A stretch of DNA of 64,000 bases from Haloplanus sp. XH21. Lineage in GTDB: Archaea; Halobacteriota; Halobacteria; Halobacteriales; Haloferacaceae. Position numbers and translations under genes: made by a program. Location: the NCBI RefSeq assembly GCF_023276355.1, contig NZ_JALLPL010000001.1, positions 2,356,001-2,420,000 on the forward strand. Reading direction: 5' to 3'. Positions 1-64,000 of this stretch are shown one piece after another (the stretch's first letter is position 1; the number at the start of each line of letters is the position of its first letter). Under the pieces are notes generated by a model. The model had not been told where the DNA came from, did not search any database, and worked only from the letters and a program-made list of their open reading frames with translations.

Positions 1-634
1 TGTTCAGCGCCTTGCGCACCGATACCGCGGTCGCTCCATAGGCGTCGGTCGCCGCGACCTTCCGGAGCATCGTCCGGTGGTCGTCGCTCCCCGACGAGAG
101 GACGTGCAGATACCGGGCCGCACCGGGAAGCGTGCGCTCGATGTCGGTCCGGCGAGCGTTCGCCAGCCAGCGCAGATACTGTCCGCCGACCCACACGGTC
201 GTCGCCTTCGCGATCCCGGCGGTGACGATACCGATCACGGCGACGGCGACCACGATCGGTGGCACCGGGAGCCCGGTCCGTGCGATCGGGGCGAGAGAAG
301 CACCAATATCGGCCGCCGTCGGAAGGGATTCGGCGACCGTCGCGAGGGCGGCGATCGGCAGTGCAACAGCGAACGCGACGAGCCAGGAAAGCCCATACAC
401 GCGGGCGAGATAGACATCGAAGCTGAGCCTGAGATCGGTCCCACGGTAGCGTTTTCGGTCCCGGGCGTGAGACGGGTCGTCGGCGTGACGCGCAAACAGC
501 GCGTACAGCACCCGGTCGAGGGTGGGCGCGTATTTCGCCGACCGGGAATATTCGGGAGATCCGACCGATTCCGTTCCGATCGAACTCCCGCCGTCGGCCG
601 CTGCGCCGTCAGTGTCGGGGCGATCGTCGGTCAC
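1..634 (-). CDS. TadC/PilC-like type II/IV secretion platform protein, N-terminal part
   Basis: The reading frame is open from a GTG at 634 to the left edge, so the C-terminus lies outside the window. Haloarchaeal T2SS F-domain (TadC/FlaJ) proteins form the membrane platform on which a pilus ATPase acts. The visible 211 residues have an acidic start, then a hydrophilic stretch with LYALFARHADD, two hydrophobic segments (around WLVAFAVALPIAALA and PPIVVAVAVIGIVTAG), and then the conserved cytoplasmic part with ERTLPGAARYL and SSGSDD. The GTG was chosen because AGGGAGG lies just upstream and the ATG at 660 is in another frame that soon stops. The expected ATPase partner is 9.5 kb away on the same strand (10143-12356). 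Family call is confident; the pilus system served is not known. Confidence 0.82.
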   Translation of the reverse strand, partial: MTDDRPDTDGAAADGGSSIGTESVGSPEYSRSAKYAPTLDRVLYALFARHADDPSHARDRKRYRGTDLRLSFDVYLARVYGLSWLVAFAVALPIAALATVAESLPTAADIGASLAPIARTGLPVPPIVVAVAVIGIVTAGIAKATTVWVGGQYLRWLANARRTDIERTLPGAARYLHVLSSGSDDHRTMLRKVAATDAYGATAVSVRKALN

Positions 635-681
635 GTGCCCTCCCTCGCACGTCGAACATGATAGGGGGTGCCGCCCCATGG

Positions 682-691
682 TATATAAATA
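682..691 (-). promoter_or_regulatory. TATA box of the tadC-like gene
   Basis: The minus strand reads TATTTATATA, a canonical haloarchaeal TATA element. Initiation about 25 nt downstream would leave a short leader containing AGGGAGG before the GTG at 634. The IS6 insertion site is only about 25 bp upstream of this box, so the core promoter appears spared. Confidence 0.6.
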
Positions 692-715
692 CTGGACGAC
701 AGTTCTCGAAGCTGA

Positions 716-723
716 TACTGCAA
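716..723. repeat. 8-bp target-site duplication, left copy
   Basis: TACTGCAA immediately precedes the left IS end and is repeated exactly after the right end at 1421-1428. Eight bases is the duplication length expected for IS6-family transposition. Confidence 0.85.
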
Positions 724-1420
724 GGTGCTGTTCAGATTAGCTGATTCCATGCGAAGGCGAAGGATCTGAGCCACTCGTTTGCAGTTTTTGCTTCGGCGTT
801 GCTGAAACAGTTCGAGAAACTGGCAGTTCTGCGTTTTATCTCACGGAAGACACGTTCGACGCTGTTGCGGTTCCCGTGGCGTTCGTATCTGAAATCGAGG
901 GCGTGCCGACGGCAAGCATTGCTGAGTGGTGCCGCGCCATCGACGAGAAACACGGCATCGTCAACGTCGTGTTTCTCCCGAAATTCGTGGAAAAATGAAT
1001 AAGCGATAGCGTTAGTTCTCGTCGGTTCAAGCTTTGTATGGTGTAATTCGTTCGTCTCTGGATCGACCGCGGCGTACAGCCAATACTGCTCGTCGTTGAG
1101 TCGGATCACGGTTTCATCGACCGCAACGTGATCCGGGCTTCGGCCTTCTTCGGGCTGTAGATCGGCCTTGTGAACCCAGTTGTGAACGGTGGATCGTGCC
1201 CGATCAACACCGAATATCTCAAGAATAGAGACAGTATTTGAAAGGAATAATCCAGCAAGATGGAGCTGAATACTGAGCTTCATCAACAGCCGCGGTGTTG
1301 CCTCTCGTTCCACAAAACCTAACTCGATCCGGTCGATACAACCGTTGAGGCTAGCGCTTTCTGGCATAGACACTTTGAAAACGCTACGCCTCACCTTTCA
1401 ATCCGTATCTGAACACTACC
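724..1420 (-). mobile_element. IS6-family insertion sequence, complete
   Basis: This is a 697-bp element holding one transposase gene. Its ends match as inverted repeats: the left end begins GGTGCTGTTCAGAT and the complement of the right end begins GGTAGTGTTCAGAT (12 of 14 identical). Exact 8-bp duplications flank it, so the copy looks recent and complete. It lies between the divergent promoters of the tadC-like gene and a histidine kinase gene. The transposase stop codon lies inside the left terminal repeat, as is common in compact IS6 elements. Confidence 0.9.
732..1367 (-). CDS. IS6-family transposase (DDE)
   Basis: This 211-residue DDE transposase resembles those of haloarchaeal ISH14/ISH29-type IS6 elements. 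Counting from the ATG at 1367, the catalytic residues are D84 (VAVDETV), D143 (FLVDGA) and E171 (NSVERVFREIK). The N-terminus carries the family phrases LNGCIDRIEL and EREATPRLLMKL. The ATG at 1367 (MPESASLNG) was preferred over 1394 because family members start there. The gene is full length without frameshifts and so is probably functional. The stop codon overlaps the IS end. Confidence 0.9.
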   Translation of the reverse strand: MPESASLNGCIDRIELGFVEREATPRLLMKLSIQLHLAGLFLSNTVSILEIFGVDRARSTVHNWVHKADLQPEEGRSPDHVAVDETVIRLNDEQYWLYAAVDPETNELHHTKLEPTRTNAIAYSFFHEFREKHDVDDAVFLVDGAAPLSNACRRHALDFRYERHGNRNSVERVFREIKRRTASFSNCFSNAEAKTANEWLRSFAFAWNQLI

Positions 1421-1428
1421 TACTGCAA
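1421..1428. repeat. 8-bp target-site duplication, right copy
   Basis: TACTGCAA follows the right IS end and equals the left copy at 716-723. It precedes the histidine kinase promoter by only a few bases. Confidence 0.85.
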
Positions 1429-1436
1429 CGCACAGG

Positions 1437-1443
1437 TATTTTA
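1437..1443 (+). promoter_or_regulatory. TATA-like box of the histidine kinase gene
   Basis: TATTTTA is centred about 26 nt before the GTG at 1466, which fits a leaderless haloarchaeal transcript. It lies 9 bp from the IS6 target duplication, so the insertion may have separated it from any upstream activator sites. Confidence 0.5.
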
Positions 1444-1465
1444 GCCAACAGGGCGGAGTTAACTT

Positions 1466-3175
1466 GTGGTGGGACTGTCGGCACGGACGAGCGGCTCGAT
1501 ACTGATGGGTATCGGCGCGATATTCGCCGCGGTACACCTGTCGACAGCCGTGCGTGTGTTATCGATGCCGGCGCTTCTGGTGGTCGAGGCTCTGGCGCCG
1601 CTTGGCTTCGCCCTCCTCATCGTCGGCATCGGCGCAGCGGTCTATCGCGGCGAAATCGTCCCCGAGCAGTTCGCGGAGCGGGCGCTGCTGTGGGCGGTCG
1701 GCGGCGCCGTGACGCTTGGCGTCGCCACGATACCGCTCTTCGCCGACGCGCTCCTTCGCGGGCAGTTGGCACGGGGAATGCCCCAAACCATCGCCAACGC
1801 GGGGACGCTCGGCGCGTTCGTCGGCCTCGTGGTCGGCGTCTACAACGCCCGCGAGCGACACCAGCGACTGCGGGCCGATCAGTTGAGCCGGATCAACGAC
1901 ACGCTACGCATCGCGACCCAGGAGGTCGTCGACGCGACGGAGCGATCCGAGCTCGAACAGGCGGTCTGCGCTCGTCTCACGCAGTCGCCGCTCTACGACA
2001 GCGCGTGGATCGGGCGCTACCTGCCGGAGACGGCGGTCGTCGACCCGGTCGCGTGGGCGGGACACGACAGTGACTACATCGACTCCCTCGAGATTAGCGT
2101 GGATCCGGACGATCCACTGGGGCAGGGCGCCGGTGGCCAAGCCATCCGCACCAGCGAGATGCAGTGCGTCCAAGACGTGTTCGCAGAGCCCGACATGGAG
2201 CCGTGGTGGGACTTATTCGAGCGCAAGGGCGTCGAATCGGTCGCCGTCGTCCCACTGGTCGGCGCCGAGGACGTGTACGGCTTCCTCAGCATCTACGCCA
2301 ACCGCGTGAACGCGTTCGACGACCGCGAACGGACGGCGCTCGGGGAACTCGGCGAGAGCATCGGGCACGCCATCGATTCGATCCGCGCGCGGCAACAGCT
2401 CGCCGAGCGCGAGCGGGAACTCGCCCGGCAGAACGAACAACTCGACGAGTTCGCCAGCGTCGTCAGCCACGACCTTCGCAATCCCCTGAACGTCGCACAG
2501 GGCTCGCTCGAACTCGCCCGCGAGACCGGCGAGGACGAGCATCTCGAACGGGCGGCGAACGCGCTCGACCGCATGAACGAACTGATCGAGGACGTGCTCA
2601 CCCTGGCACGGAGCGGCCAGGTGGTGACCTCGCTCACCGCCGTCGACCTCGAAGCAGTCGCCGAACGGGCGTGGGCGACGACGGACACCGGGGGTGCGAC
2701 CCTCCGGATCGACGGCGATCTGGGCCGGATCCGAGCCGACGAGAGTCGGCTCGCACAGCTGTTCGAGAACCTGTTTCGGAACAGTGTCGAACACAGTTCG
2801 ACAAACAACCGGACACAGTCCGGCGACAGCGCCGAACACAGTTCCACGAACGACCGGCGCACGGCGGGACCGGAGTTCCGACGCGGCGGTGCCGGTGCCG
2901 GCGACGAGGGCGTGGCGGTCACCGTCGGTCGGTGCGACGACGGCTTCTACGTCGCGGACGACGGCCCGGGCATCCCCGAAGCGGAGCGAGAGCGAGTGCT
3001 CGAGACGGGCTACTCGACGACCGACGAGGGGACCGGACTCGGCCTCAGTATCGTCCGGAGCATCGCGGAGGCTCACGGCTGGACGGTCTCGGTGACCGAA
3101 CGCGAGGCGGACGGCGCTCGCTTCGAGTTCCGGGGCGTCGAGTCGACGAACGGGTCTCATTCCGAAGAATCTTAG
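1466..3175 (+). CDS. Membrane-anchored GAF sensor histidine kinase
   Basis: This 569-residue kinase has several hydrophobic segments in residues 10-125, a GAF-like sensor domain at roughly 145-310, a HisKA dimerisation helix with phospho-acceptor H335 (VVSHDLRNPL), and an HATPase domain with N-box (LFENLFRNSVEH, from about 432), G1 box (DDGPGIP, 498-504) and G2 box (GTGLGLSIV). It should autophosphorylate in response to a membrane or small-molecule signal, but no response regulator gene is nearby, so it is an orphan kinase. Unusually, the ATP-lid side of the N-box carries a 15-residue near-repeat (EHSSTN at 442 and 457). The tandem GTG start at 1466 is supported by the TATA-like box. Confidence 0.88.
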   Translation: MVGLSARTSGSILMGIGAIFAAVHLSTAVRVLSMPALLVVEALAPLGFALLIVGIGAAVYRGEIVPEQFAERALLWAVGGAVTLGVATIPLFADALLRGQLARGMPQTIANAGTLGAFVGLVVGVYNARERHQRLRADQLSRINDTLRIATQEVVDATERSELEQAVCARLTQSPLYDSAWIGRYLPETAVVDPVAWAGHDSDYIDSLEISVDPDDPLGQGAGGQAIRTSEMQCVQDVFAEPDMEPWWDLFERKGVESVAVVPLVGAEDVYGFLSIYANRVNAFDDRERTALGELGESIGHAIDSIRARQQLAERERELARQNEQLDEFASVVSHDLRNPLNVAQGSLELARETGEDEHLERAANALDRMNELIEDVLTLARSGQVVTSLTAVDLEAVAERAWATTDTGGATLRIDGDLGRIRADESRLAQLFENLFRNSVEHSSTNNRTQSGDSAEHSSTNDRRTAGPEFRRGGAGAGDEGVAVTVGRCDDGFYVADDGPGIPEAERERVLETGYSTTDEGTGLGLSIVRSIAEAHGWTVSVTEREADGARFEFRGVESTNGSHSEES

Positions 3176-3197
3176 ACACCGCTGACGACATACCCGT

Positions 3198-3686
3198 ATG
3201 ATTGACCCGGCCGACTATGACGTGCAGGAGCTTCGGTCGGTCGCCGGGATGGACGATGCCGACGCCGAGACTGACGTGACTCTCCCGCGCGCGGCGGGGT
3301 CAAAGTACCGGTCGGCCACCCCGGACGAGCCCACGCACGAACAGTGCGAGCGGCTGGTCGCCGTGGGCGGCGTCGATCCAGCGGTGCTCGGTGAGCGGCC
3401 GTATCTCCCCACGTTCCCGAACGTCCCCGAAGCGCGACGGATCGGTCGCGACTGGATCGCCTATCTAGTGACGACGGCGGGAGAGGCGGAGGCCAAGTCG
3501 GCTATCGGCCGCTATCGGGCACTCGGCTGGATCGGCGAAGACGCGGCGGCGACGTTCCTCGACCGGATCGACGATGCGGCTGCCGCGCTCCAACCGGGCG
3601 ACGAGTCGCTCGACCGAGCGGATCACCTCCTGAGCTTCGGGTACATCATTCGGTTACTCGGGATCGCTGCTCGGAACAACGGGTAG
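3198..3686 (+). CDS. FlaD/FlaE-like archaellar accessory domain protein, stand-alone
   Basis: This 162-residue acidic protein has a C-terminal half that resembles the FlaD/E (ArlD/E) domain: LPTFPNVPEARRIGRDWIAYL, then an alpha-helical core ending GWIGED, then LSFGYIIRLLGI. In archaella, FlaD/E proteins form part of the cytoplasmic motor-associated ring and link to chemotaxis. Here it follows the histidine kinase by 22 bp and no archaellum genes are visible. It could therefore be a paralog tied to signalling or to the pilus genes rather than to rotation. The N-terminal 45 residues are not recognisable. The ATG at 3198 gives the family-like length. Confidence 0.62.
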   Translation: MIDPADYDVQELRSVAGMDDADAETDVTLPRAAGSKYRSATPDEPTHEQCERLVAVGGVDPAVLGERPYLPTFPNVPEARRIGRDWIAYLVTTAGEAEAKSAIGRYRALGWIGEDAAATFLDRIDDAAAALQPGDESLDRADHLLSFGYIIRLLGIAARNNG

Positions 3687-3755
3687 AACGGGTGGCGAGC
3701 GGAGTCAGCCAGGCGAGGCATCTCGACGGTCGAACGACGGAGTAGCTGGTGCTCG

Positions 3756-3833
3756 TTGTGAGTCATCGCACCCCTGTCCGTCTGCCGCCTCGATCAGGTG
3801 TGCACACAGGTCCAAACGCGACTATAGCGACAG
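3756..3833. repeat. Left arm of 79-bp imperfect inverted repeat flanking a DUF4396 gene
   Basis: The outer 16 bases, TTGTGAGTCATCGCAC, are identical to the complement of the right arm at 4664-4742. The inner part shares GTGTGCACAC and TCCAAACG followed by ACTATAG and GACAG. Roughly three quarters of the positions match with one 1-nt gap (hand alignment). Confidence 0.75.
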
Positions 3834-3891
3834 ACTTCAAGTCTCTGAGCAGCAACTGTCCCTTGTCGCAGACTATCTCTAACCCACAACA

Positions 3892-4629
3892 ATGCCACTC
3901 ACTCAGCTCATCACTCAGATCGAACGCGCGTTCGAGCCAGTGCGTGAAATACTGGTGCCAATCCTGTCGAATCCGGCGGTTCTCGGCATGTGGTTGGCTC
4001 TAGTCGGTGTGTCTGTTTCCACCTTATGGTGGGATATCAATAAGCGCAACCAGGCGCTCCCATCACTGATGAAAGGCGTGTGGACGTTAGTAGTTCTCTA
4101 CTCTGGGCCGTTCGGACTAACCCTCTACTGGTACGCTGGCCGAACCCAGATCAGCCAGGACTCCCTGTGGCGTCGCGGCGTTCGATCGACTGCACACTGT
4201 TACTCTGGCTGTGGTGCTGGCGAAGTCGTCGGTGTCACACTCGCCCAAGGAGTTCTCGCGCTGGCCGTTGGCTGGGTCGCAGCCATCACCTTCGGATTTG
4301 CCTACTTGTTCGGATTTGCACTCACCGTTGGGCCACTACTGCAGGAGGGTGTGGCCTTTCGAGACGCAGTAGCAGATGCATTCTACTCTGAGACGCCGTC
4401 GATCACGATTATGGAGATCGTCGCTATCGGTGCAGACCTCCTGCTAGCCTCGCAGGCCCACATGGGAGACATCCTCTTCTGGATGGCACTTGCGTTCTCG
4501 CTCTCGCTGGGCTTTATCGCTGCATTTCCCGTGAACGTCGCTCTCGTCAAGTTCGGAGTCAAGGAAGGGATGAAAAACCCTGCCGAGATGGGGGATCAGA
4601 CTACTGCTCAGGTACAGACAACCGATTAA
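3892..4629 (+). CDS. DUF4396 domain membrane protein
   Basis: This 245-residue integral membrane protein has about six hydrophobic segments. The most telling feature is HCYSGCGAGEVVG (around residue 102), the Cys/His-containing motif of DUF4396 proteins, following an SLWRRGVRSTAH stretch. The function of the family is unknown; the conserved H-C-x2-G-C pattern may suggest metal or redox chemistry at the membrane. The gene is the only one between the 79-bp inverted repeats. Codon use is somewhat less GC-biased than in the core genes to the right, in keeping with transfer. The ATG at 3892 follows a short AT-richer region; no strong Shine-Dalgarno is seen. Confidence 0.72.
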   Translation: MPLTQLITQIERAFEPVREILVPILSNPAVLGMWLALVGVSVSTLWWDINKRNQALPSLMKGVWTLVVLYSGPFGLTLYWYAGRTQISQDSLWRRGVRSTAHCYSGCGAGEVVGVTLAQGVLALAVGWVAAITFGFAYLFGFALTVGPLLQEGVAFRDAVADAFYSETPSITIMEIVAIGADLLLASQAHMGDILFWMALAFSLSLGFIAAFPVNVALVKFGVKEGMKNPAEMGDQTTAQVQTTD

Positions 4630-4663
4630 CCGTGTTCGACCCTGAGGTGTGAAAGACGGTCTA

Positions 4664-4742
4664 CTGTCCCTATAGTAGCGTTTGGAACGGTGTGCACACG
4701 GATCGCACGCTGTCTGGCGAACCGGTGTGCGATGACTCACAA
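4664..4742. repeat. Right arm of 79-bp imperfect inverted repeat
   Basis: This is the reverse complement partner of 3756-3833, ending in GTGCGATGACTCACAA. The next open frame starts 13 bp beyond it (GTG at 4755), so the cassette may have displaced that gene's original 5' end. Confidence 0.75.
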
Positions 4743-4754
4743 GGGCTACAATAG

Positions 4755-5282
4755 GTGTTCGGCGTTGGACTGTGTCTCGCCGCGGCGATGTCCGCAGCGG
4801 GGGTCGAGTTGGCGCACCTCATGTCGGTCGTCATGCACCCGACGAGTTGGCCGACGAAAGTCGTCTCCGATCGCGTCAGCGAGCGAGCGCTCCAGCCAAA
4901 TGACTTTGGCCAGCAACATATCTGTCTCGGGGGCGAATCGTCACCCGTGTTAGTTCACCTACACCAATACAGCGAAGCCGACGCCAACGATGTCGTTCGG
5001 TCGGGAACGGATGTCGACCCGGAAACGGACAAGCAGTCCTACTTCAATGTCGACGACCTCGAACTCGACGAGTGGGAGCGCATGGAGCGAGACGACGACG
5101 TGGTACTTCGGCGGATGCTCACGTACGAGAACGTCACGGCCGTGTCTGCACCCCAAGACACCGGCAGCGTGCCGAGCTCCGACGAACTCCCGGGTCAGAC
5201 GCTACAGTTGCGGAAAGGAAACAGCGAAACCGGCTACGTCGAAAACGCGGAACTGGTAGAGGCGCAGGATCGAGCCCGCTGA
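4755..5282 (+). CDS. Hypothetical protein
   Basis: This is an open frame of 175 codons that I do not recognise. It starts with a short hydrophobic stretch (GLCLAAAMSAAGV), followed by an acidic, soluble-looking body containing NVDDLELDEWERME and LTYENVTAVSAP. The acidic composition looks haloarchaeal, and this is the only long frame here on either strand. The GTG at 4755 lies 13 bp beyond the inverted repeat, so the true N-terminus may have been lost when the cassette inserted. It could be a truncated gene. Confidence that it is coding is moderate; no function is proposed. Confidence 0.4.
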   Translation: MFGVGLCLAAAMSAAGVELAHLMSVVMHPTSWPTKVVSDRVSERALQPNDFGQQHICLGGESSPVLVHLHQYSEADANDVVRSGTDVDPETDKQSYFNVDDLELDEWERMERDDDVVLRRMLTYENVTAVSAPQDTGSVPSSDELPGQTLQLRKGNSETGYVENAELVEAQDRAR

Positions 5283-5431
5283 TTCGGCTCTGTCGAGCTT
5301 CTCCACCCGGAGTTGGTCGGCCACGCGAGGGGCAGATCGGTGCTATCGAGCGTGGTTAGCGCAGGAACTGTCGGCTGGAGCCCCAGCCTGACCCAGTGTT
5401 TTCGAGTTGGTCGATCGGCTTGTTGATCATC

Positions 5432-5600
5432 TTGAAGAGTTCGCTTCCCCGGTAGAACCGATCTGCCCGTCAACTACCCCACCCTACTTCGCTCACCCTG
5501 ACGGGTTCGCTCGTGGAGGGTGTGGCTTGTCCATGAACTCGGCCTCGAACCCGTCTGGGTGGGCGGTAAATCCGTCACTCGGCGTCACTGTTCCAGACTT
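5432..5600 (-). ncRNA. Candidate TnpB guide RNA (omega-RNA), overlapping the tnpB 3' end
   Basis: IS200/IS605 and IS1341-type elements encode the TnpB guide RNA at the transposon right end, overlapping the tnpB 3' end. On the minus strand the sequence after the tnpB stop contains GGGGAAGCGAACTCTTCAA, which looks like a right-end terminus. If the element ends there (5432), the guide would be read from the flanking minus-strand sequence below 5432. The limits are approximate. This is inference from the family, not from a folded structure. Confidence 0.35.
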
Positions 5601-6749
5601 CAGGGCAAGCTGACTGTTGCCCGTCCGCCGAGACGACTGTTGGCCTCGACGGACGTACCGCATCCCGATGTTTTTCGCCGCGTTGTAGTCCGCGTTCGCT
5701 TCCGACTCGCACTTCTGACACTGGAAGTCGTTGCGAGTTGGGCGATTCTCGTCTGCTGTAAAGCCGCACTCGGCGCATCGTTTCGACGTGTACGCCGAAC
5801 CCACTTGTGTAACTGCAATGCCGACTGCTTCGGCCTTGTATTCCACCTGCTCGTACAGCGTTCGGAACGCCCACTTGTGACCCCACGACGCACTCGTTCG
5901 GTCACGGATGTAAGTCAAATCCTCGAACGCGATTACGTCGCACCCGTATCGGAGTGCTTCATCCACGATGGCGTTCGATGCTCGGTGGAGTACGTCACGG
6001 ACGTAGCGACGTTCACGGCCATTCGACTGTTCGAGCGTGCGATGGGCACTTCGCGTTCTGGTCTGTTGGAGTCCGGCGCGTACCTTCTCGAACTCACGGA
6101 GATCGTGGGTCAACTCTCGCCCGCTGAAAAAGTAGGCGGTGCTGGTGACGGCGAGGTTTTCGATACCGAGGTCAACCCCGAGAACCGCTCCGTCCTCGGC
6201 GATGTTCCGTTCGGTATCGTTCTTGTGTCGGCGGAAGCCGATATGCAAAAAGTAGTCGCCGTCGCGGGCGGTGAGCGTACTTTCCGTGACGCTCCACTCC
6301 TCGGAGTCGAGGTACTGCCGTTGGTAGCCGTCGTCGGCGTCAGGGAGGGCAAGGTCACACCGGACGCGACTCTCCGTTGTAGAGAGTGACACTGTATCGT
6401 CGTCGAACAACGTCATCGTCCGGGTGTCATATTTCACCGTTGGTGCGGTGAACGTGGGCTTGCTAATCTTCTTGCCGTTGGACTTGCGTTCGATACAGCC
6501 GGTGATGGCTTGGGCGGCTTGGTGAGTGGCGAGGATCGCGTGTTGGCTTCCGAGGTCGGTTTGCTCGCGCACGTCGTCGTAGGCGAGGGGTTGTACGTCG
6601 CTCTTGGCGTTGCAGACGTTCCACGCCATATCCGTAGCGATTTGGCAACCACGCTTCCACGCAGAGATGGTTTCCTCAAGCAACTCGCGTTGCTCGTCAT
6701 CTACCGAGAGGCGAGTGATTGCCGTCCGACGCACATAGTCGTCCGCCAC
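5493..6749 (-). CDS. tnpB: TnpB (IS1341-type) RNA-guided nuclease, solo
   Basis: The 418-residue protein has the full TnpB architecture: an N-terminal helical/WED part, a split RuvC nuclease with D193 (GVDLGIENLAV), E276 (AFEDLTYIRDR) and D354 (NADYNAAKN), and a zinc ribbon with C325/C328 and C344/C347. All catalytic and metal ligands are present, so it may be active as a guide-RNA-directed DNA nuclease. No tnpA lies beside it, so it is an IS1341-type remnant or domesticated copy. The GTG at 6749 is supported by CTTATAAG 25-32 nt upstream. The last 35 residues are a long tail beyond the usual end. Confidence 0.92.
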   Translation of the reverse strand: MADDYVRRTAITRLSVDDEQRELLEETISAWKRGCQIATDMAWNVCNAKSDVQPLAYDDVREQTDLGSQHAILATHQAAQAITGCIERKSNGKKISKPTFTAPTVKYDTRTMTLFDDDTVSLSTTESRVRCDLALPDADDGYQRQYLDSEEWSVTESTLTARDGDYFLHIGFRRHKNDTERNIAEDGAVLGVDLGIENLAVTSTAYFFSGRELTHDLREFEKVRAGLQQTRTRSAHRTLEQSNGRERRYVRDVLHRASNAIVDEALRYGCDVIAFEDLTYIRDRTSASWGHKWAFRTLYEQVEYKAEAVGIAVTQVGSAYTSKRCAECGFTADENRPTRNDFQCQKCESEANADYNAAKNIGMRYVRRGQQSSRRTGNSQLALKSGTVTPSDGFTAHPDGFEAEFMDKPHPPRANPSG

Positions 6750-6773
6750 TCTTTCAATGTATACCAGAGGCTA

Positions 6774-6781
6774 CTTATAAG
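6774..6781 (-). promoter_or_regulatory. TATA box of tnpB
   Basis: CTTATAAG lies 25-32 nt before the GTG at 6749, the spacing of a leaderless haloarchaeal promoter. Confidence 0.5.
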
Positions 6782-7045
6782 CAGGTGGTTGTCACTGATA
6801 CGAACGCGCTCCTCTCCTCCCTACTCGCTCCCTTCGGTCGCTCCTTGAGGAAGGGGACTCCGCGCTACCGCTTCAGTTGAACGTCGCATCCGCGAGCGAA
6901 GCGAGCGGGTCTCCGGACTCGACCGGAGGAAGCGTCCGGTTTTTGGCATCAACGGTTGACCGAGCGAAGCGAGGGAGGACCTCGGTAAAGGAGGTTGCGG
7001 AACGTATCGCGCGTCTTCATCTTGAGAAGACGGTGAACGGACAGA
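6782..7045. other. Intergenic stretch with IS-like short repeats
   Basis: No convincing gene is seen. The stretch holds two copies of CGAGCGAAGCGAG (near 6892 and 6961) and several short palindromes, typical of IS-associated DNA. It probably includes the left end of the TnpB element, whose exact border I cannot place. Confidence 0.35.
7012..7032 (-). terminator. Hairpin downstream of the APC permease gene
   Basis: CGTCTTC and GAAGACG form a perfect 7-bp stem with a 7-nt loop, 14 nt after the permease stop codon. No U-tract follows on the minus strand, so terminator function is uncertain. Confidence 0.3.
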
Positions 7046-8401
7046 TCAGTTGCTCTCGTCGACAGCTTCGAGATCTGGCTCGAACTCTTTGACTTCCTCC
7101 TCAATGGTGTCGCGCTCGAAGTAGAGGAGTTCAACGGCAAGCACGACGACGGCGATACCGAGCACTATATAGAACGTGTTTGCCTCGCGAGTGTAGAGGT
7201 TGTACATCATTAGCGGGAAAAACGCCAGGGCACCGACTGTTCCGATTGCGGGGATGACAGCGTTCACCTCGTCGTGATCACGCTGGCGGAACGCGAGGTA
7301 GCTCATTGACCCGAAAACGAGGATGAATGATAGCGATGCGAACGAGGTGATAGCACCGAGTCCCCCGAACCACGTAAACGCCCCAGTGATGGCACCCAGT
7401 ACGAGGACTGTCCGCTCGGGACTGCCGTCAGCATCCGAACTCCCGAGCTGATCGGGGAGTAGGCCGTCACCGAGCATTCCCTTGGCGAAATGCGCCGACG
7501 AGAACAGAGTCGCGTTGATAGCGCTCCCTGTCGAAAACAACGCCGACAGCGCAAGGATGACCGCTCCGACGTGTGCCAGCCCGTAGGGCTGCATCATCAG
7601 TGAGGCGGCATCCTTCAGCGCGACGTGTGGGTGGGATGTGAGCGCCTGCGGAACGAGGTTCACCGTCACCATTCCCACGAGAATGTAAATTGCAACGGCG
7701 ACCGAGATGGAGATATACACGGCCGTCCGGATGGTATCGGCGGGATTCTCGATGCTCTCTTGGTCGTAGTACAGGAGCTGCCACCCCTGGAACGCCACAA
7801 ACGAGATGGCCGCCGCCATGAGGGGATCGAACCCACCAAAATGGCTGAGACCATACTCGAACTGCGTACCACTGACTCCGAACGCATACACCAGCCCGAG
7901 AACACCGAACACGACGAGAATGCCGACCTTCAGTGCGACAAGGACGTTTTCTGCGGCTCCAGTAGTCCGCGACCCGAGAAGGTTGAGGCCGACGAACCCG
8001 GCTACCGCCAAGACCGAGATGAGCGGTCTGGTCGGGACCGCCAGAACGCGTCTCGGGATGACGTCAAAGGCGGCTGTGAACTCACCGAAGGCGAAGGCGT
8101 ACATCGCCATTGAGCCGATGTAGCCGAACAGGAGCGTCCAGCCGACGATTCCAGCTAGAGTGGAGCTACCGAGATAACACTGGACAAACGTCACAGAGCC
8201 GCCCCGGTTGTCCGTGAGACTGTTGAGCTTGTTGAACGAGTAGCCCGCACACATCGCGACGATTCCGGCGGCGAGAAATGCGAGCCAAATGGCGGACATC
8301 GTTATGTTTGCCACCACACCAAGAACGGCGTAGATGCCACCTCCGATCATGCCGCCGAGTGCCATTGAGATACTCTCTTTCAGTCCGAGGCTGTCAGCCA
8401 T
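7046..8401 (-). CDS. APC-family amino acid permease
   Basis: This 451-residue protein has about 12 hydrophobic segments. It opens with the APC signature SMALGGMIGGGIYAVLG (TM1 with the unwound GGGIY motif) and carries AFQGWQLLYYDQESIENPADTI in the TM6-7 region, typical of the amino acid-polyamine-organocation superfamily. It should import or exchange amino acids across the cell membrane; the substrate cannot be told. A short acidic C-terminal tail (EEEVKEFEPDLEAVDESN) is cytoplasmic. The gene stands alone in the accessory region, with an intergenic stretch containing possible operators on its 5' side. The ATG at 8401 places the signature at the normal distance. Confidence 0.85.
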   Translation of the reverse strand: MADSLGLKESISMALGGMIGGGIYAVLGVVANITMSAIWLAFLAAGIVAMCAGYSFNKLNSLTDNRGGSVTFVQCYLGSSTLAGIVGWTLLFGYIGSMAMYAFAFGEFTAAFDVIPRRVLAVPTRPLISVLAVAGFVGLNLLGSRTTGAAENVLVALKVGILVVFGVLGLVYAFGVSGTQFEYGLSHFGGFDPLMAAAISFVAFQGWQLLYYDQESIENPADTIRTAVYISISVAVAIYILVGMVTVNLVPQALTSHPHVALKDAASLMMQPYGLAHVGAVILALSALFSTGSAINATLFSSAHFAKGMLGDGLLPDQLGSSDADGSPERTVLVLGAITGAFTWFGGLGAITSFASLSFILVFGSMSYLAFRQRDHDEVNAVIPAIGTVGALAFFPLMMYNLYTREANTFYIVLGIAVVVLAVELLYFERDTIEEEVKEFEPDLEAVDESN

Positions 8402-8735
8402 AGCTATCGAGCTCCATTCACTCCCCTCCTTTCTAGGTTATAGCGGCTTGCGAGGCGTGAACCCTTCGCCTGTTGAGGCAGATGATCGAGAGGGTCCACT
8501 CTGATAGAGACACCTATCCTGGCCAGTTAGACGGATTCGTTCGCGTGTCGTGGCCAGCATCTCATAGTGGCTTCGACTTGTGAGTCACAACGCACTGTCT
8601 TTCGACGAGTCGCCCAACAGCCGTACGTCGAGTGGCCAGTATATATTATGCGGGCTCGACGCGCTACCAGATGACACCCCCTTTCGAGTGTTCGGACTGA
8701 AGGAACTCCACGGATAGGAGTGCGAAACAGCGCTC
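8402..8735. promoter_or_regulatory. Intergenic control region between divergent permease and HTH genes
   Basis: No gene is seen in these 334 bp. The region holds three copies of TGGCCAG (8520, 8551, 8633), a 13-bp palindrome TTGTGAGTCACAA (8578-8590), an AT-rich TATA-like tract (TATATATTATG at 8640-8650), and an inverted repeat ACTCCACG/CGTGGAGT (8705-8712 and 8735-8742) that overlaps the HTH start. These are plausible regulator sites, possibly for the now-broken HTH regulator. Confidence 0.35.
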
Positions 8736-9311
8736 GTGGAGTATCTTAACCACCGTTCTGAACTCTGCGAGCAGTTGCGTTTCGAGACGATCCCAGCCCA
8801 GTCGACGCGGTGGCGGAGCTGGCACCAGCGGTTCACAGCCACCCTCCCGGACGGACCACCACTTCAGCGGCTCCAGACGGTGGCCGACCTTCTCGACACA
8901 CCGGCACTCGCTCGACTGTATACCCATATCTTGCAATACGGTCCGATCACCGTTTCCGGAATCATCGACGAACTCGATATCCCGCAAGGGACTGCCTACG
9001 ACTACGTCCAAAATCTCGAAACAGCGGGTTGAGTGGAGAACCCCCGTAGAAACGCCCATACGAATACGACGTTGAGTCGATTGCACTCACGCGCTCGACG
9101 GACGGTGAGATCTGGACGATTACGCCGGCGCTTATTGCAGCCCTTACCCGACGCGACGGGGACATCACCGAGAAAGCGGACACGGCACTCGTTGGGCTTG
9201 CTGCCCAACTACTCGACACCGGGCAGGCCGGCTACGTTGTTCTCTTACCGACCGACAAACCCGCGGGACGAGCGGCCGAGACGCTAGCACAGTACTTATC
9301 ACCGGAAATTA
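8736..9311 (+). pseudogene. Haloarchaeal winged-HTH regulator, broken by a stop and a frameshift
   Basis: The first 98 codons encode a recognisable HTH protein with LARLYTHILQYGPITVSGIIDELDIPQGTAYDYVQNLETAG split over the wing helix region. The frame then meets TGA at 9030-9032. The natural continuation (RPYEYDVESIAL, then STDGEIWTITPALIAAL, up to YLSPE) is found from 9053 in the +2 frame, with a further TAG just before it. Two lesions therefore separate the DNA-binding half from the C-terminal half. The full protein would be about 190 residues. The GTG at 8736 is the only reasonable start, since a stop lies seven codons upstream. A sequencing error cannot be excluded. Confidence 0.65.
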
Positions 9312-9323
9312 CCACGCAGTGGT

Positions 9324-10097
9324 ATGGAGCTCAGCGACAGTCAGTTCGAACAGTACCAGCAGGACGGATACGTCGTCGTCGAGGACCTGCTCTCGGACCC
9401 GGAAGTCGAGCGGATCACCGATCGCATCCGCGAGTACGTCACCGGCGAACGCACGGAGACGCAGTTCGACCGGATGCTCGAACCCGACATCAAGCCCGAC
9501 GCGTTCGAGCACGAGGGCGAGCCAGTCCGAAAGTTCGAGGGCGTCGGGCTGGCCCGCGAAGACGACGTATTCGCTGACCTCGCCCACCACGAGGACATTC
9601 TCGCGGTGATCGAGCAACTCCAGGGACCGAACATCGATCTCCTCCGTAGCGCGGCCATGCTGAAGCCGCCCCAGGTCGGGAGCGAGAAGAAGTTCCACCA
9701 GGACGCCGCCTACTATCCGATCCAGCCGAGGGACCACGTCACCGTCTGGATCGCGCTCGACGAGGCGACGACGGACAACGGCTGTATGCGCGTCGTGCCG
9801 GGGGCGCACACGGACGGTCTGATCGGCCACGAGGCCATCGAGTACGATACGGACATCACCATCACCGAACGGGAGTACGGACTCGACGACACCGTCGCCC
9901 TACCGATGGAGCCCGGTAGCGTCCTCTTCCAGCACTGTCTTCTCCCCCACTACACCGCACCGAACACCACCGAGCAGTGGCGGCGCGCGTTCATCCTCTC
10001 GTACATGCGCTCGCGCTCGCGCTTCACCGACGACCAACCGCCCGAGTGGGTCGAGAGCCTGCACATTGCCGGCGACGAGTTCCCTGGCTGCGTCTGA
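9324..10097 (+). CDS. Phytanoyl-CoA dioxygenase (PhyH) family protein
   Basis: This 257-residue Fe(II)/2-oxoglutarate oxygenase-like protein begins with the family pattern FEQYQQDGYVVVEDLL. The iron-binding facial triad is visible as H125-x-D127 (KFHQDAAYY) and H209 (LLPHYTAPN). The 2-oxoglutarate-binding arginine is probably R221 or nearby (QWRRAFI). Members hydroxylate diverse small molecules; the substrate here is unknown. The ATG at 9324 lies 20-30 nt after GTACTTATC, a weak TATA-like element. The gene converges on the pilus ATPase gene, 45 bp apart. Confidence 0.85.
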   Translation: MELSDSQFEQYQQDGYVVVEDLLSDPEVERITDRIREYVTGERTETQFDRMLEPDIKPDAFEHEGEPVRKFEGVGLAREDDVFADLAHHEDILAVIEQLQGPNIDLLRSAAMLKPPQVGSEKKFHQDAAYYPIQPRDHVTVWIALDEATTDNGCMRVVPGAHTDGLIGHEAIEYDTDITITEREYGLDDTVALPMEPGSVLFQHCLLPHYTAPNTTEQWRRAFILSYMRSRSRFTDDQPPEWVESLHIAGDEFPGCV

Positions 10098-10142
10098 GAC
10101 GGGGGGTCCTCGGTCAGACGGCCCCGCCTCGTCGTCGCGTCG

Positions 10143-12356
10143 TCACACGCCCTCGCTTCGGGCGCGCTCGACCGTCGCTGCCTCGTCGGTGCGCAGATCG
10201 GAGACGAAGCCGAACAGCCGGTCGAAATCAGTGATATCCTCCTGAACCAGATACTGGACGTAGCGGTGTTTGCGGTGGAACTCCGCTTCCACGTCCTCGA
10301 CCTCACGGTCCGTCGCCTCGGCCAGTCGATGAAAGAGTCGGAGGCCGAGCGCTCGGTGGCCGTCGTCGAGATGGGGGTGAGCGTAGTCGAGGCTGAACTG
10401 CCCGCCGGTGTCGCGGCGGGCGATCACGTTCCAGTAGAGGGTCTGATCGCCCTTCTCGACGGCGCCGGACGGAAGCGTCCCGGCGTCGAGGGCCTCGTAC
10501 TCCCCCTCGCTCAGGAGTTCGACCGCCTCGGCGACGTAGCGGTCGCCGTCGACGTGGTGCGGGAAGACCACGAGGTCGAGTTCGCGCAGGAGATAGGGGG
10601 CGATGCCCTGCTCGATGACGCGGTTGATGAGCGTCTCGACGTTCTCGGCGTGGGTGGTGCCGATGACGCCATGGCCCGTATTGAGCGTCTCGCCGAACGT
10701 CTGGAACGACGCTGGCGTGTTGATTTCGGCGATGACCTCCACGTCGGGATTCAGGTAGTTGGTCTCGGTCATCAGCCGGGCCATCGTCACTCGCTTGTAC
10801 TCGTTCTCGTGGTCTCGGGTGGTGAGCGAGATACCCGTCTCGTGAGGGAGGCGCACCTCGCGACTCCCCTCGTCGATGGAGACGGGGCGGTCGTCGTAGG
10901 GGATGAATGGCATGTGGGCGTTCATCAGCGTCGTCTTGCCCACGCCGGTCGGCCCGGAGAAGAGGACGACGCCCTGGTGTTCGTACAGGAGCCAGAGGAG
11001 CGTGACGAGTTCGGTCGAGATGGCGTCACGGTCGATCAGATCGACCGGCGTCATGGCGTCGGCGGCCTGTTTGCGGATGGAGACGTGTGGCCCGCCCTCG
11101 GAGATAACGGGGAGCGCAACGGCACAGCGGATGGTTTCCGCCACGCCGGGCAGATCGAGGTTCACCTTCGCGCTCGGCCGACTCGCGCTGAGTTCCGTGC
11201 CGTCGCTCGCGGCGAGTTGCGTTACGACGTTGATGAACGCCGTCTCGTCGTCAAACGAGAGGTTGGTGGGCACCCGGCCGACGGGGAGTTCGTCGGCGCG
11301 CGGAATCACCTTCACGCGCTCGTCGACGCGGTTGGCCTCGATGTCCTCCAGCGACGGGTCGCGGATGGGTATCGTCAGGACGCCGTGCCCCACGTAGTCC
11401 CGAAGGACGTAGTACACGAGGTCGTCGAGGCGGTCGGTGGCGTAGCGGCTGTCGACCGGCGGCACCGCCAGTCCGTATTCGGCCAGCGCGGTCGTCACCC
11501 GATACTTCGTCGCCGCGACCCAGGCCCGCGTGTTCCGTGCCGTGAGTCGGCGAGAGAGGAACTGTCGGGCACGATCACGGACGAACGCGTGGCGGTCCTC
11601 GACCACGTCCTCGACGTTTGCCTCCCAAATCCGTTCTTTGCACTCCTCGATGAGCTGCTGGTCGCCCGGGAGCAGGTCGGGTTCGAGGACGGCGTATTTC
11701 GTCGAGAACTGATCGCTCCCGAGCAGATGCTCGCGGTAGACGACGACGTCGACGTCGAATCCCGCGAAATCGACGGTGTATCGCCGCAGACGCTCGCCCG
11801 CGACCCGGTCGACGAAGCGGGCGTCCGCGTCGAAGTCGGTCTCGGCGGGCGCGTAGTTCTCGGTATGGACGACCACGCGGGCGTCGTCGCGGCCGATGTC
11901 CACCACTTCGATCCGGTCGTCGAGGGCCAGCGGCGTCGACGCTTCGAGCAGACGGAGTTCACAGAGCGCGTGGTAGGTGAGTCGTCGCCACGCGGCGGGC
12001 GAGGCGTCGACGAGGCGATCGAGCGCCCGCCGGTATTTCGGTTCGAATCCCGCTGCGGCGCGTTCGGCGGCCCCCTCACGCGTGAGCGGCCGGCGTCGGT
12101 TGACGACCGTGAAATGGTCGCGGATGCGCTCCATCGCAGCGCGGTCCCGCGGGCCAAGACCCGGTTCGCGGAGTTCGTAGGTGAAGCCGCCGTCTCCCTC
12201 ACGAATCGTCGCGATCACACCCGGCGACACCTCGTACTGGGCCACGACGGCCGGCGCGTACCAGGCGTCTCGGTGGTCGGGCGGCCGCGGCGCCGGAACC
12301 GAGTCAGCAGCGGACGATGCCGTCCCGCCGACCGACGGCGTCGATTCGTCACTCAT
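10143..12356 (-). CDS. Type II/IV secretion (pilus) ATPase, TadA/PilB-like
   Basis: This protein of about 737 residues powers type IV pilus assembly in archaea. A long N-terminal domain (about 370 residues) precedes the secretion ATPase core: Walker A GPTGVGKTT (about 468-476), the Asp-box region with EVIAEINTPASFQ, and the His-box area GHGVIGTTHAENVE. The C-terminus contains a further helical part. The ATG at 12356 (MSDESTPS) was preferred over the in-frame GTG at 12368. Haloarchaeal homologs are normally followed directly by a tadC gene. Here the stop reads GTGTGACG, leaving a start-like GTG overlapping the stop, but the next 9.5 kb is foreign-looking and tadC lies beyond it at 1-634. Confidence 0.9.
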   Translation of the reverse strand: MSDESTPSVGGTASSAADSVPAPRPPDHRDAWYAPAVVAQYEVSPGVIATIREGDGGFTYELREPGLGPRDRAAMERIRDHFTVVNRRRPLTREGAAERAAAGFEPKYRRALDRLVDASPAAWRRLTYHALCELRLLEASTPLALDDRIEVVDIGRDDARVVVHTENYAPAETDFDADARFVDRVAGERLRRYTVDFAGFDVDVVVYREHLLGSDQFSTKYAVLEPDLLPGDQQLIEECKERIWEANVEDVVEDRHAFVRDRARQFLSRRLTARNTRAWVAATKYRVTTALAEYGLAVPPVDSRYATDRLDDLVYYVLRDYVGHGVLTIPIRDPSLEDIEANRVDERVKVIPRADELPVGRVPTNLSFDDETAFINVVTQLAASDGTELSASRPSAKVNLDLPGVAETIRCAVALPVISEGGPHVSIRKQAADAMTPVDLIDRDAISTELVTLLWLLYEHQGVVLFSGPTGVGKTTLMNAHMPFIPYDDRPVSIDEGSREVRLPHETGISLTTRDHENEYKRVTMARLMTETNYLNPDVEVIAEINTPASFQTFGETLNTGHGVIGTTHAENVETLINRVIEQGIAPYLLRELDLVVFPHHVDGDRYVAEAVELLSEGEYEALDAGTLPSGAVEKGDQTLYWNVIARRDTGGQFSLDYAHPHLDDGHRALGLRLFHRLAEATDREVEDVEAEFHRKHRYVQYLVQEDITDFDRLFGFVSDLRTDEAATVERARSEGV

Positions 12357-12401
12357 GTCAGGACCCACTCCCGAGCAGCGACATAGCCGTTAGTGTCCCG
12401 C

Positions 12402-12412
12402 TATCACTGATA
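12402..12412. promoter_or_regulatory. Palindrome in the pilus ATPase promoter region
   Basis: TATCACTGATA is an 11-bp palindrome about 46 bp before the ATG at 12356, next to TATTATC, which could serve as a TATA element on the minus strand. Function is inferred only from position. Confidence 0.3.
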
Positions 12413-12499
12413 ATACTCGGGGCGCGAGGAGACGGGTGGCCGCAGCACGCTTTCGGTGAGATCGTCGTAACCCGGTTGGACGTGCGTGACAGCCCAGGA

Positions 12500-13210
12500 T
12501 TACGCCCCGCCGAGATACAGTTCGGCCACGTCCTCGCTCTCCAGCAGTTCGTCGCCGGTGCCCTCGAAGCGGTTCTCACCCATATCGAGGACGTAGCCTC
12601 GGTCGGAGGTGCGCAACGCTTTGCGCGCGTTCTGTTCGACCATCAGGATGGCCGTGTCGGTCTCGTCGCGGATCTCGACCAGTCGGTCGAACATGTCGTC
12701 GACGAGGTCGGGCGCAAGCCCGGCGGAGGGTTCGTCCACCAGCAGGAGGTCGGGGTCGATCATCAGCGCGGAGGAGAGCGCCAACATCTGCTGTTGACCG
12801 CCGGACATCGCCTCGGCGCGCTGATTCCGTCGTTCCTCGAGGAAAGGGAAGCGATCCCAGACGGCTTGGAAGTCGGCCTCCGTCACCTCGTCTTCGATGT
12901 ACGCCCCCATCTCCAGGTTCTCTTGGACGGTCAGCGTCGGAAAGATGTTCTCACGCTGGGGGACGTAACACATCCCGCGTTCGGTCACCTGATCCGCCCG
13001 GAGATCAGTGATGTCCTCGCCGTCGAAGACGATCGAACCCTCCCAGCAGTCGATGAGGCCGTAGATCGCTTTCATCATCGTCGATTTGCCGGCGCCGTTC
13101 GGGCCGATGATGGTGACGATCTCCCGGTCCTCGACGGCGAGATCGACGCCGTGCAGTATCTCCGCGTCTCCGTACCCCGAAACGACAGCGTGTGCTTCCA
13201 GTAGTGCCAT
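12500..13210 (-). CDS. livF: Branched-chain amino acid-type ABC transporter ATPase (LivF)
   Basis: This 236-residue ABC ATPase has Walker A (GPNGAGKST), Q-loop, signature (MSGGQQQ), Walker B (LLLVDEP) and the LivF-typical IFPTLTVQENLEMGA. It ends at normal LivF length, without the insertion seen in the partner LivG. It is the last gene of the livHMGF operon, 14 bp after livG. It would form a heterodimer with LivG on the LivHM channel and drive uptake of branched-chain amino acids or a related small amide/urea-type substrate. Substrate is not determined by sequence alone. Confidence 0.92.
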   Translation of the reverse strand: MALLEAHAVVSGYGDAEILHGVDLAVEDREIVTIIGPNGAGKSTMMKAIYGLIDCWEGSIVFDGEDITDLRADQVTERGMCYVPQRENIFPTLTVQENLEMGAYIEDEVTEADFQAVWDRFPFLEERRNQRAEAMSGGQQQMLALSSALMIDPDLLLVDEPSAGLAPDLVDDMFDRLVEIRDETDTAILMVEQNARKALRTSDRGYVLDMGENRFEGTGDELLESEDVAELYLGGA

Positions 13211-13224
13211 GAGTGGATTCCCCC

Positions 13225-14193
13225 TCAGTCGACCCCCAGGTAGGCGTCGATGACCGCCTCGTTGTTCCGTATCTCGTCCGGCGTGCCCTCGACGAGTTTC
13301 TGCCCCTCGTTCATCACGATGATCGTATCGGAGAGGTCCATGATCACCTCCATGTCGTGTTCGACGATACAGAAGGTGTACCCCTCGCCGCGGAGCGTCT
13401 CGATCCGAGCCATCAACTTCTCCGTCAGCGCGGGGTTGACGCCGGCGACCGGTTCATCGAGCAGGATCACGCGAGGGTCCAGCATCAACACCCGGCCCAG
13501 CTCCAGGAGCTTGCGCTGGCCACCCGAGAGGTTCGCCGCGGGTTCGTCGCGCAGGTGATCGATCTCTAAGAGTTCGAGCATCTCCTCGGCGCGCTCGCGG
13601 ACGGCCGCCTCTTCCTCGTGGACGGCGTCGCGCCGGAACCAGGTGTTCGCCAGGTTCTCGCCGGCCTGATTCTGTGGCGCCAACAGCAGGTTCTCGAGCG
13701 CCGTCATCTCGCCGAGTTCCCGCGTGAGCTGGAAAGTGCGAACCAGGCCCTCGCGGGCGAGCATGAACGGTCGGCTGTTGGTGTGACCGGGGCGGCGCTG
13801 TGTCGCTCGCTGTTTGGCGAGATAGCCGCCGACGCCCACCCCTGCGCCGGCGACGGTGGCGCCGAGCGCCGGCACCGCGCTCAGTCCGAGGGGGCCGAGC
13901 CCGACGATGCCGCCGAGGGCGCCGATCGTGATGCCGCTGGCGCCGCCCCAGATGAGTTTCTCATCACGGTGGGGACGCATGATGTCCTGCAGGTCGCGCC
14001 CGTCGTATCGGATCGTCCCGCCGTCGGGTTCGTAGAAGCCGCTGATGAGGTTGAACGTCGTCGTCTTGCCCGCGCCGTTCGGGCCGATGAGCCCCGTGAT
14101 GGCGCCCTCCTCGATGTCGAAGGTGGCCCCGTCGACGGCGACGATACCGCCGAAGGTCTTGCGCAGATCCTCGACTTCGACGATGGCGCTCAT
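13225..14193 (-). CDS. livG: Branched-chain amino acid-type ABC transporter ATPase (LivG) with Gly-rich hydrophobic insertion
   Basis: This ABC ATPase has Walker A GPNGAGKT (37-44), VRTFQ Q-loop (about 151-155), LSGGQRKLLELGR signature and VILLDEP Walker B. LivG is usually about 255 residues; this one has 322. The extra roughly 65-70 residues lie between about 73 and 142 and include a long Gly/Ala-rich hydrophobic run (from GGASGITIGALGG to VGVGGYLAK) that looks like one or two membrane-associating helices inside a normally soluble domain. The gene overlaps livM by 4 nt (ATGA), so they are translationally coupled. All catalytic motifs are kept, so the protein should be active. Confidence 0.9.
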   Translation of the reverse strand: MSAIVEVEDLRKTFGGIVAVDGATFDIEEGAITGLIGPNGAGKTTTFNLISGFYEPDGGTIRYDGRDLQDIMRPHRDEKLIWGGASGITIGALGGIVGLGPLGLSAVPALGATVAGAGVGVGGYLAKQRATQRRPGHTNSRPFMLAREGLVRTFQLTRELGEMTALENLLLAPQNQAGENLANTWFRRDAVHEEEAAVRERAEEMLELLEIDHLRDEPAANLSGGQRKLLELGRVLMLDPRVILLDEPVAGVNPALTEKLMARIETLRGEGYTFCIVEHDMEVIMDLSDTIIVMNEGQKLVEGTPDEIRNNEAVIDAYLGVD

Positions 14194-15875
14194 CCCTCCA
14201 CCTCCTCTGCCGTGCGTTCCTCGCGGCCAAGTAACCCCTCGGGGACGTAGTAGAGGACGAGCAAGAAGAGTACGCCGACGACGACGAGTCGGAACGCCTG
14301 AATGTTGACGCGGATGGCGGGCGGGAAAAACGAGGCCAACTGCGTCGTCGCCTGCTGGAACGCCCAGAAGATGCCCGCACCGAGCACCATCCCCTTGTTG
14401 TTGCCGGCGCCCCCGAGGAACATGATGAGGAGGGCGATGAACGTGACCCGAGGAGCGAACGTCGTGAAGGTGAGCCCCTGGGCGTACATGGCCCAGAGCG
14501 CGCCCGCGAAGCCACCGAGCGCCGAGCCGATGACCATACTCTGGATCTTGTAGACGAAGGGATCCTTGCCGAGCGATTTCACGACGGTTTCGTCGTTGCG
14601 GACGGCGCGGAGGACGCGCCCGAACGGCGACTGCACCGCGAGTTCGAGCACGTAGTACAGCGCCGCGAGACAGAGGACAAAGCCCGCCAACTGGAACCGT
14701 GAGTAGTCCACCTTGACCGTGAGTTCACCGATGAACACCAGGACGTAGTCGACGCCGACATCGCCGCCGAACTGGAGCATCCAGACGACGTTCTGAAACA
14801 GGGTGCCGAGCGCGGCGGCGACATCACCTCGGCCGAGGGGGCCGAGCAGCGGGAGCAGGAAGTACCAGAGCGAGACGAACCAAAGCGCGCCGACGCCGAC
14901 GAGCGTGAGTTTGACGGCGGCGAACCAGTCGATTCGGGTGGCGGCGTAGTAGTAGGCCGCCACGAGCGCGGCCAAGAGGCCGAGCGTCAGGGCGATCTTG
15001 AGACCGATCGACTGGACGACGGGGAGCGGGAGGAGCGCGACCAGCAGGCCCGTGCCGAGCGCGACGCCGGCCGCCCACTCGCGGCGCCCGAGATCGCCGT
15101 AGTAGTGGTCGACGGCCACAACCGCGACGATCCAGGTGTACAGCGAGCCGACGACGCCCACGGCGAGCAGGGGCGAGAGCGCGGCCAGCAACGCGGTCGC
15201 ACCCAGGCCGACGACGGCGCCCGCGAGCGTGCTAACGGCCGAGAGTGACCCAAAAGCGTCGTCTCGGCGGTGGAGGCGGGCGAGACCGAACGTGGTGACG
15301 CGGTACAGCGGATCGAGCGGCCAACGCGTGTCGGCGTGCCGGAGACGGCCCAGCGCGCCGGTAGTGACAGCCCACACGACGGCAACGATGAGACCGACGA
15401 GCAACGCACCGACGGGCGTCTCCATCGCCAGCGGGAACAGATCCTGAATCGGCGGGCTGTAGCCACGGAGTGCGTCCGGGCCGTTCGCCAGCCACGTCTC
15501 CGACTGGATGATGCGCTGGAAGATGACCGAGACGCCGAGGACCGTGATGGCGAGGTAGTCCTCGCGCAACCGGATGGTCGGCAGGGCGACCAGGCCGCCG
15601 ATGAGGCCGGCCAGAAGCGTCGCGGCGAGGATGGCGACGGGCCACGTCCCGATGAGAGGGATGTCACCGAGCCCGATGACGTAGGCAGTGAAATCGGTGG
15701 GGTCGTCGGGACCGAGGACGAACAGCGCCGCGGTGTACGCACCGATGAGGTAGAACCCGACGTGGCCGAAATCGAGCAGCCCGGTGTGGCCGTATTTGAC
15801 GTTCAGCCCCAGCGACAGGATGCCGTATATCGACACCAACAGCATGAACGAGATGACGACGTCGGAGACAGCCAT
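14190..15875 (-). CDS. livM: Branched-chain amino acid-type ABC transporter permease (LivM), extended
   Basis: This LivM permease (561 residues from the ATG at 15875) shows the family motifs GLNVKYGHTGLLDFGHVGFYLIGAYTAA near the N-terminus, RLREDYLAITVLG, and in the C-terminal third GRVLRAVRNDE and KIQSMVIGSALGGFAGALWA. Typical LivM has 300-420 residues. The extra length is a central hydrophobic block (about residues 175-360) between the two conserved halves. The start MAVSDVV lies 1 nt after the livH stop (TGAGATG), which favours it over the longer frame from 15920. Confidence 0.9.
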   Translation of the reverse strand: MAVSDVVISFMLLVSIYGILSLGLNVKYGHTGLLDFGHVGFYLIGAYTAALFVLGPDDPTDFTAYVIGLGDIPLIGTWPVAILAATLLAGLIGGLVALPTIRLREDYLAITVLGVSVIFQRIIQSETWLANGPDALRGYSPPIQDLFPLAMETPVGALLVGLIVAVVWAVTTGALGRLRHADTRWPLDPLYRVTTFGLARLHRRDDAFGSLSAVSTLAGAVVGLGATALLAALSPLLAVGVVGSLYTWIVAVVAVDHYYGDLGRREWAAGVALGTGLLVALLPLPVVQSIGLKIALTLGLLAALVAAYYYAATRIDWFAAVKLTLVGVGALWFVSLWYFLLPLLGPLGRGDVAAALGTLFQNVVWMLQFGGDVGVDYVLVFIGELTVKVDYSRFQLAGFVLCLAALYYVLELAVQSPFGRVLRAVRNDETVVKSLGKDPFVYKIQSMVIGSALGGFAGALWAMYAQGLTFTTFAPRVTFIALLIMFLGGAGNNKGMVLGAGIFWAFQQATTQLASFFPPAIRVNIQAFRLVVVGVLFLLVLYYVPEGLLGREERTAEEVEG

Positions 15876-15876
15876 C

Positions 15877-17301
15877 TCAGCGTCCCCCCACGATGCCTTC
15901 GGGTTTGACGAGCAACACAAGCAGCAGGATCACGAACGCAACGGGAATACGGTAGGTTGCGCTGAGGCCGGGAATGGCGAAGATGCCGATCTCCATCGCA
16001 AGGCCGACGACGTAACTGCCGAGGATGGCGCCGTAGACGGAGATGCCGCCGAGGATGACCCCCGCGAACATGGCGAGCAGGAGGTTGAAGCCGAGGTTGA
16101 TGGTGATCGAACTGAACAGGAAGCCGAGCATGACGCCGCCAATGGCGGCAAAGAGGCCGGAGATGATCCAGACCGACATCATCACCTGGCGGGTGTTGAT
16201 CCCCCGGACCATCGCGAGTTGGCGGTTGTCGCTGGTGGCGCGCATCGCCTTGCCGAGCGTCGTCGCCTGCAACAGGTAATGCAGCGCCGACATCATGAGC
16301 AAGGCGAGGACGATGATACCGAGTCGCAGAGGCGAGGTTCGGATGCGCGTCGCGGCGATCGCGGTGTCGGGGACGCCGCTAGCGCCGCCCCAGAAGGCCG
16401 CGCCGCCGAGGGCGAGCCCGGCGACGCCGACGAGGGCGGCCGCCAGACGGGGGCCGACGACGCCCGAGGTGCTCCGCCGGCGGCGGTGAGCGACGTACGC
16501 CAGAGCCGCCGTCGCGACGGCCACGACGCCGAGTTCGAGCCACGAGTACTGCATCACGAGCAGTTGGCGGGACGTGCCGCCCCTGGTCTCCTGAATACTG
16601 ACGAGGAGACCGCTGTCGGTCAGAAACAGGTCGAAGAACTTCGCGAGCGTGAAATCCAGTTGTCCACCGAGGAAGGGGACTGTCGTCTCGACGGTGTAGT
16701 ATCGGATCTCGCCGCCGAAGATGGTCTGAATGCCGAATCGGACGACGAACGCGACCGCCAACGAGACGATCAGCATCAAGGCGAGTTCGACGTCCTTCTC
16801 GCGGAACTTGCGGAAGATGAACGATTCGAGGAGTGGAACGATGGCACCGAGGAGGACGAACGAAAACAGGAGCGCGGCCTCGAACGCGGGCGCGCCGACC
16901 ACGACGGCCGCACCCACCAGCGCCGCGACGGCGCCATGCACTCCGAGCGCGACGCCGGCGGAGACGTCGACGCCCCACCAACTGCCTTTGAGCGCCTGCA
17001 TCCCGCCGAGGTGATAGATCGTGCCGAGGACCCCGCCCGCGGAGAGCACGAAGAGAAAGGCCGAGCCCGCGAGTCCGACCTGCTGTGGCCCGGTCGCAAG
17101 CAACTCGAACAGTGGGACGGTGTCGGGTTTGTTCACGAGCAATGCAGCGTACGCCCCGAGTGTCAACAGATCGCCGTGTGCGAAGTTGGGTACCTCGGCG
17201 ATATCGTACACCAGGGCAAGACCGGTAGCACCGAGCGCGACGATACTGCCGGTGACGACGCCGGTAGTGATGGCGTTTAGTAATCCCGTCTCGGCGGCCA
17301 T
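15877..17301 (-). CDS. livH: Branched-chain amino acid-type ABC transporter permease (LivH), extended
   Basis: This 474-residue LivH permease is the first gene of the operon. Family motifs are GLALVYDIAEVPNFAHGDLLTLGAYAA at the N-terminus and TLGKAMRATSDNRQLAMVRGIN plus GGVMLGFLF near the C-terminus. LivH is usually near 300 residues. Here two added hydrophobic or linker blocks lie at roughly 65-150 and 200-315, the second including a basic HRRRRSTSG segment. The ATG at 17301 is preceded by an ATATTAACC TATA-like box about 28 nt upstream. The gene is divergent from the binding-protein gene. Confidence 0.9.
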   Translation of the reverse strand: MAAETGLLNAITTGVVTGSIVALGATGLALVYDIAEVPNFAHGDLLTLGAYAALLVNKPDTVPLFELLATGPQQVGLAGSAFLFVLSAGGVLGTIYHLGGMQALKGSWWGVDVSAGVALGVHGAVAALVGAAVVVGAPAFEAALLFSFVLLGAIVPLLESFIFRKFREKDVELALMLIVSLAVAFVVRFGIQTIFGGEIRYYTVETTVPFLGGQLDFTLAKFFDLFLTDSGLLVSIQETRGGTSRQLLVMQYSWLELGVVAVATAALAYVAHRRRRSTSGVVGPRLAAALVGVAGLALGGAAFWGGASGVPDTAIAATRIRTSPLRLGIIVLALLMMSALHYLLQATTLGKAMRATSDNRQLAMVRGINTRQVMMSVWIISGLFAAIGGVMLGFLFSSITINLGFNLLLAMFAGVILGGISVYGAILGSYVVGLAMEIGIFAIPGLSATYRIPVAFVILLLVLLVKPEGIVGGR

Positions 17302-17475
17302 GGTTGTGGATGACAGACAATGGTTAATATCATTTCGGTGGCGTTGAATCGATCGTGTTGATTTCGGCGGCAGTCCGATACCCCATCTGGCCCCTCCAAT
17401 TTTTGTCGGCGGAGTGAGAATACATCGGATGAGTTAGCTCACAGGCGGTGTCGATAGTGCCAACAGGAGACCTTT

Positions 17476-17512
17476 TGTACATATTTTTTCCTATATCCAC
17501 TCGGTTTGTACA
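17476..17512. promoter_or_regulatory. Paired TGTACA palindromes between divergent liv promoters
   Basis: TGTACA occurs at 17476-17481 and again at 17507-17512, exactly 31 bp apart, about three helical turns, flanking an AT-rich tract. Both lie upstream of the livJ-like TATA box (TTAATTTATG at 17531-17540). A dimeric regulator binding both palindromes is plausible. Confidence 0.45.
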
Positions 17513-17563
17513 CTGTTCTCGACAATAGATTAATTTATGTCAAGAAATAACAGGGGTAACGTC

Positions 17564-18865
17564 ATGTCAGAACGTAGTCGACGGGACGTGCTGAAAGGAC
17601 TCGGAGCGACCGGTACGGCGGGGATCATCTCGCTCGCCGGCTGTTCACAGCAAGAGGGGAACGGCGGGGGCGACGGCGCCACGGACACGCCGACCGAAAG
17701 CGGCGGCGACGGTGGCGAGTCCATCGCCCTCGGCTCGATCTTCCCGATTACCGGGACGAACAGCGCGTACGGTGGCGGCCACCAGCAGGCGTTCAACCTC
17801 GCCGTCGAGGAGATCAACGCCACCGGGGGCGTTCTCGGCGGCCGACAGATCGAACCGATCAACCGCGACACGGAGGGGAGTCCGTCGCGGGCGGCCCAGA
17901 AGTTCCGGACGATGATCAACCAGGAGGGTATCGTCGGCCTCGTCGGGCCGTACTCCAGCGGGATCGGGACGACGCTCGCTCCGATCGCCCGCGACAATCA
18001 AGTGATGGAAGTGTCCAACGGCAACACCTCGCCGGCGCTGGCGACGGCAGGGGTCAACGAGAGCAACGGCGTCAAATACTACGGGCGGACCTCGCCAAAC
18101 GACGTCCAGCAGGCGCTGGTGATGGCGCGCGTGCTGAACCAGTCGATCGAGGCGTCGTCCGCGTCGTTCCTCTACGTGGACAACCCCTACGGACAGGGGC
18201 TGGCGGAGGCCGCGAGCGAGAGCTTCAACGGCGAGACGCTGAACATGGTGGCCTACTCCCAGGCGACCAGCGACTACACGTCGACGCTGGACGCCGTGTT
18301 TGAGGGTGACCCCGACGCCGTCGGCGCCGTGATGTACCCCGGTAACGGCCGCACTATCCTCCAGCAGTGGAACCAGGGCGGCTACGGCGGCGAGTGGGTC
18401 GGCGCCGAGGCGATCCTGTCGCCGGAGCTGCTGTCGGATCTTTCCGACATCGTCGAGGGGATGTACATCACGTCGCCCCAGACGGCCAACAGTGAGACGT
18501 TCCAGGAGAACATGGGCGGCCAGGAAAACATCACGCAGTTCGCCCCCCACGCCTACGACGCGACGTATCTCATGGGCTTCGCGATGGAGGCAGCGGGTGA
18601 GGCCAGCGGCACGGGGATCGCCGAGAACATCCGGAGCGTCTCCCGGCCGAACAACGGGGACACCACCGTCTCGGTCGCGGAGTTCCAGGCTGGCAAGGAC
18701 GCCCTCGGCAACGACGAGGCCATCGACTACAACGGCGCGTCCGGCTCCGTCGATCTGAACGAAAACCTCGAACCCGTCGTACCGTATCGCATCCTGCAGG
18801 TGCAAGATGGCGAAGCGCAGTTGGCCGAGGAGGTCCCGCTCTCGTACTTCGAGGGACGGATCTGA
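17564..18865 (+). CDS. Tat-exported lipoprotein, Liv-type ABC substrate-binding protein
   Basis: This 433-residue periplasmic-binding-type protein (Leu/Ile/Val-binding fold) carries a twin-arginine signal (SRRDVLKGLGATGTAG) and a lipobox ending SLAGC, then a Gly/Thr/Ser-rich haloarchaeal linker. The mature part opens IALGSIFPITG and has NRDTEGSPSRA and VGPYSSG, as in LivJ/AmiC-type receptors. It should deliver substrate to the LivHMGF transporter encoded divergently. The ATG at 17564 was chosen over 17537 because a TATA-like TTAATTTATG lies about 28 nt before it, and the earlier ATG falls within that promoter. Confidence 0.9.
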   Translation: MSERSRRDVLKGLGATGTAGIISLAGCSQQEGNGGGDGATDTPTESGGDGGESIALGSIFPITGTNSAYGGGHQQAFNLAVEEINATGGVLGGRQIEPINRDTEGSPSRAAQKFRTMINQEGIVGLVGPYSSGIGTTLAPIARDNQVMEVSNGNTSPALATAGVNESNGVKYYGRTSPNDVQQALVMARVLNQSIEASSASFLYVDNPYGQGLAEAASESFNGETLNMVAYSQATSDYTSTLDAVFEGDPDAVGAVMYPGNGRTILQQWNQGGYGGEWVGAEAILSPELLSDLSDIVEGMYITSPQTANSETFQENMGGQENITQFAPHAYDATYLMGFAMEAAGEASGTGIAENIRSVSRPNNGDTTVSVAEFQAGKDALGNDEAIDYNGASGSVDLNENLEPVVPYRILQVQDGEAQLAEEVPLSYFEGRI

Positions 18866-18923
18866 TTCGGTCGCGGTCCCGCCTCGGGGCAACCCCTATG
18901 AGGCGCCGGGGCGACTCCATCGT

Positions 18924-20096
18924 ATGCCCGTCGAGCTGGAGACCCGCTGGCATCCGTCGACGAAACTGAACGCCATCGGGTCGGCGCTGGATTTTACGCG
19001 CGTCGATCCACTCCCCGAGAACGTCACCCGCGATCAGATCGAGGAGTTCTGCTACACGCTCGAGCAGTTGTACGGCGAGTACGTCGACGAGTTGGTGGCC
19101 GAGACCACGCTCTCCAAGCGCGAGGCTCAGACCTGGGTGTTGCGCAACCTGGTCCACGAGGGCGCCGACCGCCTCACGTTCGATGCGATCGGCCTCTACA
19201 TTTGGGCCATCGGTCGCGCGACCGACGGGGATCCGCTCTCGCGGACCATCGTCGCGGCGTATCACGACCGCGCTCGCGAGAAAATCGACGCGGCCGAAGC
19301 GACGATCAAACGCACCCAGCCACCGCCGTACCCGGACGACCTCTTCGAGGATCCGTCGATGCTCTGGGTCGAGGGATCGGTCGCCGACCGCCTAGGGCGC
19401 CGTCTCGGTCCCGAAGAGAGTTACAGCGACGTGATCGAACGGCTCCTGGACGAGACGCTGGCCACCGTCGACCTCGAAACTCTGATCGAGGCGTTCCGAG
19501 ACGCGGGCGCGACGTTCGTCGGCGTCCAGACCGTCCGTCCGGACTGGGACCGCGAACTCCCGCTGTCGGTCCACGGCGCCGCCTCGACGCCGCCGGACGC
19601 CGTCGCGGGCGCTGACGCGGTGGTGGTTGACGGAACGCCGTACCCCTTCCGGATCGGGACGCGTCCCCCCGATGCGGGCACGGACTCGTTGCTGTCGCTG
19701 TTCGACAGGGAGGAGTCGGCACCGGCGGGCGTCGACCGCCTGCGACGGGCGCTCGAGGCCGTCGACGCGACGTTGTCCGAACTCGTCGAGCGGGTTCGCG
19801 AGGCCGGCCTCGACGGGGTCGCGATGGCGGATCAGCCCGTCGGAGCCGGGGCGCATCTCCTGGTGATCGGCGATGCGGTGCCCGACGGCATCGCACACCT
19901 GGACCGCCTCCTGCTCGATGACCGCACGCTCACCGTGACGCGAGTGACCGCGGTGTCCGCGGCGGAGTACGCAGATCGGAACGACGCGACGTTGCTGTGG
20001 ACGGCGACCGATGCCGACCTGCCGGAAACGCGCCTGCCCGCGGATCCGGTCGAGCGGCGAGAACGAGTGCCGACCGCGGTCTGCAGGACCGGTTAA
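18924..20096 (+). CDS. Conserved haloarchaeal protein of unknown function
   Basis: This 390-residue acidic protein is not recognised. It starts MPVELETRWHPSTKLNAIGSALDF and has a helical N-terminal region with WVLRNLVHEGADRL and AIGLYIWAIGRATDGDPL, then a variable C-terminal half with alternating beta and helix. The composition is typical of core haloarchaeal proteins and no transmembrane segment is seen. The ATG at 18924 is preferred over the open frame from 18807, whose leading 39 residues are basic and overlap the binding-protein gene. It may be co-directional with the rhodanese gene 46 bp downstream. Confidence 0.65.
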   Translation: MPVELETRWHPSTKLNAIGSALDFTRVDPLPENVTRDQIEEFCYTLEQLYGEYVDELVAETTLSKREAQTWVLRNLVHEGADRLTFDAIGLYIWAIGRATDGDPLSRTIVAAYHDRAREKIDAAEATIKRTQPPPYPDDLFEDPSMLWVEGSVADRLGRRLGPEESYSDVIERLLDETLATVDLETLIEAFRDAGATFVGVQTVRPDWDRELPLSVHGAASTPPDAVAGADAVVVDGTPYPFRIGTRPPDAGTDSLLSLFDREESAPAGVDRLRRALEAVDATLSELVERVREAGLDGVAMADQPVGAGAHLLVIGDAVPDGIAHLDRLLLDDRTLTVTRVTAVSAAEYADRNDATLLWTATDADLPETRLPADPVERRERVPTAVCRTG

Positions 20097-20142
20097 CGGA
20101 CGAACCCGGAGGCTTATTCACCCGACGGGCGTTAGGAGGGGT

Positions 20143-20508
20143 ATGGACGACGAAATCTCTGCGGAGGAGGTCGAACGGTTGCTGGAGAGCGACGAGCAGC
20201 CACGAATCATCGATATCCGCTCCCCCGGCGCGTTCGCTCGAGGCCACATCCCGGGCAGCGAGAACGTTCCGTTCGGAGAACTGCCGGACCGTATCGGCGA
20301 GTTCGCCGACGCGGACCACATCGTCACGGTCTGTCCACACGGCAAGGCGAGCGTCCAGGCGGCGCGCCTCATCAACTCCTACGAGGGAACGGGTGACGCA
20401 CGCGTCGAGAGCATGGCTGGTGGGCTCGACGCGTGGTCGGGGGAGTTGATGGCGAACGACGAGACGGAGGCCGCTGACGGGGGCGAAACCCCCGAATCAC
20501 CGTTCTAG
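20143..20508 (+). CDS. Single-domain rhodanese
   Basis: This 121-residue protein has a rhodanese (sulfurtransferase) fold: IIDIRSPGAFARGHIPGSENVPF and active-site loop VCPHGKAS with the persulfide cysteine, then SMAGGLDAWSG. It should transfer sulfur or act in thiol relay; the acceptor is unknown. The ATG at 20143 follows a strong Shine-Dalgarno (TAGGAGGGG), and a TTATTC box lies about 30 nt upstream. The open frame extends to 20011 but those leading residues are basic and overlap the gene before it. The gene converges with the eIF1 gene. Confidence 0.9.
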   Translation: MDDEISAEEVERLLESDEQPRIIDIRSPGAFARGHIPGSENVPFGELPDRIGEFADADHIVTVCPHGKASVQAARLINSYEGTGDARVESMAGGLDAWSGELMANDETEAADGGETPESPF

Positions 20509-20541
20509 AAAACACTCGACGGACGGGCAGTCAGATGTCGA

Positions 20542-21399
<858 letters not shown>

Positions 21400-21909
21400 A
21401 TGACGGACGACGACGCCGACGAGCAGTCGGACGAGGGCCCATCACTCAACAGGCGGTCGACGCCGTTCGCGGCGAGCCGCTTCGCCGACGTGACGAACCG
21501 CTTCGTCTACGCAGTGGAACTGGTCGCGGCGGCCGTCTTCGCCCTCCTCTTTGCCATCGGCGTCGCCGACCTGCTACTCCAGATCATCGCCGCCGTGCGC
21601 GGCGGCAGTATCACCGACCCGCTGGTCGTCATCGGCTTCATCGACACCGGCCTCCTCCTCCTCATCATCGTCGAGGTGTACGAGACGGTCATCGCGTACA
21701 CCGAGGAGAGCGAGACGCGACGAATCGTCCGACTCGTCATCTACACCGGTGTCATCGCGATGGTCCGGAAGACGATCATCTTCCGGACGGGCGAGTACGC
21801 CTCCGCTCAGGACGCGCTGTTTGCCGCCGTTGCCTACACCATCCTCATCTTCGGGCTCGTTGGCCTGCTTCTGGTCGAGCGGGGGTACGGCGCCCGCCTC
21901 GGCGAGTGA
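21400..21909 (+). CDS. PsiE-like membrane protein
   Basis: This 169-residue protein has four hydrophobic helices and resembles the phosphate-starvation-inducible PsiE family: FVYAVELVAAAVFALLFAIG, then IVEVYETVIAYTEE, IYTGVIAMVRKTII and a final TILIFGLVGLLLVERG. The YETVIAY and VRKTII patterns in and between helices are the best family cues. The first 30 residues are acidic and cytoplasmic. Function in the family is poorly known; phosphate regulation is not implied here. The ATG at 21400 is the only sensible start. Confidence 0.75.
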   Translation: MTDDDADEQSDEGPSLNRRSTPFAASRFADVTNRFVYAVELVAAAVFALLFAIGVADLLLQIIAAVRGGSITDPLVVIGFIDTGLLLLIIVEVYETVIAYTEESETRRIVRLVIYTGVIAMVRKTIIFRTGEYASAQDALFAAVAYTILIFGLVGLLLVERGYGARLGE

Positions 21910-21951
21910 GCGGGACTCTGCGCTTTTGTGCGTGTGGGCGTACCGGGTGAC

Positions 21952-22851
21952 ATGGCTCGCGACCCCGCCCGTGCCCAGCCGTCGGAGGGTGAATCGACCA
22001 CCGTCGAGACGAACGGCGTCCGTCTGCACGTCGTCCGACTGGGTCCCGCGGACGGACCGCCGGTGGTCCTGTTACACGGCTTTCCCGAGTTCTGGTACGG
22101 GTGGAGTGACGTGGCGCGCCGCCTCGCCGACGCGGGCTATCGCGTCCTCGTGCCGGACCAGCGGGGCTACAACGACAGCGAGAAGCCGAGCGGCGTCGCC
22201 GCCTATCGTCTGCCGGAACTCGCCGCCGACGTGACGGGGCTGCTCGACGCCGAGAGCATCGAGACGGCACACGTCGTCGGTCACGACTGGGGCGCGGCCG
22301 TCGCCTGGTGGGTCGCGCTCGATCACGCCGACCGGGTCGCGACGCTGACCGCGGTGAACGTCCCGCATCCGACCGTGATGGCACGGACGCTCCGTCGGTC
22401 CTGGGACCAGCGCCGGCGGAGTTGGTACATGGCGGGCGTGCAGCTTCCCGTCGTGCCGGAACTCGTCGTGCGGGCGACCGACTGGCGGCTCTTCGAGCGA
22501 ACGATGCGCGAGTCGAGTCGACCGGATACGTTCGACGATCGCGACTTCGACCGCTACCGGGCGGCGTGGCGAAAACCCGGCGCGCTCACCGCGACGCTGC
22601 ACTGGTATCGGGCAGTCGGCCGATATCCGCCACCGGAGCGGACCGATCCCGTGACGCCGCCGACGCTCGTCCTCTGGGGGGCACGGGACCGCTTTCTTCG
22701 GCAGTCGATGGCCCGCGAGAGCGTCGCGTACTGTCGGAGGGGGCGGTCGGTCCTGCTCGACGCGGCGACCCACTGGATCCACCATGAGTTTCCCGAACAG
22801 GTCAGCGACCACCTTCAAGAGCAGTTCGAGCGGGCAGAACGGAGCGGGTGA
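21952..22851 (+). CDS. Alpha/beta hydrolase, epoxide hydrolase-like
   Basis: This 299-residue hydrolase has the oxyanion motif HGFPEFWYGW, the nucleophile elbow GHDWGAAVAW (Asp nucleophile), an acid residue in LWGARDRF and the catalytic histidine in THWIHHE. An Asp nucleophile with HGFPE points to soluble epoxide hydrolases or haloacetate/haloalkane dehalogenases rather than esterases. The cap domain lies between, with tyrosines (e.g. WYMAG, LHWYRAVG) that could activate an epoxide. The ATG at 21952 (MARDPARA) is chosen over the frame from 21928. It is about 40 bp after the PsiE-like gene. Confidence 0.85.
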   Translation: MARDPARAQPSEGESTTVETNGVRLHVVRLGPADGPPVVLLHGFPEFWYGWSDVARRLADAGYRVLVPDQRGYNDSEKPSGVAAYRLPELAADVTGLLDAESIETAHVVGHDWGAAVAWWVALDHADRVATLTAVNVPHPTVMARTLRRSWDQRRRSWYMAGVQLPVVPELVVRATDWRLFERTMRESSRPDTFDDRDFDRYRAAWRKPGALTATLHWYRAVGRYPPPERTDPVTPPTLVLWGARDRFLRQSMARESVAYCRRGRSVLLDAATHWIHHEFPEQVSDHLQEQFERAERSG

Positions 22852-22886
22852 GACGGGGAGTGTAACTGGCGACGCTTGCGACCCGG

Positions 22887-23954
22887 ATGACAACGCCGAG
22901 ATCGCCGGCGAGACGACAAGGTAAAATCCACCCGTCGACTGCGCTCGACGGGGGATTCGCAGCCCGATTTGTCGGCGAAAACGCCGACGTAGTGTCCGAT
23001 CCACGGTTCAGAGTCGTGTTGCTCGGCAGCGTCGTCTCGCCGATGGGCGCCGCGCTGGTGTCGCCCCTGCTCGATACGCTGCTCGGCGTCTACGGCGTGA
23101 GCGAGGCGCGCATCGGTCTCGTGATGGCGGCGTTCACGGCGCCCGCCATCGTCGCCATCCCGCTAGTGGGGATGGTGTCGGACCAGTACGGGCGCAAGCC
23201 GGTGTTGACCGCGGGGCTGGCGCTCTTCGGCGCGGCGGGGAGCGCGCTCGCGTTCACGGCCGATTTCCGGCTCACCGTCGCCCTCCGTCTCCGCCAAGGC
23301 ATCGGCTACACCGGCATCGCGCCCGTCCTCATCGCGGCAACGGGGGATCTCTTCGCTGGCGACCGCGAGGCGACGGCCCAGGGACTCCGGTTCACGACAG
23401 TCGGCCTCTCGCTCGCCGTCTTCCCCTTTCTCGCCGGCCTCCTCGTCTCGCTCGCCTGGCAGTACCCCTTCTACCTGTTCGCGCTCGGCCTGCCGGCGGC
23501 CGTCGTCGTCCATTTCGGCTTCGAGGAGTCGGCGACGGGCGCCTCGGCCGAGCGCGGCGTCGACGTTCGGCGTCTCGGCCGGCTCGTGCGCACGCCCCGC
23601 GTCGGCCTTGCGTTGCTCGGGCGCGCCGTGCCCTCCTTTCTCTGGTTCGGCTTTCTGACGTACAACTCGATCGTCATGGTTCGGCTGCTGGACGGAACGC
23701 CCGGCGCGGCGGGCGCGCTGGTGGCGCTCGCCAGCGTCGCGAGTTCGGTCGGGAGCACGCAGGTCGGTCGCCTGACGGCCGCCTTCGACACCCGGCGCGT
23801 CCCGCTGCTCGTCGGGACGCTCGCTACCGGGGCCGGCCTCGCGGGCGTCGCGCTGGCGCCGTCGCTCCACGTCGCCGCCGTCGTCGGCGCCGTCGCCGTC
23901 GGCGCCGGCTGTGCGCTGTTCGCGGGACGCGGCGCCCGCCCCGACAATATGTGA
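22887..23954 (+). CDS. MFS transporter, short at the C-terminus
   Basis: This 355-residue major facilitator protein has the MFS signature GMVSDQYGRKPVL between TM2 and TM3 and about ten hydrophobic segments. Usual MFS drug/sugar exporters have 390-420 residues and 12 helices. Here the frame ends abruptly as AGCALFAGRGARPDNM where TM10-TM11 should continue, directly before the promoter of the next gene. It may be a truncated, possibly inactive gene. The N-terminal 35 residues before the first helix are long; a later GTG start (VVSDPRF) is possible. Substrate unknown. Confidence 0.75.
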   Translation: MTTPRSPARRQGKIHPSTALDGGFAARFVGENADVVSDPRFRVVLLGSVVSPMGAALVSPLLDTLLGVYGVSEARIGLVMAAFTAPAIVAIPLVGMVSDQYGRKPVLTAGLALFGAAGSALAFTADFRLTVALRLRQGIGYTGIAPVLIAATGDLFAGDREATAQGLRFTTVGLSLAVFPFLAGLLVSLAWQYPFYLFALGLPAAVVVHFGFEESATGASAERGVDVRRLGRLVRTPRVGLALLGRAVPSFLWFGFLTYNSIVMVRLLDGTPGAAGALVALASVASSVGSTQVGRLTAAFDTRRVPLLVGTLATGAGLAGVALAPSLHVAAVVGAVAVGAGCALFAGRGARPDNM

Positions 23955-23967
23955 TATGAGTGAGTGG

Positions 23968-23974
23968 TATTTTA
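23968..23974 (+). promoter_or_regulatory. TATA box for the 24005 gene
   Basis: TATTTTA lies about 30 nt before the ATG at 24005 and just after the shortened MFS gene ends. It supports the ATG at 24005 rather than 23960. Confidence 0.5.
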
Positions 23975-24004
23975 TCGGTCCGGATCGTAGGAACTGATCT
24001 CCCC

Positions 24005-24373
24005 ATGCTCGTCGAAGACCGAGAGGAGTTCGTGACCGCGCTCCGTGAGGATGTCGACGCCGGTCTCCGGGTCGTCGCCGAGTACGATGCCGATGGATAC
24101 GACGCGTTCTACGTCCGCGACGACATCAGGCCCCGTCTCCCGGACGTGGCGGAGGAACTGCACGAAGACCTCGTGTTACAGGGAATCGGCCGCGACCGCC
24201 TGGAAGACCTCTTCAGCGCCGGGCCGCTACACTGTTCGGTACACCGGTTCGAGGAGCTGACCGCCTTTCATTTCACCGCCGGGGAGTTCACCGGCCTGTT
24301 CGTCAGCGTCGACTCCGACGCCCCCATCCCGCTCAACTCGTTCGCCTCGACGTGCAAGTCACGGTTGTCGTAG
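24005..24373 (+). CDS. Small conserved haloarchaeal protein
   Basis: This 122-residue soluble acidic protein begins MLVEDREEFVTALREDV and contains YDAFYVRDDIRPRLPD and HFTAGEFTGLFVSVD. It resembles a family of small haloarchaeal proteins of unknown function that often sit near sensory genes. No catalytic motif stands out. The start at 24005 follows a TATA box at leaderless distance. It is 37 bp before the AIR-synthase-like gene, which may have its own promoter. Confidence 0.65.
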   Translation: MLVEDREEFVTALREDVDAGLRVVAEYDADGYDAFYVRDDIRPRLPDVAEELHEDLVLQGIGRDRLEDLFSAGPLHCSVHRFEELTAFHFTAGEFTGLFVSVDSDAPIPLNSFASTCKSRLS

Positions 24374-24410
24374 CCGTCACGCCTTTGCGCGGCGCGCACC
24401 GAGCAACCGT

Positions 24411-25418
24411 ATGCCGGATCTCGGAAAGATCGACCGCACCTTCTTCGAGACCCACGTCCGTCCCCACCTCGGCGCCGATCGAGAGGACGTGCGTCTCGGG
24501 CCGACGCCGGGCATCGATTTCGGCCTGCTCGACATCGGTGACCGGACGCTCGCCATCGCGACCGACCCCGTCTCCATCCTCCCGGACCTCGGCTTCGCCC
24601 GCGCCGGCCGGTTCGCGCTCGACATCGTCCTCGCGGACGTGGCGGTCAGCGGCCTGCCACCCTCGCATCTCGCCATCTCCTTTGCGCTCCCGCCGTCGAT
24701 GACCGACGACGCCTTCGCTACCGTCTGGACGGCGATGCACGAGGAGGCGCGGGACCTGGGCGTGAGCGTCGTCACCGGCCACACGGCGCGCTACGAGGGC
24801 TGTTCGTTCCCCTGGGTCGGCGGCGCGACGGCCCTCGCCGTCGGCGACGCGAGCGACGTGATTCGTCCGGACGGCGCCCGCCCCGGCGACGACCTCGTCG
24901 TGACCAAGGGCCCAGCGGTCGAGACGACTGGCCTGTTGACGACGCTGTTTCCGGACGCCGTCCCGCTCCCGGCCGAGACGCTCGCGACGGCCCAGGAGCG
25001 GGTGGACGAGGCGCGGTGCGTCCGCGATGCCATGACGGCCGCGGCCGCAGGCTCGGTGACGGCGATGCACGACGCCACCGAGGGCGGTCTCTACGGCGCG
25101 TTCGTCGAGATGGCGACGAGCGCCGGCGTCCGGTTCGAGATCGAACGGGACCGGGTGCCGGTCCGCCCCGGCGTCCGGGAGACGTGTGCGGCGCTGGACA
25201 TCGATCCCTGGACGGCGACGACCTCCGGATCGCTCGTGCTGGCGGTCGACCCCGCGGGGACCGACCGAGTGGTGACGGCACTCCGGGAGTGCGGAACGCC
25301 CGTCGCGCGGGTCGGGCAGGTCACCGACGGCGACGGGGTGATCGTCGACGGCGACCGGATCTCACATCCGGGCACCGACGCGTCGTGGGCAGCTTACTCG
25401 CGGCTTTCGTCCACCTGA
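24411..25418 (+). CDS. AIR synthase-related (PurM/HypE-like) protein
   Basis: This 335-residue protein has the two-domain PurM fold shared by AIR synthase, HypE, ThiL and SelD. Visible cues are the ATP-binding segment DIGDRTLAIATDPVS, the LADVAVSGLPP helix, VVTGHTARYEG, and in the second domain AMHDATEGGLYGAFVEMA. The last resembles the HypE/AIR-related C-terminal domain. No hydrogenase genes are nearby, so a HypE role is unlikely and the reaction is unknown. It converges on the JAMM protease gene, overlapping its end by 25 bp. Confidence 0.8.
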   Translation: MPDLGKIDRTFFETHVRPHLGADREDVRLGPTPGIDFGLLDIGDRTLAIATDPVSILPDLGFARAGRFALDIVLADVAVSGLPPSHLAISFALPPSMTDDAFATVWTAMHEEARDLGVSVVTGHTARYEGCSFPWVGGATALAVGDASDVIRPDGARPGDDLVVTKGPAVETTGLLTTLFPDAVPLPAETLATAQERVDEARCVRDAMTAAAAGSVTAMHDATEGGLYGAFVEMATSAGVRFEIERDRVPVRPGVRETCAALDIDPWTATTSGSLVLAVDPAGTDRVVTALRECGTPVARVGQVTDGDGVIVDGDRISHPGTDASWAAYSRLSST

Positions 25419-25831
25419 ACCGGGAGGGGGTCGAACCCCTCGCCGGTGTAGCGGTAGGCACGGATCGAATCGGGTGGCGAGACGATGACGTAGACGTAGC
25501 CCTCCCACGTCGCCCGTTCGTGGTCGGTAGCGCTCGGCACGGGGTCGCTCTCGGGGTGGGAGTGATAGAAACCGACGACATCCGTTCCCGCCGCCTCGAC
25601 GTCGTCGATGGCGGCCATCGTCGCCTCGGGATCGAGTTCGTACCGCGACCGGGGGGTCGAGGCGACGTTCTCGACGCGGCGCGTCTCGGTCACGCGGTCC
25701 GGGGGGCCACGGGTGCCGGCGAGGACGCCGCACACTTCCGCGGGCGGCGCCCGATCTGCCCCCTCGCGGGCGTGGTCGAGGAGGGCGTCGCGGGCGGGCG
25801 GCGTGAGCCGGAGCGACTCAGTCGAAGTCAC
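25394..25831 (-). CDS. JAMM/MPN+ metalloprotease (Mov34/JAB-like)
   Basis: This 145-residue MPN+ domain protein has the zinc motif GFYHSHPESDPVPSATD (H-x-H, Ser and Asp correctly spaced) and an upstream glutamate in PAEVCGVLAG. Archaeal JAMM proteases cut ubiquitin-like SAMP modifiers from proteins or from MoaD-like sulfur carriers. The start is a GTG at 25831 that overlaps the end of the upstream Nudix/IDI gene (the last codons and stop, 14 bp), so the two are probably co-translated. The other end overlaps the AIR-synthase-like gene. The length is that of a minimal JAMM domain. Confidence 0.85.
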   Translation of the reverse strand: MTSTESLRLTPPARDALLDHAREGADRAPPAEVCGVLAGTRGPPDRVTETRRVENVASTPRSRYELDPEATMAAIDDVEAAGTDVVGFYHSHPESDPVPSATDHERATWEGYVYVIVSPPDSIRAYRYTGEGFDPLPVQVDESRE

Positions 25832-26387
25832 GGCGCATCGCGATCTCGAACCAGGGGCACAGGCGCAGCTGCCGGTACCACGCCGGATGCTGGTGGAGGT
25901 GGTCGTAGTCGGCCCAGAGGCGGCCGGCGACCTCCTCTTCGTCGGGCGCGAGGTCGACCTCGTCGAGCGTGCATTGCAGGACGGCACAGACCTCCCACTC
26001 CAGGCCCGCGTTCTCGTAATACCGCTTGTACTCGAACTTGTCCGTGATCCGGAGGTCGTTGTACTGGTCGGGGGTGACGCCGAGTTCGTCGACGAGGCGC
26101 TCCCGAGTGGCTTCCTTCTGTCCCTGTCCCGGTCGGGGGTGGGAGGCGACGGTGCCGTCCCAGTGGGTGTCCCAGAGGCGCTTGTCGGGCGCACGCTGTG
26201 CCAAGAGCACGCGGCCGTCCCCGTCGAAGACGAGGGCAGTGAACGCGCGGTGGCGGACGCCGTCGCCCGTGTGGGCATCGAGACGGTTGACGGTTCCCTG
26301 TTCTTGGTCCTGGGCATCGACCGCGATGACTTCCTGTTCGGCGTTCGGGTGGGCTGGCTCCGCGTCGCTGCCCTCGTTCGCACTCAT
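25818..26387 (-). CDS. Nudix protein of the type I IPP isomerase family, catalytic Cys absent
   Basis: This 189-residue protein resembles type I isopentenyl-diphosphate isomerase: RAFTALVFDGDGRVLLAQRA, then LWDTHWDGTVASHPRPGQ, the Nudix helix ATRERLVDELG, and EWEVCAVL, which keeps the active-site glutamate. In bona fide IDI the segment before SHP or GHP carries the catalytic cysteine; here it reads TVASHP, so that position is Ala. It may not isomerise IPP and could instead act as a Nudix hydrolase. The ATG at 26387 (MSANEG) was preferred over 26453. It is followed by an overlapping JAMM protease gene. Confidence 0.75.
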   Translation of the reverse strand: MSANEGSDAEPAHPNAEQEVIAVDAQDQEQGTVNRLDAHTGDGVRHRAFTALVFDGDGRVLLAQRAPDKRLWDTHWDGTVASHPRPGQGQKEATRERLVDELGVTPDQYNDLRITDKFEYKRYYENAGLEWEVCAVLQCTLDEVDLAPDEEEVAGRLWADYDHLHQHPAWYRQLRLCPWFEIAMRRDFD

Positions 26388-26482
26388 GGGAACTGTATCG
26401 GACAGGAGGCTAATGGTGTCTTCGATGACCGGTCGAGCGTGGCCTCGAATCATCTAAATGTGCCACGCCCGAACGGCGGCCA

Positions 26483-27457
26483 ATGAGTGACGAGCGAGAC
26501 GGGGGCGTCGACGTGGCGACCGTCCGGGAGCGAGTCGAGCAACGGGACGACATGGACGTCGACGACGGCGTGTTGACGGCCATCGAGAAGCGCACGGAGG
26601 GGGGCCGACTCACGCCGGACGCGTTCGCGGCCTGGCGCCGAGAGTGTCGACAGGAACACCAGTCTGTGAGCGACGAGGTGGCCGCAAGCGAGGAGCGCCT
26701 TCGGTCGATCCTGGCGTCACTCGACGCCACAGACCGCGACAGCAACCAGGTTCAGGCCCGAGTCGACGAGCACGAGGATCGATTCACCGCGATGCGAGCG
26801 GACCTGTCGGCCGCGGCGGACCGACTCGACGAGACGCCGACCGAACCGGACTCCCCCGTGGCGTTCTACCGGGGCGCGAAGCGCCTCGCCCGGGGTGAAC
26901 AGGCGCTCCACGAGGTCGACCACGGCCTCCATCACGTCGAGCAAGAGCTGTCGGCGTTCGAATCGTGGCTCCACGACCCCGACGCCAGAGTCGAGGAGTT
27001 CGAGACGGAACTCGGCGGCTTCGACCAGTATCTCGACAACACCGACGCGCTCCTCGACCGGATCGAGGCCGGCACCGGCGACGCCGACCAGCGGTTCGAC
27101 TGGTGGCTGGCCGCGTATCATCTCCAGCAGGTCATGAGCGCCGTCTTCGCGGAACTGCGAACCGACCTCGCGGAGCTCGAATCGTGGCTCGACCGGCAGG
27201 AGGGCGACTACGGGGACGAACTGGCCGCCCTCGGGGCGCAGCTCGACTCGCTCGAGGAGCGCCACGCGCAGTGTTCGGCGCGTCTCGACGAGACGGCCGA
27301 GAGCATCGACGGGTTCGACGACTCGTGGACGGCGGTGGCCGACACGGTGGCGTCGTTCGAGGCGGCGGTCGACGACCTCGAACCACCCGTCGACTGGGGC
27401 GAGGTGGAACGGCTACTGCAGACGCAGTTCGACGAGTTGAATATCGAAATCCGGTAA
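26483..27457 (+). CDS. Long coiled-coil protein, haloarchaeal, function unknown
   Basis: This 324-residue very acidic protein is nearly all alpha-helical with heptad-like repeats (e.g. EERLRSILASLDATDRD, LHHVEQELSAFESWL, ELRTDLAELESWLDRQ). No transmembrane segment or enzyme motif is seen. The pattern is that of a soluble coiled-coil scaffold or a methyl-accepting-transducer-like cytoplasmic rod without the signalling hairpin. It diverges from the Nudix gene and converges with the CPBP protease (4 bp apart). Coding is certain; function is not. Confidence 0.7.
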   Translation: MSDERDGGVDVATVRERVEQRDDMDVDDGVLTAIEKRTEGGRLTPDAFAAWRRECRQEHQSVSDEVAASEERLRSILASLDATDRDSNQVQARVDEHEDRFTAMRADLSAAADRLDETPTEPDSPVAFYRGAKRLARGEQALHEVDHGLHHVEQELSAFESWLHDPDARVEEFETELGGFDQYLDNTDALLDRIEAGTGDADQRFDWWLAAYHLQQVMSAVFAELRTDLAELESWLDRQEGDYGDELAALGAQLDSLEERHAQCSARLDETAESIDGFDDSWTAVADTVASFEAAVDDLEPPVDWGEVERLLQTQFDELNIEIR

Positions 27458-27461
27458 TCGC

Positions 27462-28403
27462 TCAGGCCGCGCCGGTCGCCGACACGTACTGCGCGCCGAA
27501 CAGGACGGCGTTGTAGAGGCCGTGAACGACCGCCGGGACGACGAGGTTGCGGCTTCGTTCGTACAGATAGCCGAGCACGAGGCCGAGGATGGCCGCGATG
27601 GCGACGTAGGTCACCTTGGCGCCGCTGCTGCTCCCGGTGAGCGCGACCCAGTGGACGAAGCCGAACAGGACGCTCGCGACGACGATGGCGACCGACGGGC
27701 CCCACGTCCGTCGGAGGATACCCTGCACGCCGCCCCGGAAAACGAGTTCCTCGAAGGGACCGACGAGCAGGATGGTGACGGGGATCATATAGAGGAAGTA
27801 GCGAGGGTTCTGTTGCCCGGTGGAGACGACCTGGTTCTGGGCCGACTCGATGCTGAAAACCGCCAGCAGGCGGACGAGAACGATCTGCGCGGCCACCAGC
27901 ACGACGACGCCGACGGCGATCAGGCCGATCTGGCGGAGCGTCGGCAGGCGCACCTCGACGAGGTCCCAGTCGCGCGTGACGGCGAGGTAGCCGCCGACAC
28001 CGACGCCGAAGCCGACGAACTGGAGGACGGTCGCTGCCACCCGGTAGTCGAGCGAGCCCTGCGCGACGACGCCCGCGGCGACGAGAGCGCTGGCGCCGAG
28101 GCCGGTGACCGCGATGGCCGAAAGGAACACGCCGACGACGAGGAGGACGCTCCGAACGAGGTCGACCAGCCGCGTACCGATCGGGGCACGGACGTGGCTC
28201 GCATCGGGCGAGAGCGAGCCGATCCGCTCGCGGAGGAGGTAGTACCCCACGGCGCCGACGAGACCGGTGACGAACACGGCGACGGCGGGGAGGAGCGGTC
28301 GATCGCTTCCCCGGAGCGACGCGTCCTGATGGACCAGCGCCGCGAGCACCAGTCCCCCGAGCAGGTGGAGCATCGCCGCGGGGACGAGGAGGTCGGTGAC
28401 CAT
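27462..28403 (-). CDS. CPBP-family intramembrane metalloprotease
   Basis: This 313-residue protein has eight or so hydrophobic helices and the three CPBP/Abi motifs: EELVFRG (E218, E219, R223), FGFVHW (H251) and VVHGLYNAV (H294, N298). Such proteases (Rce1-like) cleave CAAX-type or other membrane-near peptides. A second, related copy lies at 58351-59163. The gene ends a minus-strand run AEC transporter - membrane protein - pgi - CPBP with gaps of 29-50 bp. The ATG at 28403 gives the first helix at once. Confidence 0.88.
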   Translation of the reverse strand: MVTDLLVPAAMLHLLGGLVLAALVHQDASLRGSDRPLLPAVAVFVTGLVGAVGYYLLRERIGSLSPDASHVRAPIGTRLVDLVRSVLLVVGVFLSAIAVTGLGASALVAAGVVAQGSLDYRVAATVLQFVGFGVGVGGYLAVTRDWDLVEVRLPTLRQIGLIAVGVVVLVAAQIVLVRLLAVFSIESAQNQVVSTGQQNPRYFLYMIPVTILLVGPFEELVFRGGVQGILRRTWGPSVAIVVASVLFGFVHWVALTGSSSGAKVTYVAIAAILGLVLGYLYERSRNLVVPAVVHGLYNAVLFGAQYVSATGAA

Positions 28404-28432
28404 ACCGCCGCAAGTCGCCCCGGAAGTAAGTA

Positions 28433-29719
28433 TCAGTCGATGACGAGGCTGCGTTTCTCACCCACCGCGGCGGCCTCTTCGAAGTCGCCGCCGCCCAGGA
28501 GGCCGCGCGCAGCGCGTTTGCCCCACTCCACCGCCGGCTGGGTGAACGTCTCGACGCCGGCGAGTTCGCCGTACAGCACGCACGCCGCCTCCATGCCGTA
28601 GAGGAGTTCGCCCACGCCTCGTTCGTCGACGCAGTCGATCTCGATCCGGACGTTCGGGCAGTTCGCAGCGGCGAGACTCGCCTCCGTCGCCTCGAACTCG
28701 GCGTCGATCAGGGCGCCGAGACTCCCGCCGCCCAGATACGACAGGCCCTCGAGGTCGGTCTCCGGAATCGACCGATCGGGACGCTCCCGGGGGCGGACGA
28801 GCGTCACGAGTTTGTCCCGCGGGCCGGCACGGTAGAGCTGCAACTGGGAGTGCTGGTCGGTCGCGCCGAGCGCGCGGACCGGCGTCTGGCCGATGGCGTC
28901 TTTGCCCAGACTCTCGGCCCAGAGCTGGGCGAACCACTCCGCGAACGAGTCCAGCGACTCGGCGTAGGGCATCATCGCGTTGACCCCCGCGCCCCGGCGT
29001 TCCAGCGCGTAGCAGGTGGCGCCGTAGGCGTAGGCGGGCGAGTCGAACAGCGATCCTGCGAGCCGGTCGGCCTCGTCGCGCGCGCCGGCGAGCAGCGCGT
29101 CGAGGTCGTGGCCCGCGAGCGCCGCCACGGGGAGGGCGACCGTCGAGAGCGCCGAGAATCGCCCCGGAACGCCGGCGGGAACGTCGAGGGCGGGCAGGTC
29201 GTGAGTTTCCGCGAGCGCGCGGAGGTTCCCCTCCGGGCCGGTCGTGACGATGGTGCGCTCGGTCCAGTCGACGCCGGCGTCGGCCATCGTCTCCCGGACG
29301 ACGAGGAAGTTCGCAAGCGTCTCGGCGGTGGTGCCCGACCGGGAGACGACGTGGACGACCGTCTCCGAGAGCGGCAGGGAATCGAGCAGGGCGTCGACGC
29401 CCGCGGGATCGACGTTGTCGAGGACGTAGGCGTCGATGTCGCCGCCGAGGGCGTCCGTGAGCGTCGCGGCGCCGAGCGCGCTCCCGCCGATGCCGACGGT
29501 GAGGACGGCCGCGGGGTCGTCGAACCGGTCGACGGCCGCGCGGATGGCGTCGGGGTCGACGGTGTCGGGGAGGTTCAGCGCCGCGTAGCCGTGCGCGGCG
29601 TCGGCGCGGCCGCGTTCGATTCGGTCGTGGGCGTCGGCGACGCGCTCGTCGAGTCGTTCCAGTGCCGCCCGCGTCAGTCGGGGCTCGGCGTCGAGCGCGT
29701 TGCCGATGTCGACGTGCAT
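28433..29719 (-). CDS. pgi: Glucose-6-phosphate isomerase
   Basis: This 428-residue enzyme interconverts glucose-6-P and fructose-6-P. It shows the sugar-phosphate isomerase motifs: VGIGGSALG and SRSGTTAETLANFLV in the first SIS domain, QLWAESLGKDAIG with active-site residues, GATDQHSQLQLY, and a C-terminal TQPAVEWGKRAARGLLGG with the catalytic lysine region. The length is typical of the archaeal/bacterial short PGI. It sits in a minus-strand run with a membrane protein upstream and a CPBP protease downstream; a functional link is not evident. Confidence 0.93.
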   Translation of the reverse strand: MHVDIGNALDAEPRLTRAALERLDERVADAHDRIERGRADAAHGYAALNLPDTVDPDAIRAAVDRFDDPAAVLTVGIGGSALGAATLTDALGGDIDAYVLDNVDPAGVDALLDSLPLSETVVHVVSRSGTTAETLANFLVVRETMADAGVDWTERTIVTTGPEGNLRALAETHDLPALDVPAGVPGRFSALSTVALPVAALAGHDLDALLAGARDEADRLAGSLFDSPAYAYGATCYALERRGAGVNAMMPYAESLDSFAEWFAQLWAESLGKDAIGQTPVRALGATDQHSQLQLYRAGPRDKLVTLVRPRERPDRSIPETDLEGLSYLGGGSLGALIDAEFEATEASLAAANCPNVRIEIDCVDERGVGELLYGMEAACVLYGELAGVETFTQPAVEWGKRAARGLLGGGDFEEAAAVGEKRSLVID

Positions 29720-29768
29720 ACCCGAAGGCGCGTCGCGGGCGGTGAAACCGTTTTCCGTCCCGTCGCGC

Positions 29769-30518
29769 TCACACCCCGCCCCAGCGAAGATACACCATCA
29801 CGACGACGATGGCGAGCTGGAAGAGCCCCTGAAGGCCGCTCAGCCGCGCGTTGCGCATGCCGATGCGGCTGATGACGTTCGAGTCAGGATTTGGAGAAGC
29901 GAGCTGGAGGTAGATGCGCACCTCGCCGGGCAACAGGACGCCGAATCCCAGCACGGAGAGCACGACGACGATCGCGAGCGCGACGAGGATGGTCGGACTC
30001 GTCATGCCGAACGCGGGGGCGGTGGTCGCGAGGTAGGCACCGCCGCCGAGGAGGGCCACGGCGAAGGCGATCCACCAGCGCGGGTCGTCGAACGCGTCGA
30101 ACTGCCACCCGATACAGAGCAGCGCCGGGACCGTGGTGGCGAGCACCAGGAGCGCGATCCAGGGCTGCGCGTGGGGGAAGACGCCCATGCGCTCGGCGAG
30201 CGTGACACCGCCGCCGATGGTGACCGCAGCCAGCGACGGCATCAGGAACGCCATCTTGGGCGTGAACAGGCGGAAGACGCTGGCGCGCTCCTCGACCGAC
30301 AGCCCACCGAGCACCGGCCCGAGCACGATGGCCATGAAGAGGTCGATGCCCGTCCACAACACCCCAGCCATCACGTGGACGTAGGTGTGGTGAACGACCG
30401 ATGCGGCGAGCAGTGCGTACCCCAGTGCGGCGAGAGGGATCACGACCGCACCGACCGCGAACGCCGGGTTGGCCCGGCGGCCCATCCCTCGAATCGTACC
30501 GCGGATCGTCGACGACAT
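29769..30518 (-). CDS. Integral membrane protein, DUF2269/CopD-like
   Basis: This 249-residue protein has about seven to eight hydrophobic helices. It contains VVHHTYVHVMAGVLWTGID in an early helix, whose two His residues and GVLWTG pattern recall DUF2269/CopD-like proteins with buried histidines, and a loop FRLFTPKMAFLMPSLA. A role in metal or heme-related membrane chemistry is possible but not shown. The ATG at 30518 (MSSTIRG) is favoured over 30545. It lies 40 bp after the AEC transporter gene and 49 bp before pgi. Confidence 0.6.
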   Translation of the reverse strand: MSSTIRGTIRGMGRRANPAFAVGAVVIPLAALGYALLAASVVHHTYVHVMAGVLWTGIDLFMAIVLGPVLGGLSVEERASVFRLFTPKMAFLMPSLAAVTIGGGVTLAERMGVFPHAQPWIALLVLATTVPALLCIGWQFDAFDDPRWWIAFAVALLGGGAYLATTAPAFGMTSPTILVALAIVVVLSVLGFGVLLPGEVRIYLQLASPNPDSNVISRIGMRNARLSGLQGLFQLAIVVVMVYLRWGGV

Positions 30519-30558
30519 GGTCAGTACCGATCGGGCGAAACGCAAAAACGTTGGTCCG

Positions 30559-31515
30559 TCACAACACGACGCCGGACCGCAGGACGGTGATGAGCACGGT
30601 CAACACGGGGACGCTCGCGAGTGTCGTGACGAAGATCGTCATGGTGAGATACTCGGAGGCCGACAGCCCCTCGCGTTCGTCGACATCGCTGTACGTGAGC
30701 GTGAGCGCGAGCGGGATGAGGGCAACGGGCGTGGCACAGAGCAGAACGAACACGCGGGCGACTTCCACGTCACCGAAGGTGCCGAGGCCGAGCGCAACGG
30801 CGACGCCGACCGCCGGCGCAACGAAGAGTTTGATGATCGACGGCCGGATCACTCGGCGAATGTTGCCGGCCTGCAACCCGTACAACTGGACGCCCACGAC
30901 GACGAGCATCAGCGGGATTGCGGCGTTGCCGACGAGGCTGACGGTGGACATGAACGTGCCACCAGTCGGTGGCGCGACGCCGAGAACGCGAACGACGCCG
31001 GCCGCGGCGACGGCGTAGACGAGCGGCAGGCGGAATATCTCCTTGATGGCGTCGATACCCGCCTCGCCGCCGCCGCGGGAGGCGACGTAGACGCCGAGCG
31101 TGTACATGAGAAACGCCTGCGCAGTCATGTAGACGACGGCGGTCGTCCGGCCGACATCGCCGAAGGCGAATTCGGCGAGAGGGATGCCGTAAAAGCCCGC
31201 GTTCGGCAGCGCGCCGGCGAGGACATCCGCGCTCCGGTAGGGTTCCGGGACCCCGAGGACGCGGTCCGCGATCTCGGCAACCACCATCATCCCGACGACG
31301 AACAGACAGACGCCGGCGAGGAGTCGGACGACGGTGCTCCCACTCAGCGTCGTCGTGACGATGCTATGAAAGACGAGCGCCGGCAAGAAGAGATAGAGCG
31401 CGACGTCGTTCAGTGGGTCGACGCTGATGTCGAGCACCGATGCGAGGAGATAACCGAGGCCCATCACGGCGATGATAGGCAGGACGGCCGAGGTGAACGC
31501 GGAGACGAGGGACAT
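30559..31515 (-). CDS. AEC-family (auxin efflux carrier-like) transporter
   Basis: This 318-residue permease has ten hydrophobic segments in two halves. It begins LPIIAVMGLGYLL, the first half has LYLFLPALVFHSI and ALPNAGFYGIPL, and the second half has VSLVGNAAIPLMLVVVGVQL, the signatures of AEC (bile/acid:anion efflux) carriers. The substrate is probably an organic anion. The ATG at 31515 (MSLVSAF) is more likely than 31578. It diverges from hisS, with about 110 bp between. Confidence 0.85.
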   Translation of the reverse strand: MSLVSAFTSAVLPIIAVMGLGYLLASVLDISVDPLNDVALYLFLPALVFHSIVTTTLSGSTVVRLLAGVCLFVVGMMVVAEIADRVLGVPEPYRSADVLAGALPNAGFYGIPLAEFAFGDVGRTTAVVYMTAQAFLMYTLGVYVASRGGGEAGIDAIKEIFRLPLVYAVAAAGVVRVLGVAPPTGGTFMSTVSLVGNAAIPLMLVVVGVQLYGLQAGNIRRVIRPSIIKLFVAPAVGVAVALGLGTFGDVEVARVFVLLCATPVALIPLALTLTYSDVDEREGLSASEYLTMTIFVTTLASVPVLTVLITVLRSGVVL

Positions 31516-31625
31516 ATCCTCGCGTCGTCGGCCGCTGGCCTGACTGTCCGTATGGGAGCAGTATCTTCCGATACCCAAAAGGACGAAGGACAGGTTTCAA
31601 GCGCGGCCTGCGCCAACGACGCGGT

Positions 31626-32927
31626 ATGTACGACCGACTCAAGGGGTTCCGCGATTTCTACCCCGAAGAGATGGCCGCCCGCCGGGCGGTTACCGACGTG
31701 CTAGAGGAGACGGCCCGGCAGTACGGCTTCCGCGAAATCGGCACGCCGGCGCTCGAATCCGTCGACCTCTACACGGACAAGAGCGGCGAGGAGATCGTCG
31801 AGGAACTGTACGCCTTCGAGGACAGAGGCGGCCGGCACGTCGCCATGACGCCCGAACTGACGCCGACGGTGGCGCGGATGGTCGTCGCCAAGGGCCAGGA
31901 GCTACAGAAGCCGATCAAGTGGATGTCGACCCGGCCGTTCTGGCGGTACGAACAGGTCCAGCAGGGGCGCTTTCGTGAGTTCTACCAGACGAACGTGGAC
32001 ATCTTCGGATCGGCCGAACCCGCGGCCGACGCCGAAATCCTGGCGTTCGCCGCGGATTCACTCACGAACCTGGGGCTGTCGGGCGAGGACTTCGAGTTTC
32101 GCGTCTCCCACCGCGACATCCTCGGCGGCCTGCTGCGCGCGTTCGACGCCGACGTGGACGTGCGCGACGCCATCCGCGCCGTCGACAAATCCGAGAAAAT
32201 CGACGCGGCCGCCTACTACGACCTCCTGGCCGACGCGGGCCTCTCTTACGACCAGGCCGAGGAGTTCGACGAGTTGCTCGCAACGGACGATCTGGACGAC
32301 CTGGTCGCGTTCGCCGGCACCGACGAGGTGGCCGACGCCGTCGCGAACCTGCAGGCCGTCCTCGACGCCGCCGCCGACTTCGGCGTCCGCGAGTACTGCA
32401 CCGTCTCCCTGGAGACGGCGCGGGGACTCGACTACTACACTGGCACCGTCTTCGAATGTTTCGACACGCAGGGCGAGGTGTCCCGGGCCGTCTTCGGCGG
32501 CGGCCGCTACGACGACCTGATCGAGAGTTACGGCGGCCAGCCGACCCCCGCCGTCGGCGTCGCGCCCGGCCACGCCACCCTCGGTCTCTTGCTCGAACGC
32601 GCGGGGGTCTGGCCCGAGGAGGCGCTGTCGACGGATTACTACGTCCTCTCCGTGGGTGACACCCGGTCTACTGCGGCGCGGGTGGCGCGTGACCTCCGCG
32701 AGAACGGCCACGTCGTCGAGAGCGACGTCGCCGACCGGAGTTTCGGCGCGCAGATGTCCTACGCCGACGGCGTCAACGCCGAGACGGTCGTCATCGTCGG
32801 CGAACGCGACCTGGAGAACGGCGAAGTGACGATCAAGGAGATGGAAAGCGGCGACCAGACCACGGCCCCCGTCGACGAGTTCCCGGGAGACCGGGACCGG
32901 CCGACGTACGACGACTTCGCCGAGTAA
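31626..32927 (+). CDS. hisS: Histidyl-tRNA synthetase
   Basis: This 433-residue class II synthetase charges tRNA-His. It starts with GFRDFYPEEM, then motif 1 region, motif 2 (RPFWRYEQVQQGRFREFYQTN), the histidine-specific LDYYTGTVFECF and motif 3 (GGGRYDDLI...GVAPGHATL). The C-terminal anticodon-binding domain follows (YYVLSVGDTRSTAARVARDLR). All motifs are intact. It starts a plus-strand run hisS-truA-mobA. Confidence 0.95.
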   Translation: MYDRLKGFRDFYPEEMAARRAVTDVLEETARQYGFREIGTPALESVDLYTDKSGEEIVEELYAFEDRGGRHVAMTPELTPTVARMVVAKGQELQKPIKWMSTRPFWRYEQVQQGRFREFYQTNVDIFGSAEPAADAEILAFAADSLTNLGLSGEDFEFRVSHRDILGGLLRAFDADVDVRDAIRAVDKSEKIDAAAYYDLLADAGLSYDQAEEFDELLATDDLDDLVAFAGTDEVADAVANLQAVLDAAADFGVREYCTVSLETARGLDYYTGTVFECFDTQGEVSRAVFGGGRYDDLIESYGGQPTPAVGVAPGHATLGLLLERAGVWPEEALSTDYYVLSVGDTRSTAARVARDLRENGHVVESDVADRSFGAQMSYADGVNAETVVIVGERDLENGEVTIKEMESGDQTTAPVDEFPGDRDRPTYDDFAE

Positions 32928-32978
32928 CCACTTCCTCGTTTCCGCGATTTTAACTGTCACACCGCCCGAGAGCCGTCG

Positions 32979-33776
32979 ATGCGCGCCTTTCGCCTTGCGT
33001 ACGACGGCCGCCCATACTCGGGGTTTCAGCGCCAACCCGACGTGCCGACCGTCGAGGACGCGCTGTTCGACGCGCTCCGCGAGTTGGATGTCGAGAGCCC
33101 GCCGCCCGGCTACGCCGCCGCCGGACGCACCGACGCGGGCGTCTCCGCCCTCGCACAGACCGTCGCCTTCGAGGCGCCGGACTGGCTCACGCCCGCCGCG
33201 CTGAACGGGACGCTCCCCGGGACGGTCCGGGCCTGGGCCAGCGCCGACGTGGCGGCCGACTTCCACGCCACCCACGACGCGACCCGGCGGACCTACCGCT
33301 ATCACCTCTATGCGCCCAACATCGACGACGAGCGCGCTCGCGCGGCGCTCGACCGACTCGCTGGTGAACACGACTTCCACAACCTGACGACCGACGACAC
33401 GGGGACGGTCCGCCGCCTCGACACCGACTGCCACCGCGACGGCGACTTCCTCGTGGTGACGATCAGCGCGGGCGGGTTCGCCCGGCACATGGTCCGGCGC
33501 ATCGTCGCGCTGGTCCGGGCGGTCGGAGCCGGCGAGAGCGGCGCCGATCGGATCGGGCGCGTCCTCGGACCCGATCCGCTCGACGGCGCGGCGGGCGTGG
33601 CAACCGCGTCGGCGACGCCTCTCCTTCTCGCAGACGTGACGTATCCGGAGGTCGACTTCGCCCGCAACCCCGACGCCGCGGCGAGCGCGCGGGCCGTCTT
33701 CGCCGAGCGGCGCGTCGACGCCCGGGTGGCCGCACGCGTCACCAGCGACCTAACCGACGGCGTGCAGGAACGCTAA
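32979..33776 (+). CDS. truA: tRNA pseudouridine(38-40) synthase
   Basis: This 265-residue TruA family enzyme isomerises uridines 38-40 in tRNA. The catalytic aspartate is in AAGRTDAGVSALAQ. Other motifs are AYDGRPYSGFQRQ at the N-terminus, RTYRYHLY, GEHDFHNLT and GFARHMVRRIV. It is 51 bp after hisS and 38 bp before mobA, so all three may be co-transcribed. Confidence 0.94.
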   Translation: MRAFRLAYDGRPYSGFQRQPDVPTVEDALFDALRELDVESPPPGYAAAGRTDAGVSALAQTVAFEAPDWLTPAALNGTLPGTVRAWASADVAADFHATHDATRRTYRYHLYAPNIDDERARAALDRLAGEHDFHNLTTDDTGTVRRLDTDCHRDGDFLVVTISAGGFARHMVRRIVALVRAVGAGESGADRIGRVLGPDPLDGAAGVATASATPLLLADVTYPEVDFARNPDAAASARAVFAERRVDARVAARVTSDLTDGVQER

Positions 33777-33814
33777 TCGCGGGGTACTTCCCGGGCGCCG
33801 GTGTAACGAGCGGT

Positions 33815-34432
33815 ATGGCCGAACGTACTGCCGTGGTGCTCGCCGGGGGCCGGTCGACGCGGTTCGGCGACGAGGACAAGGCGGTCGCCGACCTCGCCGG
33901 TACGCCGATGATTCGCCGAGTGGTCGATCGGATCGCACCGGCCGTCGACGGCGTGGTGATCAACTGTCGCCCCGCCCAGCGCGCCGCGATCACCGACGCG
34001 CTCGACGGCGTGTCGCTCCCCGTCGCGTTCGCCGAAGACGACTACCCCGACGAGGGGCCGATGGCCGGCATGGCGACGGGACTCCGCGCCGTCGAGACCG
34101 AGTACGCCTTCGTCGTCGCCTGCGACATGCCCTTCGTCGACAGCGACTTCGTGGACTACCTGTTCGAGCGCGCGGCGGGGCACGACGCCGCCGTCCCGCG
34201 CCCGGACCAGTGGTTCGAGACCACCCACGCCGTCTACCGGGCGGCCGCGATGGCCGACGCCTGCGAGGCGGCGCTGGAGGCGGGCAAGGAGCGCATCGTC
34301 GCGCCGCTCTTCGACCTGGATTTCGTCGTCGTCGACGCCGAGGAAGTGCGCGAACACGGCCACCCGCGCACGTTCGAGAACTGCAACACGCGCCAGGACT
34401 TCGAGGACGCCGCCCGCCGACTCGACGGCTAA
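33815..34432 (+). CDS. mobA: Molybdenum cofactor guanylyltransferase (MobA/MocA-like)
   Basis: This 205-residue nucleotidyltransferase has the Rossmann-like start VVLAGGRSTRFGDEDKA with the GTP-binding loop and catalytic lysine, then EDDYPDEGPMAGMATGL, VACDMPFVDSDFV (metal-binding Asp) and a C-terminal part with TFENCNTRQDFEDA. It adds GMP (MobA) or CMP (MocA) to molybdopterin. Its 3' end overlaps the convergent yqeC gene by 4 bp. Because YqeC often accompanies a MocA-like protein, nucleotide preference is not certain. Confidence 0.88.
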   Translation: MAERTAVVLAGGRSTRFGDEDKAVADLAGTPMIRRVVDRIAPAVDGVVINCRPAQRAAITDALDGVSLPVAFAEDDYPDEGPMAGMATGLRAVETEYAFVVACDMPFVDSDFVDYLFERAAGHDAAVPRPDQWFETTHAVYRAAAMADACEAALEAGKERIVAPLFDLDFVVVDAEEVREHGHPRTFENCNTRQDFEDAARRLDG

Positions 34433-35157
34433 ACCACGTCGACGAGTTCGGGGCCGGCCATCCGAGCGAGCACCACCCGCGGCACGTCGGCGCGGTCGTG
34501 AACGGCGGCGGCGATGTCCCGTCCCGTCGCCGCCAGGCCGTCGTCGTCGACCATGTTCACCAGCGGGACGACCGTCGCCGTCGGCGGGACGCGCTTGCGC
34601 CCGCCCAGCCGACTCGCGAGGACGGCAGCCACGTCGTCGGCGCCGATGGGGTCGCCGATGTCGAGTCCCGTGAGTTCGGCGACGCGTTCGGGCCGGTGGA
34701 CGTGGTCGTCCGCGAGCGGGTTGCCGACGACCTTCGCGCTCGCGATGGGGATGACGGTGTCGGCCGTCGCCGGCACCTGCGGTTCGCGTTCGTTCGGCGC
34801 CTTCAGCAGCCGCGTGCGGGCCCCGTCGGCTTTCACCAGCACCGTTCCGACGCCGGGCGTCGCGCGGATGGCCGTGACCGTCTCCCGGTCGTAGCCGAGA
34901 TAGCGGTCGTCGCGCTCGCGTTCGGGGACGAGGCCGAGCGGCCACGACGATCCCGACGCCGACCGGATGGCGCCCACCGGGTCGCGGGTCACGGCCACGT
35001 TCGCGACCTGGTCGTCGAAGATAGGGATGCGAACCGTCGCCGTCACGACGGCGCGGTCGAGTCGGTTGGCGAGCGCGTACAGCGTCGTCTTCTTGCCGCC
35101 GGCGCCGACGACACAGACCATCTCCCTGTCGGCGGACAGCGCTTCGATGAGGTTCAT
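34429..35157 (-). CDS. yqeC: YqeC-like selenium/molybdenum hydroxylase accessory protein
   Basis: This 242-residue protein resembles YqeC, a P-loop protein associated in bacteria with selenium-dependent molybdenum hydroxylases. The P-loop is VVGAGGKKTTLYALA near the N-terminus; later KADGARTRLLKAPNEREP, PIASAKVVGNPL and a C-terminal VPLVNMVDD are family-like. The ATG at 35157 (MNLIEAL) was chosen; a GTG at 35181 overlapping the upstream stop codon is an alternative. It is the last gene in the S19e-PDCD5-PP-loop run and converges on mobA. The usual partner YqeB is not in the window. Confidence 0.8.
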   Translation of the reverse strand: MNLIEALSADREMVCVVGAGGKKTTLYALANRLDRAVVTATVRIPIFDDQVANVAVTRDPVGAIRSASGSSWPLGLVPERERDDRYLGYDRETVTAIRATPGVGTVLVKADGARTRLLKAPNEREPQVPATADTVIPIASAKVVGNPLADDHVHRPERVAELTGLDIGDPIGADDVAAVLASRLGGRKRVPPTATVVPLVNMVDDDGLAATGRDIAAAVHDRADVPRVVLARMAGPELVDVV

Positions 35158-35177
35158 GCGCCGGCTTCGGCGTCCAC

Positions 35178-35804
35178 TCACTTCGGCGTATCGACGCCGA
35201 ACGGCGCCGGCCGGTCGACGCCACGGACGACCGACTGGTCGTGTGCCGGGAAAATCGACTCGACGCTGGCGCCGTCGCGGTCGTCGTCGGCGAGGAGCGC
35301 CCGGAGTTCGGCCTCGTAGTCGGCGCGCGGGACCGCCTCGCTCGGGCCGGTCTCGACATCGAGGTGGATGTCCGCGAGGCGGTCCACGGCCCGCCGGCCG
35401 AATCCGGCGAGCGGGGCGAGGTAGTCGACGCCGCGGCGGTCCTCGAGGCTCTGGGCGTCCGCCCGCGAGACCGTCGGCACGCGGTCGTCACGGCGGGTGC
35501 CGTCGGCGACAGCCGCTACGTCGAGGTCGGCGACGCGTTCGAGGGCGTGGTCGTGGACGGTCTGGATGCCGTTGCGCGGGTAGCCGTCCACAATCATGCG
35601 GTCGACGGCCTCGGCGGCGACGGACGGGTCGAGATCCAGCGTCCGAAAAGGCAGTCCGAGGCGGTCGGCCCCGCGGCGGGCGTGTCGCCAGTCGTCGGTC
35701 ACGCCGAACGTGCCGGTGACGAGGGTCACGTCGTAAAACCGGTCGAGACAGAGGGCTGCGAGCGTCGAATCCTTCCCGCCGCTGTAGAGGAGGGCGGCGT
35801 CCAT
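35178..35804 (-). CDS. PP-loop ATP pyrophosphatase family protein
   Basis: This 208-residue protein opens with the PP-loop ALLYSGGKDSTLAAL, which binds ATP for adenylation. It also has LVTGTFGVTDDWRHAR and VADGTRRDDRVP. It belongs to the N-type ATP pyrophosphatase superfamily (tRNA thiolation, argininosuccinate and diphthamide enzymes). The substrate is unknown; the conserved position after PDCD5 suggests a core function, perhaps in RNA or protein modification. The ATG at 35804 is directly next to the PDCD5 stop (35805). Confidence 0.82.
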   Translation of the reverse strand: MDAALLYSGGKDSTLAALCLDRFYDVTLVTGTFGVTDDWRHARRGADRLGLPFRTLDLDPSVAAEAVDRMIVDGYPRNGIQTVHDHALERVADLDVAAVADGTRRDDRVPTVSRADAQSLEDRRGVDYLAPLAGFGRRAVDRLADIHLDVETGPSEAVPRADYEAELRALLADDDRDGASVESIFPAHDQSVVRGVDRPAPFGVDTPK

Positions 35805-36164
35805 CTACCGTCGCTGGATGTCGAAGCTCTTGTCGGGGGTGAGTTCCTTCAGCAGTTTGCGCATCTGTTCCTCGTCGATGCGGTCCTGGATGCGGCCGCT
35901 CTGGGCGAGCGCGAGGATCTGTTGTTCGACCTTGTCGGCCACGTCGGGTTTCGACATCTGGACCGCGTTGAGACGCTGGCGCGCGCCGTCCGTGAGATGC
36001 TGTTTCAGGAGCGCTTCCTTCTGGGCCTCGGCCTGCTGGTGGGCGGCCTGCTGGGATTCGTCGCTTTGGCCGCCAGCACCGCCGTCCTGGGCCTGCTCTC
36101 GCAGCTCTTCCATCTTCTGTTGTCGAAGCTCTTCGATTCGTTCGTCGTCAGGGCTTCCGCTCAT
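35805..36164 (-). CDS. PDCD5-related DNA-binding protein
   Basis: This 119-residue protein belongs to the archaeal homologs of PDCD5 (TFAR19). It starts with a charged helix [19 protein letters not shown], a low-complexity QAQDGG...[11 protein letters not shown] region, and then the conserved core [24 protein letters not shown] and [18 protein letters not shown]. It lies downstream of S19e in the same direction, a conserved archaeal pairing, and abuts the PP-loop gene. Precise role (chaperone or nucleic-acid binding) is unsettled in the family. Confidence 0.93.
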
Positions 36165-36209
36165 GCGTGTAATTTAGCGGTGAAACGGTGAAAACGATTT
36201 CGGAGGGTT

Positions 36210-36287
36210 ATACTGTCGGCTGTAACTGTTCCGAGATATTCGCATCTTGGATGGGGAATCTCGTGATCAACTTATAGCCGACAGTAT
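36210..36287. repeat. 78-bp palindromic element, copy A
   Basis: The outer inverted repeat ATACTGTCGGCT / AGCCGACAGTAT is perfect over 12 bp. An inner stem uses CGAGAT / ATCTCG. The core TGTAACTGTT is shared with copies at 48622 and 59166. The right end touches the S19e stop codon (TAA, 36287-36289 on the plus coordinate). It lies in the S19e-PDCD5 gap, so in transcript terms it directly follows S19e. Confidence 0.7.
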
Positions 36288-36742
36288 TAGGCGTACTTCT
36301 CGAGTTCCGGCCGATCGAGTTCGTCGAGGACATCCGCGGCGACCTCGTCGAGGAGACTGCGACCCTCGGGAGTGGCGACGCGACCCTCGCCCTGGGCGAC
36401 CGAGATCAGATCCTCGTCTTCGAGCTGCTGGAGGATCGTTCGGATGATGTTCTTGCTGCCGGGTTCGGCGTGCGAGGGCGCGACGCGATAGCGCGTCGAG
36501 CCCTGTTTGCTGTCGCCGTACGCCGTCGAGAGGCGGTCGACACCCACGGGGCCGTCGACGGCGACTTTCCGGAGCAGGCTCGCCGCGCGAACCGCCCAGA
36601 AGTCCTCCTGCTGGGGCGGGAGTTCCTTGCTCGAACTGGTCTTGGTGTAGTTCGCCCAGTCGGGCTCCTCGATGCGATCGTCGAGCCGGTCGGCGAGCGC
36701 GTCGATGAGCGCGTCGGCCGGCACGTCGTAGAGGGTTACCAT
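36287..36742 (-). CDS. rps19e: Small ribosomal subunit protein S19e
   Basis: This 151-residue protein is the archaeal/eukaryal 30S protein S19e. It begins TLYDVPADALIDALADRL and has DDRIEEPDWANYTKTS, FWAVRAASLLRKVAVDGPVGVDRLS and the C-terminal NIIRTILQQLEDEDLIS winged-helix part. The ATG at 36742 is preceded at about 28 nt by GTTTAAAC, giving a leaderless transcript. It heads the operon S19e-PDCD5-PP-loop-yqeC. The stop codon overlaps a palindromic repeat element by one base. Confidence 0.95.
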   Translation of the reverse strand: MVTLYDVPADALIDALADRLDDRIEEPDWANYTKTSSSKELPPQQEDFWAVRAASLLRKVAVDGPVGVDRLSTAYGDSKQGSTRYRVAPSHAEPGSKNIIRTILQQLEDEDLISVAQGEGRVATPEGRSLLDEVAADVLDELDRPELEKYA

Positions 36743-36766
36743 TGGCTCACGGTTCCCGCGGACGGC

Positions 36767-36774
36767 GTTTAAAC
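36767..36774 (-). promoter_or_regulatory. TATA-like box of rps19e
   Basis: GTTTAAAC is centred about 28 nt upstream of the ATG at 36742 on the minus strand, the expected spacing for a leaderless ribosomal-protein promoter. Confidence 0.55.
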
Positions 36775-36802
36775 CCATCGTATTGGGTTCGGCCGGGACC
36801 GA

Positions 36803-37840
36803 CTACGCGCCCCGAGCGCGGACGCTGACGACGCCGGTGACGAGGCCGCCGAGAATGGTCGGCGTCCAGTACACCATGCCCCGGAAGACGACGACGGCGG
36901 CGATGGCGATGGACTCGGAGACGCCGGGTAGCGGGGCCGCGACGAGCAGGACGACGAGGACGCTCTCGATGCCGCCGGCGCCGCCGGGAAGCGGCGTCAC
37001 GCCCGCGATGGCGCCGATGGGGACGACGAAGAGGGCGACCGACAGCGGAATCGGCGTTCCGATGGCCCGAAAGGCGAGCCAGAGACCGAGCATCTGGAAG
37101 AACCAGCCGGCGGCGGAGAGTGCGAGCGCGAGCGCGAGGCCGCGGGGGTTGGTCGCCACCCGCTCGATGGCGCGAAAGAAGCCGTTGATGCGGCGTTCGA
37201 TCCCGCCGACGGTGGGCACGGGGATGCGAGGCAGGTGCGTCGCCAGCCGGCGGATTACCGGCGTCACGACGCCCACGAGTCGGGCTTCGAGGCGATACCG
37301 ATGGGTCCAGCCGAGATAGACGATGGTGGGGACGCCGATGGCCAGGACGGCCACCGCGACGAGCGCGAGTTCGAGTCGGCGGCTCGTCCCGAGCGTGGCC
37401 TCGGTGACGAAGTAGCCGACGCCGACGAGCGCGATGGTGATCGACGGGACGAAGTTGAGCGTGTCGACGCTGGCGATGGCGGCGAGTCCGCGCTCGTATT
37501 CGGTGTCGGTCACGCGGGAGATGAGCAGGGCCGTGATCGGCTCACCGCCCGCCTGACCGAACGGCGTGACGTTGTTCGAAAACATCGCCGCGGTGAAGAT
37601 GAAAAACGCCTCCGAGACCGACAGCGAGACGCCGAGGACGCCGAGGACGATCCGGAGCGCGAACCCCCACGCCGCCAGCCAGCCGAGCGTGGCGAGAAAG
37701 ACGAGCGTGACGAGGCGGAGGTCGGCAGTGACGAGATGCGTGATGAGCTCGTCGACGCCGGCGACCGAAAACAGGATCGCGAACACGACGGCCGCGCCGG
37801 CGAACCCGAGGATCGTCGCACGCAGGCGTCCGCGGACCAT
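36803..37840 (-). CDS. Flippase-like membrane protein (LPG synthetase / UPF0104 family)
   Basis: This 345-residue membrane protein has eight or so hydrophobic helices and the UPF0104/AglD-C-terminal pattern: FTAAMFSNNVTPFGQAGGEP in an early helix, LAAIASVDTLNF, and late GAIAGVTPLPGGAGGIES. Family members include lysylphosphatidylglycerol synthetase membrane domains and putative glycolipid flippases. The ATG at 37840 (MVRGRL) fits a TTAA box about 28 nt upstream; 37867 is an alternative. The much longer frame to 38509 is an antisense shadow of thiL. Confidence 0.82.
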   Translation of the reverse strand: MVRGRLRATILGFAGAAVVFAILFSVAGVDELITHLVTADLRLVTLVFLATLGWLAAWGFALRIVLGVLGVSLSVSEAFFIFTAAMFSNNVTPFGQAGGEPITALLISRVTDTEYERGLAAIASVDTLNFVPSITIALVGVGYFVTEATLGTSRRLELALVAVAVLAIGVPTIVYLGWTHRYRLEARLVGVVTPVIRRLATHLPRIPVPTVGGIERRINGFFRAIERVATNPRGLALALALSAAGWFFQMLGLWLAFRAIGTPIPLSVALFVVPIGAIAGVTPLPGGAGGIESVLVVLLVAAPLPGVSESIAIAAVVVFRGMVYWTPTILGGLVTGVVSVRARGA

Positions 37841-37915
37841 AGTCCGGCGGTGGGGGAGCCGACGCATTAACCCACCGATCGGCACCGTTTTTCCTCGTCG
37901 CGGTGAACGCCGAGC

Positions 37916-38785
37916 ATGGACGAACGGCGCGCGCTCGATCTGCTCGCCGACCGGGTCGGTGGCGCGGGCGACGATGCGGCGGTTATCGACGGACTGGTAG
38001 TGACGACCGACATGCTCCACGAGCGGACGGATTTCCCGTCCGGGACGACGCGGTACACCGCGGGGTGGCGAACGATCGGTGCGTCGCTGTCCGACGTGGC
38101 GGCGATGGGGGCCACGGCCACGGCCGCGGTCGCCGCCTACGGCGCGCCGACGTTCGATCCTGACGAGGTTCGGGCGTTCGTCGACGGCGCGAGCGACGTC
38201 TGCGAGCGGGTCGACGCTCGATACGTGGGCGGAGATCTCGACAGCCACGACGAGTTCACCGTCGCCGGCAGCGTCGTGGGTGCGGTCGACGAGCCGGTGT
38301 ATCGGTCCGGCGCGTCGCCCGGCGAGGCGGTCTGCGTGACCGGCACGCTCGGCCGGAGCGGCGCCGCGATCCAGGAGTTCGAGCGCGGGAACGCCGAGCG
38401 CGGTAACGACCTCTTCCGGTTCGTGCCCCGTGTGGCGGCGGGGCAGGAACTCCGCGGCGTCGCGACGGCCATGATGGACTCCTCGGACGGCCTCGCCCGC
38501 TCGCTCCACCAGCTCGCCGCGGCGAGCGACTGCGGATTCGAGGTCGCGTGGGACCGGCTCCCGGTCGACCCGAGCGTCGACGCCGTGGCGAGCGATCGCG
38601 ACGAGCGGCGTGAGCTGGCGGCCTTCTTCGGCGAGGACTTCGAACTCGTGTTCACGGTGCCGGAGGCGGCGCTGGCCGAGAAACGCGAGGCGGTCTCGGT
38701 CCCGATCACCCGCATCGGCACGGTGACGGACGCGGGCGTCGTCGCCGACGGCGATCCGCTACCGGACCGCGGCTACACCCACTAG
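37916..38785 (+). CDS. thiL: Thiamine-monophosphate kinase
   Basis: This 289-residue enzyme phosphorylates thiamine-P to thiamine-PP, the active cofactor. It has the PurM-like fold with GAGDDAAVIDGLVVTTDML (Mg/ATP-binding), TAGWRTIGASLSDVAAMGA, YVGGDLDSHDEF and in the second domain AMMDSSDGLARSL followed by FGEDFELVFTVP. All hallmark motifs are present. It diverges from the flippase-like gene and its end overlaps the convergent M50 protease gene by 4 bp. Confidence 0.93.
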   Translation: MDERRALDLLADRVGGAGDDAAVIDGLVVTTDMLHERTDFPSGTTRYTAGWRTIGASLSDVAAMGATATAAVAAYGAPTFDPDEVRAFVDGASDVCERVDARYVGGDLDSHDEFTVAGSVVGAVDEPVYRSGASPGEAVCVTGTLGRSGAAIQEFERGNAERGNDLFRFVPRVAAGQELRGVATAMMDSSDGLARSLHQLAAASDCGFEVAWDRLPVDPSVDAVASDRDERRELAAFFGEDFELVFTVPEAALAEKREAVSVPITRIGTVTDAGVVADGDPLPDRGYTH

Positions 38786-39909
38786 CCGAGCAGCTGGATC
38801 GGCACCAGCAGGAAACAGAGCGCGCCGAGGCCGAACGTGACGAGGCCAAGCGCCTGTCGTTTCCAGCCCAGCGGCGACTCGTCGACGGGAGTCGCGGGAC
38901 CCTTGTACGCGATGAACGTGGCGAACACGCCCCAGAAGGCCCAGAGGCCGACGGATTCGTTGAACCCGAGGTTCCGCACGTAGTGGAGATACCCCGCGAG
39001 GCCGAAGAGCGCGAGCGGCACCAGCGACGCCAGCGTCTCCTGCCGGTGGCCGAGCATCGCGCGAACCATGTGCCCGCCGTCGAGTTGGCCGACGGGGAGC
39101 AGGTTAAGCACGGTGAAGAACATCCCGACCCAGCCACCGATGATGACGGGGTGGACGGTCTTCGTCGGGTCGGCGTAGCTCGTGGGCTGCCCGAGCGCCG
39201 TCGCGACGAGATCGAGTAGCGGCGGGTTGTTGAAGACGATGACCTGCCCCGACGACTCGACGACGCGGGCGGGCAGCGTCATCGGATCGAGCGAGAGGCC
39301 GATGGCCGTCACGACGACGGTGGCGACGAGCCCGCTCAGCGGGCCGGCGACGCCGATGTCGAACAGCGTCTTGCGGTCGGGCATCCGACCGCGCATGCGG
39401 ATGATCGCCCCGAGCGTGCCGAAGGGGACGATAAACGGGATGAGATAGGGCAGGGAGACGTCGACGCCGTGGTATCGGCCGGCGACGTAGTGGCCGAGCT
39501 CGTGGGTCGTCAGCACGCCGAGGATGGCCGCGGTGAAGGGCCACGCCCGGAGCGCGAGCAGCGGGGTCTGCGCGAGTTCCGACGGCGGGGTGTAATACCA
39601 CGCGACGGAGCCAACTAGCAGCGTCGAGACGACCGTCGCCACGAACAGGGCGATGTTCGTCCACGGGATGCCGTCGATGCGGCCGTCGGCCGGCGTCGCG
39701 ACGACGACCGTTTCGTACGGCTCGCGGCCCTGTTCCAGGTCGAGACGGTAGCCCGCACGGTGGAACGGCTCCCGGAGTTCGTCGAGCAACGAGCTCCGGG
39801 GAACCAGTGGCTCGCCGTAGTACCGCAGCCGGTCCCCGTCACGGACCGTATCGCGGACGTAAAACACCGCTTCGAGGGCGTCAGACGGCGGACCGTCGAC
39901 TCCGTCCAT
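38782..39909 (-). CDS. Site-2 protease family (M50) membrane metalloprotease
   Basis: This 375-residue intramembrane zinc protease has an N-terminal soluble region of about 125 residues, then membrane helices with TTHELGHYVAGRYHG (HExxH zinc site) and later LNLLPVGQLDGGHMVRA, the S2P NPDG-type motif. Several further helices follow. Site-2 proteases cut membrane-bound regulators, but the target here is unknown. The gene overlaps thiL at its 3' end. Confidence 0.9.
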   Translation of the reverse strand: MDGVDGPPSDALEAVFYVRDTVRDGDRLRYYGEPLVPRSSLLDELREPFHRAGYRLDLEQGREPYETVVVATPADGRIDGIPWTNIALFVATVVSTLLVGSVAWYYTPPSELAQTPLLALRAWPFTAAILGVLTTHELGHYVAGRYHGVDVSLPYLIPFIVPFGTLGAIIRMRGRMPDRKTLFDIGVAGPLSGLVATVVVTAIGLSLDPMTLPARVVESSGQVIVFNNPPLLDLVATALGQPTSYADPTKTVHPVIIGGWVGMFFTVLNLLPVGQLDGGHMVRAMLGHRQETLASLVPLALFGLAGYLHYVRNLGFNESVGLWAFWGVFATFIAYKGPATPVDESPLGWKRQALGLVTFGLGALCFLLVPIQLLG

Positions 39910-40015
39910 TAGCAGTACGTACGCCGCTCGGCGGTTATAAACTCCGTGACAGCGAACCGGGGGAACGTGAGGAAGCCGGTCTACGTAGCGCGCGGGGACC
40001 AGTAGTCGACCGGGG

Positions 40016-40270
40016 TTACGCGGGTTCGATCCGCCACGTGGTCGCGCTCGTGTACGACCATTTCTCGATGGTGAGGTCGGAAGCCGAATCGCGGAGCTTG
40101 ACCATCAGGGCGCCGATCTCCTTGGGGGAGAGACCGACTTCGTCCGCGATGAACTTGCTTTTGAAGTAGAGTTCGCCGTCCTGCGCCTTCGAGAGCAGGT
40201 ACTGCTTGAGCTGCTCCTCTTTCGACGAACTGTCGTCCGCATCAGTGGAGGGGTCAGCGGTTGCGCTCAT
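40016..40270 (-). CDS. Small DUF7123-like winged-helix-type protein
   Basis: This 84-residue acidic protein begins MSATADPSTDADD and has a predicted helical core EEQLKQYLLSKAQDGELYFKSKFIADEVGLSPKEIGALMVKLR with a C-terminal beta part (KWSYTSATTWRIEP) suggesting a small winged helix. It resembles a haloarchaeal domain of unknown function. A strong promoter (TTTATAA) and a Shine-Dalgarno GAGGAG before the ATG suggest good expression. Confidence 0.8.
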   Translation of the reverse strand: MSATADPSTDADDSSSKEEQLKQYLLSKAQDGELYFKSKFIADEVGLSPKEIGALMVKLRDSASDLTIEKWSYTSATTWRIEPA

Positions 40271-40308
40271 TTGAGTTCTCCTCACCCAACCGTATGCCCC
40301 GGACGATG

Positions 40309-40315
40309 TTATAAA
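40309..40315 (-). promoter_or_regulatory. TATA box of the DUF7123-like gene
   Basis: TTTATAA on the minus strand lies about 42 nt before the ATG at 40270. Initiation some 25 nt downstream leaves a short leader with GAGGAG. Confidence 0.55.
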
Positions 40316-40493
40316 GGGGGGAACGTTCGGAGCAGTTCGGGCAGTTTTACCGATTCGCTTCGTTTTGGTAGTCCTTCAGAACAGTTCACGAATCCTTTAG
40401 ACATTTTATAGGGCACTATTAGATATTTATTCAGGATAGAAATTGGAGATGAAAATAGAGGCTATTGACTCGGTTTTATCCGCCGAACCCGGT

Positions 40494-41276
40494 TCAGGAC
40501 TGTTCGTGAATCCAGAACTCCTCGTCGCTCGTCGACTCCTTTTTGAATATCGGCACCTCGTCTTTGAGGCGGTTGATGCCGTCCTCGACGGTGCGGAAGG
40601 CCTCCTCGCGGTGACCGGCGAGGACGACGACGAACACGATGTCCTCGCCGCTGGTGATGACGCCGGTGCGGTGGTGCATGAGCACCTCGAAGACGCCGTC
40701 GCGGTCCTCGAGTTCGGAGCGGATCGCTCGCATGCGGTCAGCGGCGACGTCCTCGTACTTCTCGAACTCCAAGTGGGTCGTCGGCTCGTCGTTGGGGGAT
40801 TCCTTCTCCCTGACGCGCCCGGTGAAGGTGGCGATGGCGCCGGAGCGTTCCGCCAGCGATGACGCCTTCGCCCGTTGGACGAGCGATTCGAGCGTGACCA
40901 GCGGCTCGACATCGGCGAAGGCATCGAGGATGGCGTCGGTGTCGGCGGTCTCCGCGTCGTCGGCAGCGTAGACGACCGTCCCGACGGGGTCGACACCGCC
41001 GAGTGTGACCGTCGGGAGGCGAGCGTCGTCGAAGCCGATGGTGAGGGCGTAGTCGTACGAGGGAGCCAGGGAGTCAAGCAGGTCGTCGAGCGACTGGCCG
41101 TCGCCGGCGCCGATCCAGGAGCCATCCGTCGAGAGACCGTAGGCCGCGCCCGCATCGGTGTCGCGGGTGGCGGTCTCCGGGAGGGACTCGACAGTGGCGA
41201 CCCGGCCGTCGAGCGCGGGCACGAGTCGGTCGGCGAGGTCGACGGCGCCGGGACCGGCGAGATTGAGCGTCTTCAT
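40494..41276 (-). CDS. moaE: Molybdopterin synthase large subunit (MoaE) fused to a degenerate MobB-like domain
   Basis: This 260-residue protein has a MoaE domain in its C-terminal half: SGAIATFTGRVREKES, LEFEKYEDVAADRM, VFEVLMHHRTGVI and DIVFVVVLAGHREEAF, then VPIFKKES with the conserved lysines. The N-terminal half looks like MobB (GTP-binding), but its P-loop position reads NLAGPGAVDLADRL, without the Gly-Lys-Thr. It should make the molybdopterin dithiolene with a MoaD-type carrier. The ATG at 41276 is used; the longer frame begins in intergenic sequence. No MoaD is in the window. Confidence 0.88.
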   Translation of the reverse strand: MKTLNLAGPGAVDLADRLVPALDGRVATVESLPETATRDTDAGAAYGLSTDGSWIGAGDGQSLDDLLDSLAPSYDYALTIGFDDARLPTVTLGGVDPVGTVVYAADDAETADTDAILDAFADVEPLVTLESLVQRAKASSLAERSGAIATFTGRVREKESPNDEPTTHLEFEKYEDVAADRMRAIRSELEDRDGVFEVLMHHRTGVITSGEDIVFVVVLAGHREEAFRTVEDGINRLKDEVPIFKKESTSDEEFWIHEQS

Positions 41277-41408
41277 ACACCGAGAACGCGGGCGCGGACC
41301 CTTAACTGTGACTCGATGGGGCGAATGGGAGCGAGAGCCACGCGGGCGAGTCACGCACGGTCGCCCGCTTGACAACCCTTAAGCCGGCATCGCGGCTATC
41401 CGACGCCA

Positions 41409-42125
41409 ATGCGAGTTGTTATCTCTATCGGCGGGAGCGTCCTCGCGCCGGACCTCGACGCTGGCCGCGTCGATGGCCACGCCGCGGCGGTCGAACGCAT
41501 CGTCGGCGAGGGGTGTGAGGTTGGCGCGGTGGTCGGCGGGGGCGGCGTCGCCCGCGACTACATCGGGATCGCGCGGGACCTCGGCGCCAACGAAGTCCAG
41601 TTGGACCACATCGGAATCGACGTGACGCGCATCAACGCGCGTCTGCTCATCGCGGCCCTGGACGGCCTGGCCGCACCGTCGCCACCCCACGACTACGAGG
41701 GTGCAGGCGAGGCGTTGCGCCGCGGCGACGTGCCCGTGATGGGCGGGGCGATGCCCGGCCAGACGACCGACGCCGTCGCCGCTGCGCTCGCCGAATACGT
41801 CGACGCGGACCTCCTCGTCTACGCCACGAGCGTCGACGGCGTGTTCAGCGCCGACCCCGACGGGGACCCCACCGCCGAGCAGTACGATCGGCTCACGGGC
41901 ACGGAACTGGTGGATCTCGTCGCACCCATGAGCCGCGGCGCCGGCGCCTCTGCCCCCGTCGACCTGCTGGCGGCGAAACTCATCGAGCGATCGGGGATGC
42001 GGACGATCGTCCTCGACGGGACCGACCCCGACCGGATCGCGGAGGCCGTCCTGCACGGCGATCACACCGGCACCGACATCGTTCCCCTCGGTGCGGACGG
42101 CGACCCCGAGCGCTGGGACCGATGA
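41409..42125 (+). CDS. pyrH: Uridylate kinase (archaeal type)
   Basis: This 238-residue amino-acid-kinase-fold enzyme phosphorylates UMP to UDP. Motifs are VVISIGGSVLAP, VVGGGGVARDYIGIARDLGANEVQLD, GGAMPGQTTDAVAAALAE and ATSVDGVFSADP. The length and motifs fit archaeal PyrH. It overlaps lysS by 4 bp (ATGA), which indicates translational coupling of nucleotide and translation genes. Confidence 0.94.
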   Translation: MRVVISIGGSVLAPDLDAGRVDGHAAAVERIVGEGCEVGAVVGGGGVARDYIGIARDLGANEVQLDHIGIDVTRINARLLIAALDGLAAPSPPHDYEGAGEALRRGDVPVMGGAMPGQTTDAVAAALAEYVDADLLVYATSVDGVFSADPDGDPTAEQYDRLTGTELVDLVAPMSRGAGASAPVDLLAAKLIERSGMRTIVLDGTDPDRIAEAVLHGDHTGTDIVPLGADGDPERWDR

Positions 42126-43732
42126 GCGACGACACGCACAACGCCTTCTGGGCGGACGACATCGCGGACGAGATCGAGGCGCGCGACCCCGACGACCCGA
42201 TCGTCATCAAGGGTGGAGTCTCGCCCTCCGGCGTCCCGCATCTCGGCCACTTCAACGAGATCATGCGTGGCTACTTCGTCGCCGCCGTCCTGCGTGACCG
42301 CGGCCACGAGGTTCGCCAGGTGTTCACGAGCGACGACCGGGACGCCCTGCGGGGCGTGCCACAGACGCTCGCCGACGACGACTGGAACCTCGTCGGCCTG
42401 GGCGAGGTGGACGCCGGTGCGCTGGGACGCAACCTCGGGACGCCCTACACGGATATCCCGGACCCCTTCGGCGAGGCCGACTCCTACGGCGCTCACTTCA
42501 CGAATCTGCTCGAGCGAAGCGCCGAGGCCGTCGGCGTCCCCATCGAACTGGTGTCGAACACCGACCTCTACGAATCGGGCGAGTTCGAGGCCGTGACGCG
42601 CGAGGTGCTGGCGAAGACGACGCTCGCACGCAACGTACTATCCGACTACCAGGACGGCGTCGGCGACGACTACGTCCCCTTCATGCCCCAGTGTTCGGCG
42701 TGTGGCCGTCTCACGCAGGACGTGCGTGATATCGACCTCGACGCCGGCACCGTCGACTACCGGTGTTCCGGCCTCGACGCCGGCGGCGAGCATATCGAAG
42801 GCTGCGGACACGAGGGGACGGCGACGCTCCGCGAGGGCAAACTCCCCTGGCGGTTCGAATGGCCGGCCCAGTGGAAAGTGCTCGGCGTCGACTTCGAACC
42901 GTTCGGCAAGGACCACGCCGAGGGGTCGTGGCCGAGCGGGAAGGAAATCGCCGAGCGGGTGCTCGACATCCAGCCCCCGGTGCCGATGGTGTACGAGTGG
43001 TTCACCCTCGACGGCGAACCCCTCTCCTCGTCGGCCGGCAACGTCATCACCGTCGACGAGGTGCTCGACCTGCTCGAACCCGAGGTGTTGCGCTACTTCT
43101 TCGTGCGCAACCCCAAGCGCGCGAAGGACTTCGACACGGAGCGCATCGACCTCCTGGTCGACGAGTTCGACCGCTTCGAGCGGGTGTATTTTGGCGAGGA
43201 GTCCGACCCCGACCTGAAGCCCCTCGCCGACCGCGCGTACCCGTTCGTCGTCGACGAGGTGCGCGCGGAGCGCGTCCGCCTGCCCTACACCTTCGCCGCA
43301 GTGCTGGGGATGACGGACGACCGCGACCTCCGGATCCGGATGGCGCGCAACCAGGGCTTTTTCGACGACGACACGCCCGAATGGGCGGTCGAAGAGGCGC
43401 TGAAACGCGTCGAACGCGCGCGAACGTGGGCCGAGCGCATGGACAACGCCTACAACTACCGCCTGCAGGCCGACCTCCCAGATGTCGACTTCGACGACGA
43501 CGTCGCCGCGGCGCTCGACGACCTCGCGGCGTTCGTCGCCGAGGGTCACGGCGGCGAGGAGATTCAGGGACAGATCTACGAGACCGCTCGCGAGCACGAC
43601 ATCGACATCGGCGACTTCTTCGCCGCGGGCTACCGGCTCTTTTTCGACGACACCGAAGGCCCGCGGCTCGGGGAGTTCCTCGGCGAACTCGACGAGGCGT
43701 TCGTCGTGACGCGACTCCGGCGCGAGGGATAG
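42122..43732 (+). CDS. lysS: Lysyl-tRNA synthetase, class I
   Basis: This 536-residue class I LysRS is typical of archaea. It has the HIGH-like GGVSPSGVPHLGHFNE, a zinc-binding cysteine set (CSACGRLTQ and later GCGHEG), VYEWFTLDGEPLSSSAGN as the KMSKS-like loop, and the C-terminal helical anticodon-binding part. Length is normal. Its ATG overlaps the pyrH stop. A palindromic repeat lies 11 bp after the stop codon. Confidence 0.95.
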   Translation: MSDDTHNAFWADDIADEIEARDPDDPIVIKGGVSPSGVPHLGHFNEIMRGYFVAAVLRDRGHEVRQVFTSDDRDALRGVPQTLADDDWNLVGLGEVDAGALGRNLGTPYTDIPDPFGEADSYGAHFTNLLERSAEAVGVPIELVSNTDLYESGEFEAVTREVLAKTTLARNVLSDYQDGVGDDYVPFMPQCSACGRLTQDVRDIDLDAGTVDYRCSGLDAGGEHIEGCGHEGTATLREGKLPWRFEWPAQWKVLGVDFEPFGKDHAEGSWPSGKEIAERVLDIQPPVPMVYEWFTLDGEPLSSSAGNVITVDEVLDLLEPEVLRYFFVRNPKRAKDFDTERIDLLVDEFDRFERVYFGEESDPDLKPLADRAYPFVVDEVRAERVRLPYTFAAVLGMTDDRDLRIRMARNQGFFDDDTPEWAVEEALKRVERARTWAERMDNAYNYRLQADLPDVDFDDDVAAALDDLAAFVAEGHGGEEIQGQIYETAREHDIDIGDFFAAGYRLFFDDTEGPRLGEFLGELDEAFVVTRLRREG

Positions 43733-43743
43733 GCGCCGCTCAT

Positions 43744-43817
43744 ACGGAGTATTGTACTGTGTTCCAGTGGGTCGCCAAGACGGTCCGGCGTCCCACCAGG
43801 CATGGCTTATACCCCGT
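43744..43817. repeat. 74-bp palindromic element, copy B
   Basis: Outer inverted repeat ACGGAGTAT / ATACCCCGT (8 of 9 pairs). The inner stem uses GTGGGtCGCC / GGCGtCCCAC. TTGTACTG replaces the TGTAACTG core of other copies. It fills the convergent gap between lysS (stop 12 nt before) and the cupin gene (stop 2 nt after). Confidence 0.75.
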
Positions 43818-43818
43818 C

Positions 43819-44157
43819 TCAGTCCTGCCAGTCCGGATCGGTCCGTGGCGGGCTGAACACGTCGACCCCCTCGAAGGGTTCGTCGCCGCGATTTTCCACG
43901 GCGTGGGGTTCCTCGCCCGGGATGACGTAGGCATCGCCCGCCGACACGACGCGCTCCTCGCCACCGATCAGAAACACCGCTTCGCCGCGAGTGGCGAAGC
44001 CGGCCTGTTCGTGTGAATGACTGTGTTCGGGCACCGTCGCGCCCGCGTCGATCGTATACCCCTGGACGCTGATCCGGTCCCCTGCGACCAGCTGCGAGAG
44101 GTGGACGTCCGGCACGGCCTCGACGGTCGCGGGGTCGTCGGTCGAACTGATCTCCAT
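43819..44157 (-). CDS. Small cupin-domain protein
   Basis: This 112-residue single-cupin protein has the two metal motifs in order: VPEHSHSHEQAGFATRGEAV (H-x-H..E-G) and later PGEEPHAVENRGDE (P-x4-H). A bound divalent metal is therefore likely. Roles range from sensing to small dioxygenase chemistry; not determinable here. The ATG at 44157 (MEISSTD) is chosen over 44184. It converges with lysS across copy B of the palindromic element. Confidence 0.85.
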   Translation of the reverse strand: MEISSTDDPATVEAVPDVHLSQLVAGDRISVQGYTIDAGATVPEHSHSHEQAGFATRGEAVFLIGGEERVVSAGDAYVIPGEEPHAVENRGDEPFEGVDVFSPPRTDPDWQD

Positions 44158-44199
44158 ATCTCTCCCCGCGACCCGGGGCGACATAAATATCGGTCCCGT

Positions 44200-44547
44200 T
44201 CACTCGATCCGCACGACGTCGCCTTCGGAAACCGCGGCGGCGGCGCCGGCGGGGAGTTCGATCACGGTGTCGGCCGGCGCGCGCCCGAGACCGGTCCACG
44301 CCGACAGGCGGGCGACCCGCTCGACGCGGCCGCCGCGAAGCCAGATCGCGTCGATGTCGAAGGGGACGCCGACCATGTGGAGCGCCCGCGGGGCACCGCC
44401 GTCGAAGCGGAAGACGAGCGCCGATCCCGCGGGGAACGAGCGGCGGAACATGAGGCCGCGTGCCCGCGAGAGTAAAGAATCTGCAACGGACACGTCGGTC
44501 GCCAGCGTGCGTTGGTCGCCGTCATGCCGGTGGACGACTCGGGACAT
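44200..44547 (-). CDS. DUF192 family protein
   Basis: This 115-residue protein has a DUF192 fold: SRARGLMFRRSFP, ALVFRFDGGAPRALHMVGVPFDIDAIWL and VIELPAGAA at the C-terminus. DUF192 proteins are small beta-rich domains of unknown function, often exported in bacteria; no signal peptide is seen here. It is 7 bp after the membrane protein gene upstream, so the two are probably one transcript. Confidence 0.85.
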   Translation of the reverse strand: MSRVVHRHDGDQRTLATDVSVADSLLSRARGLMFRRSFPAGSALVFRFDGGAPRALHMVGVPFDIDAIWLRGGRVERVARLSAWTGLGRAPADTVIELPAGAAAAVSEGDVVRIE

Positions 44548-44554
44548 CCGGCCG

Positions 44555-45262
44555 TCAGAGCTGGCGTGACGTGCCGGACGCGAGACGCCCCGTCCGCGAC
44601 GACCCGGCGCTGGTACCGCCGAGCGATTCAGCGATGGCGGTGAACACGGCGAGGCCGACGGTGGCCGCGAGCGTCGTGATGACGACGCCGACGGCGAGTT
44701 CGGCCACCGGCGTGAGCAGGGTCGTCAGCGTGGCGATGACGGCGAGGGCAAGGGGGATCGCCACGACGGCGAGGCCGACGGCCGTGACGCGGGCACGGTG
44801 ACCGCGCATCCGTTCCCAGACGCCGTCGACGGCCTGTCCGACCGAGTCGCCGTCGACGGCGACGGAAACGAACACCAGCGGCAGGTGGAGGGCGACGACC
44901 AGACCCGGGACGACGAGGGCGACGAGGCCGAGTGCGACGGCGACAGTCCCGCCGACGGCGACGACGAGGGCCCGACCGTAGACGAGAGCGGTGTCGAGCG
45001 ACGGCGCCGCGCCGCCGAAGGCGTCGGACGAGAACGTGCGGGCAAGCGCGGTGAACAGCGCGATGGTGGCGACTGTCGAAAGCGCAAGGCCGGCGACGGC
45101 CTGTGGCCCCGAGAGCGGAAGGGCCACATCGTAGGTGACTCGGACGGCGGCCGCGAGTCCGGACCGGACGAGAAGCGTGTTGAGAAGGAGGTTCCACACG
45201 GCGTTGGCGACGAGCAACGTGGCCACGAGCGCGGCCACCGTGCGCGGATTCCGGAGGGGCAT
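44555..45262 (-). CDS. Polytopic membrane protein, function unknown
   Basis: This 235-residue protein has five to six hydrophobic helices: TVAALVATLLVANAVWNLL, LSGPQAVAGLALSTVATIAL, VVAVGGTVAVALGLVALVV, and others, with a loop PLVFVSVAVDGDSVGQAVDGVW that recalls membrane domains near glycerophosphodiester phosphodiesterases and DUF7847-like haloarchaeal proteins. No enzyme motif. Upstream of DUF192 in the same direction. Confidence 0.65.
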   Translation of the reverse strand: MPLRNPRTVAALVATLLVANAVWNLLLNTLLVRSGLAAAVRVTYDVALPLSGPQAVAGLALSTVATIALFTALARTFSSDAFGGAAPSLDTALVYGRALVVAVGGTVAVALGLVALVVPGLVVALHLPLVFVSVAVDGDSVGQAVDGVWERMRGHRARVTAVGLAVVAIPLALAVIATLTTLLTPVAELAVGVVITTLAATVGLAVFTAIAESLGGTSAGSSRTGRLASGTSRQL

Positions 45263-45431
45263 ATCAAGACGTGTGCGGCGACGCCGACCTATATGTTTTC
45301 ATCAGAATTTGATACGTGTCTGACGCACGTCGCACGGGGGCAGCGGAGACGACCTATACCGCCGGGGTTTCGTCTCACGTGCGTCTGACAATATCGATAC
45401 GCTTTACTGGAGTAACATATCTACAACGGGT
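45263..45431. promoter_or_regulatory. Divergent promoter region with short repeat
   Basis: This 169-bp gap separates two divergent genes. GTCTGAC occurs twice (near 45317 and 45384), and CACGT / ACGTG lies nearby. CTTTACT about 25-30 nt before the ATG at 45432 can act as the lipoprotein's TATA-like box, giving a leaderless transcript. Confidence 0.4.
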
Positions 45432-46352
45432 ATGTATCGACGGACGTACCTCGCCGCCCTGACCCCTCTCGTGGCCGGCTGTTTCGGTGGCCAGCGGAGC
45501 CAACCGACCGCCACGGCGACAGCGACCCCGACCGAAACGCCAGAGCCGACGGCGACGCCCGAACCCGCGGCATCGCCCGAGGCGGCCCAGCACATCGACA
45601 CCGCACAGGACCGACTCACCGAGGCCGTCTACATCTTCACGGGCGGCGTCACCGACGACCTCCTGTCGATAACGGCCGAAACCCAGACGTTCCGGGCGCG
45701 TGACGTGCTCTTGCGGCTAGACCGGGTACAACGGGCACTCGCCGACGCCGACGCCGCCGCGTCGACGGAGGAGCAACGAACGACCGTCCAGTCGCTCGAT
45801 ACGATGCAGCGGTTCCTCACGTTGGCGACCGACGCCCAGTCGTGGCTCATCGATGGACACGACGCCCTCACCGAGGCGCACACCCACATGGACGACAACG
45901 ACCTGCAGGACGCCGAAGACGACATCGACCGGGTCGAAACCGCCGCCGAGGAGGTGTCGGAACCGACGGAAACTCTCCAAGAGGAGATGGACATCGCGAG
46001 CGCGTCGGTGACGGACGCGATCAGCGAGGACGAGTATGACGGGAAGGTGGCGCAACTGACCGACGAGGCGGACATCCTCTCCGCGGTCGGTGACGACGCC
46101 ACCGACCTTCGAAACGGTCTCTCGATGATCGTCGATGCGCGCGACGACATCGACGACAACCGCACCGACGAAGCGGCCGATACGGCCGACCGCGCCTACG
46201 AAGTGTTGAGCGACGTGGAGGACCGTCTCGACGAACGGTCTAGTGACCTCCCGGAGCGGGCAGGATCCTTCGAGGACGTCATCGACGACCTCCTGAACCT
46301 GGCCTCGAGTCACGCCGCCGAAGCGGAGACCATCTACGACCAGTACTCGTGA
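45432..46352 (+). CDS. Lipoprotein with helical acidic body, function unknown
   Basis: This 306-residue protein has a short signal with twin arginines (MYRRTYLAALTPLVAGC) and lipobox cysteine at residue 17, then a Thr/Pro/Glu-rich linker (TATATPTETPEPTATPEP), and then a long, very acidic all-helical part with repeated motifs such as LRLDRVQRALADADAA and DDIDRVETAAEEVSEP. It is probably anchored outside the membrane as a helical bundle. No enzymatic motif. It may be translocated by Tat. Confidence 0.75.
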   Translation: MYRRTYLAALTPLVAGCFGGQRSQPTATATATPTETPEPTATPEPAASPEAAQHIDTAQDRLTEAVYIFTGGVTDDLLSITAETQTFRARDVLLRLDRVQRALADADAAASTEEQRTTVQSLDTMQRFLTLATDAQSWLIDGHDALTEAHTHMDDNDLQDAEDDIDRVETAAEEVSEPTETLQEEMDIASASVTDAISEDEYDGKVAQLTDEADILSAVGDDATDLRNGLSMIVDARDDIDDNRTDEAADTADRAYEVLSDVEDRLDERSSDLPERAGSFEDVIDDLLNLASSHAAEAETIYDQYS

Positions 46353-46447
46353 CGACGGAGCCAACGACCCGGACCGTGTGATCGGCTCTCACAAGCGCTC
46401 GTTTCAGTCTTCGGGATAGTTTTCTTCGTTCACGATCATCGGCGCGT

Positions 46448-46657
46448 ATGGACTCCGATGACCGCGGCTGTCCGAAATGCGGCCACACCGAGACCGATGT
46501 CGGGAAGATCTCCACGACCGGTGGCGGTCTCAGCAAGATGTTCGACATCCAGACCAACTCCTTCCAGGTGGTGTCGTGTACCAACTGCGGCTACTCGGAA
46601 CTCTACCGGGACACCGGATCGGCGGGGAGCGACATCGTCGACGTCTTCCTCGGGTGA
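46448..46657 (+). CDS. Small zinc-ribbon protein
   Basis: This 69-residue protein has a zinc ribbon formed by CPKCGHTE and CTNCGYSE, about 35 residues apart, with GLSKMFDIQTNSFQ between. Such proteins occur widely in haloarchaea; some bind nucleic acid, function mostly unknown. It is followed directly by a small membrane protein gene: the TGA stop (46655-46657) abuts the next ATG (46658). Confidence 0.85.
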   Translation: MDSDDRGCPKCGHTETDVGKISTTGGGLSKMFDIQTNSFQVVSCTNCGYSELYRDTGSAGSDIVDVFLG

Positions 46658-46825
46658 ATGCCCGGGGCCGGCGGCCTGCTCGTCCTCGTGCTCCTCGTCG
46701 GCCTCGCGGCACCGCTCGTCCTCTACTGGCTGGTGCGGGCCGAACACGAGGATCGGACGGTGATGGACCGGGAGGAAGCCGAACGAACCGCGCGCCGAGA
46801 CATCGACGAACGCGACCGACGGTGA
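46658..46825 (+). CDS. Single-pass small membrane protein
   Basis: This frame of 55 codons begins immediately after the zinc-ribbon stop (TGAATG). It encodes a hydrophobic N-terminal helix (LLVLVLLVGLAAPLVLYWL) followed by a charged helix (EHEDRTVMDREEAERTARRD). Tight coupling with the zinc-ribbon gene suggests a joint role at the membrane. It was found by reading the sequence, being too short for usual cut-offs. Coding is supported by coupling and composition. Confidence 0.6.
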   Translation: MPGAGGLLVLVLLVGLAAPLVLYWLVRAEHEDRTVMDREEAERTARRDIDERDRR

Positions 46826-46839
46826 GGTGATTCTCGCGG

Positions 46840-46869
46840 GGTGAGAACCGTTTTCACCGGATGAGAACC
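46840..46869. promoter_or_regulatory. Direct repeats upstream of the multicopper oxidase gene
   Basis: TGAGAACC occurs at 46842 and 46862, exactly 20 bp apart (two helical turns), preceded by GGTGATTCTC in a related arrangement at 46826. Their position just before the multicopper oxidase promoter suggests a regulator site. Confidence 0.35.
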
Positions 46870-46911
46870 CCCGAGGCACGCTTCTACCCCTGCCCCCTAC
46901 GATAAGGTACC

Positions 46912-48057
46912 ATGACAGACCAAATTGGTGCCCCCGGAACGACGCTCTCACGTCGGCAGTTCGTGAAGGCGACTGGCGCGGCGGGCACGGTCGGACTCGC
47001 TGGCTGTGTCGCTCCGAGAGCACAGGAGGATTCCCAGATGGCGGCGACGGCGGCCCAGCAGACCGCCAGCAGTCTCCCGCTGTCGGGGAAGCCACAGATC
47101 GTCGACGTTCCCGAGCAGGGGAATCAGGTGACGCTCCGGGCAGTCACCTCCTCGCTTCCGGTCCACCCGGGCGAGTCGATGGGCGGCCCCGTCGAACTGC
47201 CGCGGGTCTGGGCGTGGCAGGCCGACGACCGCCAGCCGAGCGTCCCCGGCCCCATCATCCGCACGACGGAGGGCGAGGACATCGAGGTGACCCTCGACAA
47301 CACGAACGCCGACATGCCCCACACCGTCCACTTCCACGGCGTTCGCAAGACGTGGGAGAACGACGGCGTGCCGACCACGACGGGCATCACGGTGATGCCC
47401 GGCGAGGAACACACCTACGAAATCCCCGCGAACGTCCCGGGGACCCACCTCTACCACTGCCACTACCAGACCCACCGGCACATCGACATGGGGATGTACG
47501 GCATCTTCCGTGTCGACCCCGAAGGGTACAAGCCCGCGGATCAGGAGCTGTTCATGACGGTGAAAGACTGGGACTCCCGGCTCAACCGGCAGATGGCGGG
47601 CGAGGACGTGAGCTACAGTCCGCGGAACCGCCAGCCCGATGTCTTCACCATCAACGGCCGGGCGGCACCCCGCACGCTCCACCCCGAAGACGGGTCGCCG
47701 GTGCTCGTCTCACAGGGCGACACCGTTCGCATTCACTTCGCCAACAACGGCTACATGAACCACCCCATCCACACGCACAACCATCGCTTCCGGGTGGTCG
47801 AGAAGGACGGCTCGCGGATTCCGGACGTGGCGCAGTACGAGGAGGACATCCTCGACCTGGCGCCCGCCGAGCGCAAGACGATCGAGTTCGAGGCCGACGC
47901 CGACCCCGGCATCTACCTCATGCACTGCCACAAGGTGAGCCACGCGATGAACGGGAACTCCTACCCCGGCGGGATGGTCGGCGGCATCGTCTACGAGTCG
48001 GTGATGGATTCGGACATCTTCGCGCAGTTGATGGAGTACGCGGGCTACGAGGGGTAG
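46912..48057 (+). CDS. Two-domain multicopper oxidase, Tat-exported
   Basis: This 381-residue protein has a Tat signal (SRRQFVKATGAAGTVGLAGC, lipobox-like Cys32) and two cupredoxin domains. Domain 1 has MPHTVHFHG (H137, H140, H142) and HCHYQTHRHIDM (H182, C183, H184, H188, M193). Domain 2 has HPIHTHNH (H284, H287, H289) and HCHKVSHAM (H338, C339, H340, H344). A full type 1 copper set seems present in both domains, as in type A two-domain MCOs, rather than the three-domain laccase. It probably oxidises small molecules or metals outside the membrane. Confidence 0.85.
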   Translation: MTDQIGAPGTTLSRRQFVKATGAAGTVGLAGCVAPRAQEDSQMAATAAQQTASSLPLSGKPQIVDVPEQGNQVTLRAVTSSLPVHPGESMGGPVELPRVWAWQADDRQPSVPGPIIRTTEGEDIEVTLDNTNADMPHTVHFHGVRKTWENDGVPTTTGITVMPGEEHTYEIPANVPGTHLYHCHYQTHRHIDMGMYGIFRVDPEGYKPADQELFMTVKDWDSRLNRQMAGEDVSYSPRNRQPDVFTINGRAAPRTLHPEDGSPVLVSQGDTVRIHFANNGYMNHPIHTHNHRFRVVEKDGSRIPDVAQYEEDILDLAPAERKTIEFEADADPGIYLMHCHKVSHAMNGNSYPGGMVGGIVYESVMDSDIFAQLMEYAGYEG

Positions 48058-48095
48058 CCGTCGGGTTCATCACGGAGGACGCCCCACCGGCAGGC

Positions 48096-48620
48096 ATGGA
48101 GCGGACGCCAACGGGCACCCCAGTCGGCGTGGACGACCCCTACGCCCACGCCGGCCGGTGTGACCATCTCACGTCCGACGGCCGGTGTCGATACGCCCTG
48201 GAGCGCGACGGCGACGACCCCGCGTTCGCGGCCGAACGCCGCGCCGAGGACTACGACTGCGTCGCCGCCGACGGCGACTGGCGCGACTGCCCACAGTATC
48301 GCTCGACGACCGACGGTCGTGAATGTCGCCGGTGCGGCCTCGAAGAGGTGCGGATGGCCCACGACGACACCCGGCCGCTGCTGGAGGAGCATCACCTGTC
48401 GTATGGATCCGCGGAGACGACGGACGGGGAGACGACCCACGAGATAACGGTCGCGCTGTGTCGGTGGTGTCACGCGAAAGTCCACGCCGGCCGGGCCCGA
48501 ATCGACGACGACGCGACGCCCGACACGGCGGCATTGGAAGCCCGCGAGGCGCGCCGGAGCAAGGAACAGGCGGAGTTGGGGTTTCAGACGGCCGCGGAGC
48601 GCGACGGGCGCGCGGAGTGA
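48096..48620 (+). CDS. HNH-nuclease-like zinc protein
   Basis: This 174-residue protein resembles a haloarchaeal family of HNH-type zinc proteins. Cysteines appear as CDHLTSDGRC and CRRCGLEE, then EEHHLSYG and CRWCHAKVH, which together look like an HNH nuclease core with zinc ligands. Specific function is unknown; DNA processing is possible. The ATG at 48096 gives MERTPTGTP; the long upstream open frame is an overlap artefact of the copper oxidase gene. Repeat copy C starts 2 nt after the stop. Confidence 0.7.
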   Translation: MERTPTGTPVGVDDPYAHAGRCDHLTSDGRCRYALERDGDDPAFAAERRAEDYDCVAADGDWRDCPQYRSTTDGRECRRCGLEEVRMAHDDTRPLLEEHHLSYGSAETTDGETTHEITVALCRWCHAKVHAGRARIDDDATPDTAALEAREARRSKEQAELGFQTAAERDGRAE

Positions 48621-48621
48621 T

Positions 48622-48699
48622 ACGGAGTATTGTAACTGTTTGCCGGTGATTCGCCTGACCTTCCCGGCGAACCGCCGGGACTGACCGACGATACTCCGT
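48622..48699. repeat. 78-bp palindromic element, copy C
   Basis: The outer inverted repeat ACGGAGTAT / ATACTCCGT is perfect over 9 bp. Inner stem: CCGGTGATTCGCC / GGCGAACCGCCGG (11 of 13 pairs). The TGTAACTGTT core is present. It starts 2 nt after the HNH-like gene's stop codon. Confidence 0.8.
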
Positions 48700-48749
48700 C
48701 CGAGACGCTTCCGATTCGCTTTTAGGCGCTACCGGACTACGACGGCGTA

Positions 48750-49298
48750 ATGACCCGCATCGTCGTCGTCGACAACCACGGCCAGTTCACGCATCTGGAG
48801 CGCCGGGCGCTCCGAGACGCGGGCGTGGACACCGAAATCGTCGACAACACCACGCCGCCGGCCGACCTCGACGTGGATGGCCTCGTCCTCTCCGGCGGCC
48901 CCGACATGGACCGCATCGGCCGCTGCGCCGAGTATCTCGACATGGACGTGCCGGTGCTCGGCATCTGTCTCGGCATGCAGATCATGGCGACCGAACTGGA
49001 CGGCGCAGTGAGCCCCGGCGACTACGGCGGCTACGCCGACGTTGACGTGGCGATCACGGACGCCGACGATCCGGTCGTCGGCTCGCTCGCCCCCGAGACC
49101 CGCGTGTGGGCGAGTCACGCCGACGAGGTGACGACGCTCCCCACGGACTTTGCGCGAACGGCGACGAGCGATGTCTGTGACATCGAAGCGATGAGCGACA
49201 CCGATCGAGCGCTGTACGGCGTCCAGTGGCACCCCGAAGTCGCCCATACGGCGGAAGGCGACGAACTGTTCGAGAACTTCATCGACTGCTGTCGGTGA
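48750..49298 (+). CDS. guaAA: GMP synthase, glutaminase subunit
   Basis: This 182-residue class I glutamine amidotransferase subunit makes ammonia for GMP synthesis. The nucleophile is in LGICLGMQIM, and the His-Glu pair is in VQWHPEVAHT; also LSGGPDMDR and WASHADEV. In archaea GMP synthase is split: this is subunit A, and subunit B (ATP-PPase) is elsewhere. The gene stands alone, after repeat copy C. Confidence 0.93.
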   Translation: MTRIVVVDNHGQFTHLERRALRDAGVDTEIVDNTTPPADLDVDGLVLSGGPDMDRIGRCAEYLDMDVPVLGICLGMQIMATELDGAVSPGDYGGYADVDVAITDADDPVVGSLAPETRVWASHADEVTTLPTDFARTATSDVCDIEAMSDTDRALYGVQWHPEVAHTAEGDELFENFIDCCR

Positions 49299-49340
49299 AA
49301 CGGATGGCTTTACCACACCGCGCTGTGTCGAGGTGAGCGA

Positions 49341-51248
49341 ATGACGGCGACCCAGTCCGATCTCGCGGGGCTCTCACGGTACATCTTCACCGCCCCGAGC
49401 TGGTACGCCAGCCTCGGCTTCGCGCTCGTCATCGCGGCGATGGCGGGCATCGCGGCCTTCGACTCCGGCACCACGTCGCCCACCTGGCGCAACCTCCTCA
49501 TCTTGGGCCGTGACGCCTGGCAGGGCATCTTCTTCATCGGCCTGCCGACGGTCATCGCCTCCATCGGAACCACCGGCGTCGATCGTTTCGTCGGCGGGAA
49601 ACTCACGCCCAACCGGTCGTCGCTGCTGGCGCTGCTCTGTGAACTCATCATCGTCGCCATCGTCACCGCCGCGGGCATCGTCTCCCTGCTCACTCCGCTG
49701 GGACAGACGTTCGTCTACGACGCGCTGATCATCGCGCTCGCGTCCATCTTCGCCTTCCGACTGCTCGTGGTCATGGCGGTGTCGCAGTCGTCACTCCTGA
49801 TCGCCGCCGTGCCGGCCAGTCTCCAGACGGTCGTCTCGGCGGTGTTTCTGTTCGTCTACAGCGGCACCGTCCGGTTCCTGGAACTCGGCGGCCCCCTCGT
49901 CGACGCCTATCTGACGCCGTATCTCTCGCGCGCCTCCGAGGCCCCGCCGGAACTCTGGGTCATCGACGCCAGCCACTTCCAGTTGCTCGCGATCATGTGT
50001 GTCGTCTACGCCGGCGGCGTCTACGTGTTCATCCGCGTGATCGACCGGCCCTGGCAGCGCAGCCTCGGGGTCTCCGTCCTCGATTTCATCCGCGGATTCG
50101 TCGGCCACGTCGCCGAGGGCTCGCGGGAACTCGAGGACTTCTTCGAGAAACTCGGCGAGGAGGCCATCGTTCCCGTGACCGTGCTCGCCTTCCGTCGACC
50201 GGACGGCACGCAGAAAGCGCGGTTCGTCCTGCCGATGATCCACCCCGGGCCGATGGGCGAAATCGGCGGCGGCAACTTCCCCGTCCGGGTCGCCGAACAC
50301 ACCGATGGCCTCGTCTTCCCGCCCCACGCCACGGCGGGTCACGACTTCAATCTCGTCACCGAGCGCGAGGTCGATGCCATCCTCGACGCCATCGACGCGG
50401 CACAGAAGCGACTGACGTACACCGACGAAGCGACCCGGAGCGCCCGCACGCAGTCCGGTGAAGCGACGATGCTCGGACAGGCGTTCGGCGGCAACGCCCT
50501 CCTCGTCGCCACCTACGCCCCCGGCTTCGCCGACGACGTGGAGTACGGCGTCGGTCTCTCGGTGGCTACCGAAGCGCGGACGACCGGCCTCGACGATGTC
50601 CTCCTCGTCGACGCCCACAACTCCAACAACGGCCTGCAGGGCGAAGATCTCGGCCACGTCACGCCCGGCAGTCAGCGCGCGTTCGACATGATCACCGCCG
50701 GGCGGGAGACCGGACGGCGACTGGCCGAGGCCCCGCAGGGGGACATCCAGCTGGGCGTCGCCTGGGACCGGACGAAGTGGGACGCGCTCGACGGCATCGG
50801 CCCGCTCGGCGTCCGCGTCGCCGTCGTCGACGTGGCAGACCAGCGGACAGCGTACATCCTCGTCGACGGCAACAACATGGTGCCGGGGCTCCGAGGACGG
50901 ATCGTCGACGCCGTAACCACCGACAGCGACATCGACGTCGCCGAGGTGATGACCACCGACACCCACATCGTCAACACCGTCGAGGCGGACAACCAGGTGG
51001 GCGCAGCCATCGATCACGACGACTTCCTCGCAGTCATCGAACGTCTCGTCGACGAGGCCGTCGACGACCGCGAACCGGTGTCGGCGGGGATGGCAACCGA
51101 ACGCACGACGGTGACGGTGTTCGGCAACGATCGCACGGAGACGCTCGCCAGTCACGCCAACGCCGTCGTCTCGATGGGCGGTGCGCTCGCCGCGGTCCTC
51201 ATCCTGGTCGCGATGGCGGTGAGCGTGCTGATCTTCTTCGTCACCTAG
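49341..51248 (+). CDS. DUF2070 membrane protein
   Basis: This 635-residue protein is the archaeal DUF2070 family: six to seven hydrophobic segments in the first 235 residues, then a large soluble domain of about 360 residues with VLAFRRPDGTQKARFVLPMIHPGPMGEIGGGN and DVLLVDAHNSNNGLQGEDL, and a final transmembrane helix. Conserved HPGP and DAHN motifs suggest an enzymatic domain, but no activity is known. Length is normal for the family. It converges with a small zinc-ribbon gene, overlapping by 4 bp. Confidence 0.9.
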   Translation: MTATQSDLAGLSRYIFTAPSWYASLGFALVIAAMAGIAAFDSGTTSPTWRNLLILGRDAWQGIFFIGLPTVIASIGTTGVDRFVGGKLTPNRSSLLALLCELIIVAIVTAAGIVSLLTPLGQTFVYDALIIALASIFAFRLLVVMAVSQSSLLIAAVPASLQTVVSAVFLFVYSGTVRFLELGGPLVDAYLTPYLSRASEAPPELWVIDASHFQLLAIMCVVYAGGVYVFIRVIDRPWQRSLGVSVLDFIRGFVGHVAEGSRELEDFFEKLGEEAIVPVTVLAFRRPDGTQKARFVLPMIHPGPMGEIGGGNFPVRVAEHTDGLVFPPHATAGHDFNLVTEREVDAILDAIDAAQKRLTYTDEATRSARTQSGEATMLGQAFGGNALLVATYAPGFADDVEYGVGLSVATEARTTGLDDVLLVDAHNSNNGLQGEDLGHVTPGSQRAFDMITAGRETGRRLAEAPQGDIQLGVAWDRTKWDALDGIGPLGVRVAVVDVADQRTAYILVDGNNMVPGLRGRIVDAVTTDSDIDVAEVMTTDTHIVNTVEADNQVGAAIDHDDFLAVIERLVDEAVDDREPVSAGMATERTTVTVFGNDRTETLASHANAVVSMGGALAAVLILVAMAVSVLIFFVT

Positions 51249-51445
51249 AGCCGCAGTTCGCGACGGTCGACCGCGTCACAGCTCGGACACCGGTGGCGGT
51301 ACTCGACGCGCCGTCCGGTAGTGGACACCCGCCACTCGCCACCCTCGTCCTCGTAGCCACACGCCGGACAGACGGCGCGGGACTCCTCGTAGTGGGTGCG
51401 AAGCCGCCCGAACGGGGTCGATCCGGAGCGGGGCGTGATAGACAT
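51245..51445 (-). CDS. Small zinc-finger protein (HVO_0649-like)
   Basis: This 66-residue protein has two CxxC pairs (CPACGYEDE and CPSCDAVDRR) around a beta-rich middle (GEWRVSTTGRRVEYRH), as in a haloarchaeal small zinc-finger family that I associate with HVO_0649. Start MSITPRSGSTPF at 51445. Function unknown. It ends in the DUF2070 stop region. Confidence 0.8.
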   Translation of the reverse strand: MSITPRSGSTPFGRLRTHYEESRAVCPACGYEDEGGEWRVSTTGRRVEYRHRCPSCDAVDRRELRL

Positions 51446-51719
51446 GCGGTAACTATTACCACGGTCGCGAGTTAACTCTTTCGCACACAGCCACCGAGCA
51501 GCCGCGAGCACGAGAGTTCTGATACCGTGTGGTGACATCGCCGACGCCCGCACGATCGACACGGTGGCAATGGTCGACGCACTCGGCGACACGGGGGAGC
51601 CGGCACGACACTGGGCGGTTCGAAGCAATCGCGCCGCTGGCGGTCGTCGATCACCCCATCGTCGTTCCCGACGGGGGCGACACGGCGACGGCGGAGCGGA
51701 CGGTGGCCGCTCTGGCGCT
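51446..51719. other. Intergenic stretch, possible decayed coding remnant
   Basis: No intact gene is seen. The plus strand reads LIPCGDIADARTIDTVAMVD in one frame and, after a shift, IAPLAVVDHPIVVPDGGD in another, ending at a stop at 51721-51723. These protein-like pieces could be remains of one gene. Evidence is weak. Confidence 0.25.
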
Positions 51720-52178
51720 CTAGGCGGGGTTCTTCCGCGAGAGGTCGCTGCCGCAGATGGGACAGCGGTCGCGATGTTCGTCGAACTCGCGCCCACAGCC
51801 CTGGCACTGGAACCGCCAGTCTCGCTGTTCGGCGATGCCCTCGCGGGCGATCACTTCGACGACGACGCCGAGATGCTCCGCGACGTTCTGCATCGCGTAG
51901 TCGTCGGTGACGAGCGTGCCGTCGAGTTCAAACGCGGCGGCGACCAGGCGCACGTCGGTCCCGGAGAGTTCCTCGCTGTCGCCCGTCTCGATCGCGGCGC
52001 GCTCAATGGTCTCGATGGTGTTGTCCGCCGGGATGTGGATATGCATCCCCGCGCCCTCCATCGCGTCGAAGCGATACTCGCTCTCGTCTTCGAGTTCCTC
52101 CTTGACCGAGGGGATCGAGGCCATCTGCGAGGAGGTGTGATACTCGTGAATGAACGCAGAAGAGTCGAGAACGTGCAT
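51720..52178 (-). CDS. nob1: Endoribonuclease NOB1
   Basis: This 152-residue protein has a PIN nuclease domain (VLDSSAFIHEY, SVKEELEDE, SGTDVRLVAAAFEL, LVTDDYAMQNVAEHL) with its acidic residues in place, followed by a zinc ribbon (CQGCGREF and CPICGSDL). It matures the 3' end of 16S rRNA. The ATG is directly next to the stop of the PRC-barrel gene upstream in the same direction, so they form a two-gene unit. Confidence 0.94.
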   Translation of the reverse strand: MHVLDSSAFIHEYHTSSQMASIPSVKEELEDESEYRFDAMEGAGMHIHIPADNTIETIERAAIETGDSEELSGTDVRLVAAAFELDGTLVTDDYAMQNVAEHLGVVVEVIAREGIAEQRDWRFQCQGCGREFDEHRDRCPICGSDLSRKNPA

Positions 52179-52424
52179 CTACCGGTCGATAACGATGTAG
52201 TCTTTCACTGCCTGCACGCGTGACACGGGGACGTGAAGCTGCCCCTGATCGTCCTGCTGGAACTGGGAGTCGCTGGCGGAGAACTCCTCGTTCGGCGAGA
52301 CGAGCAGGTCATTCAGCGATCCCGATTTCACGTTCATCGTGATGTTGTACAGCATTCCGAGCTCGGTTCCGTCCGATCCCATCACGGACTTGCCGGAGAG
52401 GTTTTCGGCGAGTACGTCGACCAT
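52179..52424 (-). CDS. PRC-barrel domain protein
   Basis: This 81-residue PRC-barrel domain protein starts MVDVLAENLSGKSVMGSDGT and has LGMLYNITMNVKSGSLNDLLVSP and VPVSRVQAVKDYIVIDR. Small PRC-barrel proteins in archaea are linked to RNA processing and to cell division. The ATG at 52424 is supported by CTTAAA (minus TTTAAG) about 28 nt upstream. It is followed without a gap by nob1. Confidence 0.9.
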   Translation of the reverse strand: MVDVLAENLSGKSVMGSDGTELGMLYNITMNVKSGSLNDLLVSPNEEFSASDSQFQQDDQGQLHVPVSRVQAVKDYIVIDR

Positions 52425-52551
52425 ACGAACGATATTCGCGGGCATGCCCTTAAACGCCACGGGGTCGGCCGTGGCGAGCGACGGTATGTTGAAAGACTTA
52501 ACTTCGGTCCACGGCTGTTCGAGGATACGAAAACTTCTGCCGGGGGATATC

Positions 52552-54354
52552 ATGTCAGATTCGGATACACGCGATCGGTCTGAGGCGCTTCGCACCCCCA
52601 TCGTCGCCGTGCTCGGGCACGTCGACCACGGGAAGACTAGCTTGCTCGATAAGATCCGCGGGTCGGCGGTCAGCGAGGGGGAGGCCGGCGCCATCACCCA
52701 GCACATCGGCGCCACGGCAGTCCCGCTCGACACCATCTCCGGCATCGCCGGAAGTCTCGTCGATCCCGACGACTTCGACCTGCCCGGCCTGCTCTTCATC
52801 GACACCCCCGGTCACCACTCGTTCTCGACGCTGCGCTCGCGCGGCGGTGCGCTCGCGGACATCGCCATCCTCGTCGTCGACGTGAACGACGGCTTCCAGC
52901 CCCAGACCGACGAGGCCCTCGACATCCTCCGTCGGACGGGGACCCCCTTCGTCGTCGCGGCGAACAAGATCGACACGACACCCGGCTGGAACCCCCAGGA
53001 GGGCGAACCCATCCAGTCGACCTACGACGCCCAGAGCGACCGCGCGCGCTCCCGCCTCGACGAGAACCTCTACGAAATCATCGGCCAACTCTCCGACGGC
53101 GGCTTCTCGGCCGACCTCTACTGGCGCGTCCAGGACTTCCAGGAGAACGTCGGCGTCGTCCCCGTCTCCGCGATGACTGGTGAGGGCGTCCCCGACCTGC
53201 TGACCGTGTTGATGGGCCTCTCCCAGCGGTACATGAAAGACCAGATGGCCATCGACGTGGAGGGACCGGGCGCGGGGACGGTCCTCGAAGTCAAGGACGA
53301 GAAGGGGTTCGGCACCACCCTCGACGTAGTGATGTACGACGGGACCGTCCGCGAGGGCGACGAAATCGTCGTCGGCGGGATGCAAGAACCCATCGTCACC
53401 GAGGTGCGCGCGCTACTCCAGCCGAAACCGCTCGCCGAGATCCGCACCGAAAAGCAGTTCGAGCGGGTGGAGTCGGTCGCCGCCGCGGCCGGGGTGAAAA
53501 TCGCCGCGCCCGACCTCGCCGACGCGATGGCCGGGGCGCCCGTCCGCGTCGTTCGCGACCGCCCCCGCGAGGACGTCATCGCCGAGGTGGAGTCCGAACT
53601 CGCGGAGATCCAGGTCGAAACCGAAGAGCAGGGCGTCGTCGTGAAAGCCGACACCCTGGGTAGTCTGGAGGCGATGGCGAACGCCCTCGTCGAGGCCGAA
53701 GTGCCGATTCTCCGCGCCGAAGTCGGGGACGTCGCCCCGCGTGACGTGGCCGTCGCGAGCACCGCCGCCGAGGACGACCACAAGGTCATCCTCGGCTTCA
53801 ACGTCGACGTCCTCCCGAACGCCGAGCGGGAACTGGAGGAGAGCGATGTCCGCCTGTTCAGCGACGACGTCATCTACAAACTCATCGAGGATTACGAGGC
53901 GTTCGTCGAGGAGCGCGAACGCGCCCAGCAGGAGACGGTTCTCGACAAAATCGTCCGTCCCGCGCGCTTCCATATCCTCGACGACCACGTCTTCCGCCAG
54001 TCCGACCCCGCCGTCGTCGGCGTCGAGATACTCTCGGGGACGCTCCAGAACAACAGCCACGTCGGCTACTTCGACGGCAACGAGTTCACGCGCGTCGGCC
54101 AACTCAGCGGCATCCAGAAACAGGGCGACGACGTGGACGAGGCGAGAGCGGGCGAACGCGTCAGTGTCGCCATCGATGGGCCGACCGTCGGCCGACAGAT
54201 CGAGGAAGGCGATGAACTCTGGGTCGACCTGCCCGAGAAACACGCCAAGATTCTGGAACAGGAGCTCCACGACGAGATTCCGACCGACGAACTCGAAGCC
54301 CTCAAGGGGTTCCTCGATAAGCACCGGCGGCGGGATCCGTTCTGGGGGAAGTAA
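52552..54354 (+). CDS. infB: Translation initiation factor aIF5B (IF-2)
   Basis: This 600-residue GTPase helps subunit joining. It has G1 VLGHVDHGKTSLLD, switch motifs with AGAITQHIGATAVP, G3 DTPGHHSF, G4 ANKID, domain II, and the C-terminal part with ETEEQGVVVKADTLGSLEAM and GFNVDVLPNAE. It is full archaeal length. The ATG at 52552 (MSDSDTRDRS) is used; the earlier in-frame ATGs lie in the PRC-barrel promoter and gene. It diverges from the PRC-barrel-nob1 unit. Confidence 0.95.
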   Translation: MSDSDTRDRSEALRTPIVAVLGHVDHGKTSLLDKIRGSAVSEGEAGAITQHIGATAVPLDTISGIAGSLVDPDDFDLPGLLFIDTPGHHSFSTLRSRGGALADIAILVVDVNDGFQPQTDEALDILRRTGTPFVVAANKIDTTPGWNPQEGEPIQSTYDAQSDRARSRLDENLYEIIGQLSDGGFSADLYWRVQDFQENVGVVPVSAMTGEGVPDLLTVLMGLSQRYMKDQMAIDVEGPGAGTVLEVKDEKGFGTTLDVVMYDGTVREGDEIVVGGMQEPIVTEVRALLQPKPLAEIRTEKQFERVESVAAAAGVKIAAPDLADAMAGAPVRVVRDRPREDVIAEVESELAEIQVETEEQGVVVKADTLGSLEAMANALVEAEVPILRAEVGDVAPRDVAVASTAAEDDHKVILGFNVDVLPNAERELEESDVRLFSDDVIYKLIEDYEAFVEERERAQQETVLDKIVRPARFHILDDHVFRQSDPAVVGVEILSGTLQNNSHVGYFDGNEFTRVGQLSGIQKQGDDVDEARAGERVSVAIDGPTVGRQIEEGDELWVDLPEKHAKILEQELHDEIPTDELEALKGFLDKHRRRDPFWGK

Positions 54355-54487
54355 GTCCCGGTATCCATCTTCCGGTAACAGACCCATATTATTCAGAGAC
54401 GTTTCCTTGGGGTTCGGTGGACGAGCCACGTACGCTCGGGAAAACGTTTTAGTCCAATAATCGAGAATATCCACCGAGGTGAGTACG

Positions 54488-54721
54488 ATGAGCGTGCAAA
54501 CGACCCCCAGCGACAGTACTGTCCTACCGACGGCCCCCACTCGGGACGACCTGGTACTGCTCCTGTTGCCGTTGCCGTTGCTCTGTGGGGTGATCGGATC
54601 GGTACTCACAGGAACACCAGTCACGCTCGGCGTCGGAATCGGCAGTCTCCCCGCGGCGTTGCTCTTCCTCTATGCGATTTCGGCGGCCGCGCCGGCCGCG
54701 GTTACCGAGCGGTCGGCGTGA
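54488..54721 (+). CDS. Small two-helix membrane protein
   Basis: This 77-residue protein has two hydrophobic helices (LVLLLLPLPLLCGVIGSVL and LGVGIGSLPAALLFLYAI) after a short Thr-rich N-terminus (MSVQTTPSD). Haloarchaea often carry such small membrane proteins of unknown function. The ATG at 54488 is favoured over the GTG at 54479. Its end overlaps the convergent DUF5811-like gene by 20 bp. Confidence 0.65.
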   Translation: MSVQTTPSDSTVLPTAPTRDDLVLLLLPLPLLCGVIGSVLTGTPVTLGVGIGSLPAALLFLYAISAAAPAAVTERSA

Positions 54722-55085
54722 TGCCGTCGCCGACGGCGTCCATCACTTGGAGGGCGGCGCTCGCCGCCAGTCCCCGCGCGACTTCGTCGCGTTCGTCGGC
54801 CTCAAGCCCCGATTCGAGGTCGTCGAGGTCGGGCGTGAACCCCGCGCTCACGGGGTGGCCGGCCGGCGGACGGACGGCGACGGTCGCCGTCGGCCCATTC
54901 GAACCGTAGGACAGCTCCGAACCGACGGTGTAGCTGTCGGGCAGATACGACCGGGTTCGGGAGACGATTCCCGACACGGCACGCTGGAGGGCCTGACGTT
55001 GGTCCTGTGTGAGTTCGACGTCGGTCGACGGCTTTCCGGCGTCGACTACTCCGGGTGCGCCTCCGTACGGCGTGTTTCCATTCAT
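54702..55085 (-). CDS. DUF5811-like haloarchaeal protein
   Basis: This 127-residue protein starts MNGNTPYGGAPG and has LTQDQRQALQRAVSGIVSRTRSYLPDSYTVGSEL, then ATVAVRPPAGHPVSAGFTPDLDD and a C-terminal helix. It matches a haloarchaeal conserved family of unknown function. Start at 55085. It lies between the small membrane protein and PAN, in PAN's direction. Confidence 0.8.
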   Translation of the reverse strand: MNGNTPYGGAPGVVDAGKPSTDVELTQDQRQALQRAVSGIVSRTRSYLPDSYTVGSELSYGSNGPTATVAVRPPAGHPVSAGFTPDLDDLESGLEADERDEVARGLAASAALQVMDAVGDGITPTAR

Positions 55086-55163
55086 CCGAGTCATCAACGG
55101 TACGCGGACACCGGGTAAAAAGCCGTCGGAGCGTGTGACCCCGTCACACGGGAGCGGTCCCGA

Positions 55164-56393
55164 TCAGTACTGGTAGTCGGTGAAGGCCATCACGGGCCCC
55201 GAATCCTCGTTGTCCTCGATCTTCGCCTTGGCGTCGAGGAAGTCGGTCATCCGGACCTCGGTGCGGTCGTCGCGGATGGCGAACATCCCGGCCTCGGTGG
55301 CCAGCGACGCGAGGTCGGCCCCGCTGTACTCGGGGAGGTCGTCGGCCAGCGCCTCGAAGTCCACGTCGTCGTCGACGTTCATGTCGCGGGTGTGGATGCG
55401 GAGGATCTGTGCGCGACCCTCGACGTTCGGCTTGGGCACTTCGATGAGGCGGTCGAACCGGCCGGGGCGGAGGATGGCCTCGTCGAGCATGTCGAAGCGG
55501 TTGGTCGCCGCCATGATGCGGATTTCGCCGCGGTCGTCGAAGCCGTCCATCTCCGAGAGCAACTGCATCATCGTCCGCTGGACTTCGGCGTCGCCGGAGG
55601 TCTTCGAGTCCGTCCGCTTGGCCGCGACGGCGTCGATTTCGTCGATGAAGATGACCGCGGGCTGGCGTTCCTCTGCGAGTTCGAACAGGTCACGCACCAG
55701 CCGCGAGCCCTCGCCGATGAACTTCCGCACCAGCTCCGAGCCGGCCATCTTGATGAAGGTGGCGTCGGTTTCATTGGCGACCGCTTTGGCGAGCATCGTC
55801 TTCCCGGTACCCGGCGGGCCGTGCAGGAGGACGCCCGAGGGCGGGTCGACGCCGACTTCCTCGAACAGTTCCGGCGTCAGCAGCGGGTCCTCGACGGCCT
55901 CGCGCACTTCGCGCACCTGCTCGTCGATGCCGCCGATGTCGTCGTAGGTGACCTCGGGCGACTCCTCGACCTCCATGGCCTGGGCGCGGGAGTCGGTCTC
56001 GTCGTCGAGGACGGTCTGGACGCTGAAGGAGTCGTTGACGGCGACGCGGTCGCCCGCCGAGAGTTCCTTCCGGATGCGGGGCGACGGTTCCGTCAGGACC
56101 TCCTGGTTGTTGCCGTGCTGTTTGATGATCGTGCCCTCGTCGGCGACCTCTTCGACGGTGGCGATGTACAGCGAGGACGTCTTCAGCACCTCATTGCGCC
56201 GTTTGAGGTGGTCGACCTCCTCCATGAGCTCATCGCGGCGCTCGTCGGTCTCGTCGAGTCGCTCTTCGAGTTCCTCGTTGACGCGGACCATGCGCTCGTA
56301 ATGCTGGCGGATGGCGTCGAGACGCTCCGCATCGGACATTTCGGGGTCGAGGTCGAGCCGTGGACGGTCCGGGAGCGACGGACTCCGTGACAT
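55164..56393 (-). CDS. pan: Proteasome-activating nucleotidase
   Basis: This 409-residue AAA ATPase unfolds proteins for the 20S proteasome. An N-terminal coiled coil (ERMVRVNEELEERLDETDERR) and OB domain precede the AAA core with Walker A GPPGTGKT, Walker B IFIDEID, sensor 1 (AATNR) and the arginine fingers (RPGRFDR). The C-terminus ends TDYQY; the strict HbYX tail used to open the proteasome gate (hydrophobic-Tyr-X) is not obvious, as the last three residues are YQY. Haloarchaea usually carry two PAN proteins; this is one. Confidence 0.95.
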   Translation of the reverse strand: MSRSPSLPDRPRLDLDPEMSDAERLDAIRQHYERMVRVNEELEERLDETDERRDELMEEVDHLKRRNEVLKTSSLYIATVEEVADEGTIIKQHGNNQEVLTEPSPRIRKELSAGDRVAVNDSFSVQTVLDDETDSRAQAMEVEESPEVTYDDIGGIDEQVREVREAVEDPLLTPELFEEVGVDPPSGVLLHGPPGTGKTMLAKAVANETDATFIKMAGSELVRKFIGEGSRLVRDLFELAEERQPAVIFIDEIDAVAAKRTDSKTSGDAEVQRTMMQLLSEMDGFDDRGEIRIMAATNRFDMLDEAILRPGRFDRLIEVPKPNVEGRAQILRIHTRDMNVDDDVDFEALADDLPEYSGADLASLATEAGMFAIRDDRTEVRMTDFLDAKAKIEDNEDSGPVMAFTDYQY

Positions 56394-56470
56394 TGGTTAC
56401 ACTTGCTATGGCGTGGGCGTAAATGTGCCTTTGGGTCTCCGAACCCTCCGGTCGCGTGGGGGGAACGGGC

Positions 56471-58264
56471 CTATTCGACCAGCGTCGCCATCTCGTCGAG
56501 ATACGCGCCGTACACGCCGAGGGCGTCCTCGATGGGTGCGGCCGTCGTCATATCGACGCCTGCCGTTTCGAGCACACCGAGGGGGTAGGCGCTCCCGCCC
56601 ATGCGAAGGGCCTCGCGGTACTCCGCGGCCGCGGGGTCGCCCTCCTCGCGAATGCGCTCGACGATGGCCGTCGCCGCGCTGAGACCCGTGCTGTACTGGT
56701 AGACGTAGTACCCGTAGTAGAAATGCGGAATCCGCATCCACTCGCGGGCGATGCGCTCGTCGACGGTTGCCGGTTCGTAGTACGTCTCCTTCAGGTCGCC
56801 GTAGATGTCGTCGAAGCGGTCCGGGGTGAGCGCACCGCCGTCCTCCACGATGTCGTGAATCCGCAACTCGAAGTCGGCGAACATGGTCTGCCGGAACAGC
56901 GTCGACCGGAAGCGCTCCAGATACTCGTCGAGGACGTGCCGGCGGACGGCCTCGTCGTCGATCGTGTCCAGGAGGTGGTGGGTGAGCAGCGTCTCGTTGA
57001 CCGTGCTCGCCACCTCGGCGACGAAGATGTCGTAACTGCTGTACTGCCAGGGCTGGGCCTCGTTGGTCAGCTCCGAATGCATGGAGTGGCCGAGTTCGTG
57101 GGCCAGCGTGAACATCGATGCCACGTCGTCCTGGTAGTTCATCAGGATGAACGGCTGGGTGTCGTAGGTGCCCGCGGAGAACGCACCCGAGCGCTTGCCG
57201 CGGTTTTCGTACACGTCGACCCAGCGGGAGTCGAGACCCTCGGCCATCCGCTCCTGATAGGCGTCGCCCAGGGGGGCGACCGCCTCGACGACGTGATCGA
57301 CGGCCTGCTCGTACGGAATCTCCGGCGGGTCGCCGGCCGCCATCGGTGCGTAGAGATCCCACATCTGCAGGTCATCGACGCCGAGCGCCGTCGCCTTCAG
57401 GTCGGCGTGGCGGTGGAGGTAGTCGAGGTTGTCACGCACCGTCTCAAGCAGCGTGTCGTAAACGTCGACGGGGACGTTCGGGCCGTCGAGCGCCGCCTCG
57501 CGGGCGGTGTCGTAGTTTCGGGCACGGGCGAGTTTCACGTCGGCCGTGACGCTCTTTTTCAGCGCCGTCCCCACGCTGTTTCGCACGTCGTCCCAGCGGT
57601 CGTAGAAGGCCTCGTGGACCTCGCGCCGGAAGGCGCGGTTCGGCCGCTTCTGGAGTTTCGTGAAGTTGCCCAGCGAGATCTCGACGGGTTCGCCCTCGGG
57701 ATCTTCGACCGTCGGGAACTCCATGTCCGCGTTCGAGAGCATGCTGTACACGTCGCTGGCGGCGTCGGTCACATCGGAAAGGTCCGCCAGCAACTCCTCG
57801 ATTTCCTTCGAGCGCGTGTGCGGCTTCTGCCGGAGGACATCGTCGAAGTAGTGCTCGTATTCGGCCAGCGCGGGTTCACGCTCGACGAACGCCTCGATGT
57901 CCGCCTCGTCGAGTTCCTGCAGTTCGGGTTCGACGAAACTCGCCGCGCTCCGGGCGTCGGCCGCGAGCGACTCCGCCCGGGCCGACATGGCCTGGTACTC
58001 CTGATTGCGGGTGTCCTCGCTACTCCGCAGGTTGGCGTAGGTCGACACCGTCGATACGTCCCGCAGGAGGTCCGCGCGGAGTTCGAGCAGTTCGAGGAGG
58101 GTCTCGGCGCTTTCGGTGACCCGGCCCTCATAGGCCGACAGGTCGTTCACCCGATCGCGGACGTCCTCGAAGGCGTCGTCCCACTCCTCGTCGCTCGCGA
58201 AGATGCTCTCCAGCGCCCACTTGTGCTCGGCGTCGATCTCGCTCCGTTCGGGAACCGAACTCAT
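56471..58264 (-). CDS. pepF: Oligoendopeptidase F (M3 family)
   Basis: This 597-residue zinc peptidase cleaves short oligopeptides in the cytoplasm. The zinc site is LAHELGHSMHSELT (HExxH) with the third ligand Glu in YDIFVAEVASTVNE. Long helical domain upstream with EEWDDAFEDVRDRVNDLSAYEGRVT, and downstream IPHFYYGYYVYQYSTG shaping the channel. Full length. It lies 78 bp after PAN's start on the same strand, with a short gap. Confidence 0.95.
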   Translation of the reverse strand: MSSVPERSEIDAEHKWALESIFASDEEWDDAFEDVRDRVNDLSAYEGRVTESAETLLELLELRADLLRDVSTVSTYANLRSSEDTRNQEYQAMSARAESLAADARSAASFVEPELQELDEADIEAFVEREPALAEYEHYFDDVLRQKPHTRSKEIEELLADLSDVTDAASDVYSMLSNADMEFPTVEDPEGEPVEISLGNFTKLQKRPNRAFRREVHEAFYDRWDDVRNSVGTALKKSVTADVKLARARNYDTAREAALDGPNVPVDVYDTLLETVRDNLDYLHRHADLKATALGVDDLQMWDLYAPMAAGDPPEIPYEQAVDHVVEAVAPLGDAYQERMAEGLDSRWVDVYENRGKRSGAFSAGTYDTQPFILMNYQDDVASMFTLAHELGHSMHSELTNEAQPWQYSSYDIFVAEVASTVNETLLTHHLLDTIDDEAVRRHVLDEYLERFRSTLFRQTMFADFELRIHDIVEDGGALTPDRFDDIYGDLKETYYEPATVDERIAREWMRIPHFYYGYYVYQYSTGLSAATAIVERIREEGDPAAAEYREALRMGGSAYPLGVLETAGVDMTTAAPIEDALGVYGAYLDEMATLVE

Positions 58265-58350
58265 CGGCGGGCGTTGGCGTGGGGGTACCGTAAGGGTTCG
58301 TACTCGCGGTGGCAGGAAGGGTTTTCCGACGCCCGGACGCAGGGACGCGT

Positions 58351-59163
58351 ATGTCCCCGCTCGACGAACGGACGACGGCCCACCTTCGGGCCGTCGTCGT
58401 CGCCCTAGTGGTGTCCGCCGTCGGCCTCGGCGTCGGCCTCGCGCTGGTGTACGTCCTCCTGCGACTCCTCGCTACGGTCGGCGTCGACCTCTCGCCGGCC
58501 CGGTTTCTCGTCGTCTCGCTCGTGGCGATGCAAGGCCTCGCCTTCGGTGGCGTCGCCCTCGGCTATCTCACTGTCCACGGCTGGGCCCTCGATGACCTCG
58601 GCGTTCGCGTGCCGAATCTGCGCGACCTCCTCGTCATCGTCGCTGGCTACGCGGCGGCCATCGTGGCCGCCATCAGCGGAGCGGTCGTCATCACCATCAC
58701 GAGCGTCCCCGCGGGCGAGAATCAGGTCTCACAGATCATCGGCGCCGACGCGAGCGTCCTGTTGTGGCTGATTCCCGCCTCGTTTCTCCTCATCGGCCCC
58801 GGTGAGGAACTGCTCTTTCGCGGCATCGTCCAGAGTCGACTCCGGGAGTCGTTCGACGCCATCCCGGGCGTAGTGCTGGCCAGCGCCATCTTCGCCGCCA
58901 TTCACTACATCGCGCTGACGGGCGGCGCGGGCGGGCGCCTCGTCACCGTGACGGTGCTCTTTTTCCCCGCACTCGTGTTCGGTGCCGTCTACGAACTGAC
59001 CGACAACCTCGTCGTGCCCGCGCTGGTCCACGGCGCGTACAACGCGACGCTGTTCGCGATCACCTACCTCGCGATCCAACTGAGCGAGTCCGGGGCCTTC
59101 CCCGACGAGTCGGCGACGACAAGCCACCTCCTCGTCGAGGGTCTGAGCGCCGTCCCGGTCTGA
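58351..59163 (+). CDS. CPBP-family intramembrane metalloprotease, second copy
   Basis: This 270-residue protein has eight hydrophobic helices and the CPBP motifs: GEELLFRGIVQ, FAAIHYIALTGG, and VHGAYNATLFAI. It is similar in layout to the protein at 27462-28403 (e.g. both have an ALTG after motif 2 and a VHG-YNA motif 3). The ATG at 58351 is used; the frame extends to 58309. Target unknown. Repeat copy D follows the stop. Confidence 0.88.
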   Translation: MSPLDERTTAHLRAVVVALVVSAVGLGVGLALVYVLLRLLATVGVDLSPARFLVVSLVAMQGLAFGGVALGYLTVHGWALDDLGVRVPNLRDLLVIVAGYAAAIVAAISGAVVITITSVPAGENQVSQIIGADASVLLWLIPASFLLIGPGEELLFRGIVQSRLRESFDAIPGVVLASAIFAAIHYIALTGGAGGRLVTVTVLFFPALVFGAVYELTDNLVVPALVHGAYNATLFAITYLAIQLSESGAFPDESATTSHLLVEGLSAVPV

Positions 59164-59165
59164 TC

Positions 59166-59241
59166 CGGATTATTGTAACTGTTTACCGGTGGGTCGCTGG
59201 GGCGGTCCAGCGACCCACCGGTACTGGCTGACAATAAACCG
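59166..59241. repeat. 76-bp palindromic element, copy D
   Basis: The outer inverted repeat CGGATTATTGT / ACAATAAACCG pairs 10 of 11. The inner stem is a perfect 15-bp hairpin, CCGGTGGGTCGCTGG / CCAGCGACCCACCGG, with a 6-nt loop GGCGGT. The TGTAACTGTT core lies between. It starts 2 nt after the stop codon of the CPBP gene. Confidence 0.85.
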
Positions 59242-59289
59242 TATGAGGGGAACGGAACCCTTACCGCCGCGCCCCGAAAAGGCGAGCGT

Positions 59290-60771
59290 ATGCGCGAGTG
59301 CTTCGAGCTACGGGACGGCGACGCCCTCGGCCGTATCGGGGAGCTGACCGTCCCCCGCGCCGGCCGGACCGTCGAGACGCCGGCGTTGCTCCCCGTCATC
59401 AACCCGAACATTCGGACGGTGTCGCCCGCCCGTCTCGAAGCCGAGTTCGGCGCCGAGATGCTCATCACCAACGCCTACATCATCCGCGGCACCGACGACC
59501 TGCGCGAACGGGCGCTCGCGGAGGGTCTCCACGACATGCTCGACTTCTCGGGCGCCATCGTCACCGACTCCGGCTCCTTCCAACTGGCCGAGTACGGCGA
59601 CATCGACGTGACGACCGAGGAAATCCTGGAGTTCCAGCACGCCATCGGCTCCGACGTGGCGACGCCGGTGGACGTGCCCACGCCACCGGACGCGACCCGC
59701 GAGACGGCCGAAGCGGACCTCGAAACGACCGAGCAGGCGCTCGCCGACGCCGAAACCGTCGAGACGGGCGAGATGCTCGTCAACGCGCCGATCCAGGGCT
59801 CGACCAACCTCGACCTGCGGGAGGCGGCTGCCCGCCACGCCGACGCGACCGACCTCGACGTCTTTCCCGTCGGCGCCGTCGTCCCCCTGATGAACGACTA
59901 CCGCTACGCCGACGTGGTCGACATCGTTGCGGCCGCCAAACGCGGCCTCGGCGCCGACGCACCCGTCCACCTCTTCGGCGCCGGTCACCCCATGATGTTC
60001 GCCCTCGCCGTTGCGATGGGCTGTGACCTCTTCGACTCCGCCGCCTACGCCATCTACGCCCGCGACGACCGCTATCTCACCGTCCACGGCACGAAGCATC
60101 TCGCTGATCTCGAATACTTCCCCTGTGAGTGCCCGATCTGTACGGAATGGACGCCCGCCGGCATCCGCGCAGAGTCCGACGCGGAACGGGAACGCCTGCT
60201 GGCCGAACACAACCTCCACGTCTCCTTCGGCGAGATGCGTCGGATCAAGCAGGCCATCCGTGCGGGCAACCTGCTCGAACTCGTCGAGACGCGAGCCCGG
60301 AACCATCCCGCGATGCTCGACGGCTACCGCGCGCTGCTGGATCACGCCGACCAGTTGGAACGGGCCGACCCCGCGTCGAAAGGGTCGTTTTTCTACTGTT
60401 CGGCCGAGAGCGCGCGCCGGCCCGAGGTGCGCCGACACCAGGACCGCCTCGATCGCCTGGAGACGCCCGACAGCCTGCTCCTGACCGAAGGCGCATCGCC
60501 CTCGGCCGATCAGTTCGACGCCACGTGGCGCGTGCTCCCTCCCTTCGGCCCCGCGCCGCGCGCGCTCTCCGAAACCTACCCCCTCACCGCCGAACTCCCG
60601 GATCGCCTCGACGACGCGGCCTACGAGGCGGCGGCGCGCGGCGTCGCCCGACTCGTCGAGACCCACCCCGAGACGGACGTGACGCTCTCACACGACGACT
60701 GGCCCGCGTCGGCGCTGGCGCTCGTCCCGCCCGGCGTGACCCTCGACGCGCTGCACGAGCGAGCGGACTAG
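59290..60771 (+). CDS. tgtA: tRNA-guanine(15) transglycosylase (archaeosine pathway)
   Basis: This 493-residue enzyme exchanges G15 of tRNA for preQ0, the first step to archaeosine. It has [24 protein letters not shown], the catalytic region [24 protein letters not shown], and the zinc-binding CECPIC motif. The C-terminal tail region follows. Length fits haloarchaeal TgtA without the PUA part in one protein. It heads the tgtA-arcS pair, the two genes of the pathway encoded together. Confidence 0.95.
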
Positions 60772-60873
60772 GGGCCGGGCGGGCGTAGCATCGCGCCGAC
60801 GCGACCACCCTGTCACCGCGGCCCCGCCGACGCGGAACGCAACATAGTTCGGCGTCCACGACGAGAGTGGGGC

Positions 60874-62631
60874 ATGACCGAGTATTTCGAAGTCCACGGG
60901 CGTGACGGGGCCGCACGCCTGGGCGAACTCCGCCTGCGCGACCCCGTGACGACACCGGCGCTCGCCGACGAGTTCGTCGTCGACGCCGGCAGCCTCTGGA
61001 ACACCGACCGGGAGATGCCCGACGGGAGCGACGCCGAGTTGACCGTGCTCCCTCACCGGTCGTTCCCGGCGGGCACCGATCCGACGGTCCAGGAGTCCTT
61101 CGCGGTCGACTACCCCGACGTCGACCACCCGAGCGCGGGCGTCGTGACGGCGGCGGCGGCCGACGACCACGGCTGTGACGCGTACGTGCTCTCCACCGCG
61201 TCGGGGGTCGTCGGCCACGGCGAGTCCTTCCGCGACGAGATGATCGCCGTCCGGGAAGCGATTCCGGCCGACACCGCGCTCTATCTCGCCGGCGTCGCCA
61301 CGCCCGCGAACGTCGCGACGCTCGTCTCGGCGGGGGCGGACCTCGTCGACACCAAACTCGCTCGCGTCAAGGGCCGGCAGGGCATCTACTGTACGACCGA
61401 GGGCGAGTACCACCTCGACGAGCTCGCCGAACTCCCCGACGCCTTCCCCTCGGACCCGCCCATCGAGGAGTTCACCCGCGAGGACTGCGTCGAACACAAC
61501 GTCGCGGCGCTCCGGGCGGCGCTGTCGACGGTGCGCACTCGCATCCGACGGGGGCGCTTGCGCGACTACCTGGAGGGCCAGGCCCGCCACGAGAACTGGC
61601 TGACCGCCACCTTCCGCGAGTTCGACCAGGAGTACGCCTACCTCGAACAGCGGACGCCGGTCGTCCGGGACGTGGAACTCAGCGCCGCGAGCGAGGACAC
61701 CCTCAGCCGGGTCGAAATCCAGCGCTTCGCCGACCGGGTCACCTCGCGGTACCGCAACCGGTTCTCGAACCCGCTGGTGCTGGTGCCGTGTTCCGCGCGC
61801 AAACCCTACAGCGACTCCCAGAGTCACGCGCAGTTCCACCGCGCCATCCAGTACCGCGGCCACCTCGCCTCCATGACCTCGCCCATCGGCGTCGTCCCGC
61901 AGGAACTGGAGTGTACCTACCCCGCCCAGCATTACGACGCGGTCGTGACGGGCAACTGGACCGAAGGCGAGAAGGCGTTCGTCGCCGCGGTGCTCGAACG
62001 GTATCTGGAGCGCAACGACTACCCGCGCGTCATCGCCCACGTCCCCGGCGAGGGCTACCGCGACATCTGCGAACGGGTCGAAGCGCAGGTGGACGTGCCC
62101 TTCGAGTACACCGTCGAGGACCACCCCACCACCAGCGCGTCGCTGTCGAACCTCGCCGGGGCACTGGAGGGCGAGCTCAAATACTCGAAACGCGAGCGCC
62201 AGCACAACACGATTCGGGCCATCGCGGACTACCAGTTCGGCGATGGCGCGGGCGACGACCTGTTTCCGGACCTGCGGACGACGAGCCGCCACCCCAAACT
62301 CCAAGCACGGGACGAGAACGACACGCAGCTCGCGGCGCAGGTGCCCCAGTACGGCGTCCTCTCCTTCACGCTCGAAGGCGCCCGCCACTGGGTCGAGAGC
62401 GACGCGCCGACCAAGCGGGTCGACATCGACGCGTTCGTCCCCCACGGGAGCGTCCTCGCGCCCGGAATCACTGACGCCGACAGCGACATCCGCGTCGGCG
62501 ACGAGGTGGTCGTCTCCGGGCCATCTGCCTTCGGCGTGGGACGGGCGGAGATGAGCGGCCCGGAGATGCGCGAGAGCAGCCGTGGCGTCGCCGTCGAAAT
62601 GCGACACGTCGCGGGCGAGGACAACGCTTAA
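60874..62631 (+). CDS. arcS: Archaeosine synthase (ArcS)
   Basis: This 585-residue protein converts preQ0 in tRNA to archaeosine. The N-terminal domain is a TGT-like remnant (RLGELRLRDPVTTPAL), the middle has the ArcS core with LVLVPCSARKPYSDSQSH and TYPAQHYDAVVTGNW, and the C-terminal part is a PUA domain (VDIDAFVPHGSVLAPGI, DEVVVSGPSAFGVGRA) that binds tRNA. It follows tgtA at about 100 bp and is full length. Confidence 0.95.
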   Translation: MTEYFEVHGRDGAARLGELRLRDPVTTPALADEFVVDAGSLWNTDREMPDGSDAELTVLPHRSFPAGTDPTVQESFAVDYPDVDHPSAGVVTAAAADDHGCDAYVLSTASGVVGHGESFRDEMIAVREAIPADTALYLAGVATPANVATLVSAGADLVDTKLARVKGRQGIYCTTEGEYHLDELAELPDAFPSDPPIEEFTREDCVEHNVAALRAALSTVRTRIRRGRLRDYLEGQARHENWLTATFREFDQEYAYLEQRTPVVRDVELSAASEDTLSRVEIQRFADRVTSRYRNRFSNPLVLVPCSARKPYSDSQSHAQFHRAIQYRGHLASMTSPIGVVPQELECTYPAQHYDAVVTGNWTEGEKAFVAAVLERYLERNDYPRVIAHVPGEGYRDICERVEAQVDVPFEYTVEDHPTTSASLSNLAGALEGELKYSKRERQHNTIRAIADYQFGDGAGDDLFPDLRTTSRHPKLQARDENDTQLAAQVPQYGVLSFTLEGARHWVESDAPTKRVDIDAFVPHGSVLAPGITDADSDIRVGDEVVVSGPSAFGVGRAEMSGPEMRESSRGVAVEMRHVAGEDNA

Positions 62632-62656
62632 CACCGTCTCCCAACTACGTCGGGCG

Positions 62657-64000
62657 ATGTCATCGCCCGTCCGTCGCGACGTGATCCGGGTGGATCTCTC
62701 CGCGGAGACCGTCGAACGGGAGCGCGTGCCCGCCGCGTGGCGACGGGACTTCCTGGGCGGCAAGGGCCTCGGCGCGAGATACCTCTACGAGGAACTCGAC
62801 GCCGGGACTGACCCGCTCGGCCCCGACAACCGCCTTGCCCTCCTGCTCGGCCCGCTCTCGGGCTATCTCCCCGGAGAGTCGCGATACGCCGCCGTCACCA
62901 AGTCGCCGCTGACGGGGACCTTTCTCGACTCCTACAGCGGCGGATCGTTCGCCGACGCCCTCGCCGGTGCCCTCCCGGAGGCGTTCGGCCTGCTCATTCA
63001 GGGCGCGGCCGACCACCCCCTGACGCTCACCGTCGCGGACGGCACGGCGACCCTCTCGGACGCGAGCGATCTGTGGGGCGCGGACACCGCCGCCGTCGAC
63101 GACGCCCTCGACGGATCGGTCGCCTGTATCGGCCCTGCCGGCGAGAATCAGGTCGCGTACGCGACGATCGCGTCCGACGGCGGCGACCACCACGCCGGGC
63201 GCGGCGGAGCCGGCGCGGTGATGGGGGCAAAGCGCCTGAAAGCCGTCGCCGTCAGCGGCGACCCACCGGACCAGTCGGCCGATCTGGCCGCGCTCCGCGA
63301 CCGCTACGACGACGCGTATCGCGACGACGACACCGGCCGCTGGCAGGCCGCTGGCGAGACGGTCGAGAGCGTCGACTTCGCCAACGAAGTGGGCGTCCTG
63401 TCCACCCGGGGATGGCAGGGTGGCTCGTTCGAGGACGCCGGCGACATCGGCGTCGAGGCGGTCCGCGAGGCCGCCACCGGACGGGAGAACGCGGACGACG
63501 CGGTGCCGGGCGGGTTCCGCGTCGACACCGACGACGGCGAGACGGTCCCCCGCGGCGGCGGCCTGATGTCGCTCGGCGCGGGCCTGGGCATCGACGACTT
63601 CGACGACGTGGCGCGTCTCGGCGCGCGCTGTGACCGCCTCGGGATGGACGTCATCAGCGCCGGCAACGCCGTGGCGTGGGCGATGCGGACGGACGAGTCG
63701 TCCCTCTCGTTCGGCGACGCCGACGCCGCGGCCGACCTGCTCAACGCCATCGCGGCGCGCTCGTCCGACCTGGGCGACGCGCTCGCCGACGGCGTGGACG
63801 CCGCCGACACGGCGGACGACGAGGGCGTGCCGACGGTCAAATCGATGGAACTACCGGCGTACGATCCGCGGGGCGCAGCCGGCATGGCCCTGGCGTACGC
63901 CACCAGCGACCGGGGTGGCTGTCACCGCCGCGCCCGACCGGTCGAACAGGAAGCGTTCGAGCGCGACGCCTGGACCACCGCGGACCGTGTCACCACGGTG
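62657..64000 (+). CDS. Aldehyde ferredoxin oxidoreductase-like protein, partial
   Basis: The frame is open for 448 codons to the right edge. It resembles tungsten/molybdopterin aldehyde ferredoxin oxidoreductases: N-terminal domain with FLGGKGLGARYLYEEL and GPLSGYLPGESRYAAVTKSPLTG, HAGRGGAGAVMGAKRLKAVAV, ARCDRLGMDVISAGN, and ATSDRGGCHRRAR. In typical members a CxxCxxxC cluster motif precedes the GAGLGIDDFD region; here that stretch (from ADDAVPGGFR to PRGGGLMSLG) has no cysteine. It may therefore lack the 4Fe-4S cluster. The C-terminus, with the last cluster cysteine, is outside the window. Start at ATG 62657, 25 bp after arcS. Confidence 0.85.
   Translation, partial: MSSPVRRDVIRVDLSAETVERERVPAAWRRDFLGGKGLGARYLYEELDAGTDPLGPDNRLALLLGPLSGYLPGESRYAAVTKSPLTGTFLDSYSGGSFADALAGALPEAFGLLIQGAADHPLTLTVADGTATLSDASDLWGADTAAVDDALDGSVACIGPAGENQVAYATIASDGGDHHAGRGGAGAVMGAKRLKAVAVSGDPPDQSADLAALRDRYDDAYRDDDTGRWQAAGETVESVDFANEVGVLSTRGWQGGSFEDAGDIGVEAVREAATGRENADDAVPGGFRVDTDDGETVPRGGGLMSLGAGLGIDDFDDVARLGARCDRLGMDVISAGNAVAWAMRTDESSLSFGDADAAADLLNAIAARSSDLGDALADGVDAADTADDEGVPTVKSMELPAYDPRGAAGMALAYATSDRGGCHRRARPVEQEAFERDAWTTADRVTTV

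Follow-up and report, generated by a model that had tools for sequence, protein, structure and literature searches.

The two inverted arms that enclose a DUF4396 gene in Haloplanus sp. XH21 are, very probably, two independent copies of an 84-bp IS630/Tc1-mariner-type MITE, here called family A, which is orphaned in this genome and came to flank the gene through chance insertions. A preliminary description of the window (the whole stretch of 64,000 nucleotides that was analysed) had placed 79-bp inverted arms at 3756-3834 and 4664-4742. Their location is borne out, with complementarity of 89% over 36 nt and 88% over 25 nt and a local alignment score of 42 between left and right arm, where the best of 2000 shuffles scored 15, and their outer 16 bp are indeed identical. 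The inverted repeat is thus real, but its 79-bp extent is a clipped view of a palindromic unit of about 84 bp that runs from TATAGTAG to CTACTATA. The left copy is inverted relative to the right one and has kept its inner end, TATAGTCGC, intact, while its outer end is decayed (Table 1). No transposase lies inside the arms and a single membrane-protein gene is enclosed, both as originally stated; the protein is a DUF4396 member (PF14342, E 7e-31) whose HCYSGC fits the claimed HCxxGC motif. The partly similar sequence reported at 8578-8595 is present but is no copy of the family, since R1, a covariance model of family A built from 21 copies, scores nothing there (E<=1).

Table 1. Coordinates of the DUF4396 gene and of the two family A copies beside it, in positions of the window.
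Feature	Position	Strand	Evidence and remarks
Left MITE copy (family A)	3741..3826, boundary approximate	-	R1 model 69.6 bits, E 1e-20 at 3740-3831; family alignment
DUF4396 membrane-protein gene, HCYSGC motif	3892..4629	+	PF14342
Right MITE copy (family A), TATAGTAGCGTTTGGAACGG...GACTCACAAGGGCTACAATA	4671..4753	+	Nearly intact; flanks C and G; R1 model 91.7 bits, E 4e-28; family alignment

Aligned copies give a consensus composed of TATAGTAGCGTTTGGAACTGTTTGCACACCTGATCGC, a loop of about 10 nt and GCGATCAGGTGTGCGATGACTTACAAAGGCTACTATA, 84 bp in all and with sharp boundaries. From 117 copies collected, 10 lacked a recognisable boundary and were set aside, leaving 107, and two more were excluded for their length, leaving 105; the length is exactly 84 bp in 95 of the 107 with both boundaries recognised. 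On its own chromosome (G000) the element is scattered, with some 20 copies found by BLAST and about 23 in all, and, the unit being a near-palindrome, most of the BLAST matches fall on both strands. Placement is intergenic: 19 of 20 own-genome copies examined overlap no predicted gene, the exception overlaps a 79-aa ORF that is itself weak, and a few meet the end of a gene, by 4 bp at most. As is typical of MITEs, the unit carries no transposase gene, is multicopy (28 copies in genome G004, for instance) and varies in position.

The search for the arms genome-wide and in other haloarchaea, suggested in the preliminary description, shows the family to be dispersed in the own genome, the genus and the order. 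R1 finds it in all 12 genomes of the genus (weakly in G005 and G011) and in 38 of 146 genomes and 20 of 57 genera of the order, several of whose genomes hold at least 29 scored copies each, and its presence is patchy inside genera and families. Spread by viruses or plasmids was considered and rejected: blastn against phage and plasmid collections returned no match to family A, no viral contig bears its end pattern, and a search for viral relatives of the DUF4396 protein found none. At two loci of one genome (L086 and L087 of G070), an N is bordered by family A copies on either side, which may stem from contig ends joined in the assembly.

Amplification has been recent in G004, where 57 end matches pair up into 28 complete copies, with one left over, and where 19 of the 21 copies read are near-identical at unrelated sites. 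When the flanks of copies in G000, G001 and G004 were compared, no copy occupied the same position in two genomes, and for several copies the orthologous intergenic regions of congeners lack the element. The cleanest such empty site, that of G000 copy L076 in G010, aligns over 92 bp ungapped with the junction CTAG, which implies a TA target duplication; a second readable site, that of G001 copy L137 in G004, has the length expected of a TA duplication. Insertion at TA with duplication of TA, a feature of IS630-type MITEs, is accordingly seen on two clean sites only. The junction of L109 against G010 reads TG instead of TA, and the empty site of L080 in G007 has a 1-nt gap; the remaining orthologous regions, compared by multi-locus alignments of joined flanks in which some rows had the wrong orientation, are too diverged for the exact junction to be read, and empty-site queries with L109 and L162 matched different replicons or rearranged regions. 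For the DUF4396 segment itself no clean empty site was obtained, the window's flanking genes lying far apart in those relatives that allowed a comparison. The bases flanking the element are C...G in 60 of 107 MITE copies and in 48 of 69 IS630 copies, so both favour CTAG, the preferred target of IS630.

Both ends of the MITE match those of IS630, mostly with the correct left/right polarity. IS630-family elements of G004 and G003, whose transposase belongs to NF033545 (IS630), start and finish with TATAGTA, and parent-type ends read TATAGTARYCGTTAGAACTTTYYRCTC and TATAGTAGNNNTTAGAARTAATTGCTCAC. A scan of named genomes yielded 80 loci of close IS630 relatives, of which nine without both ends were dropped, and the ends of the other 71 served to build IRL and IRR profiles, with the TATAGTA seed excluded and softer pseudocounts, against which the 105 MITE copies were scored. 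The half concerned reached the top 0.1% of window positions for its own IS end in 99 of 105 left and 88 of 105 right halves, and the own-end score was the higher one in 72 left and 85 right halves, a preference for side that is not absolute. Profiles with harsh pseudocounts, applied to the first 40 copies only, gave a weaker result (mean percentile 99.94th on the left and 95.9th on the right). The terminal inverted repeats are thus homologous to those of autonomous IS630 elements, with partial similarity: a transposase with the same ends, which the preliminary description proposed to look for, was found insofar as IS630 ends are similar, but no IS turned up with exactly the MITE's ends, the closest agreeing at 19/25 and reading TAGAA where the MITE reads TGNAA. 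An exact match to TATAGTAGCNNNTGMAAC would mark the true IS630 parent. Other IS630 groups in G004, with ends ATAGTG... and TCATACGG..., were rejected as parents on the ground that their ends do not match family A, and an IS630 element lying between two element copies at L201, considered as an autonomous version, likewise has other ends (read on the near-identical copy L202).

At two loci, L344 (G093) and L308 (Natrarchaeobius chitinivorans), an IS630 copy sits inside a family A element, at the same CTAG and in opposite orientations, and once the IS630 and one TA are taken out, the MITE has its expected length again and the site reads CTAG. The co-occurrence of family A with a DDE_3 (IS630) transposase is weak over the 146 genomes (17/38 against 28/108, one-sided Fisher p=0.027), and a search of 10 element-bearing genomes gave no DDE_3 match in five of them (G000, G135, G007, G082 and G058).

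Family A appears to be moved by a common transposase family, IS630. The 84-bp MITE would be little more than a left and a right inverted IS630/Tc1-mariner-type end joined head to head, and each copy would be an almost perfect palindrome for this reason. Two subterminal boxes (left AACTGTTTGC and right AAGTCATCGC, read inward) would be recognised and bound in trans by a transposase of the IS630 family, which would excise the copy and place it at a new TA, with CTAG as the preferred context and duplication of the TA. The inverted pair around DUF4396 would then have arisen incidentally, from two insertions close to the same gene. In Haloplanus sp. XH21, where no IS630 transposase was found, the copies are presumably stranded.

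The gene between the arms has a composition of its own. Its GC content is 56.5%, against 66.6% for the window, and its third-position GC is 64%, against 84% for the neighbouring kinase gene. The nearest plasmid relative, from Salinigranum rubrum, is 82% identical, and plasmid homologues sit with genes for plastocyanin, DUF302, SHOCT, multicopper oxidase or metal P-type ATPase. DUF4396 proteins are also mentioned on the flanks of a metal-resistance cluster (PMC7760498). Being GC-poor and resembling genes of plasmid copper clusters, the gene was probably acquired; it would be an accessory gene for metal handling, with two MITE copies that inserted next to it and did not carry it.

The preliminary description suggested that repeats and gene could form a passenger-carrying non-autonomous transposon; on this model the whole of 3741-4753 would move together, and the arms would be its terminal inverted repeats. 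Part of this stands, namely that the arms are non-autonomous transposon DNA with ends like those of transposase-bearing IS630, but the unit is each arm, a complete and dispersed MITE. In favour of the larger unit are the position of inverted copies on either side of a gene that is GC-poor and apparently acquired, the transposase-type ends of each copy, and the number of close copy pairs, which is somewhat above chance (three pairs within 3.1 kb against 0.6 expected, P=0.02). The whole segment, however, is present once in the own genome, whereas arms occur singly elsewhere; the left arm has a decayed outer end, with no TA at the expected outer boundary, so that intact outer ends with a flanking target duplication, as in a composite transposon, are lacking, and the same cargo was not found between arms elsewhere. 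Nor does the repeat occur near homologues of the gene, at six genome loci and five plasmid loci (five of 81 matching plasmid records read), and the other close pairs, in either orientation, enclose predicted genes that are ordinary-looking and unrelated among those listed, and a common passenger or transposase between such pairs was rejected on that ground. The preliminary description had looked to arms unique to the locus, in conserved synteny with the gene, as evidence against such a transposon; this is not what was found, and the model fails on the other grounds just given. We consider it highly improbable for this segment, and a gene-moving role of copy pairs unlikely.

Two further readings take the hairpin itself as the starting point. 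The copies could be a conserved host regulatory or RNA hairpin (a small RNA, terminator or protein-binding site), repetitive through serving many genes, and their nearly always intergenic location would fit, as would outer-stem bases that vary between genera while complementarity is largely kept. Their sites, on the other hand, show no conservation from one congener to another, one species has bursts of near-identical copies, presence is patchy, and the flanking genes and gap lengths show no evident pattern; only one of 17 predicted pairs shows double-sided change in the own genome, and no Rfam family reaches the gathering score in 3000-5500. On this absence of an Rfam match and the little covariation within the genome an RNA gene was rejected, and the host hairpin as a whole is very unlikely. 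Bacterial REPINs and BIMEs are short intergenic palindromes with GTAG/CTAC near their ends, defined by insertion without target duplication and by a RAYT transposase partner, and REPINs are palindromic units of a size similar to that of the 84-bp element. The GTAGC...GCTAC ends and hairpin shape of family A recall them and could suggest movement via single-stranded DNA by a Y1 HUH (RAYT-type) transposase, but the TA-length junctions, the CTAG preference and the IS630-like ends, by which family A differs from REPINs and BIMEs, would be unexpected for such an element, and we hold this the least probable of the alternatives, with hardly any weight.

Read as an IS630-type MITE, family A still departs from the systems it resembles. 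Haloarchaeal IS630 elements (about 1059 bp, PF13358/NF033545 transposase) have in common with it their TATAGTA starts, left and right subterminal boxes and C...G around TA, whereas the 84-bp element carries no gene and differs in its outer stem and inner 15 bp, and no exact match of the ends was found. Like MITEs generally, it has transposon-related terminal repeats, target duplication, a dispersed distribution and no transposase, sometimes with no functional parent in the genome, but at only about 84 bp it is essentially two ends fused around a loop of about 10 nt. In Haloquadratum, MITEs are described along with short mobile repeats of 80-110 bp whose mobilisation is called enigmatic (PMC3119063). 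The SMR-A and SMR-B repeats of Haloquadratum walsbyi share with family A their 80-110-bp size, prominent inverted terminal repeats, multiple copies and want of a transposase; compared by description only, they differ in that they are reported to have no relation to known transposons and no target duplication, and SMR-A is described there as preferring IS605-type palindromes (PMC3119063). Nothing recognised as family A appeared in the literature searched.

What seemed a single oddity is in this light a widespread repeat family to which a transposase family and a target site can be assigned. Family A aids the annotation of haloarchaeal intergenic DNA and provides insertion markers for strain history, and its reading as an IS630 MITE offers a testable explanation for tiny haloarchaeal mobile repeats whose mover was previously unknown. 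One may go further and imagine, although we think it rather doubtful, an order-wide haloarchaeal system of ultrashort "fused-end" IS630 hairpins, comprising family A, a second family B and further palindromes near 36204 and 43736, which keep their complementarity while their outer sequences change between genera, are of the same kind as the short mobile repeats of Haloquadratum, and are perhaps retained as the near-perfect hairpin is itself functional, in a transposition route or at host gene ends.

Some other elements were noted in passing. A TnpB gene (RNA-guided nuclease family) lies at 5493-6749 of the window on the minus strand, with no TnpA-sized neighbour noticed, and an ORF of 220 aa for an IS6-family transposase at 732-1394, also on the minus strand. 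The palindromic family B, TGATACGGATTATTGTAACTG...GACTTACAATAAACCGTATGA, occurs in the window at 59157-59250 and 48614-48707 and, within 246 kb searched, at L077:4108, L078:3018 and 7053, L085:4170 and L066:7353; its central AACTG/GACTT boxes are common with family A, its ends are other ones, and its TGATACGG tips resemble a third group of IS630 elements in G004. Two other palindromes of the window, at 36204-36295 and 43734-43827, show a weak relation to family B, the former with ends ATACTGTCGGCTGTAACTG...TTATAGCCGACAGTAT, and because the flanks of the family A copy at L078:4062 match the palindrome at 36204, family A appears to have inserted there into an element of that type.

Follow-up and report, generated by a model that had tools for sequence, protein, structure and literature searches.

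Insertion sequences of the IS1031 group of the IS5 family carry terminal inverted repeats and insert at TNA with a duplication of 3 bp. Among short bacterial elements, Correia/NEMIS, ERIC and RUP have been described as mostly A+T-rich, and RUP inserts at TA and shares its ends with IS630-Spn1 (PMC2229807). The elements SMR-A and SMR-B of Haloquadratum walsbyi have been described without a target duplication, SMR-A preferring the palindromes of IS605-type elements (PMC3119063).

Here we analyze a family of 80-bp gene-less palindromes which very probably are nonautonomous mobile DNA elements of the MITE type and have the stop codon as their favored target. As far as we have found, this family was previously undescribed, and a description of stop-codon-targeted MITEs in archaea was not found in the open-access literature.

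Copies in the window

The window, a stretch of 64,000 nucleotides of the chromosome of Haloplanus sp. XH21, carries four copies of the element at the positions given in an earlier note, and all four are recovered by R1, a covariance model based on 32 family members. When the window was scanned without filters they reached 102.6 bits (59161-59246), 78.8 bits (48618-48703), 57.8 bits (43740-43821) and 54.0 bits (36208-36289); the next-best place, a subfamily D relative at 4671, scored 18 bits. Compared with dinucleotide shuffles, three of the four copies fold much better, with z scores of -7.5, -5.6 and -6.7, and the decayed copy at 43740 has a z score of -1.9. The motif TGTAACTGTT occurs three times with at most one mismatch, against 0.28 occurrences expected, and in the copy at 43740 its place is taken by TGTACTGT.

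The length of 74-78 bp assigned to the copies in the earlier note needs a small correction, the element proper measuring 76-80 bp with a direct repeat of 3 bp added on each side. The outer inverted repeat and the inner stem-loop, which had been read as two palindromes, are in fact one continuous palindrome in which base i pairs with base 81-i. That the stem sequences vary is correct, and the copy at 36208 even belongs to a different subfamily (TACTGTCGGCTG) from the one at 59161 (TACGGATTATTG). The placement on stop codons and the duplicated triplet had not been recognized.

The highest-scoring copy is a subfamily A element of 80 bp (59164-59243, plus strand) with an inner stem that is perfect over 15 bp or more. 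It lies between two TGA triplets (59161-59163 and 59244-59246, plus strand), of which the left one terminates the upstream gene (ORF 58309-59163); the congeners have a single stop here. A second subfamily A element (TACGGAGTATTG...CGATACTCCGTC, 48621-48700, plus strand) follows a TGA at 48618-48620 (plus strand), the stop of ORF 47214-48620, which is rejected by the coding score; its right triplet (48701-48703, plus strand) has decayed to CGA. The decayed third copy, also of subfamily A, spans 43743-43818 (plus strand) and has a short loss in the right arm. Its duplicated triplet reads TCA at 43740-43742 (TGA on the minus strand) and at 43819-43821 forms the TGA stop of the minus-strand ORF 43819-44184. 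Similarly the subfamily B element (TACTGTCGGCTG...TAGCCGACAGTA, 36211-36286, plus strand) is flanked by TTA at 36208-36210 (TAA on the minus strand) and by the TAA stop of the minus-strand ORF 36287-36778 at 36287-36289. The window further contains two subfamily D relatives, one at 4673-4751 (plus strand, TAGTAGCGTTTGGAAC...CAAGGGCTACAA) of equal length and with the core boxes, its ends and duplication being less clear, and a truncated one at 3754-3825 (minus strand).

Copy number and distribution

The earlier note had expected many copies genome-wide and had proposed a scan with a covariance model. This expectation was confirmed, as R1 finds 66 distinct places in 684 kb of the chromosome, 62 of them above 30 bits, and a single copy used as BLAST query against its own genome gave 62 match rows at about 40 distinct places. 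The density on the chromosome is about one copy per 11 kb, and extrapolating from the 684 kb we estimate about 230 copies on the 2.53-Mb chromosome. In 180 kb sampled from the smaller contigs C2 and C3 (L104-L112) no copies of subfamilies A-C were detected. Most DDE_Tnp_1 transposases of this genome are located on C2, where the sample held no subfamily A-C copies.

Other genomes were surveyed with a second model, R2, which lacks the flanking-triplet columns present in R1. At an E value of 1e-5 it detected the family in 127 of 293 Halobacteriales genomes; these cover 41 of the 78 sampled genera, so that the family is common enough for a study in cultured strains. At most 15 candidates were scored per genome, and the counts are therefore lower bounds. 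The family is carried by all 11 congeners, and the named carriers include Natrarchaeobius, Salinadaptatus, Natrialba, Natronococcus, Halopiger and Natronorubrum. The element was also found on plasmids, namely in Haloplanus sp. GDY1 (one plasmid), Natronomonas gomsonensis and Halomicrobium mukohataei. Viral contigs and phage records contained no subfamily A copies. A search with a Natrialbaceae pattern yielded 101 stretches. Several genomes, for example G132, have runs of equally scoring copies, which suggests recent spread.

Target-site duplication and empty sites

Read together with their flanks the copies have the form TNA + TACGG...CCGTA + identical TNA. The element itself has the ends TA...TA, and its terminal inverted repeats start with TA[C/G/A][G/T]G, the end sequences being TA[CGA][GT]G + GTAACTGT / GTAAGTCA. 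In 39 diverse sequences 91% of the cells in the 14-bp outer arms are paired. Among the 45 copies bounded left and right by TNA the middle base is identical in 42 and complementary in none, a result matched by none of 20,000 permutations. Because the middle base is never complementary, the triplets constitute a direct repeat and not an extended inverted repeat. With R2 identical flanking triplets were found at 24 of 28 usable loci in other genomes and in 97 of 126 copies from Natrialbaceae, whose loci were fetched with a pattern fixing T.A on one side only. A remote relative (L050, genome G048) has ACT on both sides, which suggests that a 3-bp duplication other than TNA can also arise.

Both genes adjoining 59161-59246 are conserved in the 11 congeners, and from its N-terminus we take the downstream gene to be tRNA-guanine transglycosylase-like. 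In 10 of the 11 congeners the element is absent and one stop codon is found at its place (in G009, for instance, the site reads CCCGTCTGAGCCGG). In G003 (L062, G003:C7:210750-211350) this stop codon is occupied by a diverged and decayed element of a different subfamily, which could be either an independent second hit on the codon or an old shared insertion. More ortholog sites with a single stop, sometimes TAG or TAA, were found for L328:10673, L328:14755, L059, L058 and L327. For the other three window copies synteny was not conserved in the congeners near 59 kb. Because the orthologs have a single stop, the elements are located at true gene ends, independently of our gene calls.

From the identical TNA triplets and the empty sites in the congeners we infer that the copies are mobile and that their insertion duplicated 3 bp of the target. 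Members of the subfamilies are also inserted into one another, as the subfamily D element within a subfamily B element at L093:15067. Of the interpretations considered in the earlier note the MITE-like one is thus favored by the terminal inverted repeats, the 3-bp TNA duplication, the empty sites, the nested insertions and the high copy number.

Subfamily D (TAGTAGC[AG]TTTGGAAC...) shares the 80-bp architecture and the core boxes of the other subfamilies. Besides the two relatives in the window we found it at L101:8546-8625, L103:18762-18841 and L093:15068-15147, and also on the second contig (L107, C2). It seems to duplicate TA rather than TNA, and the copy at L099:14819 is flanked by TGA left and right. 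Two elements of 137 bp (L241:5428-5564 and L307:4415-4551) have similar ends and a second, unrelated palindromic middle (CGAGCCTCGGTCGAGGAGCG); perhaps they are one small element within another. From L296:231 onward one element end is found in tandem repeats (TACGTTTTACTGTAGCTGTC, TACGGTTTACTGTAGCTGTC), which suggests an aberrant end duplication.

Insertion at stop codons

Genes on the 684 kb were called with our own hexamer model, giving 686 genes and 86-90% coding sequence. The duplicated triplet coincides exactly with an in-frame stop (TGA or TAA) in 46 of 62 copies and in 37 of the 42 copies with intact duplication; counting ORF 47214-48620 at the window copy 48618 the numbers rise to 47 and 38. 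Since the background of noncoding TNA sites comprises 446 stops and 2290 others (16% stops), the excess at stops is highly significant (p 6e-25). Between convergent genes 16 of 19 copies are exactly on stops compared with 31% expected. TAG terminates 208 of the 686 genes and is found at none of the 47 targets, but this is a consistency check only because TAG is not TNA. Exact stops were also obtained in other genera, at 41 of 55 loci and, in a second set, at 20 of 30. In Natrialbaceae 44 of 97 intact copies are exact (45%), compared with 4% of random TNA.

Duplication of the triplet leaves the host gene with its stop codon. Moreover, the element ends with ...TA, and its last A together with the duplicated TG(A) gives ATG, so that stop/start overlaps in operons survive an insertion. 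This is the case for 7 of the 46 insertions, which split a 4-base stop/start overlap and whose downstream gene now starts at the recreated ATG. Such overlaps exist at 48 of 426 unoccupied stops; operons are thus neither avoided nor clearly preferred. Because there are insertions inside operons, the target is not simply the 3′ end of the transcript. Relative to the gene both orientations occur (26:21).

We propose that an enzyme acting in trans would cut TNA sites, in most cases TGA, with a stagger of 3 bp, that the element would be pasted into the cut in either orientation, and that gap repair would then duplicate the triplet. The stop codon itself would be the preferred target, the gene keeping its stop and the downstream ATG being remade.

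The same pattern could in principle be generated by a mobile element without any preference for stops, which inserts at TNA anywhere, when selection purges all insertions but those which spare genes and promoters. Insertions in coding sequence have plainly been removed, and a stop codon is the least harmful place as an insertion there restores stop and start. In addition, a position-weight model of the flanks which also absorbs the coding composition arrives at 70-77% at stops, and a large part of the stop bias may be explained by sequence context alone. However, in the convergent regions, where an insertion endangers neither promoter nor start, 16 of 19 copies are exact even though 356 of 513 TNA are not stops, and the 322 other TNA within 30 nt downstream of stops are almost unused. 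The base before TGA is C in 74% of the targets compared with 44%, yet the share at stops predicted from the flank motif preference within stops is only 24-36%. We therefore regard an element without stop preference as unlikely, though with a real chance of being correct. Irrespective of the mode of recognition gene ends are hit, and the bias toward stop codons probably reflects a choice of target and not selection alone.

Going beyond the preferred reading, the machinery of an order-wide element might recognize a stop codon as such, by way of the translation or transcription-translation apparatus or of a gene-end signature, and might attend to the shape of the element more than to its end sequence. 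Operating without a resident transposon partner, it would achieve a safe-harbor integration which is invisible to the host genes. We consider this idea speculative and rather doubtful.

Conservation of the palindrome

A comparison of the stems with shuffled sequence and a search for compensatory changes had been proposed in the earlier note, and both speak in favor of the stem. In the 39 diverse sequences base i and base 81-i are paired in 89% of the cells compared with 64% after shuffling, and compensatory changes are present in 26 of 29 pairs. The covariation amounts to 0.627 compared with 0.197 for shuffled sequences and at most 0.148 when slid. The terminal TA/TA pairs are the only ones that hardly vary. 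The stems differ in sequence between lineages with complementarity being kept, and the outer 12 bp differ widely, a divergence that is unusual for one transposase. A box at about 16-19 is usually mismatched, reading ACTGT at the left end and AGTCA at the right end (other strand). This box is not strictly needed in mismatched form, as L124 is symmetric with two left boxes. The palindrome is probably kept as a substrate of transposition; the covariation could also be explained by matching ends or by hairpin-templated correction.

Stable hairpins immediately after stop codons together with compensatory changes would also be expected from a structured RNA at gene 3′ ends (a terminator, a stabilizer or an RNase site) which is under selection and is repeated only incidentally. 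But read in gene sense G-U pairs do not significantly outnumber A-C mismatches (44 vs 35, p 0.37), and selection acting on the RNA strand is consequently not apparent. Such an RNA is also at variance with the nearly equal orientations, with the duplicated triplet, with the absence from orthologous stops (the 59161 copy is lacking in 10 of 11 congeners) and with stop/start overlaps in operons being split at about the background rate. No Rfam family scored above its gathering threshold in the window. A structured 3′ RNA, which the earlier note had considered, is therefore very improbable as the cause of this family.

Search for the mobilizing enzyme

An autonomous element with matching ends was not found in the genome itself, in six other carriers or in about 0.8 Mb of Natrialbaceae DNA densely populated with copies, and the latter also contained no long pairs of terminal inverted repeats with matching ends. 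Solo ends in G040, G056 and G000 all turned out to be decayed copies.

The transposase families searched were Pfam DDE_Tnp_1 (in seven genomes), DDE_3 and Y1. The genome under study has seven DDE_Tnp_1 loci, mostly on the second contig, and at the sole locus whose ends are clear the duplication measures 8 bp and the ends are unrelated; in the six further genomes the ends were likewise different. The IS4/IS5-type elements examined have duplications of 7-10 bp and other ends. G040 has no DDE_Tnp_1 match yet carries about 20 copies. DDE_3/IS630 was not detected in the genome under study. Y1_Tnp (PF01797) had no match in the carriers G057 (82 match rows), G011 (40) and G004 (14), and its presence does not track the elements. 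An IS608-like guide would require the duplicated N to correlate with internal bases, and nothing convincing of this kind was found.

That the elements are REP/REPIN-like and are transposed in folded single-stranded form by a Y1 (IS200/RAYT-type) enzyme would fit palindromes with a mostly mismatched box, variable stems in a constant architecture and compensatory changes, which are described for REPs too (PMC2817692), but this is the least credible of the explanations in view of the duplicated target triplet, the lack of a GTAG-type head and the copy-rich genomes without Y1 transposase. We rather assume that the MITE-type elements described here are moved by a DDE-type transposase.

Comparison with known elements

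Stop codons as main target would be a new kind of target choice for a transposon and would surprise specialists. With the duplicated TGA remaking the stop and the terminal A remaking the next ATG, insertions would be silent, operons included. The family would account for hairpins after genes throughout the haloarchaea without terminators, bears on the annotation of gene starts and 3′ ends, and raises the question of an enzyme which reads the stop codon in DNA.

Among elements described in the literature, the SMRs of Haloquadratum walsbyi and the bacterial Correia/ERIC/RUP class come closest. With the SMRs the family has in common that these elements are haloarchaeal, transposase-free and 80-110 bp long, possess prominent inverted repeats, occur in tens of copies and have a strong target preference (PMC3119063). 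Judged by their description, the family differs from SMRs in the 3-bp TNA duplication and in the use of stop codons (PMC3119063). With REP/REPIN sequences and their RAYTs it shares the high copy number of extragenic palindromes and the covarying stems (PMC2817692), the differences being those named above. Like Correia/NEMIS, ERIC and RUP the elements are shorter than 200 bp and nonautonomous, have terminal inverted repeats with 5′-TA-3′ termini, produce a duplication and give hairpin-forming transcripts (PMC2229807). Unlike these, the family is G+C-balanced, uses a TNA triplet and prefers stops, and a partner insertion sequence was not found.

An insertion sequence of the IS1031 type with matching ends was likewise not found. 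It is nevertheless this group of the IS5 family which the elements resemble in combining a 3-bp TNA duplication with terminal inverted repeats, and we regard this resemblance as a possible lead.
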